The notes under the pieces were generated by a model. That model had not been told where the DNA came from and did not search any database. It worked only from the letters and a program-made list of their open reading frames with translations. A stretch of 64,000 nucleotides of DNA from Nakamurella multipartita DSM 44233 (GTDB lineage: Bacteria > Actinomycetota > Actinomycetes > Mycobacteriales > Nakamurellaceae): NCBI RefSeq assembly GCF_000024365.1, contig NC_013235.1, positions 5,394,001 to 5,458,000 on the forward strand. Direction: 5' to 3'. Numbering within the stretch: position 1 is the first letter of the stretch; every line of letters starts with the position of its first letter. Shown here piece after piece: positions 1-64,000 of the stretch. The position numbers were made by a program, and so were the translations under genes.

Positions 1-119
1 CGCCGGCCGGGCCGCTGTGAAAGATCTGGGCAACGCCTGGGAAAGGGGGGAACTGATCGGCGACGCGGCCAGTTGATCATGCGAAAAGTCGCCGCGCGCC
101 CGGAACGAGGAGACCCCCG

Positions 120-1133
120 TTGCTCGAGCTCAGTGTCCTGTGGTGGACCGTCACCATCGTGCTGATCGTCGGCCTGCTGGCCTTCGATCTGATCTTCGCG
201 GCGGCCCGGCCGCATGCCGTCGGATTCAAGGAGGCGGTCGGCTGGTCGGTCTTCTACATCCTGATCGCCGTCGCCTTCGGCCTGGCCTTCATGTGGTACG
301 CCGGGGCGGATTTCGGGGCGCAGTACTTCGCCGGCTACATCGTCGAGAAGAGCCTGTCGGTCGACAACCTGTTCGTCTTCGTGATCATCATGACCACCTT
401 CGCGGTGCCCGAGGCGCACCAGCACAAGGTGCTGACCTTCGGCATCATCATCGCGCTGATCCTGCGGGCCATCTTCATCGTGGTCGGCGCCGCCCTGCTG
501 GACCTGTTCGCGGTCATGTTCCTGCTCTTCGGGCTGCTGTTGATCTTCACCGCGATCCAGCTGTTCCGGCACCGCGACCAGGACCCGGACGTGCAGGAGA
601 ACGGTCTGGTCAAGCTGACCCGCAAGGTCATCCCGGTGACCACCGAGTACGACGGCGGGCGGCTGTTCACCCGGATCGACGGCAAGAAGCTGGCCACGCC
701 GCTGTTCATCGTGCTGATCGCGATCGGCAGCACGGACCTGCTGTTCGCCTTGGACTCGATCCCGGCGGTGTTCGGGGTGACCGCTGAGCCCTACATCGTT
801 TTCGTCGCCAACGCCTTCGCCCTGCTCGGCCTGCGGGCACTGTTCTTCCTGGTCAAGGGCCTGCTGGACCGGCTGGTCTACCTGTCCACCGGCCTGGCGA
901 TCATCCTGGCGTTCATCGGGGTCAAGCTGGTGCTGCACTGGGCGCACGGCATCTGGCCGGGGGTGCCCACGGTCTCGACCAACGCCTCGCTGGTGGTCAT
1001 CGTCGTCGTGCTGGCCATCACCACCGTAGCCAGCCTGATCAAGACCAAGAACGACCCCTCGGCCAAGGCCCACCCCGGCTCGCTGCGGGCCAACCCGCAC
1101 TCCGACGAGCACTCCTCCCCCCGCCCGAGCTGA
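120..1133 (+). CDS. TerC/Alx-family integral membrane protein
   Basis: This is a polytopic inner-membrane protein of 337 residues, near the usual length for the TerC/Alx family, which is linked to tellurite resistance and metal (Mn) homeostasis. It is hydrophobic almost throughout, with about eight or nine predicted membrane segments. The family signatures are visible: EKSLSVDNLFVF near residues 76-87 and STDLLFALDSIPA near 204-216, whose acidic residues are thought to bind metal. The start is TTG, chosen because an AACGAGGAG ribosome site lies just upstream and the protein begins directly with the first membrane segment. The C-terminal tail is polar. The gene stands alone. The transported substrate is not known from sequence. 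Confidence 0.93.
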   Translation: MLELSVLWWTVTIVLIVGLLAFDLIFAAARPHAVGFKEAVGWSVFYILIAVAFGLAFMWYAGADFGAQYFAGYIVEKSLSVDNLFVFVIIMTTFAVPEAHQHKVLTFGIIIALILRAIFIVVGAALLDLFAVMFLLFGLLLIFTAIQLFRHRDQDPDVQENGLVKLTRKVIPVTTEYDGGRLFTRIDGKKLATPLFIVLIAIGSTDLLFALDSIPAVFGVTAEPYIVFVANAFALLGLRALFFLVKGLLDRLVYLSTGLAIILAFIGVKLVLHWAHGIWPGVPTVSTNASLVVIVVVLAITTVASLIKTKNDPSAKAHPGSLRANPHSDEHSSPRPS

Positions 1134-1179
1134 CCCCGCCCGGACCGCCCCCGAGCCCACCCCCGAGCCCCCCAAGCCG

Positions 1180-1244
1180 CTGTTGATCATGGGAAGGGTG
1201 CCGCTGTCCGGCCGCGAAAACGGCACTCCTCCCATGATCAACAG
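1180..1244. terminator. Long hairpin between terC-like gene and DUF6457 gene
   Basis: A 15-base arm (CTGTTGATCATGGGA, 1180-1194) is perfectly complementary to 1230-1244. The stem continues inward through 1196-1203 and 1221-1228 with one mismatch and one G-T pair, leaving a 17-nt loop. It lies 47 bp after the stop of the upstream gene and is probably a terminator, although no T-run follows. Its near-palindromic form recalls other intergenic hairpins in this window. Confidence 0.7.
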
Positions 1245-1339
1245 CAGGTGGGGGGCCGGGCCAGGGGTGGGGGCCGGGCTAGGGGTGGTCAGGGAGGACC
1301 CTGATCCGGGCGTCCGGGCCGGGCCGCTACGTTCGAGGG

Positions 1340-1588
1340 ATGAGCACTTTGGATGATTGGATCGGCCAGGCCTGCGCGGCGTTGGACCTGCCCGCGGACT
1401 TGATCCCGACCGACCGCCGGGACGCGCTGCTGGACCTGACCCGGGACGTCGCGCACGGGGTGGCCCGCATCGCCGGCCCGCTGACCTGCTACCTCGTCGG
1501 CGTCGCCGTCGGCCGCGGCGCCGACCCGGAACAGGCGCTGGCCACCCTCACCGCCCTGACCGGCACCGTCGAGCAGACCAAGGAGTAA
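1340..1588 (+). CDS. DUF6457 family small protein
   Basis: The product is 82 residues and soluble, beginning MSTLDDWIGQACAALDL. It resembles the short DUF6457 proteins of actinobacteria, which are sometimes found next to or fused to molybdopterin-guanine-dinucleotide synthesis proteins. No molybdenum gene is visible here, so a role in cofactor synthesis cannot be claimed. It ends 4 bp before the next gene and is probably co-transcribed with it. It is predicted helical, with no signal peptide or catalytic motif that I can see. Confidence 0.7.
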   Translation: MSTLDDWIGQACAALDLPADLIPTDRRDALLDLTRDVAHGVARIAGPLTCYLVGVAVGRGADPEQALATLTALTGTVEQTKE

Positions 1589-1592
1589 CGCC

Positions 1593-1856
1593 ATGGGTTG
1601 GCTGTCGTGGATCGTCTTCGGCGCCCTGGCCGGCTGGATCGCCTCGCTGGTCGTCCGGGACCGCCGGGGCTGCATCATGAACATCATCGTCGGCATCCTG
1701 GGCGCGGTGCTGGCCGGCTTCATCTACCAGTGGACGACCGGCAAGGCCTGGACCTACGAGTGGAGCTGGTCCAGCTTCGGGGTGGCCTGCCTGGGCGCGA
1801 TCGGCCTGCTACTGGTAATCAACCTGATCGCCGGGGGCTCCCGCTCCCGGCGCTGA
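1593..1856 (+). CDS. GlsB/YeaQ/YmgE-family stress membrane protein
   Basis: This is an 87-residue protein with three hydrophobic segments and the glycine-rich pattern of the transglycosylase-associated (GlsB/YeaQ/YmgE) family: MGWLSWIVFGALAGWIAS, then GCIMNIIVGILGAVLAGFI. Members are small envelope-stress proteins of poorly defined activity. An AAGGAGTAACGCC ribosome site overlaps the end of the preceding gene, which supports this start and co-transcription. Confidence 0.88.
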   Translation: MGWLSWIVFGALAGWIASLVVRDRRGCIMNIIVGILGAVLAGFIYQWTTGKAWTYEWSWSSFGVACLGAIGLLLVINLIAGGSRSRR

Positions 1857-1884
1857 GCCCCGACCCCGACCCGCGCGTCCGGTC

Positions 1885-2283
1885 TCAGCCGCCGACCGCG
1901 CGGGTCGGGGTGATCGCGATGACGACCCGCTCGTCGCGGATCATCGCCGCCCGGTAGTCGTCCCAGTCCGGATGCTCGCCCCGGATCGCCCGGTACACCT
2001 GCTCCAACAGGTCCAGCGCCGCGGGCTGGTCGACGATTTCGGCCGTCCCGTCGAGCTGCACCCACCCGCCGTAGAAGGCCTCCGGCAGCACCAGCACGCT
2101 CACTGCGGGGTCCCGGCGGATGTTGCGCACCTTGGCCCGCGGCGCCTGGCTGGAGATGCACACCCGCCCGTCCACCACCCCCGCATTGACCGGGGACAGC
2201 TGCGGGCTGCCGTCCCGGCGACGGGTGGCCAACACCGCATGATCGTTGGCCCGGACGAACTCGACGGCCTGGCTGATCTCCAT
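1885..2283 (-). CDS. Pyridoxamine 5'-phosphate oxidase-fold protein (PPOX class, probably F420-dependent)
   Basis: The protein has 132 residues, the typical length of single-domain split-barrel flavin/deazaflavin oxidoreductases. It starts MEISQAVEFVRANDHAVLATRRRDGSPQLSPV, the usual opening of the PPOX F420-dependent group in which the first strands form the cofactor pocket. Later blocks (AKVRNIRRDPAVSVLVL and YVQLDGTAEIV-like) also fit. The reading frame stays open far upstream, but that extension is the antisense shadow of the antiporter gene; the ATG at 2283 matches the family start. It lies divergently from the antiporter, with 84 bp between start codons. The substrate is unknown. Confidence 0.85.
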   Translation of the reverse strand: MEISQAVEFVRANDHAVLATRRRDGSPQLSPVNAGVVDGRVCISSQAPRAKVRNIRRDPAVSVLVLPEAFYGGWVQLDGTAEIVDQPAALDLLEQVYRAIRGEHPDWDDYRAAMIRDERVVIAITPTRAVGG

Positions 2284-2367
2284 GGGGCTATCGTCGCCGA
2301 TCAGCGGCCGGGTGTCAGCCGGAGTCCGGCGGCGCCGCGGGCCTGGCCGCCGGGTGAGGGAGGTCGG

Positions 2368-3555
2368 GTGGACTTCGGCACGTTGGCGGTGATCGTGACG
2401 GCCGGGCTGGCCGGACCGCTGCTGGCCGCCCGAACCAGCTGGCGGATCCCGGTCGTGGTCGGCGAGCTGCTGGCCGGTGTCCTGCTCGGCCGCTCCGGAT
2501 TGCAGATCCTGGACACCGGCAACCCGACCTTCACCTTCCTGGCCGACATCGGCTTCGCCCTGGTCATGTTCGTCGCCGGCTCGCACGTGCCGATCCTGGA
2601 CCCGCGGCTGCGACAGGGGATCGGCGTCGGATTGGCCCGGGCCGCGCTCGTCGGCGCCCTCGCGGCCGCCCTGGGCGTGGGGCTGGCCACCGCCTTCGGC
2701 ACCGGCAACGGGGCCATCTACGCGGTGCTGATGGCCTCGTCGTCGGCGGCGATCGTGCTGCCCATCGTCGATTCGCTCGGCCTCACCGGGTCCGGGGTGC
2801 TCCAACTCCTGCCCCAGGTCGCGGTGGCCGACGCCGCCTGCATCGTGGCCCTGCCGCTGGTCATCGACCCGGCCCACGCCGGCCGGGCCGCCCTGGGGGC
2901 GCTGGCCGTGATCGGCTGCGCGCTCGCGGCCTTCCTGCTGCTGCGCTGGGGTGAGCGCACCGGCCTGCGCCGGCACCTGCACCGGGTGTCGGAGAACCGC
3001 AAGTTCGCGCTCGAGCTGCGGATCAGCCTGCTGGTGCTGTTCGCGCTGGCCGCCGTGGCCATGGCCACCCACGTGTCGGTGATGCTGGCCGGGTTCGCGC
3101 TGGGCCTGGCGATCGCCGCGATCGGCGAACCGCGACGGCTGGCCCGGCAGCTGTTCGCGATCTCGGACGGCTTCTTCGCGCCCCTGTTCTTCGTCTGGCT
3201 GGGCGCCTCCTTGGACGTGCGGGACCTGGGCCAGCATCCGAGCCTGATCCTGCTCGGCCTGCTGCTCGGGCTGGGCGCGCTGCTCGCGCACCTGGTCGGG
3301 GCGTTGACCCGGCAACCGATGAGCCTGGCCGCGCTGTCCTGTGCCCAGATGGGCGTGCCGGTGGCCGCGGCCACGCTGGCCACCCAGGTCGGCCTGCTGG
3401 GGCCGGGCGAGGCGCCGGCGATGATCCTGGGCGCGCTGGTCACCGTCGCCGTGGCGGCGCTGGCCGGCGGGGCGGCCGGACGTCACCAGGTCCGGCAGAC
3501 CCGGACCGGCGAGGGCTCGGCCGGCGAGAGCCGGGCCACCGGCGCGGCCGGCTGA
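2368..3555 (+). CDS. CPA2-type sodium/proton (KefB-like) antiporter
   Basis: The product is a membrane antiporter of about 395 residues with roughly 12 hydrophobic segments, matching the Na_H_Exchanger domain. Typical blocks are TSWRIPVVVGELLAGVLLG near the N-terminus and GFFAPLFFVWLGASLDV in the second half. It lacks the C-terminal TrkA-N nucleotide-binding domain of full KefB/KefC proteins, so it is the short form. The GTG at 2368 is preferred because GAGGGAGG lies just upstream; the open frame further 5' overlaps the divergent PPOX gene and is not coding. It should exchange monovalent cations for protons; the specific ion cannot be told from sequence. Confidence 0.88.
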   Translation: MDFGTLAVIVTAGLAGPLLAARTSWRIPVVVGELLAGVLLGRSGLQILDTGNPTFTFLADIGFALVMFVAGSHVPILDPRLRQGIGVGLARAALVGALAAALGVGLATAFGTGNGAIYAVLMASSSAAIVLPIVDSLGLTGSGVLQLLPQVAVADAACIVALPLVIDPAHAGRAALGALAVIGCALAAFLLLRWGERTGLRRHLHRVSENRKFALELRISLLVLFALAAVAMATHVSVMLAGFALGLAIAAIGEPRRLARQLFAISDGFFAPLFFVWLGASLDVRDLGQHPSLILLGLLLGLGALLAHLVGALTRQPMSLAALSCAQMGVPVAAATLATQVGLLGPGEAPAMILGALVTVAVAALAGGAAGRHQVRQTRTGEGSAGESRATGAAG

Positions 3556-3624
3556 CCCCCGGCACCGGCCCACACACCCGGCGCGAACCCCACCGGCCCG
3601 GACCCCCGGCTCTGACCAACCGGC

Positions 3625-4725
3625 CTACCGGGGCGGCAACCCGGCCGCCCGCAGGGCCGCGACCAGCGCGAACCCGTCCTTGCCCCGGACGGTGGGCACG
3701 TGCGGAGCCGGCGCCCGGTGGGTCGCCGTCGTGGTCAACGCCTGCTGGGTCGCGGTGAGCCGGCGGATGGCGATGCCGAGGACCTGCTGCGGGTGCTCGG
3801 CCGCGTAGTCGTCGTAGATCTGCGGGTCGTGCTGCCCGTCGTCGCCGACCAGCAACCAGCGCACCTGGGGCAGCTCCCGGCCCAGCCGGCGCAGCGTGTC
3901 GTGCTTGTGCTGGCGGCCCGAGCGCACCCAGCCGGTGTTCGTCGGCCCCCAGTCGGTCAGCAGCAGCGGGCCCTCCGGGAAGCCGTGCCGGGCCAGGAAC
4001 CGGGTCAGCGTCGGCGCCACGTTCCAGGCCCCGGTGGACAGATAGATCACCGGCGCCTGCGGGTGCGCGGCCAGGATCTGCCGGTACAGCTCGGCCATGC
4101 CGCGCACGGCGACGCGGGCCGACTCGCGCAGGACGAAGGTGTTCCAGGCGGCCAGCAGCGGCCGCGGCAGGTGGGTGATCATCACCGTGTCGTCGATGTC
4201 GCTGACGATGCCCAGGGTCGGCTCGTCGCCGACCACCCGCACCCGCAGCCGCGACGGCCGCCCGCGGTCGACCCGGATCGGCAGGTCGTGCCAGCCGGCG
4301 GGCAGCGTGACCGCGATCCGCGCGTCCAGGTACCCACGCCGGTCGGTGACCAGGTGATAGGTGCTGCCGTCGACGTCCACCTCCACCCGGGCCGCCGGGA
4401 TCGGCGTGGTCAGGAACCGGCGCCAGCCCCGGGTCGCGCGTTGCCGGGCCGCGGTCGAGTCCGGGTCCGGGTCGGCGGCCGCGTCCATGCGAGGGTCCCG
4501 GTCGGTCACCGGCGGCGCCAGCAGCACTCGGGCCAGCAGGCGAACCTCGTGGGTGGACCCGTAACCGGTGTACGGGACGATCCGAGGTCGCCAGCCCCGG
4601 CGCCGGAACAGCCGGTTGCGCAGCGCGTTGACGACGTCATCGACCCGGGCGGCGATGTGCCGGCGGCCGGTCACGCGGTCCGGCCGGGGCGGGTCGGAAG
4701 TGATCACCCGTCGAACCTGCCCCAT
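3625..4725 (-). CDS. App1-family phosphatase domain protein (DUF2183)
   Basis: The product is about 366 residues. The N-terminal half is a beta-rich region (HDLPIRVDRGRPSRLRVRV). The C-terminal half is the App1/DUF2183 phosphatase domain with the haloacid-dehalogenase-type motif SDIDDTVMIT, in which the aspartates are the expected nucleophile and acid. Further HAD-like blocks are VIYLSTGAW and WLLVGDDGQHD. Yeast App1 is a phosphatidate phosphatase; bacterial substrates are unproven. The ATG at 4725 is used. A GTG at 4707 has a better spaced AGG and is an alternative; longer extensions run into the promoter of the divergent permease. No signal peptide is evident. Confidence 0.85.
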   Translation of the reverse strand: MGQVRRVITSDPPRPDRVTGRRHIAARVDDVVNALRNRLFRRRGWRPRIVPYTGYGSTHEVRLLARVLLAPPVTDRDPRMDAAADPDPDSTAARQRATRGWRRFLTTPIPAARVEVDVDGSTYHLVTDRRGYLDARIAVTLPAGWHDLPIRVDRGRPSRLRVRVVGDEPTLGIVSDIDDTVMITHLPRPLLAAWNTFVLRESARVAVRGMAELYRQILAAHPQAPVIYLSTGAWNVAPTLTRFLARHGFPEGPLLLTDWGPTNTGWVRSGRQHKHDTLRRLGRELPQVRWLLVGDDGQHDPQIYDDYAAEHPQQVLGIAIRRLTATQQALTTTATHRAPAPHVPTVRGKDGFALVAALRAAGLPPR

Positions 4726-4799
4726 CGGCCGGCCGTTCGCACTGCGGGCGGCGGGCGACCGGCCGGATCGGCGCCGACTCGGACCGTTCATGGGCCGGC

Positions 4800-4827
4800 A
4801 ACGTCGCCCTGCGATGGTGACGACGTT
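4800..4827. promoter_or_regulatory. Inverted repeat upstream of the ethanolamine operon
   Basis: AACGTCG at 4800-4806 is repeated in inverted form as CGACGTT at 4821-4827, with a 14-bp spacer, 29-56 bp before the permease start and in the gap shared with the divergent App1-like gene. The size and place suit a repressor or activator site. No regulator gene for ethanolamine is adjacent, so the binding protein is unknown. Confidence 0.3.
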
Positions 4828-4855
4828 CGGCCCGCCGACCCGATTGGGAGGGCAC

Positions 4856-6328
4856 ATGGTTGCCTCGCCGCCCGAATCCCCCACCCCCGCCGCCGCTGAC
4901 GCGGCCGGCCCCACCGGAACCGGAACCGGAACCACCGAGTCCGGCGACTATCTGGCCCGCCGGTCGCTGCGCACCGGCACCGCCGGATGGGTGCTGCTGG
5001 CCGGCCTCGGCGTGAGTTACGTGATCTCCGGCGACTACTCGGGGTGGAACTTCGGACTCGCCGAAGGCGGGTTCGGTGGTCTGCTGATCGCCACCGTGGT
5101 GATCGCCGGGATGTACCTGGCGATGGTGCTGGGTATGGCCGAGATGTCCTCCGCGCTGCCCGCGGCCGGCGGCGGGTACACCTTCGCCCGGCGCGCCCTG
5201 GGACCCTGGGGAGGCTTCGCCACCGGCACCGCGATCCTGCTGGAGTACGCGATCGCGCCGGCCGCGATCGCCACCTTCATCGGCGCCTACGTCCAGTCCC
5301 TGGGGCTGTTCGGCATCACCGACGGCTGGTGGGTGTACCTGGCCGCCTACGCGGTGTTCATCGGTATCCACCTGGCCGGCGTCGGCGAGGCGCTCAAGGT
5401 CATGTTCGTGATCACCGCGATCGCCGTGATCGGTCTGATCGTGTTCGCGGTCGCGGCGGTCGGCCTGTTCGACGCGGCCAACCTCACCGACATCGCCCCG
5501 ACCGACGCGGCCGGCGCCAGCAGCTTCCTGCCCTTCGGTTACCTGGGCATCTGGTCCGCGGTGCCCTTCGCCATCTGGTTCTTCCTGGCCGTCGAGGGCG
5601 TCCCGCTGGCCGCCGAGGAGGCCGCCGAGCCGGCCCGCAACGTCCCCCGCGGGATCATCGCGGCCATGGGCGTGCTGCTGGTCAGCGCGGCGACCGTCCT
5701 GCTGCTGGTGCCCGGTGCGGGCGGGGCGGCGGCGATGTCGGCCTCGGGCAATCCCCTGGTGGAGGCGCTGGGCGGGTCGGCGGTGGCGACGGTGGTCAAC
5801 TACATCGGCCTGGCCGGCCTGATCGCCTCGTTCTTCTCGATCATCTACGCCTACTCCCGACAGCTGTTCGCGCTGTCCCGGGCCGGATACCTGCCGCGGA
5901 GCCTGTCGGTGACCAACCACCGCAAGGCCCCGATGCTGGCCCTGATCGTGCCCGGGCTGATCGGCTTCGCCTTGTCGTTGACCGGTCAAGGGGCGATGCT
6001 GCTGAACATGGCCGTGTTCGGCGCCGCCGTGAGCTACGTGCTGATGATGATCAGCCACATCGTGCTGCGGGTGCGCGAGCCGGGGATGCCCCGGCCGTAC
6101 CGCACCCCGGGCGGCGTCGTGACCACCGGCTTCGCGCTGGTCGTCGCGGTGTTCGCGGTGGTGGCCACGTTCCTGGTCGACAGCACGGCGGCCCTGTGGT
6201 GCCTGGGCGTGTTCGCCGCGTTCATGGCCTACTTCGGCCTGTACAGCCGGCGACACCTGGTCGCCCACTCCCCCGACGAGGAGTTCGCGGCGCTGGCCGC
6301 AGCCGAGTCCGAACTGACGGAGCGCTGA
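4856..6328 (+). CDS. eat: APC-family ethanolamine permease
   Basis: This 490-residue member of the amino acid-polyamine-organocation family has a polar 40-residue N-terminus followed by about 12 membrane helices. The first helices carry LGVSYVISGDYSGWNFGLAEGG, close to bacterial ethanolamine permeases. The assignment to ethanolamine also rests on the two genes directly downstream, eutB and eutC, on the same strand. The ATG at 4856 is preceded by GGGAGGGCAC; upstream codons in the frame lie antisense to the App1-like gene. Its role is to import ethanolamine released from phospholipids. It could in principle carry another amine, but the context argues against this. Confidence 0.88.
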   Translation: MVASPPESPTPAAADAAGPTGTGTGTTESGDYLARRSLRTGTAGWVLLAGLGVSYVISGDYSGWNFGLAEGGFGGLLIATVVIAGMYLAMVLGMAEMSSALPAAGGGYTFARRALGPWGGFATGTAILLEYAIAPAAIATFIGAYVQSLGLFGITDGWWVYLAAYAVFIGIHLAGVGEALKVMFVITAIAVIGLIVFAVAAVGLFDAANLTDIAPTDAAGASSFLPFGYLGIWSAVPFAIWFFLAVEGVPLAAEEAAEPARNVPRGIIAAMGVLLVSAATVLLLVPGAGGAAAMSASGNPLVEALGGSAVATVVNYIGLAGLIASFFSIIYAYSRQLFALSRAGYLPRSLSVTNHRKAPMLALIVPGLIGFALSLTGQGAMLLNMAVFGAAVSYVLMMISHIVLRVREPGMPRPYRTPGGVVTTGFALVVAVFAVVATFLVDSTAALWCLGVFAAFMAYFGLYSRRHLVAHSPDEEFAALAAAESELTER

Positions 6329-6374
6329 CCCCGATGACGGCGCCAGGGTCGGACCGGGTTGACCGGAGCGGCGT

Positions 6375-7787
6375 GTGACCGTCTACCGGCAGAGCCTGGG
6401 CGGTCACACCTACCAGTTCGACGGGGTGGTGGAACTGCTGGCCCGGGCCACCCCCCAGCGCTCCGGCGATCAGCTGGCCGGCTGCGCGGCGACGTCGGAC
6501 GCCGAACGGGCGGCCGCCCAGTGGGCGCTGGCCGAGGTCGAGCTGGCCACCCTCCTGGAGCACCCGGTGGTCCCCTACGACACCGACGACGTCACCCGGC
6601 TCATCCTGGATCGGCACGACGCCGCGGCCTTCGCGCCGCTGGCCGCCTGGACGGTCGGCGAGTTCCGGGACCGGCTGCTGGCCATCGCCACCTCGCCCAC
6701 CGCCGCCGTCGAGTTGACCGCCCTGGCCCCGGGGCTGACCCCGGAGATGGTCGCCGCGGTCAGCAAGCTGATGCGCAACGCGGACCTGATGACGGTGGCC
6801 AAGGCGGCCCGGGTCAGCACCGCCTTCCGCAGCACGATCGGCGTCCCCGGCCGGTTGGCCACCCGGCTGCAACCCAACCACCCGACCGACGACGCCCGGG
6901 GCGTCGCGGCGGCCGTGCTGGACGGTCTGCTCCTGGGCTCCGGGGACGCGGTGATCGGCATCAACCCAGCCACCGACTCGCCGGCCACCGTCGCCGAGCT
7001 GCTGCACCTGCTCGACGACATCCGTGCCCACTTCGAGATTCCCACCCAGACCTGCGTGCTCACCCACGTCACGACCACCCTGGACCTGATCGGTCGGGGC
7101 GCCCCGGTCGACCTCGTGTTCCAGTCGATCGCCGGCACCCAGGGCGGCAACGAGTCCTTCGGGGTGGAGCTGGGCATGCTGGCCGACGCCCGGGCGGCCG
7201 CGCTGGAGCTGGGCCGCGGCACTGTCGGCGACAACGTCATGTACTTCGAGACCGGCCAGGGCTCGGCCCTGTCGGCCGGCGCCCACCTGGGCACCGACGG
7301 CAAGCCGGTCGACCAGCAGACGCTCGAGGTCCGCGCGTACGGGCTGGCCCGGGAGTTCGCGCCGCTGCTGGTGAACACGGTGGTCGGCTTCATCGGCCCC
7401 GAGTACCTCTACGACGGCAAGCAGATCGTCCGGGCCGGGCTGGAGGACTACTGCTGCGGCAAGCTGCTCGGCCTGCCGATGGGGGTGGACGTCTGCTACA
7501 CCAACCACGCCGAGGCCGATCAGGACGACATGGACAACCTGCTGGTCCTGCTCGCGGCGGCCGGGGTGGGCTTCGTCATCGCGGTGCCCGGGGCCGACGA
7601 CGTGATGCTGGGCTACCAGAGCCTGTCCTTCCACGACGTGCTGGCGGCCCGCGCGATGCTCGGCCTGCGTCCCGCGCCGGAGTTCGAGACCTGGTTGGCC
7701 GCCGTCGGTCTGGGCGATGAGCGGGGTGGGGTGCGGTCGGTCGACCCGGCCGGCTCCGCGCTGCGGCAAGTGCTGGGGGCCCGGTGA
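6375..7787 (+). CDS. eutB: Ethanolamine ammonia-lyase large (catalytic) subunit
   Basis: EutB with EutC forms the adenosylcobalamin-dependent lyase that splits ethanolamine into acetaldehyde and ammonia. The product is 470 residues (enterobacterial EutB is about 453) and is strongly conserved. Blocks such as FQSIAGTQGGNESFGVEL, DNVMYFETGQGSALSAGAH and VDVCYTNHAEADQDDMDNL form the active-site barrel. The GTG at 6375 follows GGAG by about 7 bases. The gene is 46 bp after the permease and overlaps eutC by 4 bp, so the subunits are translationally coupled. No reactivase (EutA), aldehyde dehydrogenase or shell genes are adjacent. Confidence 0.96.
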   Translation: MTVYRQSLGGHTYQFDGVVELLARATPQRSGDQLAGCAATSDAERAAAQWALAEVELATLLEHPVVPYDTDDVTRLILDRHDAAAFAPLAAWTVGEFRDRLLAIATSPTAAVELTALAPGLTPEMVAAVSKLMRNADLMTVAKAARVSTAFRSTIGVPGRLATRLQPNHPTDDARGVAAAVLDGLLLGSGDAVIGINPATDSPATVAELLHLLDDIRAHFEIPTQTCVLTHVTTTLDLIGRGAPVDLVFQSIAGTQGGNESFGVELGMLADARAAALELGRGTVGDNVMYFETGQGSALSAGAHLGTDGKPVDQQTLEVRAYGLAREFAPLLVNTVVGFIGPEYLYDGKQIVRAGLEDYCCGKLLGLPMGVDVCYTNHAEADQDDMDNLLVLLAAAGVGFVIAVPGADDVMLGYQSLSFHDVLAARAMLGLRPAPEFETWLAAVGLGDERGGVRSVDPAGSALRQVLGAR

Positions 7788-8575
7788 ACGCGCAGCCGCC
7801 GGCCGACCCGCCACCCCAGCAGCGACCGGACTTCTGGAGCGGGCTGCGGGCGACCACACCGTCCCGGATCGGGCTGAGCCGGACCGGTGACGCGGTCAGC
7901 ACCCGGCACCTGCTGGAGTTCCGGGCCGCGCATGCGGCGGCCCGGGACGCCGTTCACGAACCGCTGGACACGGCCGCCCTGACCGGCTCGCTGCGCGACC
8001 TGGGCCTGGGCGAACCGGTGATCGTGACCAGCCGGGCGGCCGGCCGCAGCGAGTACCTGCGCCGCCCGGACCTGGGTCGCCAGCCGCTGGACCTGACCCC
8101 GTTGGAGGGGTTGCCGAGCAGCCGGGACATCGCCGTCGTGCTCGCCGACGGGCTCTCGCCCCGGGCCCTGGCCGAGCACGCCGCCCCGCTGCTGGCCGCG
8201 CTGGTCGCCGAGTTCGCCGGCCGGTGGACGCTGACCCCGCCGGTGATCGCCACCCAGGCCCGGGTGGCCCTGGGCGATCACATCGGCGCCGCCCTGGAGG
8301 TCGGCACGGTGATCGTGGTGATCGGGGAACGGCCCGGCCTGTCCGTGGCCGACAGCCTGGGCATCTACCTGACCCAGGGGCCCCGGCCCGGCCGCTCCGA
8401 CGCCGACCGCAACTGCGTGTCGAACATCCACCCGCCCGGCGGCCTGGACTACGCGACCGCGGCCCGGGTGACCGCCGGCCTGGTCGCCGGCGCCCGCGCC
8501 CTCGGCCGGTCCGGGGTCGCCCTCAAGGACACCTCGCGGACCATCGAGCCGGGCGCCCGCACCGCCCTGGACTAG
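7784..8575 (+). CDS. eutC: Ethanolamine ammonia-lyase small subunit
   Basis: This 263-residue partner of EutB helps bind adenosylcobalamin at the subunit interface. Recognisable blocks are FWSGLRATTPSRIGLSRTGD near the N-terminus, TPPVIATQARVALGD in the middle and NCVSNIHPPGGLDYATAA near the C-terminus. The GTG start overlaps the eutB stop in a GTGA junction. The extreme N-terminus (MNAQPPADPPPQQRPDF) is proline-rich and short compared with the enterobacterial protein, which carries a longer N-terminal region. It is the last gene of the operon; the next gene is convergent. Confidence 0.95.
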   Translation: MNAQPPADPPPQQRPDFWSGLRATTPSRIGLSRTGDAVSTRHLLEFRAAHAAARDAVHEPLDTAALTGSLRDLGLGEPVIVTSRAAGRSEYLRRPDLGRQPLDLTPLEGLPSSRDIAVVLADGLSPRALAEHAAPLLAALVAEFAGRWTLTPPVIATQARVALGDHIGAALEVGTVIVVIGERPGLSVADSLGIYLTQGPRPGRSDADRNCVSNIHPPGGLDYATAARVTAGLVAGARALGRSGVALKDTSRTIEPGARTALD

Positions 8576-8603
8576 TTCGAGGGGACCGGCCCGCCGGCCG
8601 GGT

Positions 8604-9053
8604 TCAGAGCCGACCGAGCACGTCCGCCCCGCCGGTCTCGACCAGATCGGTGACGTCGATCTGGGTGCCGATGAAGTGCGTGACCTCGTCGCTACCCGGC
8701 TCGTGGATCGGCGAGATGGACACCTTGTTCCAGAACCACGACCCGTCCCGGCGGTAGTTCCGGATGATCACGCTGATGTCGGTGTGCCGGCGGATGGCCT
8801 CGTGCAGCCGCCGGACCTGGGCCCGGTCGGTGTCCGGCCCCTGCAGGAAGCGGCAGTTGTGGCCCAGGATCTCCTCGGGGGCATACCCGGTCATCCGCTG
8901 GAAGGACTCGTTGGCGTACACCAGCGGGGCGTCGTCGGTGTTGCGCGCGATGGTGATGCCCTGGACCGCCTGGGTCGCCGCGATGGCCCGCACCAGCACG
9001 CCCGGCAGACCCGCCGACGGCAGCTGACCGCCGGAATCGTGTTCGGTGCGCAT
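8604..9053 (-). CDS. Stand-alone LOV-domain photoreceptor (PAS family)
   Basis: The product has 149 residues and consists almost only of a PAS fold. The motif GHNCRFLQG is the light-oxygen-voltage signature; its cysteine forms the reversible flavin-C4a adduct under blue light. Flanking elements also fit: DDAPLVYANESFQRMTGY before it, and RRDGSWFWNKVSISPI and HFIGTQIDVTD after it. No kinase, GGDEF or DNA-binding output domain is present, so it is a short LOV protein that must signal through its terminal helices or a partner. It converges with eutC and diverges from the GNAT gene, with only 9 bp between start codons. The ATG at 9053 is chosen because further extension is antisense to the GNAT gene. 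Confidence 0.9.
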   Translation of the reverse strand: MRTEHDSGGQLPSAGLPGVLVRAIAATQAVQGITIARNTDDAPLVYANESFQRMTGYAPEEILGHNCRFLQGPDTDRAQVRRLHEAIRRHTDISVIIRNYRRDGSWFWNKVSISPIHEPGSDEVTHFIGTQIDVTDLVETGGADVLGRL

Positions 9054-9068
9054 GATCGGAGTATGCGC
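9048..9068. promoter_or_regulatory. Inverted repeat containing both divergent start codons
   Basis: GCGCAT and ATGCGC flank the 9-bp gap between the LOV and GNAT genes, so the ATG of each gene is part of one arm. With so little space, each promoter must lie inside the other gene's coding region. The symmetry may be coincidental or may be a site controlling both starts. Confidence 0.3.
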
Positions 9069-9647
9069 GCTGAACCTGTCACATTCCGCGCCGTGACCCC
9101 GGCGGATTTTGGATTGCTCGCCACCTGGCTCGGCCGCCCGCACGTGGCCCGCTGGTGGAACCACGAGTTCACCGCGGCGGCGGTCGACCGCGATTTCGGC
9201 CCGTCGGCCCGCGGCGAGGAGCCCAACGAGGACCTGCTGGTCCTGCTCTCCGACGAGCGCGGCCGCGACCGACCGGTCGGGCTGGTCCAGCGCAGCTACT
9301 GGCACGACTACCCGGAGTACGTCACCGAGATCGCGCCGATCATGACCATCCCGGCGGACGCGGTGACCATCGACTACCTGATCGGCGATCCGGCCGACAC
9401 CGGCCGCGGCCTGGGGCCGACGATCATCGCGGCCGTGGCTGCCGACACCTGGCGCGCCCACCCGCGGGCCGGGTCGATCATCGTGCCGGTCGCGGCCGGC
9501 AACCGGGCGTCCTGGCGGGCCCTGGAGAAGGCCGGCTTCGTCCGGATCGCCGAGGGTGACCTGCCCCCGGACAACCCGATCGACCCGCCGCTGCACGTGG
9601 TCTACCGGCTGGACCGACCGGCTCCGGCGGCCTCGTCCGGAGCGTGA
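9063..9647 (+). CDS. GNAT acetyltransferase, AAC(6')-like
   Basis: This 194-residue acetyl-CoA-dependent N-acetyltransferase belongs to the GNAT fold. The opening FRAVTPADFGLLATWLGRPHVARWW and the later IDYLIGDPADTGRGLGP resemble aminoglycoside 6'-acetyltransferases and the siderophore acetylases related to them; TGRGLGP is the acetyl-CoA pyrophosphate loop. The second conserved block is NRASWRALEKAGFVRI. The acceptor (aminoglycoside, hydroxylamine or another amine) cannot be decided. The start is the ATG at 9063, which has almost no leader. The gene ends 10 bp before the insertion-sequence island. Confidence 0.85.
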   Translation: MRAEPVTFRAVTPADFGLLATWLGRPHVARWWNHEFTAAAVDRDFGPSARGEEPNEDLLVLLSDERGRDRPVGLVQRSYWHDYPEYVTEIAPIMTIPADAVTIDYLIGDPADTGRGLGPTIIAAVAADTWRAHPRAGSIIVPVAAGNRASWRALEKAGFVRIAEGDLPPDNPIDPPLHVVYRLDRPAPAASSGA

Positions 9648-9656
9648 CCCGGACGG

Positions 9657-10643
9657 CTAGTTGTACTGACCGGGGACGTTGATCAATCGTGAGAAGGGCG
9701 GCTGGCCTCCGCAGGCGGTGTGTGGTCGGTGCTGGTTGTACTCGTGGAGCCAGTCGGGGAGGGCATCGCGGCGTTCGTTCTCGCTCGTGTAGCAGCGCGC
9801 ATACGCCCAACCGTCGGCCATGGTGCGGTGAAATCGCTCGACCTTGCCGTTGGTCTGTGGGCGGTATGGCCGCGTTCGCTTCGGAGTGATCGATAGGGCC
9901 TCGCACGTGTCTCGCCACAGGTGAGAACGGTACGCACCACCGTTATCGGACAAGATGCGCTCAATTGCGACCCCTCGGTCGGCGAACCACTCGACCGCTC
10001 GATGCAGGACTCCGACGGCGGTGACAGCGGATTCGTCGTTGTGAACCTCGGTGTAGGCGACGCGCGAGTGGTCATCGATGATGGTGTGCACGAACGCATA
10101 CCCGAGCTTGGGGTTGCGCCACTTGTTCTTCGGCTTGCCGGGAGTGACGGCACGATTCCTCGATCCTTGACGTCGCCCGACGTATCGCCAGCCCCCACCG
10201 TCGGGGATGTTCCCGAGCTTCTTGACGTCCACGTGCACGAGCGAGCCAGGGTGGTCGTGTTCGTATCGGCGGATCGGCTCGCCGGTAGCACGGTCGACGT
10301 AGCAAAGTCGATTCATGCGCGCGGTCGTGAGGATACGGTGGACCGTGGCCGGGGCGATGCCGAGTCGGGCTGCGAGTTGAATAGGCCCTTCCCTCAGGCG
10401 CATTCGTAGGCTCACGCACCGTTTTGTCGTCTTCTTGCTCGTCTTGTTCGGCGAAGACTTCGGCCGTGACGACCGGTCCTGCATCGGCTCGCCAGCAAGG
10501 TAGCGGTCGACCCACCGCTTCACGGTTGGCCACGACACCTGGAAGCGGGCAGCGACTTCGCTGATCGGCCATCCTTCCTCGATGACGAGGCGTGCGACTC
10601 GTAGACGATGACGTGGGGTCAGCGCGGCATTGCGATGACTCAA
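9657..10643 (-). CDS. IS481-family transposase (copy 1)
   Basis: This 328-residue DDE transposase has an N-terminal helix-turn-helix (ISEVAARFQVSWPTVKRWVDRY) and an rve catalytic core. Catalytic residues are visible in HVDVKKLGNIPDGGGW (first Asp), RILSDNGGAYRS (second Asp) and RPYRPQTNGKVERFHR (Glu). The proposed TTG at 10643 aligns with the GTG of the second IS481 copy (both followed by a SHRNAAL/AHRNAPL-type sequence) and has AGGAGG 4 bases upstream. The last residues (NVPGQYN) are encoded by the left terminal inverted repeat, and the stop TAG lies in the flanking CTAG. Confidence 0.93.
   Translation of the reverse strand: MSHRNAALTPRHRLRVARLVIEEGWPISEVAARFQVSWPTVKRWVDRYLAGEPMQDRSSRPKSSPNKTSKKTTKRCVSLRMRLREGPIQLAARLGIAPATVHRILTTARMNRLCYVDRATGEPIRRYEHDHPGSLVHVDVKKLGNIPDGGGWRYVGRRQGSRNRAVTPGKPKNKWRNPKLGYAFVHTIIDDHSRVAYTEVHNDESAVTAVGVLHRAVEWFADRGVAIERILSDNGGAYRSHLWRDTCEALSITPKRTRPYRPQTNGKVERFHRTMADGWAYARCYTSENERRDALPDWLHEYNQHRPHTACGGQPPFSRLINVPGQYN
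9662..9680. repeat. Left terminal inverted repeat of IS481 copy 1
   Basis: Nineteen bases beginning with TGT, identical in inverted form to 12151-12169. It also encodes the C-terminus of the transposase. It is preceded by CTAG and one extra base. Confidence 0.85.
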
Positions 10644-10662
10644 AGTGCCTCCTGAGATAGAT

Positions 10663-10694
10663 CGGTGGCCGGCCGCGTGTGCGACCGGCCACCG
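10663..10694. terminator. Hairpin between passenger operon and transposase
   Basis: CGGTGGCCGG (10663-10672) pairs perfectly with CCGGCCACCG (10685-10694) across a 12-nt loop. It lies 26 bp after the stop of the TfoX-like gene and just before the ribosome site of the transposase, both on the minus strand. It could stop cargo transcripts or limit transposase expression. No T-run follows. Confidence 0.6.
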
Positions 10695-10719
10695 GATGAT
10701 GGAGTTGGAGTAGAGATCT

Positions 10720-11052
10720 CTACTCGGCGCCGTGCGCTGCATGGAAGGTGAGTGCTGGCTCGAGCCAGGACTCGAGCCCAGGTCCCTGGAGTGCGGCCTG
10801 CTCGACGCTGATCCAGCCGTCGCCCATGGGGCGATCTGCGCCCATGAGCGCAGGGTGAGCACCAGGGCGGGTGAGCAGGTCTTCCGCGTCAGTGGGGTCG
10901 ATGCGTAGCAGGAGCGTCCCTTCCCGACGAGCGGCGACAACCATCCGGTCCTCGACCATGAACGACACTCCCCCGAACATCGACACCTCACGAGGGCTGC
11001 GAGCTCTTAGCGCGTCACGAACTCGCTCGACCAGGTCCTTCTGTGCTGTCAT
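10720..11052 (-). CDS. TfoX/Sxy N-terminal-domain protein (IS passenger)
   Basis: The 110-residue product matches the TfoX N-terminal domain: DLVERVRDALRARSPREVSMFGGVSFMVEDRMV, then LLLRIDPTDAEDLLTRPGAHP and a SWLEPALTFHAA end. In Gammaproteobacteria the full Sxy/TfoX protein activates competence genes together with CRP; stand-alone N-terminal domains are common in other bacteria and their role is unknown. The start overlaps the stop of the SnoaL-like gene by 4 bp (ATGA), so the two are translated as one unit. It lies inside the IS481 terminal repeats. Confidence 0.82.
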   Translation of the reverse strand: MTAQKDLVERVRDALRARSPREVSMFGGVSFMVEDRMVVAARREGTLLLRIDPTDAEDLLTRPGAHPALMGADRPMGDGWISVEQAALQGPGLESWLEPALTFHAAHGAE

Positions 11053-11435
11053 CGTCCACCCTTCTCGATGTACTCGGGGCCGCTGTAGTGAAGGTTCAAG
11101 GACGCGATGCGTCCGCCGTCGAAGGTGAAGAACTCGGCGAAGGTCATGGGACCGCCGGGCATGGTCGCCGTGTAGAGCACGGCGGAGCTGTTAGTGCCGT
11201 GCACGTCGTGGATGATCTCGATCTGCTTGACCGTCGCGATGAACCCGGCGACCCCGCCCAGGAAGCCATCGGTGGCGTCGGGGAGGTGTCCAGCGAGGGA
11301 GCCCGTGAAGTCGAGGTGGTCATCCAGCAGAGGCCGTAGGTCAGCCCCGTCCTGGTAACTGTCGATGCCGGACTCGAGGATCCGGTAGTAGTCCTTGAGT
11401 GTCTGAGGTGCGGCAGAAGACAGGGTGGCGGGCAT
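11049..11435 (-). CDS. SnoaL-like (NTF2-fold) protein (IS passenger)
   Basis: The 128-residue product has the cone-shaped NTF2/SnoaL pattern: an N-terminal helix (LKDYYRILESGIDSYQDGADLRPLLDDHLDF) followed by strands including MTFAEFFTFDGGRIASLNLHYSG. Such proteins act as small isomerases or hydrolases, or bind small ligands; no catalytic residue can be named with confidence. The ATG at 11435 is chosen over a longer frame because AAGGAG sits 4 bases before it and the extension would run through the operator region. It is the first gene of a two-gene unit with the TfoX-like gene, divergent from HxlR. Confidence 0.75.
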   Translation of the reverse strand: MPATLSSAAPQTLKDYYRILESGIDSYQDGADLRPLLDDHLDFTGSLAGHLPDATDGFLGGVAGFIATVKQIEIIHDVHGTNSSAVLYTATMPGGPMTFAEFFTFDGGRIASLNLHYSGPEYIEKGGR

Positions 11436-11460
11436 GGCTCTCCTTGGTGTGAGAATGGTG

Positions 11461-11475
11461 CTTGATACTTTCAAG
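11461..11475. promoter_or_regulatory. Operator copy 1, CTTGA-N5-TCAAG
   Basis: The 15-bp inverted repeat CTTGATACTTTCAAG lies between the divergent SnoaL-like and HxlR genes. It overlaps a possible -35 box (TTGATA, 11462-11467) for hxlR transcription. It is a probable binding site for the HxlR regulator encoded next to it. Confidence 0.65.
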
Positions 11476-11481
11476 CAGGCA

Positions 11482-11496
11482 CTTGATAAAGTCAAG
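11482..11496. promoter_or_regulatory. Operator copy 2, CTTGA-N5-TCAAG
   Basis: CTTGATAAAGTCAAG has the same half-sites as copy 1 and starts exactly 21 bp later, two helical turns, so two dimers would sit on one DNA face. It overlaps a possible -10 (GATAAA, 11485-11490) 17 bp after the -35 in copy 1, and a TTGACT -35-like element on the minus strand. Confidence 0.65.
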
Positions 11497-11505
11497 GGGG
11501 TTCAG

Positions 11506-12174
11506 GTGAAGTCCTACGGACAGCTTTGCTCGATCGCTCGCGCCCTGGATGTCGTCGGTGACCGGTGGACTCTCCTGATCGTGCGTGAGCTGCTGATCGG
11601 GGGAGCATTGCGCTTTGGCGAAGTCCAGCGCGGCCTGCCTGGCATCGCGACGAACCTGCTCACCCAGCGTCTGCGGGACCTCGAGACCAACGGTGTCGTC
11701 GTCCGCGAGCCCGCCCCAGGAATCCCGGGCACGCCAACGTATCGGCTTACCGAGCGTGGCCGGGCCCTGGACGGAGTGCTGCGCGAGCTTCTGAAGTGGG
11801 GTGCACCGACGGTTCCAGAGGCGCCGAGTGATGCGGTCTTCCAGATGCACTGGCTCAGCCAACCGGCACGCTTCCTCCTCGCGGATCACAGACCGGACGA
11901 GCCACCGATCGTGATCCGGTTCGGCACCTTCGACGACGGCTTCGACCTCACCGCCGCCGACGGGACCATCACGGTGAACCCTTGCCAGCGCGATGTCAGC
12001 CCCCTGGCGCGTGTTGCAGGCCCCGGGCCGGTACTGGTTGCCCTCCTGCAAGGCGCAATGCCTCTGCCCGCCGCTATCGCGCATGGCGTGGATGTCACCG
12101 GCGATGCCGCGACCCTGACGCGAGTTCTACCAGCGCCGCAAGCGTCGACTAACGTCCCCGGTCAGTACAGCTAG
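11506..12174 (+). CDS. HxlR-family winged-helix regulator with C-terminal extension (IS passenger)
   Basis: The 222-residue product has an N-terminal HxlR-type winged helix (residues about 1-100: SYGQLCSIARALDVVGDRWTL, then RFGEVQRGLPGIATNLLTQR and RLTERGRAL). The second domain of about 110 residues resembles the SCP2-like tail of long HxlR proteins. GTG 11506 is chosen because GGGGG precedes it and the family begins just before YGQLC. HxlR proteins sense reactive aldehydes, quinones or other electrophiles, but no sensing cysteine is obvious beyond the Cys of QLCSIA. Its last residues, NVPGQYS, and the stop come from the IS481 end and the adjacent CTAG, so the natural C-terminus may have been replaced. 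Confidence 0.87.
   Translation: MKSYGQLCSIARALDVVGDRWTLLIVRELLIGGALRFGEVQRGLPGIATNLLTQRLRDLETNGVVVREPAPGIPGTPTYRLTERGRALDGVLRELLKWGAPTVPEAPSDAVFQMHWLSQPARFLLADHRPDEPPIVIRFGTFDDGFDLTAADGTITVNPCQRDVSPLARVAGPGPVLVALLQGAMPLPAAIAHGVDVTGDAATLTRVLPAPQASTNVPGQYS
12151..12169. repeat. Right terminal inverted repeat of IS481 copy 1
   Basis: Exact inverted copy of 9662-9680, ending in ACA. It lies within the 3' end of the HxlR gene and is followed by one base and CTAG. Confidence 0.85.
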
Positions 12175-13972
12175 GACGCTCCTGAATTATCCGTATGTCG
12201 GCCCCTGTTGATCTTGTGTGTTCGGGATGATCTTGGTGTGCAGGGTCGGTCGCGGGATCAGCGTGAGTTGTTGGATGCCGAGTCGGTAGTCGGTGGGCTG
12301 CTCAAGCCGGGCAGCGTGTTCGCGTTTCTGGCCGCGCACCGTCGGGAGGTGTTCCCGGACGGCATGTTCGCGGATCTGTTTCCGTCGGGTCGGGGCCGCC
12401 CGTCAGTGCCGGCCGACGTGATGGCGTCGGTGATTGTGCTGCAGGCTCTGCACGGCCTGTCCGACGCGGACACGGTGGACTCGGTGACGTTCGATCTGCG
12501 GTGGAAGGCAGCGTGCGGGTTACCGGTGACCGCTGCGGCGTTCCATGCCACGACATTGACGTACTGGCGGCGTCGGCTGGCCGCTTCGCAGTCGCCGAAC
12601 CGGATCTTCGACGCGGTCCGCCAGGTCGTGGACCAGACCGGGGTGCTGGCTGGAAAGAGCAGGCGAGCGTTGGATTCCACGATCCTGGACGACGCGGTCG
12701 CCACCCAGGACACGGTCACCCAGTTGATCGCGGCGATCCGCCGGGTCCGCCGCGAGGTACCCGGCGCCGCCGAGGTCGTCGGCGAGCACTGCTCGGCTCA
12801 CGACTATGACGACCCGGGCAAACCGGCGATCGCCTGGAACGATCAGCAGGCCCGCGAGGCCCTTGTCGATGCGCTGGTCACCGACGCGCATCGGGTGCTG
12901 GGACACCTGCCCGACCAGGAGCTCGGACCGAAGGCGGCGGACGCGGTCGCCCTCTTGGCGTTGGTCGCCGGGCAGGACGTGGAACCGGTCGAGGGCTCGG
13001 ACGGCACCGACGGACGGTGGCGGATCGCGCAGCGGGTCGCCCCGGACCGGGTGATCTCCACCGTGGACCCGGAGGCGCGGCACGCCCACAAGACTGTCCA
13101 CCGGCGGCAGGACGGGTTCAAGGCACACATCGCGGTCGAACCCGACACCGGTCTGGTCACCGCCTGCGCGGTGACCATGGCCAGCGGACGCGGCAACAGC
13201 GACGCCGAGGTTGGACCCACCTTGCTGGCACAGGAGACCGAAAAGCTGCACGTGCTGGCCGATTCGGCGTACGGATCGGGATCCGCGCGGGCCGAACTGG
13301 ACCATGCCGGGCACATCGCGTTGATCAAGCCGTTCCCGCTGCGGTCGGCCGTGCCGGACGGGTTCACCCTGGACGACTTCACCGTCGACCCCGAGGCCAG
13401 GACGGCCACCTGCCCGAACGGGGTGACCCGGTCGATCACCGCGCAATGGTCCGTCACCTTCGGAGCGGCTTGCCGCGGCTGCCCGCTCCGGGCCCAATGC
13501 ACGACCAGCGACGCCGGTCGATCGCTGAAGCTGACCGAGTACGAAAGCCTGCTCAGGGCGGCCCGTCGACAAGCGGAAACCGAGGACTTCCAACAGGTCT
13601 ACCGACGGCACCGGCCGATGGTCGAACGATCGATCTCCTGGCTGGTCCGCGGCAACCGCAAAGTCCGCTACCGCGGCGTCGCCAAGAACGACCACTGGTG
13701 GCACCACCGCGCCGCTGCGATCAACCTCAGGCGAATGCTCACCCTCGGGCTGACGCGGGTGAGCGGGACGTGGACCATTGCACCGGCCTGACCGGCCGGC
13801 ACGAGACCTCACCGGGCCGTGAGCAACGGCCCGTCCCTCCGATCAGTCAGGAGAATCATCCAGGGCCGGGCGACGACTCAGGACCACGCCTGACAGCCCG
13901 ATCACGCGCGAACGCTCCCACTGTCCCAAAGCGAACTCCCGAACCCACAAGTGACCGTTATTCAGGAGCGTC
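12175..13972. mobile_element. IS1182-family insertion sequence
   Basis: The element is about 1.8 kb. It is bounded by GACGCTCCTGAAT(T/A)A inverted repeats at 12175-12189 and 13958-13972 and flanked on both sides by CTAG (12171-12174 and 13973-13976), which looks like a 4-bp palindromic target duplication. It contains one transposase gene. It is inserted exactly at the right-hand CTAG of the IS481 element. Confidence 0.85.
12208..13791 (+). CDS. IS1182-family transposase
   Basis: The 527-residue DDE transposase has an N-terminal DUF772-type domain (SVFAFLAAHRREVFPDGMFADLFP, then GRPSVPADVMASVIVLQAL) and an IS4-like catalytic core with the metal-binding Asp of RRALDSTILDD and VLADSAYGSG. Cysteine pairs occur in CRGCPLRAQC, and the C-terminal RRHRPMVERSISWLVRGNRKVRYRG region carries the catalytic Glu. 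The TTG at 12208 gives the longest frame; GTG 12238 is an alternative, and neither has a clear ribosome site. It appears full length. Confidence 0.92.
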   Translation: MILCVRDDLGVQGRSRDQRELLDAESVVGGLLKPGSVFAFLAAHRREVFPDGMFADLFPSGRGRPSVPADVMASVIVLQALHGLSDADTVDSVTFDLRWKAACGLPVTAAAFHATTLTYWRRRLAASQSPNRIFDAVRQVVDQTGVLAGKSRRALDSTILDDAVATQDTVTQLIAAIRRVRREVPGAAEVVGEHCSAHDYDDPGKPAIAWNDQQAREALVDALVTDAHRVLGHLPDQELGPKAADAVALLALVAGQDVEPVEGSDGTDGRWRIAQRVAPDRVISTVDPEARHAHKTVHRRQDGFKAHIAVEPDTGLVTACAVTMASGRGNSDAEVGPTLLAQETEKLHVLADSAYGSGSARAELDHAGHIALIKPFPLRSAVPDGFTLDDFTVDPEARTATCPNGVTRSITAQWSVTFGAACRGCPLRAQCTTSDAGRSLKLTEYESLLRAARRQAETEDFQQVYRRHRPMVERSISWLVRGNRKVRYRGVAKNDHWWHHRAAAINLRRMLTLGLTRVSGTWTIAPA

Positions 13973-14087
13973 CTAGACGGTATGGGAGGCCCGCGGAGTT
14001 GACGGGCCGGGGCCTCTCTCGCAAGTTGTCGTGGATTGCCGACCGGGAGCGGCCCGGTCGGTAGCGCCACAATTGCGGGAGGCCCCG
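13792..14087. other. Noncoding junction of IS1182 and IS110 elements, with hairpins
   Basis: There is no gene here. The first part is the 3' end of IS1182 up to its terminal repeat and CTAG (13973-13976). The rest precedes the IS110 recombinase and holds two hairpins: GGCCCG / CGGGCC near 13988-14008, and a perfect 9-bp stem CCGACCGGG (14039-14047) / CCCGGTCGG (14053-14061) with a 5-nt loop. These could be part of the IS110 left end. Confidence 0.55.
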
Positions 14088-15173
14088 GTGTTCAGTGAGC
14101 GTACGAGTGTGGGTCTGGATGTGCACGCACGGTCGATCGTGGGGTGCGGTCTGGACACGGTGACCGGTGAGGTGTTCCGGCGGCGGTTGACGCCGACGTT
14201 CGCCGGTGTGTCGTCCTGGTTAGCGGAGCTGCCGGCCCCGGTCGCAGTGACGTATGAGGCAGGGCCGACCGGGTTCGGGTTGGCCCGGGAGTTGACCGGT
14301 GCCGGGGTCCGCTGCCTGGTCGCGGCGCCGTCGAAGTTGCAGCGCCCGCCGGGTGACCGGGTGAAGACCGACGCCCGGGACGCCCTGCATCTGGCCCGGC
14401 TGCTGCAGATGGACCAGATCGTGCCGGTCCGGGTGCCGGACCTGGAACAAGAGGCGGCCAGAGACTTGGTCCGGGCCAGGGAAGACGTCCGGGGTGATCT
14501 GATGCGCAGCCGTCATCGGTTGTCGAAACTGCTGCTGCGGCAGGGGATCATCTATTCCGGCGGCCGGCCGTGGACCGGTGCCCACGAGCACTGGCTCCGC
14601 GGGCAGCAGTTCCCGCAGCTGGGGCTGCAGACCGCGTTCGACTCGGCGTTCGAGACGGTGCTGCTCACCCAGGGTCGGCGGGACCGCCTGGACAAGGCGA
14701 TCACCGAGATGGCGCTGAACAGCGAGTTCACCCCTGTCGTGCACCGGCTGTGCTGCCTGCGGGGGGTGTCCACGCTGACCGGGTTCGGTCTCGCGGTCGA
14801 GATCGGCGACTGGCACCGGTTCACCGGCTCCACCATCGGCGCCTACCTGGGTTTGGTGCCCACCGAGTCGTCCTCCGGTGGGCAACGCTCGCAGGGATCG
14901 ATCACCAAGACCGGCAATACCCACGCCCGCCGACTGCTGGTCGAGGCCGCCTGGCATCACCGCAAGTCCTACCGCAACCCCAGCACGGTCATGCAGACCC
15001 GCTGGGATCAGGCCTCCCCCGCGGCACGTGCCCGCGGGCATGCCGGGAACCACCGGCTCCACCGCCGCTGGGAACAGCTACTGGACCGGAGGAAGAAGAC
15101 CGTGATCGCCAACGTCGCCGTCGCCCGCGAGCTCGCCGGCTGGTGCTGGTCCCTGGCCGTCATGGACGACTGA
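14088..15173 (+). CDS. IS110-family transposase (DEDD recombinase)
   Basis: The 361-residue protein has an N-terminal DEDD RuvC-like domain (first Asp in VGLDVHARSIV, Glu in VTYEAGPTGFGLA, Asp residues in RVKTDARDALHLARLL) and a C-terminal transposase_20 domain (GVSTLTGFGLAVEIGDW, FTGSTIGAYLGLVPTESSSG), where a serine is the expected nucleophile. GTG 14088 is supported by GGGAGG 5 bases upstream. IS110 recombinases insert at specific sites guided by a structured RNA made from a noncoding end of the element. The gene looks intact. Confidence 0.92.
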   Translation: MFSERTSVGLDVHARSIVGCGLDTVTGEVFRRRLTPTFAGVSSWLAELPAPVAVTYEAGPTGFGLARELTGAGVRCLVAAPSKLQRPPGDRVKTDARDALHLARLLQMDQIVPVRVPDLEQEAARDLVRAREDVRGDLMRSRHRLSKLLLRQGIIYSGGRPWTGAHEHWLRGQQFPQLGLQTAFDSAFETVLLTQGRRDRLDKAITEMALNSEFTPVVHRLCCLRGVSTLTGFGLAVEIGDWHRFTGSTIGAYLGLVPTESSSGGQRSQGSITKTGNTHARRLLVEAAWHHRKSYRNPSTVMQTRWDQASPAARARGHAGNHRLHRRWEQLLDRRKKTVIANVAVARELAGWCWSLAVMDD

Positions 15174-15516
15174 CCCGCCCCCGGATCGACGGTCAACCGT
15201 CCGTCGTCCGGTGCGGCTCACGAACCCAGGCGGTGACCTGATGGTCGTGGCAGCGCGTGGAGCGAACCCGCGGAACAGCTATGAGCAGCAACGGTTCTCG
15301 TTGCCACGCTCGATCTCTAGACCAGCGCAACGCTCCAGCCGAACAGCCCGTCCTGCGGTAACCAACCCGCGCATATCAGTCTGACCCGCGCGTCGCGAAG
15401 ACACGCACACGACCACCGGTCACCGCCTGGCCCAAAAGCAAAAGCGCCTAGAAGTGAAGACCCCTTCCGGGCGCCGAACAGGCCTGCCTACTTGACAGAT
15501 TTGCTCACATATCAGT
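15174..15516. other. Structured noncoding region downstream of IS110 recombinase
   Basis: This 343-bp stretch has no credible gene. It contains GACGGTC/AACCGTC near the start and, at 15246-15308, a long stem-loop: CGTGGCAGCG (15246-15255) pairs with 15299-15308 with one G-T pair, with further pairing possible inside. It is a candidate for the guide (bridge) RNA of the IS110 element. The last part abuts the left end of the second IS481. Confidence 0.45.
15246..15308 (+). ncRNA. Candidate IS110 bridge-like RNA stem-loop
   Basis: A 10-bp outer stem (15246-15255 with 15299-15308) encloses 43 nt, inside which GCGAACC and GGTTCTCG-type segments can pair. Its position, 72 bp after the recombinase stop, suits an IS1111-type element that carries its guide RNA in the right end. 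The strand and the limits are assumed. Confidence 0.35.
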
Positions 15517-16621
15517 TGTTGTATCCAGGGACATTGGTGACACGCCGGGTCGGCTGGTTGCGGGCATGAGGGAGGGTCCCCTTGGTGAGGTGTGAAGCGA
15601 CCAAGCAAACACGCCGAACCAGGAGGACCCCTCGTGGCCCACCGTAACGCCCCGCTGACCCCCGAGGGACGCCGACGCCTGTGCCAGCGCGTCGACGCCG
15701 GTCGGCCGATCTGTCACGTTGCCGCCGAGGCCGGCGTGGCCCGGCAAACCCTGGCCAAGTGGCACGCCCGCTGGAAGGCCGACGGTCCGGCCGGCCTGCA
15801 GGACCGCTCGTCGCGCCCGGTGTCCTCACCCGGCCAGGTCGACGCCCAGGTCGAGGACGTCGTGGAGTATCTGCGGCGGCACCTCAAGCTCGGTCCGGTG
15901 ATGCTGGCCGCGGAGCTGCGCGAGTTCGGGATCACGCTGGCGCCGTCGACGATCCACCGGGTCCTGGTGCGCCGGGGCATCTCTCGCCTGCGGCACCTGG
16001 ACATCACCGGCCATCAGCTGCGGGAACCGGTCCGCCGGTACGAGTGGGCCGCGCCCGGTGACCTGATCCACGTCGATGTGAAGAAGATCGGCCGCATCCC
16101 CGACGGCGGCGGCTGGCGAATCCACGGCCGGGGCAACGACGCCCACCGAGCCTCCCAGCGGGGTCAGCGACCCGGGTACGCGTTCCTGCACACCGCGATC
16201 GATGACCGGTCCCGGCTGGCCTACACCGAAGAACTGGCCGACGAGAAGTCCGTGACCGCGGCCGGTTTCTGGGCCCGCGCGGTCGAGTTCTTCGCCGCGC
16301 ACGGCATCGAGAGGATCCACCGGGTGCTGACCGACAACGGTTCCTGCTACCGCGGCAAGGACTTCAACACCGCTCTGGGGGCCACGGTCCACAAGTACAC
16401 CCGACCGTACCGACCGCAGACCAACGGAAAGGTCGAGCGGTACCACCGGACCCTGGCCCGGGAATGGGCCTACCGCCAGGCCTGGTCCTGCAACGACGAA
16501 CGAGCCGCCGCCCTGGCCGGGTTCGTGCACCGCTACAACTACCATCGGCCGCACACCGCGCTGAAGGGCAAACCGCCCGCCTACCGCACGCCAGCCGTTA
16601 CCAACCTGTCCGGGCTCAACA
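15517..16621. mobile_element. IS481-family insertion sequence (copy 2)
   Basis: The ends match as imperfect inverted repeats: TGTTGTATCCAGGGACATTGGT from 15517 and the complement of 16600-16621 share the outer TGTTG and the inner TTGGT. The element is 1.1 kb, with the transposase starting about 117 bp inside the left end, which is the normal IS481 layout. CTAG is present on the right (16623-16626) but the left flank is ATCAG, so a clean target duplication is not preserved. Confidence 0.82.
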
Positions 16622-16626
16622 GCTAG
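15634..16626 (+). CDS. IS481-family transposase (copy 2)
   Basis: The 330-residue protein has an N-terminal helix-turn-helix (ICHVAAEAGVARQTLAKWHARW) and an rve core with HVDVKKIGRIPDGGGW, RVLTDNGSCYRG and RPYRPQTNGKVERYHRTL providing the DDE triad. GTG 15634 has AGGAGG 7 bases upstream. It is related to copy 1 but clearly diverged (for example the segment after GGGW differs), so these are two different IS481 types and not a recent duplication. The stop TAG lies in the CTAG that also contains the stop codon of the convergent cyanophycin synthetase gene. Confidence 0.94.
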   Translation: MAHRNAPLTPEGRRRLCQRVDAGRPICHVAAEAGVARQTLAKWHARWKADGPAGLQDRSSRPVSSPGQVDAQVEDVVEYLRRHLKLGPVMLAAELREFGITLAPSTIHRVLVRRGISRLRHLDITGHQLREPVRRYEWAAPGDLIHVDVKKIGRIPDGGGWRIHGRGNDAHRASQRGQRPGYAFLHTAIDDRSRLAYTEELADEKSVTAAGFWARAVEFFAAHGIERIHRVLTDNGSCYRGKDFNTALGATVHKYTRPYRPQTNGKVERYHRTLAREWAYRQAWSCNDERAAALAGFVHRYNYHRPHTALKGKPPAYRTPAVTNLSGLNS

Positions 16627-19367
16627 TCGTCGGCGTCGGCCGAACCGGCCTGGGCCCGCTTGGCCACGGTCTGCAGCTCGTCCCAGACGGCCCGGGCCCG
16701 GTCGACGCAGACCAGCACCAGATCGCCCGGGTTGGCCCACTCGACGGCGACCTTGGTGGCCTCGATCTCATCGAGCACCACCTCGATCTGCTTGACCCGG
16801 CCGCCCTGGGCCTGAGCCTCCTTGGCGCCCTGCACGATCAGCCCGGCGGTCTCCCCGGGCGCCCGGCCGCGCAGCCGCTCGTCCTCGCGGACGATGATCC
16901 GGTCGAAGTGCTTGGCCGCCTCCAGGCCCAGGTCGATCATGTCCTGGTCGCGGCGGTCGCCGGCGGTGGCGATCACCCCGATCCGCTGCGGGCGTTCCCA
17001 GCTGGCGCTGTCCTCGAAGAACCGGTCGACGAAGGCCCCCAACGCGACCATGGCCGGCGCGTTGTGGCAGTAGTCGACGATGACCTTGACGCCCCTGACT
17101 TCGGTCAGGTTCATCCGGCCCGGGGCCGAGTAGTACGACGGGGTGAACGAGCGCAGCCCGCCGCGGATGTCGCCCAGGTGCGCGCCCGCGCAGTACGCCG
17201 CCGCGGCCGCCGCCATCGCGTTCTGCACGTTGAACATGGCCTTGCCGCCGAACGTGGCCGGTACGAGATGCGTGTAGGCCAGCGGCATCCGGCGCCGGCC
17301 GTGGACCAGCACGATCAGCTCGCCGAGGTCGGAGCGTTCCAGGATGACCGCCTTGCCGCCGCGCCGGCAGTGATCGGAGATCATCCGGTTGTCCGGCTCG
17401 GTGGAGAACCAGACCACCTCGCCGGAGCAGGCCCGGCGCATCCCGGCGACCAGCGGGTCGTCGGCGTTGAGCACGGCCGACCCGCTCTTGGGCACCGCCT
17501 CCACGATCACCTGCTTGACCTGGGCCAGCTGCTCGACGGTGTCGATGCCGCGCAGCCCCAGGTGGTCCGGGGCGACGTTGAGCACGACGGCGACGTCGTT
17601 GCGCGGGTAGCCCAGGCCCTCGCGCAGGATGCCGCCGCGGGCCACCTCGAACACCGCGAAGTCGACCCGCGGGTTCTGCAGCACCATCCGGGCCGAGCGC
17701 GGGCCGGAGGCGTCGGACCGGATGACCAGCCGGTCGTCGATGACGACGCCGTCGGTCGAGGTCATGCCGACCTTGCGGCCCATCGACTTGAAGATGTGCC
17801 CGATCATCCGGCTGCAGGTGGTCTTGCCGTTGGTGCCGGTGACGGCGACGATCGGGATCCGGGCGTTGCTGCCCGGCGGGAACATCAGGTCCACCACCGG
17901 CTTGGCCACGTACTGCGGGTCGCCGATGGTCGGGTGGGTGTGCATGCGGAAGCCCGGTGCGGCGTTGACTTCGCAGATGGCGCCGCCGGTCTCGCGCACC
18001 GGCTGGGTGATGTCCGGGCACAGGAAGTCGATCCCGGCGATGTCCAGCCCGACGACCCGGGCGGCCTCCTCGGCGATGTCGATGTTGTCCGGGTGCGCCT
18101 CGAACGTGCGGTCGATGGAGATGCCGCCGGTGGACATGTTTCCGGTCAGCGCCAGCTTGACCATCTCGCCGCGGGGCGGGACGTCGGACATCTCGTAGCC
18201 CTGCTCGCGGACGAGCTCGATCGCGGCGTCGGTGACTTCGATACGGGTCAGCACCTTTTCGTGCCCCACTCCGCGCCGCGGGTCGGCGTTGGTCGCCTCG
18301 ACCAGCGCGGCCACCGACTTCACCCCGTCGCCGATGACGTGCGCGGGCACCCGTTCGGCGATGGCGGTCATCTGCCCGCCGATCACCAGCACCCGGTAGT
18401 CCTTGCCGGCGATGTAGGACTCGACCAGCACGTAACCGCGGCGGGACTGGTCGTAGGCCTCGTCGAAGGCCGCGCGCACGGCCGCCTCGTCCTGCAGGTT
18501 GATGGCCACCCCGCGGCCGTGGTTGCCGTCCAGCGGCTTGACCACCACCGGATAGCCGATGCGGCGGGCGATCCGGACCGCATCGTCGGCCCGGCGCACC
18601 ACCTCGGAGGCCGGTACCGGCAGCCCGGCCGCGGCCAGCAGCCGGTTGGTCAGTTCCTTGTCCGAGGCGATGTCCACCGCCAGCGAGGAGGTCAGCGAGG
18701 TCATGGTGGCCCGGATCCGCTGCTGGTTGACCCCGTAGCCCAGCTGCACCAGCGAGCCGGAATTGAGTCGCTGCCAGGGGATGTCGCGGGCGATGGCCTC
18801 GTCGAGGATGGCCTGGGTGGAGGGCCCGAAGGCCACCCGCTGGCAGGTGCGCAGGAAGTCGTCGTGCTCGGCCGAGAAGTCGAACTCGTCGGCCAGGTCG
18901 TTGTCCGGGATCAGGTGATTGATCAACCGGACGGCCAGCCGGCCGGACAGGGTGCCCACCGTGTCGTCCAGGTAGCCGTAGATGACGTTGTAGACGCCGT
19001 CCTCGCCGGTCGAGCGGGTCTTGCCGCGGGTGATCTCGTGGCCGGCGGTGCGCTGCAACTCCAGGGCGACGTGCTCGACGACGTGCCCGGCCCAGGTGCC
19101 CTCGACCAGCCGCTCGACGAAGCCGCCGTCGCGGCCCCGGGAACACTGATGGTCCTTGAGCCCGGGCAGCAGGTCGACCAGCGTCTCGGTGAACCCGGGC
19201 AAGGTGTCGGTCGGTCGCTGTTCCAGCCGCCCGATGTCCACCACCAGGTGCACCGACTGCTCGTAGGACCAGAAGTTCGGCCCCCGGTAGACCCGGGACT
19301 CCCGGATGGTGATGTCCGGCTCCCCGTTGCCCGGGACGAACCCTTGTTCCGCCGTCGACCCGGTCAT
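16623..19367 (-). CDS. cphA: Cyanophycin synthetase
   Basis: CphA polymerises arginine and aspartate into cyanophycin, a cytoplasmic nitrogen store, using two ATP-dependent ligase sites. The product is about 914 residues, close to the family length. An N-terminal region (DITIRESRVYRGPNFWSYEQ) is followed by an ATP-grasp domain (IGYPVVVKPLDGNHGRGVAI; GIDFLCPDIT; CEVNAAPGFRMH) and a C-terminal Mur-ligase domain with the P-loop AVTGTNGKTTCSRM. ATG 19367 has GGAAGGGG 5 bases upstream; a GTG at 19394 is less likely. The stop codon TAG is part of the CTAG where IS481 copy 2 ends, so the insertion just missed disrupting the gene. Cyanophycinase lies about 5 kb away. Confidence 0.95.
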   Translation of the reverse strand: MTGSTAEQGFVPGNGEPDITIRESRVYRGPNFWSYEQSVHLVVDIGRLEQRPTDTLPGFTETLVDLLPGLKDHQCSRGRDGGFVERLVEGTWAGHVVEHVALELQRTAGHEITRGKTRSTGEDGVYNVIYGYLDDTVGTLSGRLAVRLINHLIPDNDLADEFDFSAEHDDFLRTCQRVAFGPSTQAILDEAIARDIPWQRLNSGSLVQLGYGVNQQRIRATMTSLTSSLAVDIASDKELTNRLLAAAGLPVPASEVVRRADDAVRIARRIGYPVVVKPLDGNHGRGVAINLQDEAAVRAAFDEAYDQSRRGYVLVESYIAGKDYRVLVIGGQMTAIAERVPAHVIGDGVKSVAALVEATNADPRRGVGHEKVLTRIEVTDAAIELVREQGYEMSDVPPRGEMVKLALTGNMSTGGISIDRTFEAHPDNIDIAEEAARVVGLDIAGIDFLCPDITQPVRETGGAICEVNAAPGFRMHTHPTIGDPQYVAKPVVDLMFPPGSNARIPIVAVTGTNGKTTCSRMIGHIFKSMGRKVGMTSTDGVVIDDRLVIRSDASGPRSARMVLQNPRVDFAVFEVARGGILREGLGYPRNDVAVVLNVAPDHLGLRGIDTVEQLAQVKQVIVEAVPKSGSAVLNADDPLVAGMRRACSGEVVWFSTEPDNRMISDHCRRGGKAVILERSDLGELIVLVHGRRRMPLAYTHLVPATFGGKAMFNVQNAMAAAAAAYCAGAHLGDIRGGLRSFTPSYYSAPGRMNLTEVRGVKVIVDYCHNAPAMVALGAFVDRFFEDSASWERPQRIGVIATAGDRRDQDMIDLGLEAAKHFDRIIVREDERLRGRAPGETAGLIVQGAKEAQAQGGRVKQIEVVLDEIEATKVAVEWANPGDLVLVCVDRARAVWDELQTVAKRAQAGSADADD

Positions 19368-19468
19368 CGCAGCCCCTTCCACCCGACCACTCACCGAACG
19401 CTCGGGAGTTGCTGCGCATTGTGTCAGGCAGCGCGGCAGGCCGCCGCCGGCGCAGGAGGCCGATCCGC

Positions 19469-20854
19469 TCAGGCGGCGTCCCGGCGGTGGCGACCGCCTG
19501 CGGTCACCGCTGAACCCGGGGCGGTGGCGACCACCCGGCGGACGGCGTCGACGGCCCGATCGACGTCGGTCAGGTTGTTGTAAAGGTAGAAACTGAGCCG
19601 GCAGCTGGCCGGCGGGTCCAGGCCCAGATCGTGATGGGCCAGGGTCGCGCAGTGGCAGCCGGCCCGGGATTCCACGCCCAGCTCGTTGAGCGCGGCGGCC
19701 AGTTCGAACGGGCTTCGCCCGGCGACGGTGAAAGCGACCAGCGGGGCGCGCGGCCCGCCGGCCGGCACTCCCAGCAGCCGTAGCCCGGGCACGGTGGCCA
19801 GCGCGGCCATGGCCCGTTCGGTCAGCCGGGCAGTGTGCCGGCCGATGACCTGCATGGTCGCGGCGACCACGGGCGCGGGCAACGGATCCTCGGTGCGGAA
19901 GTACAGCCGGCGATCGGCGCCGATCAGGTCGACGGCCAGCCGCAACGCCTGGGCCGAGACGATGAGCCCCAGGATGTTCGGGGTGCCGGCCGAGAACTTC
20001 CAGGGCAGCTCGTTGTACTCGACCCGGTCCGGGAACACCTGGCCGTCGGCGATCATGTCCCCGCCGTAGAGGAACGGCAGCGAGGACGCCAGCAGGTGTT
20101 CCTTGGCGTAGAGGATGCCGACACCGAACGGCGCCATCATCTTGTGGAAGGAGAACGAGAGGTAGTCCAGGTCCAGCGCCTGCACATCGACGAACGAGCT
20201 GGGCACCAGCTGGGCACCGTCAACCAGCAGCCGGGAGCGGCGTTCGCCGGTGGGCTGCGGGTACCCGCTGGCGTCGGCGATCGCCCGGATCGCCGGCAGC
20301 GGCGGCTTGGTTCCCAGGAAGTTCGACGCCCCGGTGCAGCAGATCAGCTTGGTCCGGGTGTCGACCAGCGAGGCCAGGTGATCCAAGTCCAGGCGTCCGG
20401 TGGCGTGGTCGAAGCGGGCGATCCGGCACTGCACCCGCCGGCCCAGGCGCGGCAGGATCTCCCGGGTCAGGGCGTGCCAGGGCACGTAGTTGGAGTTGTG
20501 CTCCAGCATCGTGGTGACCACGTTGTCGCCGTCCCGGAACTCGGTGAGCAGCGAGTACATGACGGCGTTGTGCGCCTCGGTGGTGTTGCGGTAGGCGGCG
20601 ATCGATCGCCGGCTCGGCGCGTTGAGCCACTGGGCGATCGTGTCGTAGGCGGCTTCGAACCGGTCCGTGGTCCACCCCGAGGCGTTCGACTGGCCGCGGT
20701 GCACGTTCTCGTAGAACGGGATCAGACTCCGGTACAGATCCAGCAGCGGACGGGGTGGCTGCGTGCTGGCCGCGTTGTTGGTCACCACCCGGCCGCTGCG
20801 CACGAAGTCGAACTGGTCGCGAATGCGCTCGATGTCCGGGTCCTTCGGGTCCAT
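19469..20854 (-). CDS. Class V aminotransferase, cysteine desulfurase-like
   Basis: This PLP enzyme has about 461 residues and a SufS/Csd-like layout: TNNAASTQPP near the N-terminus, TMLEHNSNYVPWH, LLVDGAQLVPSSFVDV and the Schiff-base lysine in LSFSFHKMMAPFGVGILY. SRAGCHCAT near the C-terminus carries a cysteine where desulfurases have theirs. It is longer than SufS, and no Fe-S assembly genes are adjacent, so it may be a desulfurase or a related PLP lyase. ATG 20854 is used; no good ribosome site is visible, and the frame stays open to 20968 across the divergent amidohydrolase promoter. It lies 101 bp upstream of cphA on the same strand. Confidence 0.82.
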   Translation of the reverse strand: MDPKDPDIERIRDQFDFVRSGRVVTNNAASTQPPRPLLDLYRSLIPFYENVHRGQSNASGWTTDRFEAAYDTIAQWLNAPSRRSIAAYRNTTEAHNAVMYSLLTEFRDGDNVVTTMLEHNSNYVPWHALTREILPRLGRRVQCRIARFDHATGRLDLDHLASLVDTRTKLICCTGASNFLGTKPPLPAIRAIADASGYPQPTGERRSRLLVDGAQLVPSSFVDVQALDLDYLSFSFHKMMAPFGVGILYAKEHLLASSLPFLYGGDMIADGQVFPDRVEYNELPWKFSAGTPNILGLIVSAQALRLAVDLIGADRRLYFRTEDPLPAPVVAATMQVIGRHTARLTERAMAALATVPGLRLLGVPAGGPRAPLVAFTVAGRSPFELAAALNELGVESRAGCHCATLAHHDLGLDPPASCRLSFYLYNNLTDVDRAVDAVRRVVATAPGSAVTAGGRHRRDAA

Positions 20855-20945
20855 GCCGGAGCGGAGGAACCGGACGCCGGAAGTGATACCGCCCGCGCGG
20901 ACGGATGCCGGGTCGGATCGACGCCGGGCATCGATACTGTCCGGC

Positions 20946-21790
20946 GTGCCCATCCTCACCGAGCCCAAGATCGACTGCCACCTGCACCTGCTGGATCCGC
21001 ACCGGTTCCCCTACCTCCCGCAGGCCTGGTACCACCCGGTGGAGAACGAACAGTCCAGCGCCGAGCAGCTGATCGACCTGTTCGACGCGTTCGCCGTCCG
21101 GCACGCCGTCGTGGTCGGACCCAACTCCGGCTATGACGTCGACAACCGTTGCCTGCTCGATCTTCTCGACCGCGGCGCGGGCCGTTTCAAGGGGGTGGCG
21201 GTCGTCGACAACGACATCTCCCGCGCGGAGCTGGCCGAGCTGCGCGACCGCGGGATCGTCGGCACCACCCTGCAGGCGGCGTTGCTGGGCGTGGAGCACT
21301 TCGCCGGCGCCGGCCGGCTGCTGCGCGACCTGGCCGAGCTGGACATGGTCGCCGACGTGCAGGTGACCGGCGACCAGCTGGTGCAGCTGGCCCCGATGCT
21401 GGACGAGTCCGGGGTGCGGGTGCTGATCGACCACTGCGGCCGCCCGGACCCGGCCGCCGCCTGGATCAGCCGGGCTTCGCCGCCCTGCTGGCCGCCGGCC
21501 GCACCGGCCGGTACTGGGTGAAGCTGTCCGGCCTGGTCAAGTGCTCCGGGCAGCGCTACCCGTGGCCGGATTCCTGGCCCTACGTGCAGGCCCTGCTGGA
21601 CGCGTTCGGCCCGCAGCGCTGCCTGTGGGGTTCGGACTGGCCGTTCCTGCGGGCTCCCGAGCGCATCGACTACGCCACCGTGCTCACGCTGACCGAGCGG
21701 CTGGTGCCGGACCCGGTCGTGCGCGAGCAGATCCTGTTGACCACCCCGGCGCGGCTGTTCGGCTTCGACGCCGGACAGCGGTCAGGCTGA
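20946..21790 (+). pseudogene. Amidohydrolase-family (PF04909-like) gene with a frameshift
   Basis: The gene encodes a TIM-barrel metal-dependent hydrolase. The first part carries the metal-binding KIDCHLHLLDP; the reading frame continues to RVLIDHCGRPDPAAAWI and then shifts at about 21468 into the -1 frame, which gives PGFAALLAAGRTGRYWVKLSGL and the typical RCLWGSDWPF. A single missing base restores a continuous protein of about 281 residues, the expected family length, and 845 bp is one short of a multiple of three. It may be a decayed gene, a sequencing error or, less likely, a programmed shift. GTG 20946 diverges from the PLP enzyme. The UbiB-type gene starts 4 bp after the stop. Confidence 0.8.
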
Positions 21791-21794
21791 ACCC

Positions 21795-23735
21795 ATGTCC
21801 ATCGACATCGACCTGTCTTTCTGGCAATACCTGCTGGTCATCGCCTTCGTCCTGGGTGTCGGATTCGTCTCCGGCCGGATCCTGGGCATTCACCGGGGAT
21901 TCCTGCGGGCGACCGCCGCCGGCATCGTGGGCTCGTTCACCGGTCTGGTCCTGGCCACCGTCGTGCTCGGCAACTACATCACCGAGGACGACGAAGAGAA
22001 CCTCATCCTGGCCACCTTCGGCTTCGCCCTGCTGGCCACCATGGTGCTGTCGGTGACCCTGGAGGCGGTGCTACGGCCGCGCCGGCGGGGCCGGCGGACC
22101 TCCTGGCGCACCCGCATCCGGGCGTTCGCCACCATCGGCGGGCGCCTGTTCGAGGTCACCCGGATCGCCCGCCGGCACGGGTTGGTCGGGCGCCGGTTGG
22201 TCTCCCGGTCCGCGCTGACCAGCCCCGAAGGCGGCCGGCGCATCCGCGGCTTCCTGGAGGACTGCGGCGGCGTGTTCGTCAAGTTCGGCCAGATCGCCTC
22301 CACCCGCTCCGATCTGATCCCGCCGGCGGTCATCGTCGAGCTCTCCGACCTGCAGTCCAACGTCAAGAAGGTCCCGATCGACCAGATCCGGGCGGCCATC
22401 GAGTCCGAGCTGGCCGAGCCGGTGGGTCAGGTGTTCGCCGAGTTCTCCGACGAGCCACTGGCCGCGGCCTCGATCGGACAGACGCACACGGCGGTGCTGC
22501 CGGACGGGCGGCGCGTGGTGGTCAAGGTCCGCCGGCCCGAGGTCGAGGTCGGGGTGGCCCGGGACTCGGCGGTGCTGCGCTGGGCGACCCGGCAGCTGAG
22601 CCGGCGGTCGGAGGCCGCCCGCTCCCTGGGCGTGCAGTCCATCGCCGACGAGCTGATCCGCTCGGTCGAGCAGGAACTGAACTACGTGCACGAGGCGGCC
22701 AACGCCAAGGCGCTGGGTGCGGTGCCCACCCCGGGCGTGCAGATCCCGCCGGTGATCGGCGATCTGAGCACCGAAGGGGTGCTGGTGATCGACCGGGTGG
22801 CCGGCGTGCCGGTCTCCGAGACCGCGGCAGTGGACCGCTGCGGCGTGTCCCGGCCGGTGCTGGCCGGCCGGCTGCTGTCGGCCTTCCTGAACCAGGTGAT
22901 GGTCGCCGGGGTGTTCCACGCCGACCCGCACCCGGGCAACATCCTCATCGACGGCCAGGGCACCCTGTGGCTCATCGACTTCGGAGCCGTCGGCCTGATC
23001 GACCCGGTGACGATGGAGTCGTTGCAGCTGATGGTGGGCGGCCTGGCCACCCACCAGCCGGCGCTGATCGCCCGCGGCCTGCGGTCGATGTCCGGGGCGG
23101 CCGGCGAGGCGATCGACAGCCAGGCGCTGGAGACCGAGCTGAGCCGGCTGCTGTCCGAGCAGATGCACGCCGGCGGGTTCGACCCGCGCAGCCTGCAGCA
23201 GATCATCGGCGTGATGCGCACCCACGACCTGCCGGTGCCCTCGACGTTGACCCTGCTGGCCCGGGCCCTGCTCACGCTGGAGGGCACCCTGCGGGTGCTG
23301 GACCCGCACATGGACCTGGCCGTGGCCGCGACGACCGAGCTGGGGGCCACGGTCGACAACCGGTCGGCCGAGCCCAAGCAGATCCTGCAGAAGGAGCTGA
23401 TGCGCAACCTGCCCTCGTTCCGGGCCCTGCCCGGGTTGACCGAGGACGTCGCCCTGCAGCTGCGGGCCGGCCGGGTCCGGGTGCACGTCGAGGCCTTCAC
23501 CGGCGAGAGCCGCACCCATCTGACCGGCTGGATCGACCAGGTGCTGTTCGCCGTGGTGGCCGCGGTCGGCCTGCTGGCCTCCACCCTGATGCTGGTCGGC
23601 GTCGCCGTGGCCGGACCCGACCGGGAGACGGCCACGCTCACCGCGGTCGGCTACATCGGGCTGATCATCTCGTCGGTGATGCTGATGCGGGTGGTCGCGC
23701 AGATCCTGCGCCGGGACGGCGAGCACGAGCGCTGA
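21795..23735 (+). CDS. ABC1/UbiB-family atypical kinase, membrane-anchored
   Basis: The 646-residue protein has two N-terminal membrane helices (residues about 10-30 and 45-95), a UbiB kinase-like domain and two C-terminal helices (LFAVVAAVGLLASTLMLVG and YIGLIISSVMLMRVV). Kinase hallmarks are the KFGQIASTR motif of the family, the alanine/serine-rich loop LAAASIGQTHTA, the Lys of VVVKVRRP, HADPHPGNIL and LIDFGAVG. UbiB proteins bind ATP and support quinone biosynthesis or lipid distribution; here menaquinone would be the likely quinone, by inference. It starts 4 bp after the frameshifted amidohydrolase and is probably co-transcribed with it. Confidence 0.92.
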   Translation: MSIDIDLSFWQYLLVIAFVLGVGFVSGRILGIHRGFLRATAAGIVGSFTGLVLATVVLGNYITEDDEENLILATFGFALLATMVLSVTLEAVLRPRRRGRRTSWRTRIRAFATIGGRLFEVTRIARRHGLVGRRLVSRSALTSPEGGRRIRGFLEDCGGVFVKFGQIASTRSDLIPPAVIVELSDLQSNVKKVPIDQIRAAIESELAEPVGQVFAEFSDEPLAAASIGQTHTAVLPDGRRVVVKVRRPEVEVGVARDSAVLRWATRQLSRRSEAARSLGVQSIADELIRSVEQELNYVHEAANAKALGAVPTPGVQIPPVIGDLSTEGVLVIDRVAGVPVSETAAVDRCGVSRPVLAGRLLSAFLNQVMVAGVFHADPHPGNILIDGQGTLWLIDFGAVGLIDPVTMESLQLMVGGLATHQPALIARGLRSMSGAAGEAIDSQALETELSRLLSEQMHAGGFDPRSLQQIIGVMRTHDLPVPSTLTLLARALLTLEGTLRVLDPHMDLAVAATTELGATVDNRSAEPKQILQKELMRNLPSFRALPGLTEDVALQLRAGRVRVHVEAFTGESRTHLTGWIDQVLFAVVAAVGLLASTLMLVGVAVAGPDRETATLTAVGYIGLIISSVMLMRVVAQILRRDGEHER

Positions 23736-23745
23736 CCCCGGCCGG

Positions 23746-24564
23746 TCACACCACCGGCGTGCGCACCGATCCGACGCCCTGCACGGCCACGGTGACGCTG
23801 TCCCCCGGCCGCAGGTACCGGGGCGGGGTGCGCTTGAAGCCGACCCCGTCCGGGGTGCCGGTGGCGATCACGTCACCGGGGTTCAGGGTCATCACCTCCG
23901 ACAGGTAGGCCAGCAGCTCGCCGACGCCGAAGACCATGTCGGCCGTGCTGCCGTCCTGCATGATCTCCCCGTTCACCACGGTGGTCAGCCGCCAGCCTGT
24001 CCCCGGGTCGCCGGCCTGGTCGGCCGTGGTGATCGGCGAGATCGGGCCGCTGACGTCGGCGTTCTTGCCCACCGTCCACAGCCGGGAATGCAGCTGATGG
24101 GTCCGGGCGGACAGATCGTTGAACGCGGCGTAGCCGAACACGCCGGCCAACGCCTCCTGCGCCGAGGCCCCCTTGAGCGGGCGGCCGACCACGGCGGCCA
24201 GCTCCACCTCCCAGTCCCAGCCGGGCTCGCCCGGCGGGACCGGCGCCGGCGTCCCGTCGGTGACCAGGGACGCGGTCCAACGGCCGAAGATCGCCGGATG
24301 CTCGGGCAGCTTCATCCCGGCCTCGTCGGCGTGCAGCCGGTAGTTCAGGCCCACGCACAGGACCCGGGCCGACGGCGGGACCGCGGGCGCCTCGACGATC
24401 TCGGCCCGCGCCCGGTCGCCGCCGGTGAGCGCGGCCGCCGCGGCCAGGGCGGCGGGCAGGTCGGCGTAGAAGTCGGTCACCTCGGCGACGTCGGCGACCG
24501 TCCCGTCGTCGAACAGCCGGGCCACTCGCACCGGACGGCCGTCGCGCACCCCGATGAACCGCAT
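23746..24564 (-). CDS. Fumarylacetoacetate hydrolase-family protein
   Basis: The 272-residue enzyme has a short N-terminal domain (MRFIGVRDGRPVRVARL) and the FAH C-terminal domain. Metal ligands fall in WDWEVELAAVVG (the Glu-x-Glu block), and ARTHQLHSRLWTVGKNADVSGP and PGDVIATGTPDGVGFKR are family signatures. Such proteins include fumarylpyruvate hydrolases, acylpyruvases and oxaloacetate decarboxylases, and sequence alone does not separate these. ATG 24564 has AAGGGA 9 bases upstream. It begins 13 bp after the cyanophycinase stop and is probably in one transcript with it, although no functional link to cyanophycin is known. Confidence 0.88.
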   Translation of the reverse strand: MRFIGVRDGRPVRVARLFDDGTVADVAEVTDFYADLPAALAAAAALTGGDRARAEIVEAPAVPPSARVLCVGLNYRLHADEAGMKLPEHPAIFGRWTASLVTDGTPAPVPPGEPGWDWEVELAAVVGRPLKGASAQEALAGVFGYAAFNDLSARTHQLHSRLWTVGKNADVSGPISPITTADQAGDPGTGWRLTTVVNGEIMQDGSTADMVFGVGELLAYLSEVMTLNPGDVIATGTPDGVGFKRTPPRYLRPGDSVTVAVQGVGSVRTPVV

Positions 24565-24577
24565 GATGGTCGTCCCT

Positions 24578-25561
24578 TCAGGAGGAGGCGGGCCGCCGGC
24601 GCAGCTCCGCGGTGGATTCGTGCGCACCCTCGGCGGCGATGCGCCGGCTGTCCGGGCGCAGGCCCGCGGGCACGTCGACGGGTCGGGCCACGGTGGGCGG
24701 TGCGCTCAGGTCGGGCAGCCCCGGGGCGGACACCAGGCACCGCCCGTCGAGGTCGAAGACCACGCCCCGCGGCAGCGAGTGCAGCCGGACGTCGGAGATC
24801 ATCAGCGGCTGGGTGCCGGTGGCGGTGTAGGCGGTGGTCAACGCGGCCGACCCGTCCATCACGGTCACCACGCCGCGCCCCTTCACCTCGAGCCGGCCGT
24901 CCGGCCGGATAATCGCCGCGGTGTCCTCGTCCACCCCGATGCCCAGCTGGGCGGGGTTGTTGGCGACCAGCGACAGCAGCCGGCCGAACCGGTTTCGTTG
25001 GGTGAAGTGCTGGTCGACGATGGCCTGCGGCAGCAGCCCCAGCCCCTCGGACACCTGGCTCATCCGGAACTTCGGGGTGGCCCCGCCGCTGCCCAGGGAG
25101 ATCATGTGGGTGGACAGGATGCTGGCCCCGGCCGAGGTGCCGGCGATCAGCGCGCCCCGGTGATGGGCGGCGGTGATCGCGGCGCCCAGCGGGGTGCCGA
25201 CCACGATCGCGGCCAGCTTGACCTGGTTGCCGCCGGTCATGAACACGGCGCTGCAGCCGTCCACCGCCTCGACAAGATCGGGGGCAGCCGCCTGGGCCCG
25301 GCTCTCCGGCCGGATGCCGACCACCTCGGACACCCCGAGGGAGCTGAAGATCTGCAGGTAGGCGTGCGTGATCTCATCGCCCAGGGACGAGGCGGTGGAG
25401 ATCACCACGATCCGGGCGGCGGACCCACCGGCGAGCCGGACGACCTCGCGCAGGACGGTCATCCGCCCGACCTTGTCCTCGGCCCCACCGATGGGCATCA
25501 CGATGCCGCGAACAGGACCGGCCGCCGGGGCGGCCGCGGAGGCGGCAGTCACCCGGGTCAC
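24578..25561 (-). CDS. cphB: Cyanophycinase
   Basis: This is a serine exopeptidase of the S51 family that cuts cyanophycin into beta-Asp-Arg dipeptides. The product is 327 residues. The nucleophile is Ser143 in IAGTSAGAS, and AVFMTGGNQVKL and STHMISLG are characteristic. It opens PVRGIVMPIGGAEDK after a short alanine-rich tail. The C-terminal 40 residues (ARPVDVPAGLRPDSRR...) extend beyond the core and are charged. GTG 25561 is the first start; a GTG nine bases inside is an alternative. With cphA on the same strand 5 kb downstream, the pair allows synthesis and mobilisation of the polymer. An isoaspartyl dipeptidase gene is not seen in the window. Confidence 0.93.
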   Translation of the reverse strand: MTRVTAASAAAPAAGPVRGIVMPIGGAEDKVGRMTVLREVVRLAGGSAARIVVISTASSLGDEITHAYLQIFSSLGVSEVVGIRPESRAQAAAPDLVEAVDGCSAVFMTGGNQVKLAAIVVGTPLGAAITAAHHRGALIAGTSAGASILSTHMISLGSGGATPKFRMSQVSEGLGLLPQAIVDQHFTQRNRFGRLLSLVANNPAQLGIGVDEDTAAIIRPDGRLEVKGRGVVTVMDGSAALTTAYTATGTQPLMISDVRLHSLPRGVVFDLDGRCLVSAPGLPDLSAPPTVARPVDVPAGLRPDSRRIAAEGAHESTAELRRRPASS

Positions 25562-25926
25562 GGTAGTGCAGAGCCTCGTCGCGGCCCCGCGGGACCGCTC
25601 GGTCGGCCGGGCGGGGCCGGGTACCCGACCTCGTGGGGGCTCAAACGGAAAGCATCGGAAGATTCGTCACAGCAGGTGACTTAGCAATCAAACCGCCGCC
25701 GTTGCTAACGTCGACGACGGGTCAAGGGGGATCCCCGCTCCATTCGCCGGGACGCGCCTTTCGCGCTCACGCACTCGCCCGCCTCGTTCATTGTTCGATG
25801 CCGGGTCGCCCATTGTCGGGTCGGGCACCAGCTTTTCCGCGTGAATTCCCGCCGTCGAGCGAGCCGCCGTCCGAGTACCACCGTCCGAGCACCACCGTGT
25901 TCGAGCACCACCGAGAAGGAGTACCG
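25562..25926. other. 365-bp intergenic region with direct repeats
   Basis: This is the divergent gap between cphB and the phasin-like gene. No credible gene is seen. Near the downstream end there are three direct copies of (C/T)CGAG(T/C)ACCACCG at 25871-25883, 25885-25897 and 25901-25913, ending 13 bp before the ATG and just before the GAGAAGGAG ribosome site. Confidence 0.6.
25871..25913 (+). repeat. Three 13-bp direct repeats in the leader of the phasin-like gene
   Basis: Copies of CCGAGTACCACCG, CCGAGCACCACCG and TCGAGCACCACCG are separated by 1 and 3 bases. They fall in the probable 5' leader and could be a protein-binding array or a duplication without function. Confidence 0.6.
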
Positions 25927-26442
25927 ATGACCACGTACGCCGAAGCGACCGACAAGACCGTCGAGACCTGGAAGAGCAGCGCGAAGGCCATGTCCGAGCG
26001 CATGGAGTCCCTGGTGACCATGCCGTCGCTGGACTTCGTCGAGCCGGTCGAGCGCTACTTCGACTACCTGCAGCGGGCCGTCGACCTCAACCGCGAGCTG
26101 CTCACCCGCTGGGCCGAGCTGGCCAGCCAGATGTCGGGCACCCTGCGCGACGAGGCGATCAAGGCCGGGCATGCGCTCGAGGAGCGGGTCGAGGATGCGG
26201 CCGACAAGGCCGGCGAGCTGGCCTACAAGGGCAAGGAGCTGGCCGACAAGACCGTCGACGAGGCGGGCAAGGCCTTCGACAAGGCGACCGACGTCGCCGA
26301 GGACGTGGCCGACGACGCCGCGAACACCGCCAAGAAGGCCACCGACGAGGCGACCGACACCGCCGAGGATCTGGCCGACGACGCCGCCGACACCGCGCAG
26401 AAGGCGACCAGCAGCACCCGGTCTCGCCGCCGCACCTCCTGA
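25927..26442 (+). CDS. Phasin-like protein with Ala/Asp/Lys repeat tail
   Basis: The 171-residue protein has an N-terminal helical region of about 75 residues typical of phasin-like proteins (VERYFDYLQRAVDLNRELLTRWAELASQMSG). A long C-terminal helix follows, made of 11-residue-like repeats rich in Ala, Asp, Lys and Thr (for example ATDVAEDVADDAANTAKKAT, then ATDTAEDLADDAADTAQKAT), and the protein ends in SRRRTS. Phasins coat PHA granules; the repeat tail also resembles LEA or histone-H1-like tails and could bind DNA or a granule surface. ATG 25927 has AAGGAG upstream. It faces cphB, so a role at cyanophycin granules is conceivable, but the PHA genes are 18 kb away. Confidence 0.7.
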   Translation: MTTYAEATDKTVETWKSSAKAMSERMESLVTMPSLDFVEPVERYFDYLQRAVDLNRELLTRWAELASQMSGTLRDEAIKAGHALEERVEDAADKAGELAYKGKELADKTVDEAGKAFDKATDVAEDVADDAANTAKKATDEATDTAEDLADDAADTAQKATSSTRSRRRTS

Positions 26443-26507
26443 TCGAACGCCGATCCGGTCCAGGTTCGGCGTGATCGCCGGCTGCGCCTGACCGATCCTC
26501 GGGTCGG

Positions 26508-27338
26508 TCAGGCGCGGCCGGCTCCGGCGGCCGCAGGCCGTCCGAGAGCCACCGTGGCCCCGAGCTCTTCGTCCCGGACGATCTGAGGGGCCAGCCCCGC
26601 CGCGGTGAAAGCCGTGGTGATCAGAGGGATCTGGCTGGTCCCGACCTCCACCAGCAGGACGCCGTCCGGGGCCAGCCAGGCCACGGCACCGGCAATGACC
26701 CGGCGCAGCACGCGCGTGCCGTCCGGCCCGCCGTCCAGGGCGATCCCGGGTTCGTGGTCCCGAGCCTCCGGCGGCATCAACGCGATAGCTGCGGTGGGCA
26801 CGTAGGGCGCGTTGGCGACGAGCACATCGACGGCGCCGCGCAGCCGGCCGGGCAGCGCCGCGAACAGATCGCCCGCGTACACCGCGGCGCCGATCGGGGC
26901 CAGGTTGGACCGGGCGCAGCCCACCGCCACCGGATCGATGTCCGCAGCGTGCAGCCGGACCCCGGGCACGGCCGCGGCGATGGCCAGCCCGATCGCGCCG
27001 CAGCCGCAGCACAGCTCGACCACCAGCGGCTCCGGCCGTCCGGCCAGGTGCCCCACGGCCGCCCGCACGAGCAGCCGGCTGCGCTGCCGCGGCACGAAAA
27101 CCCCGTCGGTCACGGCGATTCGCAGCCCGTCGAACTCGACCCAGCCGACCAGGTACTCCAGCGGGGTGCCCGCGACCCGGGCCCGGACCAGTCGAGCCAG
27201 CTCCGCCGGGCCGTCCGCCGCCGCCAGCAGCAGCTGCGCCTCCTGCTCGGCGAACACGCAGCCGGCGCCGCGCAGCGCCGCCACCACCCCGGCCGGGGGG
27301 ATCGAGCCGGCGGAACCCGGCTCGGCCGATGACTCCAT
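26508..27338 (-). CDS. HemK/PrmC-family methyltransferase (protein N5-glutamine type), variant motif
   Basis: The product is about 276 residues. The N-terminal helical domain (EQEAQLLLAAADGPAELARLV) and the linker TPLEYLVGWVEF are those of release-factor methyltransferases, followed by a Rossmann fold with VVELCCGCGAIGLAIAA binding S-adenosylmethionine. The catalytic NPPY motif, which holds the target glutamine, reads VANAPYVPT, so Pro is replaced by Ala at the second position. It may be a paralogue with another substrate. ATG 27338 is used; a GTG at 27353 is equally possible as neither has a strong ribosome site. Confidence 0.82.
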   Translation of the reverse strand: MESSAEPGSAGSIPPAGVVAALRGAGCVFAEQEAQLLLAAADGPAELARLVRARVAGTPLEYLVGWVEFDGLRIAVTDGVFVPRQRSRLLVRAAVGHLAGRPEPLVVELCCGCGAIGLAIAAAVPGVRLHAADIDPVAVGCARSNLAPIGAAVYAGDLFAALPGRLRGAVDVLVANAPYVPTAAIALMPPEARDHEPGIALDGGPDGTRVLRRVIAGAVAWLAPDGVLLVEVGTSQIPLITTAFTAAGLAPQIVRDEELGATVALGRPAAAGAGRA

Positions 27339-27376
27339 GCCACCGATCTTCACCCATCCGGACCCGGACGGGTTGT

Positions 27377-27401
27377 TCGTCCCGTCACGGCGGCGGGACG
27401 A
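27377..27401. promoter_or_regulatory. Inverted repeat between HemK-like gene and galE
   Basis: TCGTCCCG (27377-27384) and CGGGACGA (27394-27401) form 8-bp arms with a 9-bp centre in the 240-bp divergent gap, 24 bp upstream of the longer HemK-like start. It suits an operator more than a terminator. No regulator gene is adjacent. Confidence 0.35.
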
Positions 27402-27578
27402 TCATGGATCACTGGCCCAGCGAACCGCCATCTGGTTGCATCGACGGGGGCACGCCGGCCGGCGGGCCGCGCGCACGGCAGGCGGGGGTCGCAATCCGAT
27501 GATGGGTACCTGGGTCCACGAGAGCAGCCCGACGGGACGGGCCGCCCAGCGGCTGCGCGACGCCGGCCCGGTGGTCCG

Positions 27579-28547
27579 ATGAAGGCCCTCGTGGTCGGTG
27601 GCGCCGGTTACATCGGCTCCGTCGTCACCCGCCTGCTGCTCGCCCAAGGCCACGACGTCACCGTCCTGGACGACTGCTCCACCGGCCACGCCGACTCCGT
27701 CCCCACCGGCGTCCCCTTCCACCAGATCGACATCACCGCCGCCGGCACCGTCCTGGCCGCGGACCGCTACGACGCCGTCCTGCACTTCGCCGCCAAGTCC
27801 CTGGTCGGCGAATCCGTCGCCCGGCCCGCCCCCTACTGGCACACCAACGTCGGCGGCACCCGCGCCCTGCTCGACGCCATCACCGAACACCACGTGCCCA
27901 CCCTCGTCTTCTCCTCCACCGCCGCCACCTACGGCGAACCCGACACCATCCCCATCACCGAAACCGCACCCACCCGCCCCGGCAACACCTACGGCGCCAC
28001 CAAACTCGCGGTCGACATGATGATCACCAACCAGACCACCGCCAGCCCCCTGGCCGCCGTCTCCCTGCGTTACTTCAACGTCGCCGGCGCCGCCCTGGGC
28101 GCCGGCGAACGCCACACCACCGAAACCCACCTCATCCCCAACGCGCTGCGCGCCATCACCGACACCGGCTCCAGCGGCCCGATGACCATCTACGGCACCG
28201 ACTGGCCCACCCCCGACGGCACCCCCATCCGCGACTACGTCCACGTCCTGGACCTGGCCCACGCCCACGTCCAAGCCCTCACCGCCGCCCAACCCGGCCA
28301 CCACCTCATCGCCAACCTCGGCAGCGGCGACGGCTACTCCGTGCACCAGGTCCTCACCACCATCGAAACCGTCACCGGCCAGCGCGTCCCCACCACCACC
28401 GGCCCCCGGCGCGCCGGCGACCCCGCCCGACTCGTCGCCTCCAACACCCTCGCCCAAGAAAAACTCGGCTGGACCCCGCAACTCACCCTCACCCACATGA
28501 TCGAAGACGCCTGGGCCTTCCATACCGACGGACGGACCATCCGGTAG
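27579..28547 (+). CDS. galE: UDP-glucose 4-epimerase
   Basis: The 322-residue enzyme is an extended SDR that interconverts UDP-glucose and UDP-galactose with bound NAD. It shows the Rossmann motif VVGGAGYIGSVVTRLLL at the N-terminus, the FAAKSLVGESVARPAPYW segment, catalytic Ser-Thr in VFSSTAATYG and the Tyr-x3-Lys in NTYGATKLAVDMM. Codon choice differs sharply from the neighbours: third positions are mostly C, and gaa, caa and aaa are common where nearby genes use gag, cag and aag, which suggests acquisition from another high-GC genome. No other galactose or polysaccharide gene is adjacent, although a sugar porter follows after 254 bp. Confidence 0.95.
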   Translation: MKALVVGGAGYIGSVVTRLLLAQGHDVTVLDDCSTGHADSVPTGVPFHQIDITAAGTVLAADRYDAVLHFAAKSLVGESVARPAPYWHTNVGGTRALLDAITEHHVPTLVFSSTAATYGEPDTIPITETAPTRPGNTYGATKLAVDMMITNQTTASPLAAVSLRYFNVAGAALGAGERHTTETHLIPNALRAITDTGSSGPMTIYGTDWPTPDGTPIRDYVHVLDLAHAHVQALTAAQPGHHLIANLGSGDGYSVHQVLTTIETVTGQRVPTTTGPRRAGDPARLVASNTLAQEKLGWTPQLTLTHMIEDAWAFHTDGRTIR

Positions 28548-28801
28548 TCGAATCGGCCCGGACATCGTTGTCACCCCACGCGGGCCGCACATTCCCCCGG
28601 GTGGCCCACGGGCCGCCAAATTTCCCCTCCCGGTGGACGCAGCCGGTCATCGCGGCCCCCTGAACGGCCGCGGATGGCCCGGCCGGCAGCGATTTTCGGT
28701 GACCCTGTGTTCAATTCCGCGCTGCGGCAATGTCACCCGCGATCACCCGGGCGGATTCTCGGCGCGCATGGACATTTCCCGCCCGAGTACCTTCCCGCCT
28801 C

Positions 28802-30196
28802 ATGAATGCTTTGGTCCTGCGCAGTGCGATCGTGGCCGCCCTCGGTGGCCTGATCTTCGGATTTGACACGGCCGTGATATCAGGCACCACCGGCGCCCTG
28901 GAAACGAAATTCGGCATCGGTGGATTCATGCTCGGATTCACCGTGGCCACCGCCCTGATCGGCACCATCGTCGGCGCCGTGGGCGCGGCCCGGCCGGTCG
29001 ACCGGTTCGGCCGCAAGAAGGTGCTCTACACCATCGGCGTGCTGTACGTGATCGGCGCGCTGGGCAGCGCGCTGGCCGACAGCCTGCCGATCTTCATGGT
29101 GTTCCGGTTCCTGGGCGGCATCGGGGTCGGTGCCGCGTCGGTGACGGCACCGATCTACACCGCGGAGGTCTCCCCGCCGGCGCACCGTGGGCGGCTGGTC
29201 GGCCTGGTGCAGTTCAACATCGTGCTGGGCATCCTGCTGGCCTACATGTCCAACTACGTCATCGCCCAGCTCGTCGACGCCGGGTCGGCCTGGCGCTGGA
29301 TGTTCGGCGTGATGGCGGTGCCCGCGGCGATCTTCCTGGCCCTGCTGGTGACGGTGCCGGAGAGCCCGCGGTGGCTGATGTCGGTCGGCCGCACCGACGA
29401 GGGCGTGGCCAACATCCGCCGGCTGACCTCCAGCGACGCCGAGGCCCGGTTCGAGATCGACGAGGTCACCGAGTCGTTGCGGGCGGCCCAGAGCCTGCCC
29501 AAGGTCAAGTTCTTCGTCCGCGAGCACCGCAAGGTCATCCTGCTGGCCTTCGCCATCGCCGCGTTCAACCAGCTGTCCGGGATCAACGCGGTGCTCTACT
29601 ACGCGCCCGAGGTGTTCCGGATGGCCGGCGCGGGCGAGAACGCGGCGTTCCTGGAAAGCGTCGCCGTCGGCGGGGTCAACCTGATCGCGACGATGGCCGC
29701 CCTGACCGTCATCGACAAGCTGGGCCGGCGCCGGCTGATGCTGGTCGGCTCGATCGGCTACCTGATCAGCCTGGGTGGGCTGGCCCTGATCTTCTACGTC
29801 TACAGCGGCAACTTCAGCGGGTTCTCCAGCGTGCTGGTGCTCGTCGGCCTGATGGTGTTCATCGCCGCGCACGCCTTCGGTCAGGGCGCGGTGATCTGGG
29901 TCTTCATCTCCGAGATCTTCCCCAACCGGATCCGCGGCCGCGGCCAGTCGTTCGGCAGCCTGACCCACTGGGTGTTCGCGGCGATCGTGTCCTGGAGCTT
30001 CCCGGGCATCGCCGGCGCGCTGGGCGGCGGCACCGCCTTCCTGCTGTTCGGGATCTGCATGATCGGCCAGCTGATCTGGGTGATCAAGGTGATGCCCGAG
30101 ACCAAGGGCGTCCCGCTGGAGGAGATGGAAAAGCAGCTGGGTGTGGCCTACGACCCGAACGAGCGCCCGCCGAGCCGCCCCGTCGCCGGTCACTGA
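28802..30196 (+). CDS. Sugar porter-family MFS transporter
   Basis: The 464-residue protein has 12 membrane helices and the sugar porter signatures: GGLIFGFDTAVISG in helix 1, DRFGRKK after helix 2, VPESPRWLM before the central loop, NQLSGINAVLYYAPEVF in helix 7 and PETKGVPLEEME after helix 12. It probably imports a hexose, pentose or inositol by proton symport; the exact sugar is not predictable. The ATG at 28802 begins directly at helix 1 as in the family, but has no good ribosome site; an upstream ATG at 28730 would add 24 residues. The TetR gene is convergent downstream. Confidence 0.9.
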   Translation: MNALVLRSAIVAALGGLIFGFDTAVISGTTGALETKFGIGGFMLGFTVATALIGTIVGAVGAARPVDRFGRKKVLYTIGVLYVIGALGSALADSLPIFMVFRFLGGIGVGAASVTAPIYTAEVSPPAHRGRLVGLVQFNIVLGILLAYMSNYVIAQLVDAGSAWRWMFGVMAVPAAIFLALLVTVPESPRWLMSVGRTDEGVANIRRLTSSDAEARFEIDEVTESLRAAQSLPKVKFFVREHRKVILLAFAIAAFNQLSGINAVLYYAPEVFRMAGAGENAAFLESVAVGGVNLIATMAALTVIDKLGRRRLMLVGSIGYLISLGGLALIFYVYSGNFSGFSSVLVLVGLMVFIAAHAFGQGAVIWVFISEIFPNRIRGRGQSFGSLTHWVFAAIVSWSFPGIAGALGGGTAFLLFGICMIGQLIWVIKVMPETKGVPLEEMEKQLGVAYDPNERPPSRPVAGH

Positions 30197-30259
30197 CACC
30201 GGTCGCCGGTCACCGGTCCGCGACGACCGACTGACACCGGGCGAGCACGCCCGGGCCGC

Positions 30260-30970
30260 TCAGCCGGAGCGGGCTTCGGTCAGGTGCTCGCGGACCACGG
30301 CCGCCACCCGCTCGGGCGAGGTGGCGGCCGGGAACACCGCGACCATGATGTCGGGCGCCGACCCGGCCGCGCCGGCCGTCGGGCCCACCCCGAACAGGGC
30401 GCGCACCTCGTCGAGGGCGGCGGTCAGCTCCTGCTCGTCCACCGGGTCGGGTGAGCGCAGCAGCCGGCGCAGCTCGTAGTTGTGGGTGGCCGTCACCACG
30501 GCCGCGAACCGGATCGCGATCAGCGGCGGCTCGTGCGGCAGGCGCCGCCGCAGGTGGCTGGCGAACAGCCGCTCGTACCGGCTGATGGTGACCAGCTCGC
30601 GGTCCCGCAGCTCCGGCGTCTGCCGCACCACCCGGTCCCGCAGTTGCACGATCGGCAGCCGGTCCCGGAAGCGCCGGAAGACCATGGTCGCGGCCTCGCA
30701 GACGGCCCAGTACGGGTCGCCGTGGTCCCGGGCCAGGAACTCGCCGATGGCGTCCAGCAGCTCGTCGTGATCGGCGAAGATGACGTCGTCCTTGGACCGG
30801 AACTGCCGGAAGAACGTGCTGCGCGAGACGCCGGCCGCCTCGGCGATGGCCGTGGCCGAGGTGGCCTGGAAGCCCTGCTCGGCGAACATCCGGACGGCGA
30901 CATCGGCCACGCTCACCCGGGGCAGGGCCGCCGCTCGCCCGGCCGGCGGTTCGCCCGCGGTGGTCTCCAT
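30260..30970 (-). CDS. TetR-family transcriptional regulator
   Basis: The 236-residue repressor-type protein has an N-terminal helix-turn-helix domain (VADVAVRMFAEQGFQATSATAIAEAAGVSRSTFFRQFRSKDDVIF, residues about 19-67) and a helical ligand domain. The SRSTFFRQF recognition helix resembles regulators of the acyl-lipid and mycofactocin-type groups, but a ligand cannot be named. It converges with the sugar porter and is followed, on its own strand, by no gene. The nearest divergent partner would be upstream, but the next gene (TMEM175-like) is on the same strand and ends 31 bp before it. Confidence 0.88.
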   Translation of the reverse strand: METTAGEPPAGRAAALPRVSVADVAVRMFAEQGFQATSATAIAEAAGVSRSTFFRQFRSKDDVIFADHDELLDAIGEFLARDHGDPYWAVCEAATMVFRRFRDRLPIVQLRDRVVRQTPELRDRELVTISRYERLFASHLRRRLPHEPPLIAIRFAAVVTATHNYELRRLLRSPDPVDEQELTAALDEVRALFGVGPTAGAAGSAPDIMVAVFPAATSPERVAAVVREHLTEARSG

Positions 30971-31001
30971 CCGCCTACGGTACTGGCCCTGACACTCGGT
31001 C

Positions 31002-31622
31002 TCACCCGGGGCTGGTCCGCCGCAGCAGGATCCGGGTCGCCGGGATCATCGCCAGCCAGCAGATTCCGGCCGCCAGCAAACCGAAGAAGGCGGCGCCGAT
31101 GGCCACCACGAAGACTCCCAGCGTGGTCAGCGAGCCGACGGTGAAGCCGTGCACGCGGGCCGGGTCCAGCCCGGCCACCAGCAGCCCGTGACTGCGCGCG
31201 TACAGCCACATCGCCACGATGGACAGGCTGGTCACCGCCAGCGCCGCGGCGTAGAACACCACCTCCAGATGGTGCTCGTCCTGCACGGCGCCGAGGACTG
31301 ACGTCGGGAACGGCATGAAGGTGACCGTCAGCAGGCACAGCAGGTTGAGCCAGAGCAACCCGCCGTCGAACTTGTCGATCATCCGGTACATCCGGTGGTG
31401 GGCCATCCAGAACTGCCCGATGACCAGGAAACTGATCAGGAAGCTGAGGACGTGCGGCCAAAGTTCGCCGAGCACGTGCGTCAGGTGCTCGTCCGGTTCG
31501 GGCGTTTCGAACTCGGCCGTGAGCGGCAGCACCAGCAGGGTGATGACGATCGCGAACACCGCATCGCTGAAGAAGACGATCCGCTCGAAACCGAGGGAGA
31601 GCTCCCCGCTGGGTTCGGACAC
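31002..31622 (-). CDS. TMEM175-like potassium channel (DUF1211)
   Basis: The 206-residue protein has six predicted membrane helices. The family hallmark FSDAVFAIVITLLVLPL (FSDxxxAIxxTLL) in helix 1 forms the pore in bacterial TMEM175 tetramers, which are potassium-permeable channels. GTG 31622 is preferred over a longer frame to 31670 because GGGAGG lies exactly 5 bases upstream, and the extra residues would be encoded by a 13-bp tandem repeat. It is 31 bp upstream of the TetR gene and may be co-transcribed with it. Confidence 0.87.
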   Translation of the reverse strand: MSEPSGELSLGFERIVFFSDAVFAIVITLLVLPLTAEFETPEPDEHLTHVLGELWPHVLSFLISFLVIGQFWMAHHRMYRMIDKFDGGLLWLNLLCLLTVTFMPFPTSVLGAVQDEHHLEVVFYAAALAVTSLSIVAMWLYARSHGLLVAGLDPARVHGFTVGSLTTLGVFVVAIGAAFFGLLAAGICWLAMIPATRILLRRTSPG

Positions 31623-31649
31623 GGAAGCCTCCCGCTGACCTGACTGCCC

Positions 31650-31701
31650 GACGTCACCGCGCGTCGTCACCGCGCGTCGTCACCGCACGTCGTCACCGCG
31701 C
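31650..31701. repeat. 13-bp tandem repeat, four copies
   Basis: Four head-to-tail copies of a 13-bp unit, close to GTCGTCACCGCGC (first copy begins GAC, third copy ends CAC). They lie in the gap between the TMEM175-like gene and the divergent psd gene, just behind the ribosome site of the former. Confidence 0.85.
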
Positions 31702-31854
31702 GTCATTGTGGCATCACTGCGGAACGAGCGCGCCGGCAGACGTGCCGAGCACGGTTTGCCCGCCGTCCTCGGCTACCGTGGTCGCATCCGAACGTCGGGC
31801 GGAATCTTGAGCCGCAGCGTCCCCGATGGTGAAAGGGCAGGCGAGACTCCCGCA

Positions 31855-32580
31855 ATGGCCGACCCACGACCCGGCTCCCACATGGTCGAGCTGATTCGTT
31901 CAACCGTCCCGCCGATCCATCCCGGCGGTCGACCCATCGTCCTGGGCGCGGCGGCCGCCACGCTCGGGGCCCGCGTCCTGCTGCGCACCCTCGGACTGCG
32001 CCGGGCCGGCCGGGTGGTCACCACCGCCGGCCTGGCCGCCACCGCAGCGTCGGCCGCGTTCTTCCGGGCGCCGGCTCGGGTCCGGCCGGTCGGCCCCGGC
32101 CTGGTCGTCGCCCCCGCGGACGGCCTGGTCAGCCTGATCACCGAGGCGGCCCCGCCGCCGGAGCTGGGGCTACCGACCACCCCCCTGGTCCGGGTGTCGA
32201 TCTTCCTGTCGGTATTCGACGTGCACATCCAGCGGGTCCCGGTCGACGGGGTGATCCGCGCGGTCGCCTACCGCCCCGGCAAGTTCCTCTCGGCCGACCT
32301 GGACAAGGCCTCGGAGGACAACGAGCGCAACTCGCTGCTGATCGACTCGTCGGTGGGCGTGCCGGTCGTGGTCACCCAGATCGCCGGGCTGGTGGCCCGA
32401 CGCATCGTCTGCGACGTCCGGGCCGGCCAGGCGGTCAGCACCGGCGAGACCTACGGGCTGATCCGGTTCGGCTCCCGGCTGGACACCTACCTGCCGCCCG
32501 GCACCCGGCCGCTGGTGCAGCTGGGCCAGCGGGCGGTCGGCGGGGAGACCGTGCTGGCCGACCTGGCCGGAACCGGCTGA
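31855..32580 (+). CDS. psd: Phosphatidylserine decarboxylase (short type)
   Basis: The enzyme converts phosphatidylserine to phosphatidylethanolamine at the membrane. It is about 241 residues, in the short class. One or two N-terminal membrane helices precede the catalytic fold (SIFLSVFDVHIQRVPVDG; PGKFLSADLDKASEDNERN). It matures by self-cleavage at the Gly-Ser of LIRFGSRLDTYLP, giving a pyruvoyl group on the small subunit. ATG 31855 is used; an ATG at 31882 is also possible. The stop overlaps the start of pssA by one base (TGATG), so the two genes are coupled. Confidence 0.92.
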   Translation: MADPRPGSHMVELIRSTVPPIHPGGRPIVLGAAAATLGARVLLRTLGLRRAGRVVTTAGLAATAASAAFFRAPARVRPVGPGLVVAPADGLVSLITEAAPPPELGLPTTPLVRVSIFLSVFDVHIQRVPVDGVIRAVAYRPGKFLSADLDKASEDNERNSLLIDSSVGVPVVVTQIAGLVARRIVCDVRAGQAVSTGETYGLIRFGSRLDTYLPPGTRPLVQLGQRAVGGETVLADLAGTG

Positions 32581-33482
32581 TGGGCGGGGTCCCGGTGGTG
32601 CGGTTCCTGCCCAACGCCATCACCGTGCTGGCGCTGTGCGCCGGCTTGACCTCGGTGGCGTTCGCGATGAACGGGCAGTGGCGGCTAGCCGTCGGGGCGA
32701 TCGGGGCGGCCGCCGTCCTGGACTCGCTAGACGGGCCGGCCGCGCGCTGGCTGCAGTCGCAGAGCCGGGTCGGCGCCGAGCTGGACTCGCTCTCGGACTG
32801 CATCTCCTTCGGGGTCGCCCCGGCCCTGGTGATGTACGTCTGGCTGCTGCGGGACGAGGGCCGCGGTTACGGCTGGGTGGTGTGCCTGCTGTTCGCGGTG
32901 TGCGCCGCGCTGCGGCTGGCCCGGTTCAACTCCTTGCTCGACGACGAACCCAAACCCTGGGCGAAGGGCTTCTTCACCGGGGTGCCCACGCCGGCCGGCG
33001 GCCTGATGGTCACCGCGCCGCTGCTGCTGACCAACCGGCTGGGCACGGACGGTCCGTGGGCGGCGCCCTGGGCGGTGGCGCTGTGGATCGTGTTCATCGG
33101 CCTGCTCATGGTGTCCCGGGTGCCGACCATCGCGCTCAAGTCGGTGCGGCTACCCGCGCAGCTGATCGTGCCGATGCTGATCCTGCTGGTCCTGGGCGTC
33201 GCGCTGCTGGTCTACGAGCCCGAGCTGGTCACCGTCGTCGGCATGGTCGTCTACCTGCTGCACATCCCGTACGCGATCTGGAAATACAACCACCTCAAGA
33301 ATCACCCGGAGCTGTGGCGCACGGCCGGGCGGCGGCCGCGGCGGTCCAGCCGTCGGGTCCGGCTGCGGATCCCGCGGCGGCAGCGGGTGGCCGGTCGCCT
33401 GCCCGACGGATCGCCCGCGCCCTACCGTCGGGGGGTCGGGGCGGGACGGCGCCCGCGCAGCGCCTGGCGCCGCGAACCCTGA
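32580..33482 (+). CDS. pssA: CDP-diacylglycerol-serine O-phosphatidyltransferase
   Basis: The 300-residue membrane enzyme is of the CDP-alcohol phosphatidyltransferase family. The signature D-x2-DG-x2-AR-x8-G-x3-D-x3-D is present as DSLDGPAARW...GAELDSLSD, and the aspartates bind the divalent metal. About eight membrane helices follow. It makes phosphatidylserine, the substrate of the psd product encoded directly upstream, so the pair is a complete route to phosphatidylethanolamine. The C-terminal 60 residues are very arginine-rich and lie outside the family domain; their role, if any, is unknown. Confidence 0.93.
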   Translation: MGGVPVVRFLPNAITVLALCAGLTSVAFAMNGQWRLAVGAIGAAAVLDSLDGPAARWLQSQSRVGAELDSLSDCISFGVAPALVMYVWLLRDEGRGYGWVVCLLFAVCAALRLARFNSLLDDEPKPWAKGFFTGVPTPAGGLMVTAPLLLTNRLGTDGPWAAPWAVALWIVFIGLLMVSRVPTIALKSVRLPAQLIVPMLILLVLGVALLVYEPELVTVVGMVVYLLHIPYAIWKYNHLKNHPELWRTAGRRPRRSSRRVRLRIPRRQRVAGRLPDGSPAPYRRGVGAGRRPRSAWRREP

Positions 33483-33546
33483 TCCTTGCCCGACCCATGA
33501 CCGGTCCGGCGCGCACGTCGGGCCGGAGCCGTTCGGCCCCGTGGGT

Positions 33547-33852
33547 TCAGACCTCGAAGCCCAGGCGGCGGGCCGAGCGGGTCTTCTGCCGGCTGGTCCG
33601 CAGCCGGCGCAGCCGCCGGACCAGCAGCGGGTCCTCGGCCAGCGCGGCCGGGTTGTCGATGATCTCGTTGAGCACCTGGTAGTAGCGGGTCGGAGACAGG
33701 TCGAACCGCTCCTTGATCGCCTGCTCCTTGGCCCCGGCGTACTGCCACCACTGCCGTTCGAAGGCCAGGATGTCCCGGTCGCGGCGGCCCAGCTCGGCTC
33801 CGGCGCTCGGGTCCCGGTCGCCGCTCGGCTGCGGCGCGGCAGCGGTATCCAC
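33547..33852 (-). CDS. DUF3263 domain protein
   Basis: The 101-residue protein carries the actinobacterial DUF3263 domain: DRDILAFERQWWQYAGAKEQAIKERFDLSPTRYYQVLNEIID. This is a helix-turn-helix-like fold in which the KERFDLSPTRYYQVLN segment would be the DNA-contacting part. Functions are unproven. GTG 33852 has GGGAGG 7 bases upstream. It converges with pssA. Confidence 0.88.
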   Translation of the reverse strand: MDTAAAPQPSGDRDPSAGAELGRRDRDILAFERQWWQYAGAKEQAIKERFDLSPTRYYQVLNEIIDNPAALAEDPLLVRRLRRLRTSRQKTRSARRLGFEV

Positions 33853-34031
33853 GTCGGGTCCTCCCGGATCGGCGCTGCGTCGACGCGACGGTCGACACCC
33901 CGGTCGACACGAACGTCTCCACAGACAGCTACACAGTCATGACGGCAGCCGAAACACCCGGCGGCCGATGGCGTGCTCATTTCAACACGGTGAGCGGCGC
34001 CGCCCGGGTTGCCGCGTGGGCGTGTCCGCGA

Positions 34032-35039
34032 TCAGCCCGTCGGGGTGGCCCCGGCGGCGGTGGGTGAGGCCGCCGTGGTGGCTGCCCCGGCGCTCGGGCT
34101 GGGCGTCGGCGTGCTCGACGTGGCCGGCGCCGACGAGCCGGTGGTCGCCCCGGTCGAGCCGGGGGCCGACGTGCTGCCGGGGGCGCTGGTCTCGGTCACC
34201 GTGGCGGTGCTGGTCGCCTCGGTCGTCACCGTCACGGCCGCTGTCGGGTCGGTCGGGTCGGTCGAGTCGGTGCGGTCGGTCGGCTCGGAGTCCGACCCGC
34301 CGCCGGCCGGCGTCCCGCCCAGCACGGACAGTCCACCGGAGGATCCGCCCGAGATCGGCGCGCCGGTGACGGCCTCGACCACGGTGACGGCGCCGAGCGC
34401 GCCGGCGAACACCAGCACCGAGGTCGCCAGGCCGACCAGCACCCAGCGCAGCCGGCCGGGCCGGGCCGGGCGGCGCTCCTTCGGGACGGGCGCCGGGCTC
34501 GCGGCCGGGCTCGGCCGGGTGAGCCGGGCGGGCTCGGGCGCGACGGCGGTGAGCAGCACGGTGTCGGCCGCGTCGGGCGCGCGCACGTGCTGCACGGTCA
34601 ACGCGACCTTGCGCCGGGTGACCAGCAGGGAATGGCCGATCACCGCGCTGCCGACGACGGAGACCACCGAGGCGATGGCCGCCCCGATGACCGTGCCGGC
34701 CACGCCGAGCTGGGCGCCGAGGAAGGCGGCGACCACCGCCGCGGACATGCTGGCGATGACCTGGGTCGCGGACAGCGTGAGCTTGGGCGGCTCGTCCTCG
34801 TCGGTGCCGGCGATGACCGTCTCGGGGGCGCCCGGCCTGGTCGTGGGGTCGCCGCCGGGCGGGACCGGGCCGATCGGCGCCGGCCCGGCCGGGGAGAGCG
34901 GGTACGAGGGGTACGGCCGGGCCGGGGACGGGGCGGTGGCCGGCCGGGCGGCGGTCTGCCGGGCCTGGGCGATGACCTGGGTGTCCAGGACGGTGCTGCG
35001 GTCGTCGGGGCCGGGCCGGGTGGAGCGTGGTGCAGGCAT
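34032..35039 (-). CDS. Hypothetical membrane protein with Ser/Thr/Pro-rich C-terminus
   Basis: I do not recognise a named family for this 335-residue protein. It has a proline-rich N-terminus, a glycine-rich pair of helices ([37 protein letters not shown]), a basic linker, another helix ([20 protein letters not shown]) and a 90-residue tail of Thr, Ser, Pro and Asp repeats (such as [13 protein letters not shown]). The tail is probably outside the cell and could be glycosylated. ATG 35039 is chosen; a TTG at 35099 would extend it. No ribosome site is clear. Confidence 0.65.
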
Positions 35040-35189
35040 GGGTATCGGTTTCGGGTCGAGGTGGCGGGTGTCGTCGCCTGGTCCGCAGGCATCATTCAAG
35101 ACGCCCGCGGTCGCTCCCCCGTTGTGGGTTCGTGCGTTGCCTCACAACCACTCTCGGCTCAGGCCGGGGCCAGCCCGATCAGGGCGGGC

Positions 35190-36611
35190 TCACAGCTCCG
35201 GATGCCGCCGGCCGTGCCCGGTCACCGTCTCGAAGCCGCGGGCGATCGCCAGCAGCGCGCGCTCGCCCCGGTGCCGGCCGACGATCTGCAGCCCCATCGG
35301 GGTGCCCGTCGGGCTGAACCCGCCCGGCACCGAGATCGCCGGGTGACCGGTGACGGTGATGTGGCAGACCGGCCGCATCCAGCCCAGGTAGTCCGGCTGC
35401 GGCTGCCCGGCCACCACCTCCGGGTACTGCACGTCGGCCGGGAACGCGGGCAGCGGCGCCACCGGCAGCAGCAACGCGTCGAACTCCTCGAGGAACTCGC
35501 GCATCCGGTGGAACAGCACCGTGCGGTGCACCGCCGCGCGCCCGATCTGCGGGCCGGTCAGGCTGCGGCCCTGCCGCATGTTGGCCAGCAGGCTCGGCCG
35601 CACCAGGTCCGCGCCGGCGTCCAGCTCGGCCCCCAAGGTGGCCTCGAACTGCCAGGCCCGCAGCACCCGGAAGCACTCGTCGGCGCCGGAGAAGTCCGGG
35701 CAGGCCGGTTCCACCCGGGCCCCGTGGGTCTCGCAGACCGCGGCCGCGGCCCGGACCATGTCGGCCACCGGCGCCTCGACCGGGACCTGGCCGCCCAGAT
35801 CGGGCGAGAAGGCGATCCGGGCCCCCACCAGCCCGCGCTCGGGGACCTGCGCGAACGCCGACCCGGGCTCCTCCAGGGAGATCGGCGAGCGGCGGTCGGG
35901 CCCGGCCAGCACGGACAGCAACCGGGCGAGGTCGTCGACGGTGCGGGCCATCGGGCCGGACACCGACAACCCGCTGTAGCCGTCGGCGGCCGGGTGGACG
36001 GGCACCCGCCCGGCGCTCGGCCGCAGCCCGACCACGTTGCAGTACCCGGCCGGCAGCCGCAGGGAGCCGCCCATGTCGTTGCCGTCGGCCAGCGGGTGCA
36101 GCCCGGCGGCCAGCGCGGCCGCCGCCCCGCCCGAGGACCCGCCGGCGGTCACGCTGCGGTCGTACGGATTGCGTGTGGTGCCGAAGACCTCGTTGAAGGT
36201 GTGCCCGCCGGCGGCGAACTCGGGGATGTTGGTCTTGCCGATGGTGACCACCCCGGCGGCGCGCAGCCGCTCGATGACCAGGTCGTCGGTGTCGGGGATC
36301 AGGTCGGCCCGCAGCCGGGAGCCGAAGGTGGTGCGGATCCCGGCCGTCAGATGGTTGTCCTTGTGCGCCATGGGCAGGCCGTGCAGGGGGCCGGCGAACC
36401 GGCCGCGGGCCGCGCCCTGGTCCAGCTCGTGGGCGCGGGCGAACGCCGATTCCGGGGTGAGCGTGATGATCGCGTTGATCGCCGGATTGACCGCCTCGAT
36501 CCGGGCCAGGTGCGCAGCGAGCAACTCGCGGGCGCTGACCTGCCGGCTGCGCAGCAGGGCGAGTTGCGCCCGCGCATCGAGATAGTGCAGGTCCTGACTC
36601 ATCATGGTCAT
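35190..36611 (-). CDS. Amidase-signature-family hydrolase
   Basis: The 473-residue enzyme belongs to the amidase signature family with a Ser-cisSer-Lys triad. The lysine is in [13 protein letters not shown], the serines are in [16 protein letters not shown], and [23 protein letters not shown] completes the core. Family members hydrolyse aliphatic or aryl amides or act in tRNA amidation (GatA); the absence of gatB or gatC nearby argues against the latter. Start choice among ATGs at 36611, 36605 and 36602 is uncertain. It diverges from the DHA2 exporter with a 64-bp gap. Confidence 0.9.
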
Positions 36612-36675
36612 CTTGCGGGACGCGTGTCGCCGATGCCCATCGTGGGCATTGGCGATCGGATGAGGAGGGGTCGTC

Positions 36676-38229
36676 ATGGCCGGACCGGCAACCGCGACGT
36701 CACTGCGCCTGGTGTTGATCAGCATGACGCTGGCCAACGCGATGATCCTGGTGGACCAGACCGCGGTGCCCCTGATCCTGCCCGACGTCATGAGTACGTT
36801 CGGCATCGGCTCGGGCCTGGCCCAGTGGGTGCTCAACGCGAGCCTGCTGCCGCTGGCCGGCCTGCTGGTGCTGGGTGGCCGGCTGGGCGACCTGCTCGGC
36901 CGCCGGCGAATCTTCCTGCTGGGCTCGGCCATGTTCGGCGGCGCGTCCGCCGTGGCCGGGCTCGCCCCGGCGTTCTGGATCCTGCTGCTCGCCCGGGTGG
37001 TGCAGGGCGCCGGCGGGGCGCTGATGTTGCCGGCGACCGTGGCGATCATCAGTTCGGCCTACCCGCCGGAGAGCCGTGGCCGGGCGCTGGGCACCATGGG
37101 CGGCACCGCGGCGATCGCCGGCGCCCTGGGCCCGACCATCGGCGGCGCGCTCACCTCGCTGCTGAGCTGGCGCGCGGTGCTGCTGATCAATCTGCCGCTG
37201 CTGCTGATCGTGCTGTGGTGCACGTTGCGCGCGGTGCCCGCCGACCCGCCGCGAACGGGCCGGGCCCACGTGGACGTCAGCGGGTCACTGCTGTTGTGCG
37301 TGACCCTCGTCGGGGTCGTCTTCGGCCTGTCGCAGACCGCGGTCTGGCCGCTCACCAGCCCCGGGGTATGGGGGCCGGTGCTCGTCGCGGTGGTGGCCGG
37401 CGGGCTGTTCGTCCGGCGGGAGCGCCGCGCGCACAACCCGCTGATGAGCTTTGCCCTGCTGCGCCGGCACCGGAACTATCTCGGCGCCACGGTCAGCCAG
37501 GGGCTGGCCGGGATGGCCGAGATGGGGCTGGGCCTGATCTTCCCGCTGCTGTTGATCCTGAACCTGCGGATGGACCCCGGCCTGGCCGGCCTGGCGCTCA
37601 TCCCGACGACCCTGCCGATGGTGTTGCTGGCCCCGTTGACGGGGCGCTGGTACGACCGGTCGGGCGGTCGGGCGCCGATGACCTGGGGCTTTCTCGTCCT
37701 GGCGCTGTCCGGGGTGCTGCTCGCGGCGACGGTGTCCATGGACAGCTACCTGTGGCTACTGCCCGGGCTGCTCGCCTACGGCACCGGACTGGCCATCGTG
37801 TTGACGGTGAACGACCCGGTGACCGTCGACAGCATTCCCGAGGCCGACCAGGGTCAGGCGTCCGGCGTCTCGGCGACCGCCGAACAGGGCGGCGGCGCCC
37901 TGGGCATCGCTGTGCTGTACGCGGTGTTCCATCAGGTCTATCTGGTCAAGTTCTACGCCGCCCAGGACGCCGCGCCCGGACCCGACCTGGACCCCGACAC
38001 CATCGGCAAGCTCAAGGACATCCTCATCGGCGAAGAACAGACCGGACTCAAGGTGTCCGATTTCGGGGAGTACGTGCAGACCTACCTCATCCCGGCGCGG
38101 GAGGCCTCGAACCTGGGCTACGCCGTGACCTTCCTGGTGGTCACCGGGCTCGCGCTGATCGGGGCGGCCGCGTCCTGGTGGCTGGTCCGCCGACCCGCTC
38201 CGATGACGACGGACACCGAACCGGCCTGA
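36676..38229 (+). CDS. DHA2-type MFS exporter (EmrB/QacA family), 1
   Basis: The 517-residue protein has about 14 membrane helices. The DHA2 blocks are [15 protein letters not shown] in helix 1, [17 protein letters not shown] between helices 2 and 3, [18 protein letters not shown] in helix 4 and [19 protein letters not shown] in helix 5. These proteins export hydrophobic compounds by proton antiport. ATG 36676 is preceded by GAGGAGGGGTC. It shares its upstream gap with the amidase gene, and an acyl-CoA ligase follows 68 bp downstream. The substrate is unknown. Confidence 0.9.
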
Positions 38230-38235
38230 CGGGTG

Positions 38236-38274
38236 TTGGATCGGGGGGTTGGATCGGGGGGTTGGATCGGGGGG
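38236..38274 (+). repeat. 13-bp tandem repeat, three perfect copies
   Basis: Three exact head-to-tail copies of TTGGATCGGGGGG between the DHA2 exporter stop and the start of the acyl-CoA ligase. The repeat ends 23 bp before that start, so it lies in or near the leader. Confidence 0.9.
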
Positions 38275-38297
38275 AGAGCGTTCAACGAGGAGGGCTC

Positions 38298-39947
38298 ATG
38301 ACCACCGCTGCTTCCTACGCCTCCGGCACCTCGGACGAGCCGCTGCTGGGCGAGACGATCGGTCAGGTGCTGGACCGGGTCGCCGCCGCGCAGCCGGCGG
38401 CGCCGGCCCTGGTCGAGGTCGGCACCGGCCGCCGCTGGACCTACGCCGAGCTGCGCGCGGCGGCGGACGAGGTCGCCCTCGGGCTGCTGGCGGCCGGGGT
38501 CCGGCGCGGTGACCGGGTCGGCATCTGGGCACCCAACCTGGCCGAGTGGACGTTGGTGCAGTTCGGCTCGGCCAAGATCGGCGCCATCCTGGTCACCATC
38601 AACCCGGCGTACCGCTCGCATGAGCTGGCCTACGTGCTCAACCAGGCCGGCATCGGCCTGCTGGTGGCGGCGCCCTCGTTCAAGGGCTCGGACTACGCGG
38701 CCATGATCGAGTCGGTCCGGCCGCAGTGCCCGGCCCTGCGCCGGGTGGTGCTGATCGGCGGCCCGGAGTGGGACGGGCTCGTCGCCGACGGCCGGTCGGG
38801 TGATCCCGCCGAGCTCGCCCACCGGCAGGCCGAGCTGTCGGCCGACGACCCGATCAACATCCAGTACACCTCGGGCACCACGGGGTTCCCCAAGGGCGCC
38901 ACCCTGTCCCACCACAACATCGTCAACAACGGCTACTTCGTCGGCCGGCTGTGCGGCTATACCCCGGCGGACCGGGTCTGCATCCCGGTGCCCTTCTATC
39001 ACTGCTTCGGCATGGTGATGGGCAATCTCGGCGCCCTCACCCACGGGGCCACGATGGTCATCCCGGCCCCCGGCTTCGATCCGGCCGCGACCCTGCGCGC
39101 GGTGGCCGCCGAGCGGTGCACCTCGCTGTACGGGGTGCCGACCATGTTCATCGCCGAGCTGGCCGACCCCGGTTTCGACGGCTACGACCTGTCGTCCCTG
39201 CGCACCGGGATCATGGCCGGTTCGCCCTGCCCGGTCGAGGTAATGAAGCAGGTCGTGCAGCGGATGGGCATGACCGAGGTGACCATCTGCTACGGCATGA
39301 CCGAGACCTCACCGGTGTCCACCCAGACCCGCGCGGGCGACTCGCTGGAGCGCCGGGTGTCCACCGTGGGCCGGGTCCACCCGCACGTCGAGGTCAAGGT
39401 CATCGACCCGGCCACCGGCCGGACGCTCCCGCGGGGGGAACCCGGCGAGCTGTGCACCCGGGGCTATTCGGTGATGCTCGGGTACTGGGACGAGCCGGAC
39501 AAGACCGCACAGGCCATCGACGCGGCCCGCTGGATGCACACCGGTGACCTGGCCGCCATGGACGACGAGGGCTACCTGACCATCACCGGGCGGATCAAGG
39601 ACATGGTCATCCGGGGCGGCGAGAACATCTATCCGCGGGAGATCGAGGAGTTCCTGCACACCCACCCGGACGTGCTGGATGCGCAGGTGGTGGGCGTGCC
39701 CGACCAGCGGTACGGCGAGGAGCTGTGCGCCTGGATCACCATGCGCGCGGGCGCGCCGGCCCTGACCGCCGAGGCCGTGCACGAGTTCGCCACCGGCCGG
39801 CTGGCCCACTTCAAGATCCCCCGGTACGTGCTCGTCGTGCCGGAGTTCCCGATGACGGTCACCGGCAAGGTGCGCAAGGTCGAGATGCGGGAGAAGTCCG
39901 CGCAGCTGCTCGATCTGGGCGCGGCCGCGGCCATCCGCCCCGCCTGA
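38298..39947 (+). CDS. AMP-forming fatty acyl-CoA ligase
   Basis: The 549-residue enzyme activates a carboxylic acid with ATP and joins it to CoA. ANL-family motifs are all present: [18 protein letters not shown] (phosphate loop), [11 protein letters not shown] (A5), [20 protein letters not shown] (A7-A8) and the catalytic lysine in [10 protein letters not shown] (A10). Overall features resemble medium- or long-chain acyl-CoA synthetases (FadD-like). ATG 38298 follows GAGGAGGGCTC. The much longer open frame upstream is an artefact of high GC. Together with the hydratase at 41.0 kb it may serve beta-oxidation and supply PHA precursors. Confidence 0.92.
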
Positions 39948-39959
39948 CCAGGCCCCCCT

Positions 39960-40047
39960 TCCCGCGCGGATCAACTACCCCGGCGCGGATGAACTGACTT
40001 CGAATGTGACGGCTGAGCACGGTGTTGCCGACTTCATCCGCGCGGGA
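39960..40047. terminator. Inverted repeat between convergent genes
   Basis: TCCCGCGCGGAT (39960-39971) is repeated in perfect inverted form at 40036-40047 with 64 nt between, in the gap between the acyl-CoA ligase and the convergent TIGR03084-like gene. A direct repeat of GCGCGGAT(C/G)AACT lies inside. It may stop transcription in both directions. Confidence 0.5.
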
Positions 40048-40068
40048 GCTATCGAACCCCGCCGACGC

Positions 40069-40854
40069 TCAGTCGCGGCTCGGGGCCCGACCCGGTCCCG
40101 GCGGCCCGGCGAACGCCTGGGCCAGATTCAGCCACTGGTCGGCCGCCGCGCCGGTGGCCGTCAGGGCCAGATCGGCACGGTGCCGCCGCCGGGTGACCAG
40201 CAGGCAGAAGTCGACCGCCGGCCCGGTGACGTCCGGCGGCCGGCCATCCGGCCCCCAGACCCAGAGCGAGCCGTCCGGCGCGGCCAGCTCCACCCGGAAC
40301 GGCTCCGCCGGCGGGGTGGCCCCGTGCACGCCGAACGCGTGGTCGCGGGTGATCACCCCCAGGTGGGCGACGTGCCGCAGCCGTCCGGTCGGCACCCGTT
40401 CGACGCCCAGCGCGTCGGCGACGTCCTGGCCGTGCGCCCAGGTCTCCATGATCCGGGCGGTAGCCATCGACGTCGGGCTCATCCGGGTGCCGATCCAGGG
40501 CAGGCGCACGTTCCCGGCGGCGGCCAGCGCGGTGGCCAGCGCCGCCCGGCCGTCCCGCCAGCGGGCCAGCAGCTGCGCCGGGGGCAACGCCGCGCCGCTC
40601 GCGGCGCCGGCCTCGATCAGCCCGGTCAGGTCGGTCGCCGCGGACCGGCTGATCCGGGCGAACGCCTCCGGGTCGGTGGCCGCGGCCAGCGCGGCGTCAT
40701 CGGTCCACTGCAGGTGCGCGATCTGGTGCGCGATCGTCCACCCGGGGGCGGGCGTCGGCGTGGCCCACGCCGACGCCGGCAATGCCGCCACCAGGGCGTC
40801 CAGCTCGGCCCCCTCCGCGGCCAGGTCCGCGAGGACGTCGGCCTTGTCGATCAT
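40069..40854 (-). CDS. TIGR03084-type DinB-like metal-binding protein
   Basis: The 261-residue protein has an N-terminal DinB-like four-helix domain of the mycothiol-dependent maleylpyruvate isomerase type. PGWTIAHQIAHLQWTDDAAL carries one metal-binding histidine and METWAHGQDVADALG another; HVAHLGVITRDHAF follows. The C-terminal 80 residues form the second domain (EPFRVELAAPDGSLWVWGPD). Such enzymes use mycothiol or a similar thiol in actinobacteria, but the substrate is unknown. ATG 40854 has GGGGAGGG upstream; the longer frame is not needed. Confidence 0.87.
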   Translation of the reverse strand: MIDKADVLADLAAEGAELDALVAALPASAWATPTPAPGWTIAHQIAHLQWTDDAALAAATDPEAFARISRSAATDLTGLIEAGAASGAALPPAQLLARWRDGRAALATALAAAGNVRLPWIGTRMSPTSMATARIMETWAHGQDVADALGVERVPTGRLRHVAHLGVITRDHAFGVHGATPPAEPFRVELAAPDGSLWVWGPDGRPPDVTGPAVDFCLLVTRRRHRADLALTATGAAADQWLNLAQAFAGPPGPGRAPSRD

Positions 40855-41022
40855 GTCCCTCCCCAGTGCCGTCGGGTCGCCTACTCGACGTCCGCATCGT
40901 GCCCCAGAATCGCCAGCCTGTCCCACCCGGAGTAGACCGCGGCCGGCGGGTGGGGTCTGATCGGGTACTCAGAGATCGACCCAGAGATCGACCCCCACCC
41001 CGACGCAGAACCGAGGTTGACC

Positions 41023-41829
41023 GTGGACCAGGACCGCCGGACGACCGGGACCAGCCGCGCCGCCCCCTTGGTGGACTACCAGGTGCAGGCCGGGATCGCG
41101 ACCGTGACGTTGGATTCGCCGGCCAACCGCAACGCCCTGTCGGCCCGCCTGCGCCACGAACTGCTGGACCGGCTGGAGGCGGCCATCGCCGACCCGGCCG
41201 TCCGGGTGATCGTGCTGACCCATACCGGCCCGGTGTTCTGCTCGGGCATGGACCTGAAGGAGTCGGCCGCACCGGGCACCGGCGACCAGGGGGTCACCGA
41301 GCTGCCCCGCATCCTGGAGACCCTGTGGTCCTCCGGCACCCCGGTGATCGCCCGGCTGGCCGGCCCGGCCCGGGCCGGCGGCATCGGCCTGCTGGCCGCG
41401 TGCGACCTGGCCGTCGCGGTGGACACGGCGACCTTCGCGTTCACCGAGGTGCGCATCGGCGTCATCCCGGCTGTCATCTCGGCGGTGCTGCTGCCCCGGC
41501 TGGCGCCCCGGGCCGCGCACGAGCTGTTCCTGACCGGGGAGATCTTCGACGCGCGCCGGGCCGTGGAGATCGGCCTGCTCAACCGGGCCGTGGCCGCCGA
41601 GGACCTGGACGCCGAGGTGACCCGGTTCGTGGACCTGCTGCGGCTCGGCGCCCCCGGGGCGCTGGACGGCACCAAGCGGCTGCTGCGCCGGCCGCGCGGT
41701 GACCTGCGGTCCGACCTGGCCGCGCTGACCACCATCTCGGCCGGCTACTTCGCCGGGCCGGAGGCCCAGGAGGGCATGGCCGCGTTCCGGGAGAAACGCC
41801 CGCCGGCCTGGGTCACCGAGCCGCGCTGA
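41023..41829 (+). CDS. Enoyl-CoA hydratase/isomerase-family protein
   Basis: The 268-residue crotonase-fold enzyme carries VTLDSPANRNALSARL at the N-terminus, the oxyanion-hole segments FCSGMDLKE and RAGGIGLLAACDLAVA, and FAFTEVRIGVIPAVIS. One catalytic glutamate of classic hydratases falls in TEVRIG; the other position (normally Glu in AxGGG) reads RAGGIG, so activity could be hydration or isomerisation. GTG 41023 has CGAGG 6 bases upstream; TTG 41017 is an alternative. It is flanked by a convergent exporter gene only 4 bp away. Confidence 0.85.
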   Translation: MDQDRRTTGTSRAAPLVDYQVQAGIATVTLDSPANRNALSARLRHELLDRLEAAIADPAVRVIVLTHTGPVFCSGMDLKESAAPGTGDQGVTELPRILETLWSSGTPVIARLAGPARAGGIGLLAACDLAVAVDTATFAFTEVRIGVIPAVISAVLLPRLAPRAAHELFLTGEIFDARRAVEIGLLNRAVAAEDLDAEVTRFVDLLRLGAPGALDGTKRLLRRPRGDLRSDLAALTTISAGYFAGPEAQEGMAAFREKRPPAWVTEPR

Positions 41830-41833
41830 CCGG

Positions 41834-43573
41834 TCAGGACGCCTCGGCCCGCTCCGGCGCGGCCGCTGGATCGGCGCCGGCGACCGCACCGGCGACCGGA
41901 CCGGCACCGGCACCGGCACCGGCACCGGCACCGGCACCGGCGACCGTGCTCCGCGATCGCACGAACAGCACGGCGACCGCCGCGGCCAGGACGACCCCGA
42001 TCGCCACCCGGATCACCGGGCCCATGGCGTCGGTGAACGCGGCCGCGAAGGTCTGCTGCGCGGCCGCGGCCAGCTGGTCGGCCAGGGCCGCCGGCACGTC
42101 GGCCGGCCACGAGGACTGCGCCTGCCCCGCGCCCACCGACAACCCGCCGTGCGCCGCCTGGGTCAGCCCGTCCACGAACGGCGCCCGGGCCGCCGCCGGC
42201 AGTCCGGCGGCGACCAGCTGGGCCTGCGCGACCATGGCATCGGCCAGCCGGTTGGCCAGGACCGCACCCAGGATCGCCGTGGCCAGCACCGCCCCGAACT
42301 CCTGGACCGTGTCCAGCACGCCGGCACCCACCCCGGCCCGGGCCGGCAGCATGTCCCGGGTGGCCAGCCCGAACACCGGGGTCCAGACGCAGCCCAGCCC
42401 GATCCCGGCCGCGACCAGCCCGGGTACGAACACCCACCACGCGGAGTCCGGCGTGGCCACCGCCGCGATCTCGACCATGCCGCCGGCGAACAGCAGCAAC
42501 CCGGCGAAGAGCACCCACTTCATCGGGATCCGGCCGGAGCCGGACAGACCGCCGACAATCCCGGAGGTGATCATCATGGCCATCGACTGGATGCCGATGA
42601 CGAGCCCGGCGGCGATCGCGGTCAGCCCGACCACCGACTGGTAGTAGATGGTCAGCGGCAGGAACATGCCGACCATGGCAAACCCCATGGCCAGCAAGAC
42701 CAGGGTCATCACGGTGAAGCTGCGATCGGCGAAGACGGCGAACGGCAGCAACGGTTCCCGGTCCTGGGTGACCGCCTGACGCCACAGGAACAGGACGAGC
42801 AGGACGGCTCCACCGGCGATGATCATCGGGATGGTGACGAACCCGGCGACCGTGCCCCAGTCGTACCGCTCACCCTCGATCAGCCCGAACACCACCCCGA
42901 GCAGGCCGGCGGTGAGCAGGGCCACGCCGACCAGGTCGAGCCGGTGCCGCCGGCCGGGCCGCACATCGGGCATGACGGCGAACGCCAGCGCGAACGCGGC
43001 CACCCCGATCGGGATGTTCAGGAAGAAGATCCAGCGCCAGCCCACGTGGGTCACCAGCAGGCCGCCCAGGGTCGGACCGGCCAGCACCCCCAGGCCGGAC
43101 ATGATGCCGGTCGCGGCAAAGGCCGGGCCTCGCTTGGCCGGCGGCAGGATCGAGGTGATGATCGGCAGTCCCTGCGGTGCCAGCAGGGCGGCCCCGACGC
43201 CCTGCATCGCCCGGAACGCGATCAGCTGACCCGGCGTCTGGGACAGCCCCGAGGCCAGGCTGGCCAGGGTGAACACGGCCAGCCCGATCAGGAACAGCCG
43301 CCGCGGCCCGTGGATGTCACCCAACCGGCCGGCCGTGATCAGCAGCACGGTGTAGGTCAACGAGTAGGCCGAGCCCACCCACAGCACGGTCTCCAGCGTG
43401 GCGTTCAGGTCGGTGACCAGGTCGGGGATGGCGATGTTGACGATCGTGATGTCCAGCAGGGTCAAGAACAGGCCCAGGCAGAACACGGCGATGACCAGGG
43501 TCGGGCGGACCGGCCGCCGGCCGTGGATGGGCACGCCGGTCACGGTGACCGACGGCGGGGTGGGTGCGGACAT
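41834..43573 (-). CDS. DHA2-type MFS exporter (EmrB/QacA family), 2
   Basis: The 579-residue protein has 14 membrane helices with LTLLDITIVNIAIPDLV in helix 1, GRLGDIHGPRRLFLIGL in the 2-3 loop and MQGVGAALLAPQGLPII in helix 4. A long periplasmic-type loop lies before the last helix. The C-terminal tail encodes GAGAGAGAGAG from a 6-bp DNA repeat. ATG 43573 has AAGGAG 7 bases upstream. It is downstream of a PadR-type repressor gene on the same strand (168-bp gap), a common drug-export arrangement, so expression is probably induced by a drug or metabolite sensed by PadR. Confidence 0.92.
   Translation of the reverse strand: MSAPTPPSVTVTGVPIHGRRPVRPTLVIAVFCLGLFLTLLDITIVNIAIPDLVTDLNATLETVLWVGSAYSLTYTVLLITAGRLGDIHGPRRLFLIGLAVFTLASLASGLSQTPGQLIAFRAMQGVGAALLAPQGLPIITSILPPAKRGPAFAATGIMSGLGVLAGPTLGGLLVTHVGWRWIFFLNIPIGVAAFALAFAVMPDVRPGRRHRLDLVGVALLTAGLLGVVFGLIEGERYDWGTVAGFVTIPMIIAGGAVLLVLFLWRQAVTQDREPLLPFAVFADRSFTVMTLVLLAMGFAMVGMFLPLTIYYQSVVGLTAIAAGLVIGIQSMAMMITSGIVGGLSGSGRIPMKWVLFAGLLLFAGGMVEIAAVATPDSAWWVFVPGLVAAGIGLGCVWTPVFGLATRDMLPARAGVGAGVLDTVQEFGAVLATAILGAVLANRLADAMVAQAQLVAAGLPAAARAPFVDGLTQAAHGGLSVGAGQAQSSWPADVPAALADQLAAAAQQTFAAAFTDAMGPVIRVAIGVVLAAAVAVLFVRSRSTVAGAGAGAGAGAGAGPVAGAVAGADPAAAPERAEAS
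41899..41942. repeat. Hexanucleotide repeat in exporter C-terminus
   Basis: About seven copies of CCGGCA lie in tandem, coding for alternating Gly-Ala. Because the unit is six bases, copy number can change without breaking the frame. Confidence 0.85.
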
Positions 43574-43741
43574 GGGAAAATCTCCTTGCACAGGTGTGAG
43601 TGGTGGGTATGCCGATGGCTCGGTGGCTCGGCCCTGACGCGGTGTCGCGCGGACGCTGGTTCGTGCGGGCCGGCGGTGTGTTGGCGCACACCGCCGGCCA
43701 TCGCTCGGCCGCCGGGATGGTGGCCGCGCGGGTTCGGACCC

Positions 43742-44422
43742 CTACCGAGGCGGCCCGTTCTCCGACATCGGCCGGGGAATGCCGGGGACCAGGGCGCCGC
43801 CGCGGGCGACGCCGTCGGCCCAGGCCCGGATCTGCTCGGCGTCCCAGGTCAGCCGGCCGCTGGCGATGTCCTCGACGACCCCGCTGACCCAGGCGTGCTC
43901 GGCCTCGAGCATCGCCAGCTGGTACTCGGTCTCGATCAGGAACAACCGCGGGAACTGGTACTGCGCGGTCAGCCCGTCGGTCACCGAGCGGACCGCGGCG
44001 ATCGACTTGCCCAACTGGACCAGCCGCGCCATGAGCTCGGACCGGGCCTCCGCGGCGGACAGCAGCGGCAGGAAGGACAACGCCGCCGCGAACTCGGGAA
44101 ACTCGTTGCGGACCTCCCGCAGCATCCCGGTCAGCCACAACTCGGCGGTGTCCCGGCCCTCGTCGGTCAGCCGGTACACGGTGCGCTCGGGCCGCCGCCC
44201 GGCCCGCTCGGTCTCCATCGGTTCGATCAGTCCGGCCGCGGCCAGCCGCTCCACCGCCGGGTAGAGCGACCCCCGCTGCACCCGCACCACCGTGTCCTTG
44301 CCGCGGGCCTGCATCACCCGCTGCATCTCGTACGGGTGCATGGGCGCCTCGGCCAGCAGGACCAGGACCATCAGCGTCAGCGGGCTCGGCCGCAACGCGG
44401 ACGCTCGGCTCCGACTAGTCAT
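43742..44422 (-). CDS. PadR-family transcriptional regulator
   Basis: The 226-residue protein has the PadR winged helix at residues about 10-90 (SPLTLMVLVLLAEAPMHPYEM, then RVQRGSLYPAVERLAAAGLIE and RTVYRLTDEGRD) and a helical dimerisation tail (Vir_act_alpha_C-like; FLIETEYQLAMLEAEHAWVSGVVEDI). It probably represses itself and the DHA2 exporter downstream. ATG 44422 is chosen since the upstream frame is the antisense of the PHA synthase leader. The start codon sits in a 17-bp palindrome, so the mRNA may be leaderless. Confidence 0.9.
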   Translation of the reverse strand: MTSRSRASALRPSPLTLMVLVLLAEAPMHPYEMQRVMQARGKDTVVRVQRGSLYPAVERLAAAGLIEPMETERAGRRPERTVYRLTDEGRDTAELWLTGMLREVRNEFPEFAAALSFLPLLSAAEARSELMARLVQLGKSIAAVRSVTDGLTAQYQFPRLFLIETEYQLAMLEAEHAWVSGVVEDIASGRLTWDAEQIRAWADGVARGGALVPGIPRPMSENGPPR

Positions 44423-44432
44423 GTCATGACTA
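44416..44432. promoter_or_regulatory. Palindrome over the padR start codon
   Basis: TAGTCATG and CATGACTA flank a single central T; the ATG of the PadR gene (44422-44420 on the minus strand) is inside the left arm. PadR proteins often bind ATG/CAT-containing inverted repeats at their own promoter, so this is a likely autoregulatory operator. Confidence 0.6.
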
Positions 44433-44571
44433 TCGCGCTGATGACGCCCCGGGTCAAGAGTCCACTGAGAGGGAGAGCACGTCCGTCGCGCGGCATCCGA
44501 CGGCCCGGCATGGCAGGCTTTCGGGTGCTCGATGAAGTGCTCGCACGTGCCGCCATCCCCATGGAGCCCCG

Positions 44572-46293
44572 ATGAACTCACCCCTGCCGGACCCCACCGC
44601 CTGGCTGACCGATCTGTTCAAGACCCAGAACCCGATGGTGTTGTGGCCGGTGGGTGACGTCGCGGACACCTCGGCCGCGGTCGCCGCGGCCGCGGCCCCG
44701 TGGACCAAGACCGTCGCCCAGATGACCCAGTGGCAGATGGACACGATGAAGGCGTTCTGGGCGCCGTTCACCGGCGGCGCCGCGAAGGCGGAGGCCGGGG
44801 CCGACGCCAAGGCGGCCATCAAGGACCGCCGCTTCAGCGGCGAGGCCTGGACCTCCGACCCCCGGTACGAACTGGTCGCCAAGGCCTACCTGGCCCAGAC
44901 CGAGCTGGCCCAGAAGGCCCTGGACGCCGCGCCGATCGACGACCGCTCCAAGGCCCAGTGGGGCTTCGCCCTACGCCAGGTCGCGGACGCGCTGAGCCCG
45001 GCGAACACGCTGGCCACCAACCCGGAGGCGTTGCAGCTGGCCCTGGAGACCGGCGGCGCCAGCCTGGCCGAGGGCATGCGGCTGTTCACCGAGGACCTGG
45101 CCAAGGGCCGCATCTCGATGACCGACGAGAAGGCGTTCGAGGTCGGCGAGAACGTCTGCACCACGCCGGGCAGCGTGGTCCTGCAGAACGAGCTGATCCA
45201 GCTCATCCAGTACACGCCGACGACCGAGAAGGTCTACAAGCGGCCGCTGCTGATCGTGCCGCCGTGCATCAACAAGTACTACATCCTGGATCTGCAGCCG
45301 GCGAACTCGTTCGTCGGGCACGCGGTCGCGCAGGGGCACACGGTGTTCCTGGTGTCCTGGCGCAATGCCGGCCCCTCGCAGGAGAAGCTCACCTGGGACG
45401 ACTACCTGCAGCAGGGCGTGTTCGCCGCGATCGAGGCGGCCCTGAAGATCAGCAAGGCGGACAAGCTCAACGCCCTGGGCTTCTGCATCGGCGGCACCCT
45501 GCTGGCCAGTGCGCTGTCCGTGCTGGCGGCCAAGGGTGAGCATCCGGCGGCCAGCCTGACCCTGCTGACCACCCTGCTCGATTTCAGCGACACCGGCGAG
45601 ATCGGCCTGCTGGTCACCAAGGAGGGCGTCGCCGCCCGCGAGCAGGCCATCGGCAAGGGCGGGTTGCTCAAGGGCAGCGAGCTGGCCCAGGTCTTCGCCG
45701 CGCTGCGGGCCAACGACCTGATCTGGCCGTACGTGGTCAAGGGCTACCTCAAGGGTCAGGCCCCGCCCGCGTTCGACCTGCTCTACTGGAACAGCGACGA
45801 CACCAACCTGCCCGGCCCGATGTTCTGCTACTACATCCGCAACACCTACCTGGAGAACAAGCTGCGCGAGCCGGGCGCGCTGACCATGTGCGGCGAGCAG
45901 GTCGACCTGGGCGCGCTGGACATCCCGGTGTTCGTCTACGCCTCCAAGGAGGACCACATCGTCCCCTGGACCTCGGCGTACGAGAGCACTCAGCTGCTGC
46001 GCAACGCCACCTTCGTCCTCGGGGCCAGCGGTCACATCGCCGGCGTCATCAACCCGCCGGCGAAGATGAAGCGCAACTTCTGGATCGCCCCGGACGGTGG
46101 CGGCACCCCGGCCGAGTCCGACGCCTGGTTCGAGGCGGCCGAGCAGGTCCCCGGCAGCTGGTGGCCGACCTGGTACGAGTGGCTGGCCGAGAAGGCCGGC
46201 AACCAGATCAACGCCCGGGCCAAGCTGGGCAGCGCGCAGTTCGCCCCGCTGGAGGACGCACCGGGCAGCTACGTCAAGCAGAAGGCGCCCTGA
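44572..46293 (+). CDS. phaC: Class I polyhydroxyalkanoate synthase
   Basis: PhaC polymerises hydroxyacyl-CoA into PHA granules. The product is 573 residues, the usual class I length. The lipase-like box is LGFCIGG with nucleophile Cys305; Asp461 in SKEDHIVPW and His488 in ASGHIAGVINPP complete the triad. An N-terminal domain of about 200 residues and the block LIVPPCINKYYILDLQP are typical. ATG 44572 is used. It is divergent from padR and is followed by a hairpin, so it is monocistronic. A phasin gene lies 0.7 kb downstream; phaA and phaB are not seen, although an SDR lies at 48.3 kb. Confidence 0.95.
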   Translation: MNSPLPDPTAWLTDLFKTQNPMVLWPVGDVADTSAAVAAAAAPWTKTVAQMTQWQMDTMKAFWAPFTGGAAKAEAGADAKAAIKDRRFSGEAWTSDPRYELVAKAYLAQTELAQKALDAAPIDDRSKAQWGFALRQVADALSPANTLATNPEALQLALETGGASLAEGMRLFTEDLAKGRISMTDEKAFEVGENVCTTPGSVVLQNELIQLIQYTPTTEKVYKRPLLIVPPCINKYYILDLQPANSFVGHAVAQGHTVFLVSWRNAGPSQEKLTWDDYLQQGVFAAIEAALKISKADKLNALGFCIGGTLLASALSVLAAKGEHPAASLTLLTTLLDFSDTGEIGLLVTKEGVAAREQAIGKGGLLKGSELAQVFAALRANDLIWPYVVKGYLKGQAPPAFDLLYWNSDDTNLPGPMFCYYIRNTYLENKLREPGALTMCGEQVDLGALDIPVFVYASKEDHIVPWTSAYESTQLLRNATFVLGASGHIAGVINPPAKMKRNFWIAPDGGGTPAESDAWFEAAEQVPGSWWPTWYEWLAEKAGNQINARAKLGSAQFAPLEDAPGSYVKQKAP

Positions 46294-46339
46294 TCCCGGA
46301 CGGGGCCGTGAGCTGACCGTGCGCGACCGCTGAGGCCGT

Positions 46340-46374
46340 CGCTGTGAGCCGAACGCGTTCATTTGCTCACAGCG
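46340..46374 (+). terminator. Terminator hairpin after phaC
   Basis: CGCTGTGAGC (46340-46349) pairs perfectly with GCTCACAGCG (46365-46374) around a 15-nt loop, 46 bp after the phaC stop, followed by GGTTTC. Confidence 0.65.
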
Positions 46375-46444
46375 CGGTTTCAACGGGCCCTGGTGGGGAT
46401 ATACCTGGAACCGGACATCTCAGGCGACCCGAGGGAGCGGTCCG

Positions 46445-46873
46445 ATGGCCGGTCAATGCCTTCCACCTACGGGTGATTCCCGCCAGGACGACCTGCACGC
46501 GGCCCATCGCACCGAACACGTCGAGCGGCCGGCCGGCGTCAAGGGCGGGTTTCGGCTCTGCCTGCCGACCGGCCAGTGGTGGTGGTCCCCGGGCATGTTC
46601 CGGCTGCACGGGTACCCGCCCCACCAGTGGCGCTCGCTGCGCCCCAGCACCCGTCTGTTGCTCACGCACCGCCATCCGGCCGACCGCTCGGCCTTCGCCC
46701 AGGCCTGGACCCACCTACTGGAGACCGGCGGGGTGATGGCCGTCCGGTACCGGATCGTCGGCGTCGACGGGGTGGTCCGGCCGGTGTTCGCCATGGCTTA
46801 CTTCGACCGGCCCGCCGGGGCGGCCGGCCGGGCCGGCGGCGAGATCACCGGCGTCATGCAGTCCGATGAATAA
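46445..46873 (+). CDS. Single PAS-domain protein
   Basis: The 142-residue protein matches the PAS_3-type domain found in actinobacterial PAS-ANTAR proteins: FRLCLPTGQWWWSPGMFRLHGYPPHQW, then LLTHRHPADRSAFAQAW and RYRIVGVDGVVRPVFAMAYF. The ANTAR RNA-binding domain that normally follows is missing; the protein stops after ITGVMQSDE. It may be a sensor that works with a partner, or a truncated gene. No cofactor-binding residue can be named. It lies between phaC and the phasin gene on the same strand. Confidence 0.8.
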   Translation: MAGQCLPPTGDSRQDDLHAAHRTEHVERPAGVKGGFRLCLPTGQWWWSPGMFRLHGYPPHQWRSLRPSTRLLLTHRHPADRSAFAQAWTHLLETGGVMAVRYRIVGVDGVVRPVFAMAYFDRPAGAAGRAGGEITGVMQSDE

Positions 46874-46912
46874 GGGACCGAATCAGCGACCGAAACAGCA
46901 ACCGACTGATGC

Positions 46913-46941
46913 TTGACCCACCTCGCAGTGCTTGGTAGACT
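46913..46941 (+). promoter_or_regulatory. Sigma-70-type promoter of the phasin gene
   Basis: TTGACC (46913-46918) and TAGACT (46936-46941) are separated by 17 bp, about 70 bp before the phasin start. Both boxes match the vegetative consensus well, which suggests strong constitutive expression and a leader of about 60 nt. Confidence 0.6.
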
Positions 46942-47009
46942 ACGCATGACGGTCAGGACGAGGACGCAAGAACTCGCTCGCCGGCTCCCCCACGACGAAA
47001 GGAAAGTCA

Positions 47010-47291
47010 ATGTCGGACTTCGCCAAGCAGGCTCAGGACGCGGCCGAGCAGTACCTGGCCACCATCCAGAAGATCCAGGACGCCTCCCTGGACGCCATCG
47101 CCCGGGTGACCTCCTCGATTCCGGATGCCGCCAAGGACGCCGCCAAGAACGTCCCCACCCTGCCGACCCCCGAGGGTCTGCCCACCGTCGAAGAGGTCTC
47201 CGCGGCCTACTTCGACTTCACCGAGAAGCTCGTGGCCAACCAGAAGGCCTACACGGAGAAGTTCCTGTCCGTGGTCAAGACCGAGGTCTGA
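47010..47291 (+). CDS. Phasin-family granule protein
   Basis: The 93-residue protein is an amphipathic helical bundle (MSDFAKQAQDAAEQYLATIQKIQDASLDAI, then VEEVSAAYFDFTEKLVANQKAYTEKFL) with a proline-containing hinge (NVPTLPTPEGLPT). Phasins coat PHA granules and limit their size. The gene is 0.7 kb from phaC and has a strong promoter and GAAAGGAAAG ribosome site, as expected for an abundant surface protein. It differs from the longer phasin-like protein at 25.9 kb, which has a repeat tail. Confidence 0.87.
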   Translation: MSDFAKQAQDAAEQYLATIQKIQDASLDAIARVTSSIPDAAKDAAKNVPTLPTPEGLPTVEEVSAAYFDFTEKLVANQKAYTEKFLSVVKTEV

Positions 47292-47410
47292 GTTCTCCCC
47301 GGCCGATCGGCCGACCGCATCACCCGACCGCCCGGTCCGGATCCCCTCGCGGGAACCGGCCGGGCGGTTCGCGTTTCGCGATCGAGGGTCCTGACCGGGC
47401 CCGGTCGCGA

Positions 47411-48055
47411 TCAACCCGACGAAGGACGGGGCACCCAGGCGGGCAGCAGCCAGTGCGCCCCGGCTCGCAGCTCGTCAACGGCACCGGCATCGCCCGCGAT
47501 GTGCCGGACCAAGCAGTTCTCGAACAGCCCGTCCAGGGTGGCGTACGCGGTCAACGACGTCACCACCGACCGGCCCCCGCGCAACTGGGCGTAACGCCGC
47601 ACGACCCGCCCGACCATCGACTCCAGCTGGGCGTCCAACTCGCCCACGGTGAGCCGCAGCTGCTCGTCGAAGGTGGACTGCGCACGCAGGTCGTACCAGA
47701 GCCGATGCAGGGCGAAGTCGGCGACCATGGTCGCGACCAGGGCGTCGGCAAAGCCCTCGACCAGGCCGTCCGCGGTGCTCGCGCCGGCGACCACCGCGTC
47801 GTAGCGGTGCACACAGGCCGCCTTGTACCGGCGCACGCAGAAGGTGATCAGCTCGACCTTGTCGCGGAAGTAGTAGTGCAACAGGCCGTGCGAGTAGGCC
47901 GTCTTCTGCGCGATCTCGCGCAGGCTGGTGCGGGCGTAACCGAGCTCGCCCAGGGTGGCCAGGGCGGCGTCGGCCAGCTCCTCCCGCCGAGCGTCGAACT
48001 TGTCCACGCCGGCGCGCTCGAACCGGTCGGGTCCGGCGAGCTTGGCGCGCGTCAT
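47411..48055 (-). CDS. TetR-family transcriptional regulator
   Basis: The 214-residue protein has an N-terminal helix-turn-helix (REELADAALATLGELGYARTSLREIAQKTAYSHGLLHYYFRDKVELI, residues about 21-66) and a ligand-binding helical domain. ATG 48055 has GGAAGGAG 4 bases upstream. It diverges from the SDR gene; a 36-bp perfect palindrome in the gap is its probable operator. It likely represses itself and the SDR-ligase genes, with an acyl-CoA or short-chain metabolite as inducer by inference. Confidence 0.9.
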   Translation of the reverse strand: MTRAKLAGPDRFERAGVDKFDARREELADAALATLGELGYARTSLREIAQKTAYSHGLLHYYFRDKVELITFCVRRYKAACVHRYDAVVAGASTADGLVEGFADALVATMVADFALHRLWYDLRAQSTFDEQLRLTVGELDAQLESMVGRVVRRYAQLRGGRSVVTSLTAYATLDGLFENCLVRHIAGDAGAVDELRAGAHWLLPAWVPRPSSG

Positions 48056-48127
48056 CGGACTCCTTCCCGTTGCGCTCATTGTCCTTCGCATCGGCTTCTC
48101 TTCGCATCGACATTGTCGGCACCCGTT

Positions 48128-48163
48128 TGGACGACTGTCAAGAAAAGTCTTGACAGTCGTCCA
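48128..48163. promoter_or_regulatory. 36-bp palindromic operator between tetR and SDR genes
   Basis: TGGACGACTGTCAAGA (48128-48143) and its exact inverse (48148-48163) flank the 4-bp centre AAAG. Each arm contains TTGACA, one per strand, so the operator covers the -35 elements of both directions; on the minus strand a GACAAT -10 follows after 18 bp. It is a strong candidate for the TetR binding site. Confidence 0.8.
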
Positions 48164-48282
48164 GATTCGGGAGCAGCCTGTCCCACACATCGGCCGCGTG
48201 GCGGGTTCCTTCGGGGGGAGCCCGGCGCGACGACCCTCGGTTGCGACGGCCGGCCCGTCCGCCCAGGCAAAGGAGCCTGCCC

Positions 48283-49074
48283 ATGACCTCGATCGATCTC
48301 ACCGGCCGCACGGCCCTGGTCACCGGCGGGGCCCAGGGCCTCGGCGAGGCGATGGCGATTGCCCTGGCCGGGGCCGGCGCGACGGTGATGATCGCCGACA
48401 TCCAGGACTCCGGCGAGCAGACGGCCAAGGCGCTCGGCCCCGAGCACGGATTCGTCAAGCTCGACGTGACCGACGAGGCGGCCTGGGACGCCGCCGTCAC
48501 CCAGACCGTCGCCCAGCTGGGCGGTCTGGACATCCTGGTCAACAACGCCGGCGTCGAGATCACCAGCCTGATCACCGAGGTCCAGGTGGCCGACATCCAG
48601 AAGATGCTGGACGTCAACGTGCTGGGCACCACGTTGGGGCTCAAGCACGGGTTGCGGGCGATGCGACCCGGCGGGGTCGCCGGCCGGGGCGGCGCCATCG
48701 TCAACGTGGCCTCGGTGGCCGCGACCATCGCCTTTCCCGGCATCGCGGTCTACTCGGCGACCAAGTCGGCGGTCGACCGGCTGACCCGGGTGGCGGCCAT
48801 GGAGTCCGGCAAGCTCGGCTACGGCGTTCGGGTCAACTGTGTCTATCCGGGTCTGGTACCCACCGCGATGGGCATCGGCCTGGCCAACGACGTCGCGGGC
48901 ATCGGCCTGTTCGAATCGGCGGAGGCGGCGGTGGGAGCCGTGGTCGAGCTGACCCCGGCCGGCCGGCTGGGCCAGGTCGAGGACATGGCCGACGCGGTGG
49001 TGTTCCTGGCCTCCGACGCCGCCCGATTCATCACCGGCGCCGGGCTGCCGGTCGACGGCGGGATGGGCATGTGA
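48283..49074 (+). CDS. Short-chain dehydrogenase/reductase
   Basis: The 263-residue classical SDR has the TGGAQGLGEA cofactor loop at residues about 15-24, NNAG and the catalytic Ser and YSATK. The acidic residue after the second strand (MIADI) suggests NAD rather than NADP preference. It could oxidise a hydroxyacyl-CoA or an alcohol; an acetoacetyl-CoA reductase role would normally use NADPH, so that is less likely. ATG 48283 has AAAGGAG upstream. It is followed after 49 bp by an AMP-forming ligase and faces the TetR gene. Confidence 0.9.
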   Translation: MTSIDLTGRTALVTGGAQGLGEAMAIALAGAGATVMIADIQDSGEQTAKALGPEHGFVKLDVTDEAAWDAAVTQTVAQLGGLDILVNNAGVEITSLITEVQVADIQKMLDVNVLGTTLGLKHGLRAMRPGGVAGRGGAIVNVASVAATIAFPGIAVYSATKSAVDRLTRVAAMESGKLGYGVRVNCVYPGLVPTAMGIGLANDVAGIGLFESAEAAVGAVVELTPAGRLGQVEDMADAVVFLASDAARFITGAGLPVDGGMGM

Positions 49075-49123
49075 AAACTCACGCTCCGCGCCGGCCGACC
49101 GTTCAAGGGTGAATCGAGGGTCC

Positions 49124-50689
49124 ATGCGACTGGTCGATTACCTGGACAAGGGGGCCTCGCTCGGCCCCGACCGGCCGTGCCTGACCACCGACGGCACGAC
49201 GATGAGCTACGCCGACGTGCAGGCGCTGTCCCACCGGGTGGCCGCGGCGCTGGTCGCGGCCGGCGTCACCCCGGGCGAGACGGTGGCGATCCTGTCGGCC
49301 AACGACCCGATCGCCTTCAGCTGCGTGTTCGGCATCAGCCGGGCGGGTGCGGTCTGGTGCCCGATCAACCCGCGCAACGAGGCCACCGAGAACCGGCAAC
49401 TGCTGGACCTGTTCGACTGCTCGGTGCTGGTCTACCAGCAGTCCTTCGCGCCCCTGGTGAACCGGATCCGGGCCGACCTGCCCAAGGTGCACACCTGGGT
49501 GTGCCTGGACGGGCCGGCCGCCCCGGACACCCTGACCTGGGCCCAGTTCCTGGCCGCCGGGCGGCCGAGCACCGCGACCGACCCGGAACCGGCCCCGGCC
49601 TGCGACCTGCCGGCGCTGGACGACTTCGCCATGCTGGTCGGCACCCGCGGCACCACCGGCCGACCCAAGGGCGTCATGCTCACCGGCCGCAACCTGGAGA
49701 CGATGACGGCCATCACCCTGATGAGCTACCCGTTCCGGGGCCGTCCGGTCTACCTGGCCCTGGCCCCGCTGACCCATGCCGCCGGCGTCCTGTGCTTCCC
49801 GATGCTCTGCCAGGGCGGGGAGATCGTGATCATGCGCCGGCCGGAGGTGGCCACGTTCATCGAACTGATCGCCCGGCACGGCGTCACCCACACGTTCCTG
49901 CCGCCCACCCTGATCTACATGGTGCTGGCCGAGCCCGCCCTGGACCGCACGGATCTGTCGTCGCTGCAATGCTTCTGGTACGGGGCAGCCCCCATGTCGG
50001 CCGCCCGGCTGCAGGAGGCGCTCACCCGCATCGGCCCGGTGATGGGCCAGCTGTTCGGGCAGACCGAGGCGCCGATGATGATCTCGACGATGGCCCCGGC
50101 CGACCACTTCGAGCCCGACGGCACCGTCGCGGTCGGCCGGCTGGCCTCGGCCGGCCGCCCGGCCCCGCTGGTCACGGTGGGCATCATGGACGCCGCCGGC
50201 GCGCTGCTGGGCCCCGGCGAGCGGGGCGAGATCGTGGTCCGGGGATCGCTGGTCACCCCCGGCTACTACCGCGACCGGCAGGCCACCGCGGAGGCCTCCC
50301 GGTTCGGCTGGCACCACACCGGCGACATCGGCTACCTCGACGACGACGGGTACCTGTTCATCGTTGACCGGGCCAAGGACATGGTCATCACCGGCGGCTT
50401 CAACGTCTACTCCACCGAGGTGGAGCAGGCCCTGATGCAGCACCCCGGGGTCCGCGACTGCGCGGTGATCGGGCTGCCGGACGAGAAGTGGGGCGAGCGA
50501 GTCGTCGCCGTCGTGCAGGCCCAACCCGGGACCGACCTGCGGGAGGCCGAGGTCATCGCCTTCGTCAAGACGCTCATCGGCAGCGTCAAGACCCCCAAGC
50601 AGGTCCACCTGTGGCCGGACCTGCCCCGCTCCAAGGTCGGCAAGGTACTCAAGACCGACATCAAGGCAACGCTGGGCGCGGCCCGCTGA
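49124..50689 (+). CDS. AMP-forming acyl-CoA synthetase, variant phosphate loop
   Basis: The 521-residue ANL-family enzyme carries the motifs GQTEAPMM (A5-like), HHTGDIGYLDDDGYLFIVDR (A7-A8) and the lysine in PRSKVGKVLKT (A10). The phosphate loop reads VGTRGTTGRPKGVML, with Arg in place of the usual Ser in TSGTTG. The enzyme may still be active, but the change is at a conserved position. ATG 49124 follows GAGGG; a GTG at 49109 is an alternative. It probably shares a transcript with the SDR gene upstream and may activate the acid made by that enzyme. Confidence 0.88.
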   Translation: MRLVDYLDKGASLGPDRPCLTTDGTTMSYADVQALSHRVAAALVAAGVTPGETVAILSANDPIAFSCVFGISRAGAVWCPINPRNEATENRQLLDLFDCSVLVYQQSFAPLVNRIRADLPKVHTWVCLDGPAAPDTLTWAQFLAAGRPSTATDPEPAPACDLPALDDFAMLVGTRGTTGRPKGVMLTGRNLETMTAITLMSYPFRGRPVYLALAPLTHAAGVLCFPMLCQGGEIVIMRRPEVATFIELIARHGVTHTFLPPTLIYMVLAEPALDRTDLSSLQCFWYGAAPMSAARLQEALTRIGPVMGQLFGQTEAPMMISTMAPADHFEPDGTVAVGRLASAGRPAPLVTVGIMDAAGALLGPGERGEIVVRGSLVTPGYYRDRQATAEASRFGWHHTGDIGYLDDDGYLFIVDRAKDMVITGGFNVYSTEVEQALMQHPGVRDCAVIGLPDEKWGERVVAVVQAQPGTDLREAEVIAFVKTLIGSVKTPKQVHLWPDLPRSKVGKVLKTDIKATLGAAR

Positions 50690-50705
50690 TCCCCGGCACC
50701 GATCG

Positions 50706-51677
<972 letters not shown>

Positions 51678-51681
<4 letters not shown>

Positions 51682-52832
51682 CGAACCTCCTGGGGGGCAG
51701 TGCGGTGCGGGGCGAAGGGAGCCAGGGCGGCCGGCACCCGGCCGTCGGTGATCAGGTCGGCGATGCCGTCGCCGGTGATCGGGGTGAGCAGGATGCCGTT
51801 GCGGTAGTGCCCGGTGGCCAGGATCAGCCCGTCCACCCAGGACGGGCCGAGCAGCGGGGCGTTGTCCGGTGAGCCCGGCCGCAGCGCGGTGCTCACCTCG
51901 ACCAGCTCGGCCTCGGACACCGCCGGCAGCAACGACTGGGCGTCGCGCAGCAGCTCGTACACCGCGCCGGCCCGGGCTGTGCAGTCGAACCCGGCCTCTT
52001 CGGTGGACGCGCCGATCACCAGCTCGCCGCCGGCCCGCGGCACCAGGTAGACCGGGGACCCCTTGACGCTGCCCCGCAGGATCCGCGGCGGCAGCGCGTC
52101 CGGGTCCATCCGCAGGCGCAGGGTCTGGCCCTTCACCGGGTGCACCCGGGGCCGCGCGGCGGCCGGCAGACCGGCGATCCGGCCCGAGTGCGCGCCCGCC
52201 GCCAGCACCAGCACCCCGGCCGACCGGACGGTGCCGTCGGCGGTGGTGATGCCGGTGGCCCGACCGTCGACGACCTCGATCCGGGCGACCGTCTCGGCGA
52301 CCAGTTCACCCCCGGCGCCGACCACCGCGGCCAGCAGCGCGGCGTGCAGCAGCCGGTTGTCGACCTGGTGGTCGTCGGCGGCCAGCAGGCCACCGGGCAG
52401 GCCCGGCGCGATGCCCGGCAGCAGCCCGCGCAGCTCGCGGGAGGTCAACGGCTGCATGCTCTGGTCGAGGGTCGCGGCGAAGGCGGCCAGATCCCGCAGG
52501 GCGGCCAGGTCGGCGCCGTCCCAGGCGGCCACCACGGTGCCGGTGCGGCGGTAGCCGATGTCCCGGCCGGTCGCCGCGGTCAGCTCGGCCGCGAAGCTGG
52601 GGTAGCGGGCGGCCGAGGCCAGGTTCAGGGCCAGCAACGGCTGCTCGCCGTAGTGCAGTTCGGTGACCGGCGCCAGCATCCCGGCCGCCGTCCACGACGC
52701 CCCGGAGCCGGGCGCCGGGTCGACCACGGCGACCGACCGTCCGCGACCAAGACACCGCCAGGCGATGGACAGCCCGATCACCCCGGCACCGAGGACGAGC
52801 ACGTCCGGCGCAGCCGCGCGGCCCGCGCTCAT
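51678..52832 (-). CDS. thiO: Glycine oxidase
   Basis: ThiO is an FAD-dependent oxidase that turns glycine into dehydroglycine for thiazole synthesis. The 384-residue product has the dinucleotide motif [18 protein letters not shown] at the N-terminus and the DAO fold ([47 protein letters not shown]). ATG 52832 is used; the frame upstream runs through the riboswitch. It is the first gene of the thiO-thiS-thiG operon, behind a TPP riboswitch. Confidence 0.93.
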
Positions 52833-52969
52833 GGCCGCGCTCCGGCCGGCGCCGCGCGGCCGGGTGGGTGCGCTGGGTGCGGTCGGCAAGCCTGGTTCAC
52901 GGCCGGCGATCCCTTCGGTCGGCACGGTTCGCGGATGGGGAACCAGACTGCCGACTCGTCCGGGGGCAA

Positions 52970-53058
52970 TCTCCCTACGCCGGCATGATCCGGTTCAGGT
53001 CGGACGGTCGGCGGCTGGCAGCCACCCTCTCAGCCCGATCCATCGGGCTCCCGCGTGC
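52970..53058 (-). ncRNA. TPP riboswitch (THI element)
   Basis: Read on the minus strand the RNA contains CGGGAGCCCGATGGATCGGG, CTGAGAGGGTGGC, ACCTGAACCGGATCATGCC and GCGTAGGGA, the conserved core of the thiamine pyrophosphate aptamer. It lies about 140 nt upstream of thiO and should lower expression of thiO-thiS-thiG when TPP is plentiful. Whether it acts on translation or termination is not clear; no strong T-run follows. Confidence 0.95.
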
Positions 53059-53152
53059 ACCTGGCACCCTACTCCGGCCGCCGCCGGCCGCCCAACGGGC
53101 GGGCACGGGTGGACCGGGTGGACACGGGCGCCGGGCCGCGCACCCGCCGACC

Positions 53153-53187
53153 GAAGGTTCGGCGTCGCCCGGCGGCGCCGAACCTTC
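53153..53187. terminator. 12-bp hairpin between TPP riboswitch and thiE
   Basis: GAAGGTTCGGCG (53153-53164) pairs perfectly with 53176-53187 around an 11-nt loop. It lies in the divergent gap 56 bp before thiE and about 95 bp upstream of the riboswitch. It may be a terminator or a regulatory stem in the thiE leader. Confidence 0.5.
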
Positions 53188-53242
53188 ACTCGACCGGCTC
53201 CGGACGGGCCTGCCACCGGGGCGCAACTCCCGGCTGGGCACA

Positions 53243-53908
53243 ATGGCGCCGGTGAGCTCCCCCCACGATGCCCGTCCCGCGCTGGCCCGGGCCCGCCTGT
53301 ACCTGTGCACCGATTCCCGCGCCCGGCAGGGCGACCTCGAACCGTTCCTGGACGCGGTGCTGGCCAACGGCGTCGACATCGTCCAGCTGCGGGAGAAGGG
53401 GCTGGAGGCGCGCGCGGAGCTCCGGCTGCTGGAGGTCTTGGCCGCGGCGGCCCAGCGGCACGGCAAGCTGTGGGCGGTCAACGACCGGGCCGACGTCGCG
53501 CTGGCCAGCGGGGCGCCGATCCTGCACCTGGGCCAGGACGACCTGCCGGTGCCGCTGGCCCGGCGGATCGTCGGCGACGAGGTGCTGATCGGCCGCTCCA
53601 CCCACGACCCGGCCCAGCTGGACGCGGCCCGCACCGAGCCGGGGGTCGACTACTACTGCGCCGGCCCGACCTGGACCACCCCGACCAAACCCGGCCGTCC
53701 GGCGGCCGGGCTGGGCCTGCTCGACCACGGGGTGGCCCGGCAGGACGCGCGGCCGTGGTTCGCCATCGGCGGCATCGAGAACGCCGCCCGGCTCGAGGAG
53801 GTCATCGCCCGCGGCGCCCGCCGGGCCGTGGTCGTGCGGATGATCACCGAGGCCGAGGACCCGGGCGCCGCCGCCCGCGCGGCCGCCGACCGCCTGGCCG
53901 CGCTCTGA
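53243..53908 (+). CDS. thiE: Thiamine-phosphate synthase
   Basis: ThiE joins the pyrimidine and thiazole halves of thiamine. The 221-residue TIM barrel shows [25 protein letters not shown] (phosphate and pyrimidine contact), [39 protein letters not shown] and [22 protein letters not shown] 53243 is used; GTG 53252 is possible. It diverges from the thiO operon and has no riboswitch on its own strand that I can see. The next gene, malQ, is convergent. Confidence 0.95.
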
Positions 53909-53923
53909 CGGCCGGCCCCGGGT

Positions 53924-56098
53924 TCAGCTCTCGTTGACCACCTGGGCCAACCGGCGGGCCCGGCTGGAGACGAACACCTGCTCCAGGCTCATCGGCGCCC
54001 CGTCGGGACCGGTCAACGGCACCCGCCAGTTCGGGTACTCGTCGATGGTGCCCGGCTGGTTCTGGGTGCGGCGATCGCCGACCATGTCGGTCAGGGCCAC
54101 ACACAGCAGCTTGGACGGGGTCCAGGTCAGGTACCGGTGCAGGGCCTGCACGGTGCTCTCCAGCTCCAGTCCGGCCAGGTCGGGCGAGTCCGGATCGAGC
54201 TTGCCGGTGGCCGAGGAGGCCGTCGCCGCGGTCAGCGCGCCCCGTTGCCGCAGCTCCTCGATCCAGGCGGCGCGTTCGGCGTCGTCGGCGGCCAGTTCCT
54301 CCTCCAGCGACCGGGTCAGCAGGCCCAGCTCGTCGCGCAGCCGGACGTGGTCGCCGGCCAGGTACCCGGCGGTCGGTGGCAGGTCGTGGGTGGTCACCGA
54401 GGCCAGGCAGTACTCCCGCCAGCGCTCGGGCCGCAGCGGCCGGCCGTCCCCGTCGAACTCGAACTCGAACCACAGGATCGAGGTGCCCAGGATGCCCCGT
54501 TCCGACAGGTACTCGCGCACCCACGGCTCGACCGTGCCCAGGTCCTCGCCGACGACGATCGCGCCCGACCGGGACGCCTCCAGGGCCAGGATGCCGATCA
54601 GCGCCTCGTGGTCGTACCGCACGTAGGTCCCCTCGGTGGGGCCCATGCCGTCCGGGATCCACCAGAGCCGGAACAGCCCGATGATGTGGTCGACCCGGAC
54701 CCCGCCGGCGGCCCGCAGCACCGTGCGGACCATGTCCCGGAACGGGGCGTACCCCTGCTCGGCCAGCCGGTCCGGACGCCACGGCGGTTGCGCCCAGTCC
54801 TGCCCGGCCTGGTTGAACGCGTCCGGCGGGGCGCCGACGGTGATGCCCTGGGCGAAGACGTCCTGCAGGCTCCAGGAGTCCGAGCCCTCCGGGTGCACGC
54901 CCACGGCCAGGTCGTGCATGACGCCCAGGGCCATCCCCGACCGCCGGGTCGCCGCCTGGGCGATGGACAGCTGCTCGTCGAGCACGAACTGCAGCCAGCG
55001 GTAGAAGTCGACGTCGTCGGCGTGTTCGGCCCGGAAGGCGAGCACCTCCGGGGTGGCCGGATGCTGCAGCTCGTCCGGCCACTCGTGCCAGTCCTTGCCG
55101 TGCCGGTCGGTCAGGGCACACCAGGTCGCGTAGTTGTCCAGGCCCTCGCCCTCCCGTTCCCGGTAGGCGGCGTAGGCCAGCTCCCGGCCGGCCGACCGGG
55201 GCACCGCGTGCACCAGGCGCAGGGCCGCGGCCTTGGCCGTCCAGGTGGTGTCCCGGTCGATCGCGTCCAGCCCCGCCAGGTCCTGCTGCAACGCCGCCTT
55301 GAGCGAGCCGACCTCGGCCCGGTCGGCGGCCGGCAGGTCGGCGTACTCGGGGATGCGCTCGACCCGCAGGTAGATGGGGTTCTGGAAGCGGCGGGTGGTC
55401 GGCAGGTACGGGGAGGGTTCCATCCGGCCGGACGGTTCGGCCGCGTGCAGCGGGTTGATCAGCACGTACCCGGCGCCCAGGTCCGCCCCCCAGACGGACA
55501 GGTCCTCCAGGTCGACCACGTCGCCGACGCCCCAGGAGCCGGCCGAGCGGACGCTGTAGAGCTGGGTGGCGATCCCCCAGGCGCGCCGGTCGCCGAGCCG
55601 CTCCGGCAGGCCCACCCGCTGCGGCGTGACGATCAGCGCACACGACGCCTCGTCACCCTCGGACCAGGCCTTGAGCCGGTGGTAGCCCAGCGGCAGGTCC
55701 CCGGGGATGCGGAAGGTGGCCTGCCCGGTCCACCGGTCCCCGACCTGCCGGGCCGGCGCCCAGTTCTCCTCCTGCACCAGGCTCGAGCGGTACCCGCCGC
55801 CCTCCAACTCGATCCAGACGTCCACTGCGGCCCCGTCGCGGACGTGCACGTTCACCGTCGGGGCCCAACCCGCCCGGATCACCAGGGCCGGCGGTAGCAG
55901 GCGCCGCCAGGGGGCGTCGTCGTGGTCGCGCAGGGCCTGCTCGGCCGCGTCCGGGGTGGCGACGTCCACGCCCAACGCCTCCAGCACGCGGGTGATCGAC
56001 CGATCGGAGACCTGGACGTGACGGCCCTGCCAGTCCCAGAACTCGGTGGCGATGCTGTGGGCGGCGGCCAGCCGGTGCAGCGTGTCGGGCAGGTCCAT
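53924..56098 (-). CDS. malQ: 4-alpha-glucanotransferase (amylomaltase)
   Basis: MalQ (GH77) transfers maltodextrin chains, releasing glucose. The 724-residue product has an N-terminal extension of about 160 residues typical of the longer actinobacterial type, then the barrel. Catalytic residues sit in GGVRVDHIIGLFRLWWIP (nucleophile Asp), IVVGEDLGTVEPWV (acid-base Glu) and VTTHDLPPTAGYLAGD (third Asp). ATG 56098 is used. It diverges from the FUSC-like pseudogene with 156 bp between starts. No other glycogen gene is adjacent. Confidence 0.95.
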   Translation of the reverse strand: MDLPDTLHRLAAAHSIATEFWDWQGRHVQVSDRSITRVLEALGVDVATPDAAEQALRDHDDAPWRRLLPPALVIRAGWAPTVNVHVRDGAAVDVWIELEGGGYRSSLVQEENWAPARQVGDRWTGQATFRIPGDLPLGYHRLKAWSEGDEASCALIVTPQRVGLPERLGDRRAWGIATQLYSVRSAGSWGVGDVVDLEDLSVWGADLGAGYVLINPLHAAEPSGRMEPSPYLPTTRRFQNPIYLRVERIPEYADLPAADRAEVGSLKAALQQDLAGLDAIDRDTTWTAKAAALRLVHAVPRSAGRELAYAAYREREGEGLDNYATWCALTDRHGKDWHEWPDELQHPATPEVLAFRAEHADDVDFYRWLQFVLDEQLSIAQAATRRSGMALGVMHDLAVGVHPEGSDSWSLQDVFAQGITVGAPPDAFNQAGQDWAQPPWRPDRLAEQGYAPFRDMVRTVLRAAGGVRVDHIIGLFRLWWIPDGMGPTEGTYVRYDHEALIGILALEASRSGAIVVGEDLGTVEPWVREYLSERGILGTSILWFEFEFDGDGRPLRPERWREYCLASVTTHDLPPTAGYLAGDHVRLRDELGLLTRSLEEELAADDAERAAWIEELRQRGALTAATASSATGKLDPDSPDLAGLELESTVQALHRYLTWTPSKLLCVALTDMVGDRRTQNQPGTIDEYPNWRVPLTGPDGAPMSLEQVFVSSRARRLAQVVNES

Positions 56099-56254
56099 GG
56101 CGGCAATCCTCTGAATGGGGCGAGATCCGGGATGCCAGAGATCACATCACGCGCACCCATCCGACGCTCGCCACGGGGCGTCTGACCAGTGCGGCCCGAC
56201 GTGGGCCGATCACACCGTTGCGACACCGCACACTCCGAAGGGAGCAGGCCGAGC

Positions 56255-57660
56255 ATGCCCACCGCCATTCGTCGTCTCGTGGACGTGGGGATGACCCGAC
56301 TGCGCCTGCGCGGCCGTCCGGCCATCGCCCGGGCTCTGCGCCTGTCCGGCGCGGCCGTGGCCGCGTTCAGCGCCGCGCTGGCCCTGTTCCCCGGCACCGT
56401 GCCGATCCTGGCCCCGCTGACCGCGCTGCTGGTCGTGGAGATCACCCTCAAGGACAGCCTGACCAGCGGGGTGCAGCGCATCATCAGCGTGGCCACCGGG
56501 GTGCTGCTGGCCGTGCTGTTCTCCAGCGTGGTCGGCCTGACCTGGTGGAGCCTGGGCGTGCTGGTCGCGCTGTCGATCATGGTCGGCCAGCTGATGCGGC
56601 TGGGGCCGCACCTGATCGAGGTGCCGATCAGCGCCATGCTGGTGCTGGCCGTCGGCGGCGCCGAGGCCGCGGCCACCGACCGGATCAGCGAGACGCTGCT
56701 CGGGGTGGCCGTCGGCATGCTGGTCAACCTGATCGTGCCGCCCGCGGTGGGCTCGGACTCGGCCGCCGCCGCGGTGCAGCGGTTCGCCGCCGAACTGGCC
56801 CGGCTGCTGCGCACCGCATCGGCCGAACTGGCCGAGCCGATCACCGACGCCCAGGCCATCCGCTGGATGGACGACGCCCGGACGCTGAGCCGCAACGTGC
56901 CCGAGATCGACAAGGCCCTGCGGCCAGGCCGAGCAGGGCCGCCGGCTCAACACCCGCGCCCTGGTCGTGCCCGACACCAACGACAGCCTGCGGGCCGAGC
57001 TGGACGCCCTGGAGCACACCACGGTCACCGTGCGCAGCATGTTCCGGTCGATCCTGGACGGCGTCCGCGACCATCCCACCCTGGACCCGACCCGGGGCGA
57101 GGACCTGCGGCTGGTCTTCGCCGAGCTGCTCTCCGACGTCGCGGCCAGCGTCGAGGCGTTCGGCGAGCTGGCCCGGCACGAGGGCACCGAACACGTCACC
57201 AGCACCGAGCAGCGGCTGACGGCCGCGCTGGCCCGGCTGCGGGAGGCCCGGGACCGGGCCGACGACCTGCGGATGGTCGGCGGACAACGGCTGGGAGCTC
57301 TCCGAGCCGGTCCTGCAGACCGTCGAGCGGGTGCTGCGCGATCTGGACGTGCTCGGCCAGGCCCGGCGCCCGCGGCCGCCCCGGTCGACCACCCTGGCCG
57401 AATCGCTGGAGATCATCCGCACCGCCGGCCACCTGCTGCAGGCGGCGCCGCTGGCCGGCCCGTTGCCGCCGCACCGGCGCCCCGACCGGCGGCCCATCCC
57501 GGCCGACCAGACCGGTCCGCATCGGCTGCCGCTGGGCCGCACCCCGGGCCACCGGTCCGGGCGTCCGGTCCGGGAGGACTCGCCGTTGGACACCGGGCGG
57601 ATGCGGGCGGTGTCCCGCCCGGCCGGCCGGGCCCGCTCCGGGCCGACCAGTCGCGCCTGA
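56255..57660 (+). pseudogene. FUSC-like aromatic acid exporter with two frameshifts
   Basis: The N-terminal half (AALALFPGTVPILAPLTALLVVEITL; ISVATGVLLAVLFSSVVGL; LLGVAVGMLVNLIVPPAVG) has the six-helix layout of FUSC/ArAE exporters. The reading frame breaks at about 56922, where one extra C shifts LRQAEQGRRLNTRALVVPD out of frame, and again at about 57280, where one extra G precedes DNGWELSEPVLQTVERVLRDL. With both bases removed, the gene is 1404 bp and encodes about 467 residues, a normal length. It may be decayed or carry sequencing errors in C/G runs. ATG 56255 is preceded by AAGGGAG at a long distance. Confidence 0.8.
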
Positions 57661-57744
57661 GCACATCCGCGCCCGGCCCGGGAATGCCCGTCCGGGGCGC
57701 CGGGTTGGTTCAGGAGTCAACAAACTTCAAGGGGTACTTCATTC

Positions 57745-59004
57745 ATGACTGTCAGCGTTCGCGAGAGCCGGATCCCGGCCTCCCTGATCATGCTGCTCGG
57801 GGCGCTGACCGCGATCGGGCCGTTCACCATCGACCTGTACCTGGCCGCGTTCCCGCAGATCACCTCAGACCTGGCCACCGACCCGGCGGCCGTCCAACTG
57901 ACCATCACGGCGACCCTGGCCGGCCTGGCCCTGGGCCAGCTGGTGATCGGCTCGGTGTCCGATGCGCTCGGCCGCCGGCGGCCCCTGCTGGTCGCGCTGA
58001 GCGTGTACGTGGTCGCCTCGGCCGGCATCGTGTTCGCCGGATCGGTCGAGATGCTGACCGGGCTGCGTTTCGTCCAGGGCTTCACCGCGGCCGCCGGCAT
58101 GGTGCTCTCCACCGCGATCATCCGGGATCGATTCCACGGGGTCCGGGTCGGCAAGGCGCTGGCCCGGATGATGCTGGTGGTCGGCGTGGCCCCGGCCATC
58201 GCCCCGGTCATCGGCGCGCAGTTCCTGGCCTGGGGCAGCTGGCGGATGATGTTCGCCGCGCTGGCCGTCGTCGGGGCGGTGCTGCTGGTGCTGGCCGCGG
58301 TGTTCCTGCGCGAATCGCTGCCGGTCGAGCGGCGCCGCGCGGGCGGCCTGGGGGCGGCGGCCCGCTCGTACGCCTCCCTGCTGCGGGACCCGGTGTTCGT
58401 CGGGCTGGCCTTCGTCGGCGGCTTCTCGCTCGCCGGCATCTTCACCTACGTCTCCTCGGCGACCTTCGTCTTCCAGGAGGGCTTCGGCCTGAGCACCGGC
58501 CAGTTCGCGGCCATCTTCGCCTCCGGCGCGGTGGCCATCACCGCCGGCACCCAGATCAACGGTGCGCTGATCGGGCGGGTGCGCCCCGAGCGGATCCTGC
58601 TGACCGGGGTGCTGGTGTCCGTGCTCACCGCCGCGGCCCTGCTGACCGTGTCCATCCTGGGCCTGGGTGTGCTGCCGATCGCCGCGCTGCTGGTGCTCAC
58701 GCTGCTGACCGCGGGGATCCTGCTGCCGGCCGTGCCGGTGATCGCGCTGGCCCAGAATGCCCACCGGGCCGGCAGCGCGGCCGCCCTGCTGGGCGCGATC
58801 CAGTTTGCCGTCGGCGCGTTCATCGCCCCGCTGTCCGGGCTGTTCGACGCGTCCTCGCCGGTGCCGATGGCCGGGGTGATCCTGGGCGCCGCCCTGGTCA
58901 CCCTGGGCCTGGTGCTCCTGCTGCGCCGGCCGCTGGCCGCCCGTCCGGTCCTGACCGGGGACGAGCGCGTCCTGGCCACCAGCGACGAGCTCGTCACCAC
59001 CTGA
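57745..59004 (+). CDS. Bcr/CflA-family MFS drug exporter
   Basis: The 419-residue, 12-helix transporter shows Bcr/CflA features: IGPFTIDLYLAAFPQIT in helix 1, GQLVIGSVSDALGRRRPLLV in the 2-3 loop, RFVQGFTAAAGMVLSTAIIRD in helix 4 and APAIAPVIGAQFLAWGSWR in helix 5. Members export chloramphenicol, bicyclomycin and similar compounds. ATG 57745 begins close to helix 1, with a weak upstream ribosome site. It follows the FUSC-like gene by 84 bp; both are exporters and may share a promoter. A very long palindrome follows its stop. Confidence 0.92.
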   Translation: MTVSVRESRIPASLIMLLGALTAIGPFTIDLYLAAFPQITSDLATDPAAVQLTITATLAGLALGQLVIGSVSDALGRRRPLLVALSVYVVASAGIVFAGSVEMLTGLRFVQGFTAAAGMVLSTAIIRDRFHGVRVGKALARMMLVVGVAPAIAPVIGAQFLAWGSWRMMFAALAVVGAVLLVLAAVFLRESLPVERRRAGGLGAAARSYASLLRDPVFVGLAFVGGFSLAGIFTYVSSATFVFQEGFGLSTGQFAAIFASGAVAITAGTQINGALIGRVRPERILLTGVLVSVLTAAALLTVSILGLGVLPIAALLVLTLLTAGILLPAVPVIALAQNAHRAGSAAALLGAIQFAVGAFIAPLSGLFDASSPVPMAGVILGAALVTLGLVLLLRRPLAARPVLTGDERVLATSDELVTT

Positions 59005-59057
59005 GCCCACCGGCTCGCCCGGCCCACCCTCGGCCCCGGCGCTGCCTCCCCCACCGG

Positions 59058-59192
59058 CCCCGCCCCTCACCCGGCCCGCCCCGCCCCGAACCCCGTCGAG
59101 TGTGCAGAAACGGCCCTCATCCGCTCGGATGAGGGCCGTTTCTGCACACTCGGGCCCGGGGGTGGCCGGGCGGGGCCGGGTGAGGGGCGGGG
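59058..59192. repeat. Outer inverted repeat around the palindrome
   Basis: CCCCGCCCCTCACCCGGCC (59058-59076) is matched in inverted form at 59174-59192, surrounding the 56-bp palindrome. The two together form a nested inverted structure of 135 bp. Confidence 0.75.
59097..59152. terminator. 56-bp near-perfect palindrome
   Basis: A 27-base arm (59097-59123, starting CGAGTGTGCAG) is followed by CT and then its exact inverse (59126-59152). It lies 93 bp after the exporter stop, in a convergent gap, and would form a very stable hairpin in RNA from either strand. It is probably a bidirectional terminator, though its length and precision exceed normal terminators. Confidence 0.75.
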
Positions 59193-59225
59193 CGGGGGCG
59201 GGGTCGGGCCGGGCCGGGCGGGGGC

Positions 59226-59987
59226 TCAGCCGGCGGGGTCGACCCGCCAGCCGTCGGGGACCGTCATGCCCCGCTCGACCAGCTCGTCCCGCATCCGGTC
59301 GCGCAGGGCGGCGTCGCCGGCCAGCCGGGCCTGCCGCTCGCGCAGCGGCCCCGAGCCGACCATGTTGCGGAACCAGCCCAGCGCGGCGAGCCGTTCGAAC
59401 AGCTGCCGCTGGGTGCCGGCCGGCAGCGGCCGGTCGGCCTCGGGCCAACGCAGCGCCCCCCAACGGCCCCGGTAGACGGCCGCCCGCACCGGGACCCGGG
59501 CCGGGGTCTCGCTCGCGGCGAGGTGCAGCAGGTACCGCTCGGCCGCGACCGGGACCAGCTCGTAGTTGGGCTCGGTGACGTCCAGCCGGGCCCGTTGGCC
59601 CTCGTCCAACCAGAGCACCGCGCAGTCGACCGCCGCGCCGGGCGAGTCGACAAGCACCCACGGCAGGTAGCCGGGGTCGCTGACGTGCGCGGAGTGGGCC
59701 AGCACGCACCCGTGCAGCCGGGCCCGGGTGACCGCGATGGGTCCGCCGTGACCGCCGAACTTGGCCACCAGCTGGGCCGGCGCCGCGTTCGCGCCGAACG
59801 CCACCACCGCCGTCCGGCCGTCACGCCCGTCGGGCCAGCCGTCGACCCCGGGCGAGAGCGGACGCACCCGGTCGTCGCGCAGCAGGTAGTCGAAGGCGAG
59901 TCGCTCCCCCGGATAGAGCGCCGGATCCGCACGCGGAGCCGGCGGCAGGTTCAGATCGTTGAGATGTGTTTCGGACGGGCCGGACAT
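59226..59987 (-). CDS. Hypothetical protein, possibly gamma-glutamylcyclotransferase-like
   Basis: I do not recognise this 253-residue soluble protein with certainty. TAVVAFGANAAPAQLVAKF followed by a beta-rich stretch (LHGCVLAHSAH, VDCAVLWLDEGQRARLDVTEPNY) recalls the YGSN loop and barrel of gamma-glutamylcyclotransferase-like proteins, but the essential glutamate is not clear. The C-terminus is helical (RERQARLAGDAALRDRMRDELVERGM). ATG 59987 has GAGGAGG 6 bases upstream, which excludes the longer frame. It is divergent from the DUF4032 gene. Confidence 0.6.
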   Translation of the reverse strand: MSGPSETHLNDLNLPPAPRADPALYPGERLAFDYLLRDDRVRPLSPGVDGWPDGRDGRTAVVAFGANAAPAQLVAKFGGHGGPIAVTRARLHGCVLAHSAHVSDPGYLPWVLVDSPGAAVDCAVLWLDEGQRARLDVTEPNYELVPVAAERYLLHLAASETPARVPVRAAVYRGRWGALRWPEADRPLPAGTQRQLFERLAALGWFRNMVGSGPLRERQARLAGDAALRDRMRDELVERGMTVPDGWRVDPAG

Positions 59988-60080
59988 GATTGCCTCCTCG
60001 GTCACCGTAACGGGCCGCGGAGCCCCGGCGTGACCGCGCACCGACGGGCCCGTGATCATCTCCTGTGTCAGGCTGATCCG

Positions 60081-61427
60081 GTGCGCATGCAGTTCGCGAC
60101 CGGACCCGACCCCATGGACCTGCTGACCCTGCCCTGGTCAACGGCGTTGGAACGCTGGCCCAAGGAGAAACTGGTCTCCCTGCCTCGGGGTATCTCTCGG
60201 CACGTCGTCCGGTTCGTCCGGATCGGCGGCATCGTCTACGCGATCAAGGAGATCAGCCAGGGACTGGCCGAGCACGAGTACGGGCTGCTGCGCGAGCTGG
60301 CCAAACGCGAGTTGCCGGTGGTGCAGGCGGTCGGCGTGGTGGCCAACCGGATGACCCCGGAGGGCGAGCCGCTGGACGCCGCCCTGGTCACCAAGCACCT
60401 GAAGTTCTCCCTGCCCTACCGGGCCCTGTTCTCCCGCCGGATGGACCCGGAGCTGGAGACCAAGCTGCTGGACGCACTGGCCGAGCTGCTGGTCCGGTTG
60501 CACCTGGTCGGCTTCGCCTGGAAGGACTGCTCGCTGTCCAACACCCTGTTCCGGCGCGACGCCGGCGCCCTGGCCGCCTACCTGGTGGACGCCGAGACCG
60601 GCGAGCTGCGCGAGTCACTGTCCAAGGGGCAGCGCCTGCAGGATCTGGACATCGTGGAGACCAACGTCGCCGGCGAGCTGTTGGACCTGCAGATGTCCGG
60701 CCTGCTACCCGAGTCGATCGACCCGTTGGAGACCGCGATGTCGGTCATCGAACGGTACGAGCGGCTCTGGGAGCTGCTCACCGCGCCACAGACCATGGGC
60801 GACGACGAGTGGTGGCGCATCGAGCAGCGGCTGCGCAAGCTCAACGAGCTGGGCTTCGACGTGGCCCAGATCCACATCAACGAGCACGACGGCGACCCGC
60901 ACGTGATGGTGCAGACCCAGGTCGTGGACGCCGGCCACCACCGCAAGCGGTTGTTCGCCCTGACCGGCATCAACGTGCAGGAGAACCAGGCCCGGCGCAT
61001 CCTCAACGACCTGGACACCTACCGGTCGCAGGCCGTCATGCCCGGCACCGAGGTCGACGAGGACACCGTGGCCCACCACTACGTCACCGACGTCTACGAC
61101 CCCGTCGTCGAGGCCATCCCGGCCGGGCTGGCCGAGAAGCTCGAACCGGCCGAGGTCTTCCACGAGGTGCTCGAACACCGCTGGTACCTGACCCAGGCGG
61201 CCGAGCGGGAGGTCTCGATGGACTACGCGACCCAGTCCTACATGCAGACCGTGCTGCGCCACCGGCCGGACGAGAAGGCGTTCCTGGACTCCAGCCTGAT
61301 GGGGGTCGGCGCCCTGGACGCCGACGACATCAGTGACGACCCGCCCGACAGCGATCCGGAAGAGAACGACCCGGCAGACGTCGACATGAGTGACGACGAC
61401 ATGAGTGACGACGCGCAGGCCGGCTGA
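60081..61427 (+). CDS. DUF4032 domain protein, kinase-like
   Basis: The 448-residue protein is of the actinobacterial DUF4032 family. The N-terminal 270 residues have features of a small Kdo/WaaP-type kinase fold (VYAIKEISQGLAEHEYGLL with a Lys and Glu, RLHLVGFAWKDCSLSNTLF with an Asp-x-Ser-x-x-Asn catalytic-like loop, and YLVDAETGELR). The C-terminal part carries the DUF4032 domain, and the tail is strongly acidic (DDISDDPPDSDPEENDP...). Substrate and role are unknown. GTG 60081 and ATG 60087 are both possible; GTG has a better spaced AGG. Confidence 0.82.
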   Translation: MRMQFATGPDPMDLLTLPWSTALERWPKEKLVSLPRGISRHVVRFVRIGGIVYAIKEISQGLAEHEYGLLRELAKRELPVVQAVGVVANRMTPEGEPLDAALVTKHLKFSLPYRALFSRRMDPELETKLLDALAELLVRLHLVGFAWKDCSLSNTLFRRDAGALAAYLVDAETGELRESLSKGQRLQDLDIVETNVAGELLDLQMSGLLPESIDPLETAMSVIERYERLWELLTAPQTMGDDEWWRIEQRLRKLNELGFDVAQIHINEHDGDPHVMVQTQVVDAGHHRKRLFALTGINVQENQARRILNDLDTYRSQAVMPGTEVDEDTVAHHYVTDVYDPVVEAIPAGLAEKLEPAEVFHEVLEHRWYLTQAAEREVSMDYATQSYMQTVLRHRPDEKAFLDSSLMGVGALDADDISDDPPDSDPEENDPADVDMSDDDMSDDAQAG

Positions 61428-61586
61428 CCCGCATTCGACCTGAGATCGGCGTCACCGCCCCGAGATCAAGATGTCACCCAAGATCGACAAAATTCGTGCA
61501 TCGGCGCTGATACCGTCGCCACGATCCGCGGTCGCGCGGCATGGGCAATGGGGGCGGGCGCCCGCGTCCGCCATGAGGAGTTCATC

Positions 61587-62171
61587 ATGACGACAAACGT
61601 GCGCGGCATGGGTGAGATCGCCGCCAAGTACTGGTGGGTCATCCTGGTCCGCGGGATCATCCTGATCCTGCTGGGCATGGCCATGTTGATCTGGCCGAAG
61701 CAATCGGTCTGGGTCTTCGCCATCATCTTCGTGGCCTACCTGATCGTCGACGGCATCATGTCGATCTTCCAGGGCCTGTCCGCCCGCCGGTCCGGGCAGT
61801 CGGGCACCGGCGACCTCGTGGTCGGCGCCCTGTCCATCCTGGCCGGCATCGTCATCCTGGTCTGGCCGAAGGAGAGCGGGACGGTCATCGCCTTCCTGGT
61901 CGCCTTCTGGGCCCTGCTGGCCGGCATCTCCGGCATCGCCGGTGGGCTGGCCCTGCGCAAGCAGCCCGGGTCCGGCTGGGGCTGGTTCGTCGCCTGGGGC
62001 GTGCTGGCCTTCGCGTTCGGCGTCATCGTGCTGTTCAACCCGGCCGCACTGCTGGTCAGCCTGCTCTGGCTGGTGGCGATCTGGGCGATCATGGCCGGCA
62101 TCCTGTTCGCCATCGCCAGCTTCTACGTCCGCAAGGCCGGCAACCTCATCGTCGCGCAGACCTCCACCTGA
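61587..62171 (+). CDS. HdeD/DUF308-family membrane protein
   Basis: The 194-residue protein has six membrane helices in three pairs, with the repeated WPKQSVW and WPKESG type turns and GIILILLGMAMLIWP, as in HdeD. HdeD is an acid-stress membrane protein in E. coli; the function in actinobacteria is not established. ATG 61587 has GAGGAG 6 bases upstream. The gene stands alone. Confidence 0.9.
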   Translation: MTTNVRGMGEIAAKYWWVILVRGIILILLGMAMLIWPKQSVWVFAIIFVAYLIVDGIMSIFQGLSARRSGQSGTGDLVVGALSILAGIVILVWPKESGTVIAFLVAFWALLAGISGIAGGLALRKQPGSGWGWFVAWGVLAFAFGVIVLFNPAALLVSLLWLVAIWAIMAGILFAIASFYVRKAGNLIVAQTST

Positions 62172-62297
62172 CCCGCTCGGCGGTCCCGGCCCGTCGGCGC
62201 CGGGATCGCCATCGTCGGCCGCTTGCGGTAGGCACTGTCGGTGCCCGCTCCTATGGTGGGAGTCGTTCCATTCGGCGACCGCAAGGAGACGCCCGTC

Positions 62298-63302
62298 ATG
62301 ACCGAACTCGTCACCGATCAGGCCCCGGGGCGGACCGCCGGACCCGGCCGGGCCGAGCTGGAACGCCGGCTGGAGGACCACCGGCGCGAGCTCGGCGGGT
62401 ACTGCTACCGGATGCTGGGCGCCGCGTTCGAGACCGACGACGCCGTCCAGGACACGATGGTGCGGGCCTGGCGAGCCCTGGACAAGTTCGACGGGCGGTC
62501 CTCGCTGCGCACCTGGCTGTACCGCATCGCCACCAACGTGTGCCTGGATCTGCTGAGCAGCCGCAACCGGCGCGCCCTGCCGATGGACTTCGGGCCGGCG
62601 TCGCCCCCGGTCGCCGAATCGCTGGGTCAACCGCATCCGGAGGCCACCTGGATCCAGCCGATGCCGGACGGCGAGGTACTGACCGGCACCGCGGACCCGG
62701 CCGATCTGGCCGTGCAGAAGGACTCGGTCCGGCTGGCCTTCATTGCCGCCCTGCAGCACCTGCCGCCCCGCCAGCGGGCCGTGCTCATCCTGCGCGAGGT
62801 GCTGCGCTGGAGCGCGGCGGAGGTGGCCGACCTGCTGGACAGCACCGTCGCCTCGGTCAACAGCGCACTCCAGCGGGCCCGGGCCACCCTGGCCGCCGTC
62901 GACCCGGCGGCCGGGACCCACGCCGACCCGATGGACGAGGCGCAGAAGGGCCTGCTGGCCGATTACGTCAAGGCCTTCACCAGCTACGACATCGACGCGC
63001 TGGTGCTGCTGCTGCGGCAGGACGCCACCGCGTCCATGCCGCCGTTCGCGCTCTGGCTGTCCGGGCGGGACGACATCGCCGCCTGGCACCTGGGGCCGGG
63101 CGCGGCCTGCCGGCAGTCCAAGCTGATCGCGCTGGAGGTCAACGGATCGCCGGCGTTCGCGGCTTACAAGCTCGCCGCCGACGGCACCCACCGGCCCTTC
63201 TCCATCCAGGTGCTCGACCTGGACGGGGACAAGATCGCCCGGATCACCTACTTCCTGGAGACCTCGCTGTTCGCCCGGTTCGGGCTGCCCGCGTCGCTGT
63301 AG
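62298..63302 (+). CDS. ECF sigma factor, SigG/TIGR02960-like, with SnoaL-like tail
   Basis: The 334-residue sigma factor has region 2 (YCYRMLGAAFETDDAVQDTMVRAWRALDKFDGRSSLRTWLYRIATN) and region 4 (ALQHLPPRQRAVLILREVLRWSAAEVADLLDSTVASVNSALQRAR). The C-terminal 120 residues form an NTF2/SnoaL-like domain that is thought to control activity in place of a classical anti-sigma factor. ATG 62298 has AAGGAG 10 bases upstream. No anti-sigma gene is adjacent, in line with that. The target regulon is unknown. Confidence 0.93.
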   Translation: MTELVTDQAPGRTAGPGRAELERRLEDHRRELGGYCYRMLGAAFETDDAVQDTMVRAWRALDKFDGRSSLRTWLYRIATNVCLDLLSSRNRRALPMDFGPASPPVAESLGQPHPEATWIQPMPDGEVLTGTADPADLAVQKDSVRLAFIAALQHLPPRQRAVLILREVLRWSAAEVADLLDSTVASVNSALQRARATLAAVDPAAGTHADPMDEAQKGLLADYVKAFTSYDIDALVLLLRQDATASMPPFALWLSGRDDIAAWHLGPGAACRQSKLIALEVNGSPAFAAYKLAADGTHRPFSIQVLDLDGDKIARITYFLETSLFARFGLPASL

Positions 63303-63314
63303 GGCGGCCGCCAG

Positions 63315-63358
63315 GGCCGGGGGCGACCGTTCCGGCCCCGCCGGCGGTCGCTCCGGCC
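63315..63358. terminator. Hairpin between sigma factor and CHAD genes
   Basis: GCGACCG (63323-63329) pairs with CGGTCGC (63345-63351), with an additional GGCCGG/CCGGCC outer pairing. It lies in the 57-bp convergent gap and probably terminates both transcripts. Confidence 0.55.
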
Positions 63359-63359
63359 G

Positions 63360-64000
63360 TCAGCTGCGCAGCCAGGCGGTCGTCTTCGGGTCGGCCAGCG
63401 CGGCCCAGTCCTGTGCGAACTCGCCCAGCGCCTTGTCCCCGCGGACCTGCTCCAACGCGTGCAGCCGGCCCAGGGTGAAGGCGTTGTCCCCGTCCAGGTG
63501 CAGCCGCACGCCCAGCTCACGCAGCGCCGCGCGAGCCACGACGCTGTCCTGGTGCTCGCCGAGCGCCTCCTGCAGGGCCTCGGCCCGGGCGGCGAGCACC
63601 AGAGCCGGCTCGCCGAACGCCGGCGCGACGGACTCCCCCGCGTAGCGCAGCCGCTTGGCCGCCTTGCGAATCTCGTGGTACCACTCGTCGCGATGCGCAT
63701 GGTCGGCCGGCTCGCCGGCCTGCACCAGCCTGGTCACCCGGCGGTAGGCCTTGCGCACGCAAGCGGTGAGCACCTTGCGTGCCTTGCGGTCCCCGTCCTC
63801 GGTGAACGGCGGGTCGGCGACCAGCTGGTCCAGCCGGTCGAGCAGCCGGAAGTAGCGGCCGGAGTCCAGGGCGACCAGCAGCTCGTCGTGGGCCTTCTTG
63901 TGCTGCACCTGCAGGTCGGTGCCGATCCGGGATGCGATCGGGCCCAGCACCAGCTCGTCGGGTTCGGCGGTGATCTCGGCCAGCAGCCGCGCCCGGAGCA
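63360..64000 (-). CDS. CHAD-domain protein (5' end outside window)
   Basis: The C-terminal 213 or so codons of a CHAD (conserved histidine alpha-helical domain) protein are present; the frame continues through the window edge, so the N-terminus is missing. Conserved histidines occur in LQVQHKKAHDELL and YHEIRKAAKRLRYAGE, and LGEHQDSVVARAAL is the typical later block. CHAD domains bind polyphosphate, often fused to a CYTH triphosphatase domain that might lie outside the window. An internal GTG at 63950 is not the real start because the upstream frame is coding-like. Confidence 0.87.
   Translation of the reverse strand, partial: LRARLLAEITAEPDELVLGPIASRIGTDLQVQHKKAHDELLVALDSGRYFRLLDRLDQLVADPPFTEDGDRKARKVLTACVRKAYRRVTRLVQAGEPADHAHRDEWYHEIRKAAKRLRYAGESVAPAFGEPALVLAARAEALQEALGEHQDSVVARAALRELGVRLHLDGDNAFTLGRLHALEQVRGDKALGEFAQDWAALADPKTTAWLRS

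What the first reader, a model, noticed from the sequence alone, without database searches (positions are those of the whole stretch)
9661..12170. IS481 element that carries its own cargo operon inside perfect 19-bp terminal repeats
A transposase and three unrelated genes are enclosed by one pair of perfect inverted repeats flanked by CTAG. Plain IS481 elements end shortly upstream of the transposase start; here no repeat is found there and the only matching end is 1.5 kb further on, after the cargo. The unit looks like a passenger-bearing insertion sequence able to spread a regulator (HxlR) plus TfoX-like and SnoaL-like proteins.
Basis: partly seen in the sequence, partly recalled or inferred. 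Interest (0 to 1): 0.75.

Follow-up and report, generated by a model that had tools for sequence, protein, structure and literature searches.

The report
Jumping gene carrying a regulated operon
This is a real, mobile-looking 2.5-kb insertion sequence that carries a small gene cassette, probably self-regulated, among actinobacteria; the kind was already known, but its relatives show that the same mobile chassis carries many different cassettes.

Summary
A 2,508-bp unit (9662-12169), in a genome whose length equals that of Nakamurella multipartita Y-104T, has perfect 19-bp ends at CTAG and holds an IS481 transposase plus hxlR, an NTF2/SnoaL-like gene and a TfoX_N gene. No second end lies near 10,700. 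Nine further loci in other actinobacteria carry the same unit (79-99% DNA identity over the parts held). Of the 8 copies with both ends readable, 5 have equal 6-bp target repeats; congeners of one host have uninterrupted flanks. The cassette was not found without the IS in the genomes sampled. The cargo looks like one cassette: hxlR diverges from snoaL-tfoX across two conserved 15-bp palindromes.

Passenger-bearing IS481 elements are known (ISPfr21, ISArsp12, TnRErm46), so this is a new member of a known kind. Beyond that: transposases at least 75% identical carry about 15 cassette types, 12 with a clear one-component regulator. One copy is a hybrid that switches type inside the transposase gene. 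In three cassette types the regulator gene reads through the terminal repeat and takes its stop codon from the target site, as the transposase does. Movement was not observed; cassette function is inferred.

The parts
9656..9661 (.). left target repeat GCTAGT (NCTAGN type)
   Evidence: sequence; 6-bp equal repeats in 23 of 31 elements with both ends found (list typed by hand)
9662..9680 (+). terminal inverted repeat, transposase end
9657..10643 (-). IS481 transposase, 328 aa; ends ...VPGQYN and takes its TAG stop from the flanking CTAG
   Evidence: NF033577 338.8 bits; rve domains; sequence
10663..10694 (-). strong 14-bp stem hairpin between cargo operon and transposase gene (possible insulator or terminator, no T-run)
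   Evidence: fold z-score -5.05, 0 of 200 shuffles as good; no T-run terminator found
10720..11052 (-). TfoX_N-domain protein, 110 aa
   Evidence: PF04993, E 1.2e-9, above cut-off
11049..11435 (-). NTF2/SnoaL-like protein, 128 aa, overlapping tfoX start by 4 bp
   Evidence: SnoaL_2 sub-threshold; fold matches mainly NTF2/KSI/SnoaL class, low-confidence model
11461..11475 (.). operator-like palindrome CTTGA-N5-TCAAG
11482..11496 (.). second operator-like palindrome, 21 bp from the first
11506..12174 (+). HxlR-family regulator, 222 aa, reading through the terminal repeat (...TNVPGQYS) into the TAG of the flanking CTAG
   Evidence: PF01638 E 1.3e-24; tail and stop
12151..12169 (-). terminal inverted repeat, cargo end
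12170..12175 (.). right target repeat GCTAGG; its CTAG is also the end of the neighbouring DDE-transposase IS

Best explanation
A passenger-bearing insertion sequence ('transporter IS') of the IS481 family. SHOWN by comparison: one pair of 19-bp ends bounds transposase plus cargo; the unit lies at CTAG, usually between equal 6-bp repeats across the branch; it recurs in several genera. INFERRED from the family: the DDE transposase binds both ends and moves the 2.5 kb as one piece. INFERRED for the cargo: one self-contained regulated cassette, in which HxlR binds the two CTTGA-N5-TCAAG palindromes between the divergent genes and controls snoaL-tfoX (and itself) in response to a small reactive compound that the NTF2-fold protein helps to convert; the role of the TfoX_N protein is open. 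A strong hairpin probably keeps cassette transcription out of the transposase gene. Cassettes change chassis at least sometimes by homologous recombination inside the transposase gene (one hybrid seen).
For: Ends and absence of an inner end. Same cargo in 8 of 32 genome-contig loci (L006 cut off at its left, L020 interrupted and without a right end) and in G018 (L039). Target repeats equal in 23 of 31 elements of any cargo with both ends found. In L008's genome the gap between the flanks is 2,508 bp, and in 8 of 15 congeners the joined flank aligns across the junction without interruption (5 of the 8 inspected). In G804, the genome of L006 (Gordonia aichiensis), two left ends lie on two contigs with different flanks. 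Cassette not found without IS: besides the window and G018, 3 of 61 relatives and 3 of 396 phylum genomes had a snoaL homologue, none with an hxlR or tfoX hit in the stretch fetched (up to about 1.5 kb each side); 10 genomes besides the window's, of 396, had hxlR at E<=1e-30, none with a snoaL or tfoX hit in the stretch fetched. Two operator-like palindromes: 2 in the window against 0.02 expected, both intact in 9 of 10 copies, including two only ~80% identical. Hairpin. Hybrid L016: within the transposase gene 86 diagnostic sites of one parent type, then 96 of the other, switching between alignment columns 625 and 634, with 3 stray sites afterwards and different repeats at its two ends. Element G+C 64.3% against 72.0% for the rest of the window.
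Against: Movement was not observed and no same-species empty site was available for any copy; flank homologues in relatives of the window genome are about 70% identical at best, and the congeners with uninterrupted flanks lack the exact CTAG at the junction in the 5 inspected. The window copy's repeats match at 5 of 6 bases, and 8 of 31 elements have unequal repeats. The palindrome alone is not rare genome-wide: 8 sites, against 10 for the reversed control; it is the conserved close pair that stands out. Inducer, operator binding and effector chemistry are untested. Structure models are poor (mean pLDDT 53 and 54). Searches for cassette genes outside the IS sampled hundreds of genomes with short flanks; the neighbourhoods of the 1,292 plasmid records with some HxlR match (best listed identity 46%) were not examined, L047 apart.
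Confidence: 0.87

Rival explanations
1. The cargo genes belong to the host and an ordinary IS481 landed beside them; the far repeat is a chance or a leftover end.
For: The window holds several IS copies side by side, so patchwork is plausible locally.
Against: Same cargo in the same order with the same or nearly the same ends, where held, in nine other loci in several genera; flanks uninterrupted in congeners of one host; lower G+C than the surroundings.
Confidence: 0.02
2. A composite transposon, or remnant of two IS481 copies: cargo was trapped between two full elements and one transposase was lost.
For: Solo ends do occur: an IR-like end at CCTAGC stands alone in the window's genome, with no transposase hit in the 3 kb fetched and no partner end in 10.5 kb.
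Against: No second close transposase was matched beside any of the HxlR-type copies in the held stretches, and the window has no inner end. Relatives with other cargo have the same single-transposase layout.
Confidence: 0.04
3. The cargo mainly serves the element: HxlR senses stress and sets transposase expression (stress-timed transposition), because snoaL, tfoX and tnp run in one direction.
For: tnp starts 76 bp downstream of tfoX on the same strand; 12 of about 15 cassette types in the branch carry a clear regulator.
Against: A strong hairpin separates cargo from tnp in all 7 HxlR-type copies folded and, with unrelated sequence, in 2 of 5 other cassette types folded; the other 3 (L021, L023, L030) show none, though L030 has almost no intergenic stretch to fold.
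Confidence: 0.12
4. Cargo exchange is not frequent; each transposase lineage picked up its own cassette once, and the hybrid L016 is an isolated case or an assembly artefact.
For: On the transposase tree 17 cargo states need at least 18 changes, only 2 above the minimum of 16 for perfect agreement.
Against: L016 shows one clean switch between two parent types, one of which (L014) is in the same genome, and its two target repeats differ. HxlR, protease-MerR and TetR-SDR cargo each sit at more than one place on the tree, though several of those forks are weakly supported and L011's cargo label rests on a fragment.
Confidence: 0.35

Closest known systems
ISPfr21 (Propionibacterium freudenreichii; PMC2909200, passages read) and ISArsp12 (Arthrobacter plasmid pA2H1; PMC6305408, passages read)
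   Same: IS481 elements with one transposase and two passenger genes, one of them a regulator (reported as TetR for ISPfr21; ArsR for ISArsp12). The ISArsp12 plasmid, fetched as L052, has a transposase 75.8% identical to the window's, ends TGTACTGACCGG..., equal CCTAGA repeats and an element of 2,615 bp.
   Different: Different cargo; no HxlR/SnoaL/TfoX. ISPfr21 itself was not fetched.
TnRErm46 (Rhodococcus equi; PMC6794481, passages read)
   Same: IS481-type transposase moving passenger genes, NCTAGN target repeats, transposase stop codon supplied by the target CTAG.
   Different: 6.9 kb, seven ORFs including erm(46), different terminal repeat; its left-end cargo gene is reported to stop at a TGA inside the repeat, not at the target TAG.
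IS5564 beside cmx (pTP10, L053)
   Same: IS481 transposase (63% identical) with a cargo gene between TGTGATGTCC... ends at CCTAGG.
   Different: A resistance exporter with no regulator annotated beside it; more distant transposase; the 4,156-bp span also holds an IS30-type transposase gene. Whether the literature treats cmx as IS5564 cargo was not read (search listing only).

Membership tests
IS481 family | DDE transposase of the IS481 equivalog | tested here: met
   NF033577, 338.8 bits against cut-off 224; D-D-E with 35 residues between the last two read by eye's sequence
IS481 family | terminal inverted repeats beginning TG(T) | tested here: met
   19 of 19 identical; TG/CA ends of IS481 are stated in a passage of PMC10045372, TGT is recalled
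IS481 family, CTAG-targeting branch | insertion at CTAG with NCTAGN direct repeats | tested here: met
   window 5 of 6 bases; 23 of 31 elements with equal 6-bp repeats, one of them GTTAGC rather than NCTAGN; same target in TnRErm46
transporter IS (IS with passenger genes) | one pair of ends enclosing transposase plus genes unrelated to transposition | tested here: met
   category described in PMC3129680 (passages)
transporter IS (IS with passenger genes) | demonstrated movement of the unit | tested here: inconclusive
   comparative only: congeners with uninterrupted flanks for L008, two left ends in the genome of L006; no assay
redox/electrophile-sensing HxlR regulators (HypR, YodB) | HxlR fold with the N-terminal cysteine | tested here: met
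   PF01638; Cys8 aligns with Cys14 of the YybR chain 4a5m; the redox role of that Cys is recalled
redox/electrophile-sensing HxlR regulators (HypR, YodB) | response to oxidants or electrophiles | not testable with these tools
   RrpA and RrpB models match only below cut-off
SnoaL-like / NTF2 fold | Pfam SnoaL-like domain above cut-off | tested here: not met
   SnoaL_2 18.8 bits against 27; so 'NTF2-fold, SnoaL-like' is a resemblance, not a filed membership

The most novel reading that the evidence does not exclude
One branch of IS481 transposases in actinobacteria is a general chassis for mobile mini-regulons: regulator, operator and effector travel as a unit, and cassettes are swapped between chassis copies by recombination inside the transposase gene. 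The terminal repeat doubles as a C-terminal tail and stop-codon catcher for the cargo regulator as well as the transposase, so both outer genes are closed by the target site itself.
Probability: 0.35. Interest if true: 0.6.

Novelty: new member of a known kind. Interest (0 to 1): 0.42.

Why it matters
The relatives found here show one transposase branch with about 15 different small cassettes, most of them a one-component regulator with an enzyme or transporter, in many actinobacterial genera. That gives a compact, testable model of how ready-regulated stress genes spread, and a list of regulator-target pairs whose pairing is suggested by their shared mobility. For annotators it is a warning that HxlR, TetR or WYL genes beside an IS481 may be its cargo.

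Tried and rejected
Second IS481 end near 10,700: none (best 9 mismatches). Cassette outside the IS: not found in the samples searched. Plasmids: 0 of 174 matching records cover 80% of the unit, and the SnoaL-like protein has no plasmid match at E 1e-5. Phages: two records, each matching part of the transposase stretch. Viral contigs: no relative. Empty site in relatives of the window's genome: flank homologues of about 70% identity at best, not pursued. Empty site for G018's copy: the right flank is found in both congeners, but no match crosses the junction. Structure models of HxlR and the SnoaL-like protein are low confidence; their fold matches are used only as support. The solved-structure search found nothing for the SnoaL-like (E<=1) or TfoX_N (E<=0.1) proteins. 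No sigma-70-type promoter or T-run terminator was found. Paper searches that returned nothing: IS481, passenger genes, CTAG; at least three of HxlR, SnoaL, TfoX, insertion sequence.
Full report
WHERE. The window is G000:C1:5394001-5458000 of a single-contig genome of 6,060,298 bases. That length equals the published Nakamurella multipartita Y-104T genome (PMC3035273, passages read), so the host is taken to be that bacterium.

THE OBSERVATION. The terminal repeats are perfect over 19 bp and flanked by GCTAGT and GCTAGG. They are the only two exact matches in the genome. No inner end exists: the best match starting in 10601-10900 has 9 mismatches. Inside are an IS481 transposase, a TfoX_N protein, an NTF2/SnoaL-like protein and an HxlR regulator. 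The unit is 64.3% G+C against 72.0% for the rest of the window. The right-hand CTAG is shared with the end of a neighbouring multicopy IS, which may explain why the last base of the right target repeat differs.

SAME UNIT ELSEWHERE. A transposase search of genome contigs gave 32 loci. Eight of the 32 carry the same three cargo genes in the same order: L006 (Gordonia aichiensis, left end beyond the contig), L007 (Propioniciclava flava), L008 (Janibacter anophelis), L009 (Nocardioides MAG), L010 (Actinomycetes MAG), L012 (Knoellia flava), L016 (Brachybacterium equifaecis) and L020 (B. nesterenkovii, snoaL interrupted, transposase cut short). A further copy is in G018 (L039): nine besides the window. 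DNA identity to the window is 94-99% for seven of them (for L020 only its left part was aligned, L006 is incomplete), and 80.5% and 79.4% for L012 and L039. Of the 8 HxlR-type copies with both ends readable, 5 have equal 6-bp repeats (L007, L008, L009 with GTTAGC, L012, L039); the window matches at 5 of 6 bases, and L010 and L016 differ. Over 31 elements of any cargo with both ends found, 23 have equal 6-bp repeats; the unequal ones are the window, L010, L016, L019, L024, L025, L033 and L071 (list typed by hand). Not in that count: L006, L011, L017, L020, L026-L029, L037 and L048 (an end not found within the limits), L031, L035 and L036 (skipped by the script), and L072/L073 (distant transposase). 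In L008's genome the flanks are 2,508 bp apart; in 8 of 15 congeners the joined flank aligns across the junction without interruption at 72-81% identity (five inspected). Those five do not share the exact CTAG at the junction, so they show absence of the insert, not an identical pre-insertion site. In the genome of L006 two left ends stand on two contigs with flanks ACTAAT and TCTAGA, while L006's right end has CCTAGG, so that draft genome appears to hold at least two copies.

NOT SEEN WITHOUT THE IS. SnoaL-like homologues: 5 of 61 relatives and 4 of 396 phylum genomes, the window's own included in each. Apart from the window and G018 none had an hxlR or tfoX hit in the stretch fetched, up to about 1.5 kb on each side. 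HxlR at E<=1e-30: 11 of 396 genomes, own included; none of the others had a snoaL or tfoX hit in the stretch fetched. HxlR matches on plasmids (1,292 records, at most 46% identical among those listed) were not followed up, L047 apart. Close transposases are themselves rare: 4 of 394 genomes of the class at E<=1e-140, own included.

THE CASSETTE. hxlR and snoaL-tfoX diverge. Between them lie two palindromes CTTGA-N5-TCAAG at 11461 and 11482, 21 bp apart. The window has no other; 0.02 are expected by chance. Genome-wide there are 8 sites, against 10 for the reversed control pattern, so the single motif is not enriched; the close, conserved pair is the evidence. Both are intact in 9 of 10 copies (in L010 one is changed), and the arms stay fixed in L012 and L039 while spacer bases change. 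HxlR's Cys8 aligns with Cys14 of the YybR/HypR chain; that this Cys is the redox sensor there is recalled. The C-terminal half of HxlR has no Pfam match in the window protein even at E<=10; its L012 counterpart hits Alkyl_sulf_C weakly (E 0.0091, below cut-off). A 14-bp stem separates tfoX from tnp (z -5.05). It is kept in all seven HxlR-type copies folded (z -3.0 to -6.2). Of five other cassette types folded, L014 and L015 have strong unrelated hairpins there and L021, L023 and L030 none; L030 has almost no intergenic stretch, so it is not a fair test.

BOTH OUTER GENES END IN THE TARGET. The transposase ends ...VPGQYN and HxlR ends ...TNVPGQYS; each stop is the TAG of the flanking CTAG. For the transposase this is known from TnRErm46 (PMC6794481, passages read). 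For cargo, an open frame of 200 aa or more reaches a target-site stop in HxlR-type copies (window, L007, L008, L009 with TAA, L016, L020; L010 has the frame but no stop there), in L027 (TetR) and in L049 and L069 (WYL), that is in three cassette types. L026 has a long frame but no stop at its flank, and its TetR reading frame ends before the repeat. The other left ends examined have frames of 125 aa or less there. In L012 and L039 the HxlR-type cargo has only a 9-residue frame, so it stops before the repeat: the read-through is not universal even for this cassette.

THE BRANCH. Transposases at least 75% identical to the window's carry about 15 cassette types; several of these transposase copies are damaged. 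Searches (Pfam; reading frames; record annotation) give: HxlR/SnoaL/TfoX; WYL + alpha/beta hydrolase; TetR + alpha/beta hydrolase; TetR + DoxX-like (just below cut-off); DUF2268 protease + MerR-TipAS; MerR alone; ABC ATPase pair + membrane protein (the latter judged by eye); TetR + SDR; CGNR zinc finger + LysE exporter; MazE/AbrB-like + ABC transporter; WYL + RidA; WYL + VOC; Rrf2 + NAD(P)H-binding; ArsR + permease; AraC + glyoxalase. Twelve of the 15 have a clear helix-turn-helix regulator, two a possible one, one none. L017, L028, L031, L035, L036, L037 and L048 were cut off, damaged, distant or unclear and give no type; L011 shows only a fragment of the MerR gene. A cargo-free form exists farther out: L071, 1,113 bp, transposase 74% identical but with two internal stops. 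IS5564 with cmx (L053) is at 63%.

CARGO EXCHANGE. L016 carries the HxlR-type cargo and the first part of that type's transposase, then switches between alignment columns 625 and 634 (about codon 150) to the type of L014, which lies in the same genome. Within the transposase gene there are 86 diagnostic sites of the first type before the switch and 96 of the second after it, with 3 stray sites of the first type after it (the total of 201 also counts 112 columns of unrelated sequence upstream of the gene). Its two ends have different repeats, ACTAGG and TCTAGA. On the transposase tree 17 cargo states need at least 18 changes against a minimum of 16, so the tree alone is modest evidence (L034 was not in it, and three rows had no cargo state). 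Two long branches meet at its base, and L016, being a hybrid, has no single true place.

KNOWN OR NEW. Passenger-bearing ISs are an established category (PMC3129680, passages read). Within IS481, ISPfr21 (PMC2909200, passages read), ISArsp12 (PMC6305408, passages read) and TnRErm46 are precedents. I found no paper on an HxlR/SnoaL/TfoX insertion sequence (searches; open-licence papers only, listings seen). The element is a new member of a known kind. The width of the cassette range in one transposase branch, the hybrid, and the stop-codon capture by cargo regulators are the parts that I did not see described in those listings and passages.

Noticed in passing
window 12171-13976: Neighbouring IS with a DDE_Tnp_1_6/DUF772 transposase (IS1182-like by recall); its ends CTAGGACGCTCCTGAAT occur 27 times in the genome (26 exact), mostly in pairs about 1,806 bp apart, and it shares its CTAG with the right end of the IS481 unit.
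   Followed up: partly
window 14031-15173 and 15592-16626: IS110-type transposase and a second, distant IS481 transposase (47.6% identical): an IS cluster from 9657 to about 16.6 kb.
   Followed up: no
G000:C1:4082707-4082725 (L003, L087): A lone terminal-repeat-like end (2 mismatches) followed by CCTAGC, with no transposase hit in the fetched 3 kb and no partner end in 10.5 kb: a possible remnant or transposase-less cassette.
   Followed up: partly
L010 210-251: Two facing terminal repeats only 4 bp apart at the left end of the HxlR-type copy, and no stop codon for hxlR there; a tandem insertion, a circle-junction-like product or a low-coverage assembly artefact.
   Followed up: no
L047 2806-5005 (Gordonia hongkongensis plasmid NZ_CP148028.1): An HxlR gene divergent from a DUF1761 gene beside a distant IS481 transposase (about 40% identical): perhaps a second IS481 lineage with an HxlR cassette; ends not looked for.
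   Followed up: no
L074 4248-4270 and 6751-6762: In G018's copy the left terminal repeat begins GGAAC instead of TGTAC, the same five bases that follow the right target repeat; unexplained.
   Followed up: no
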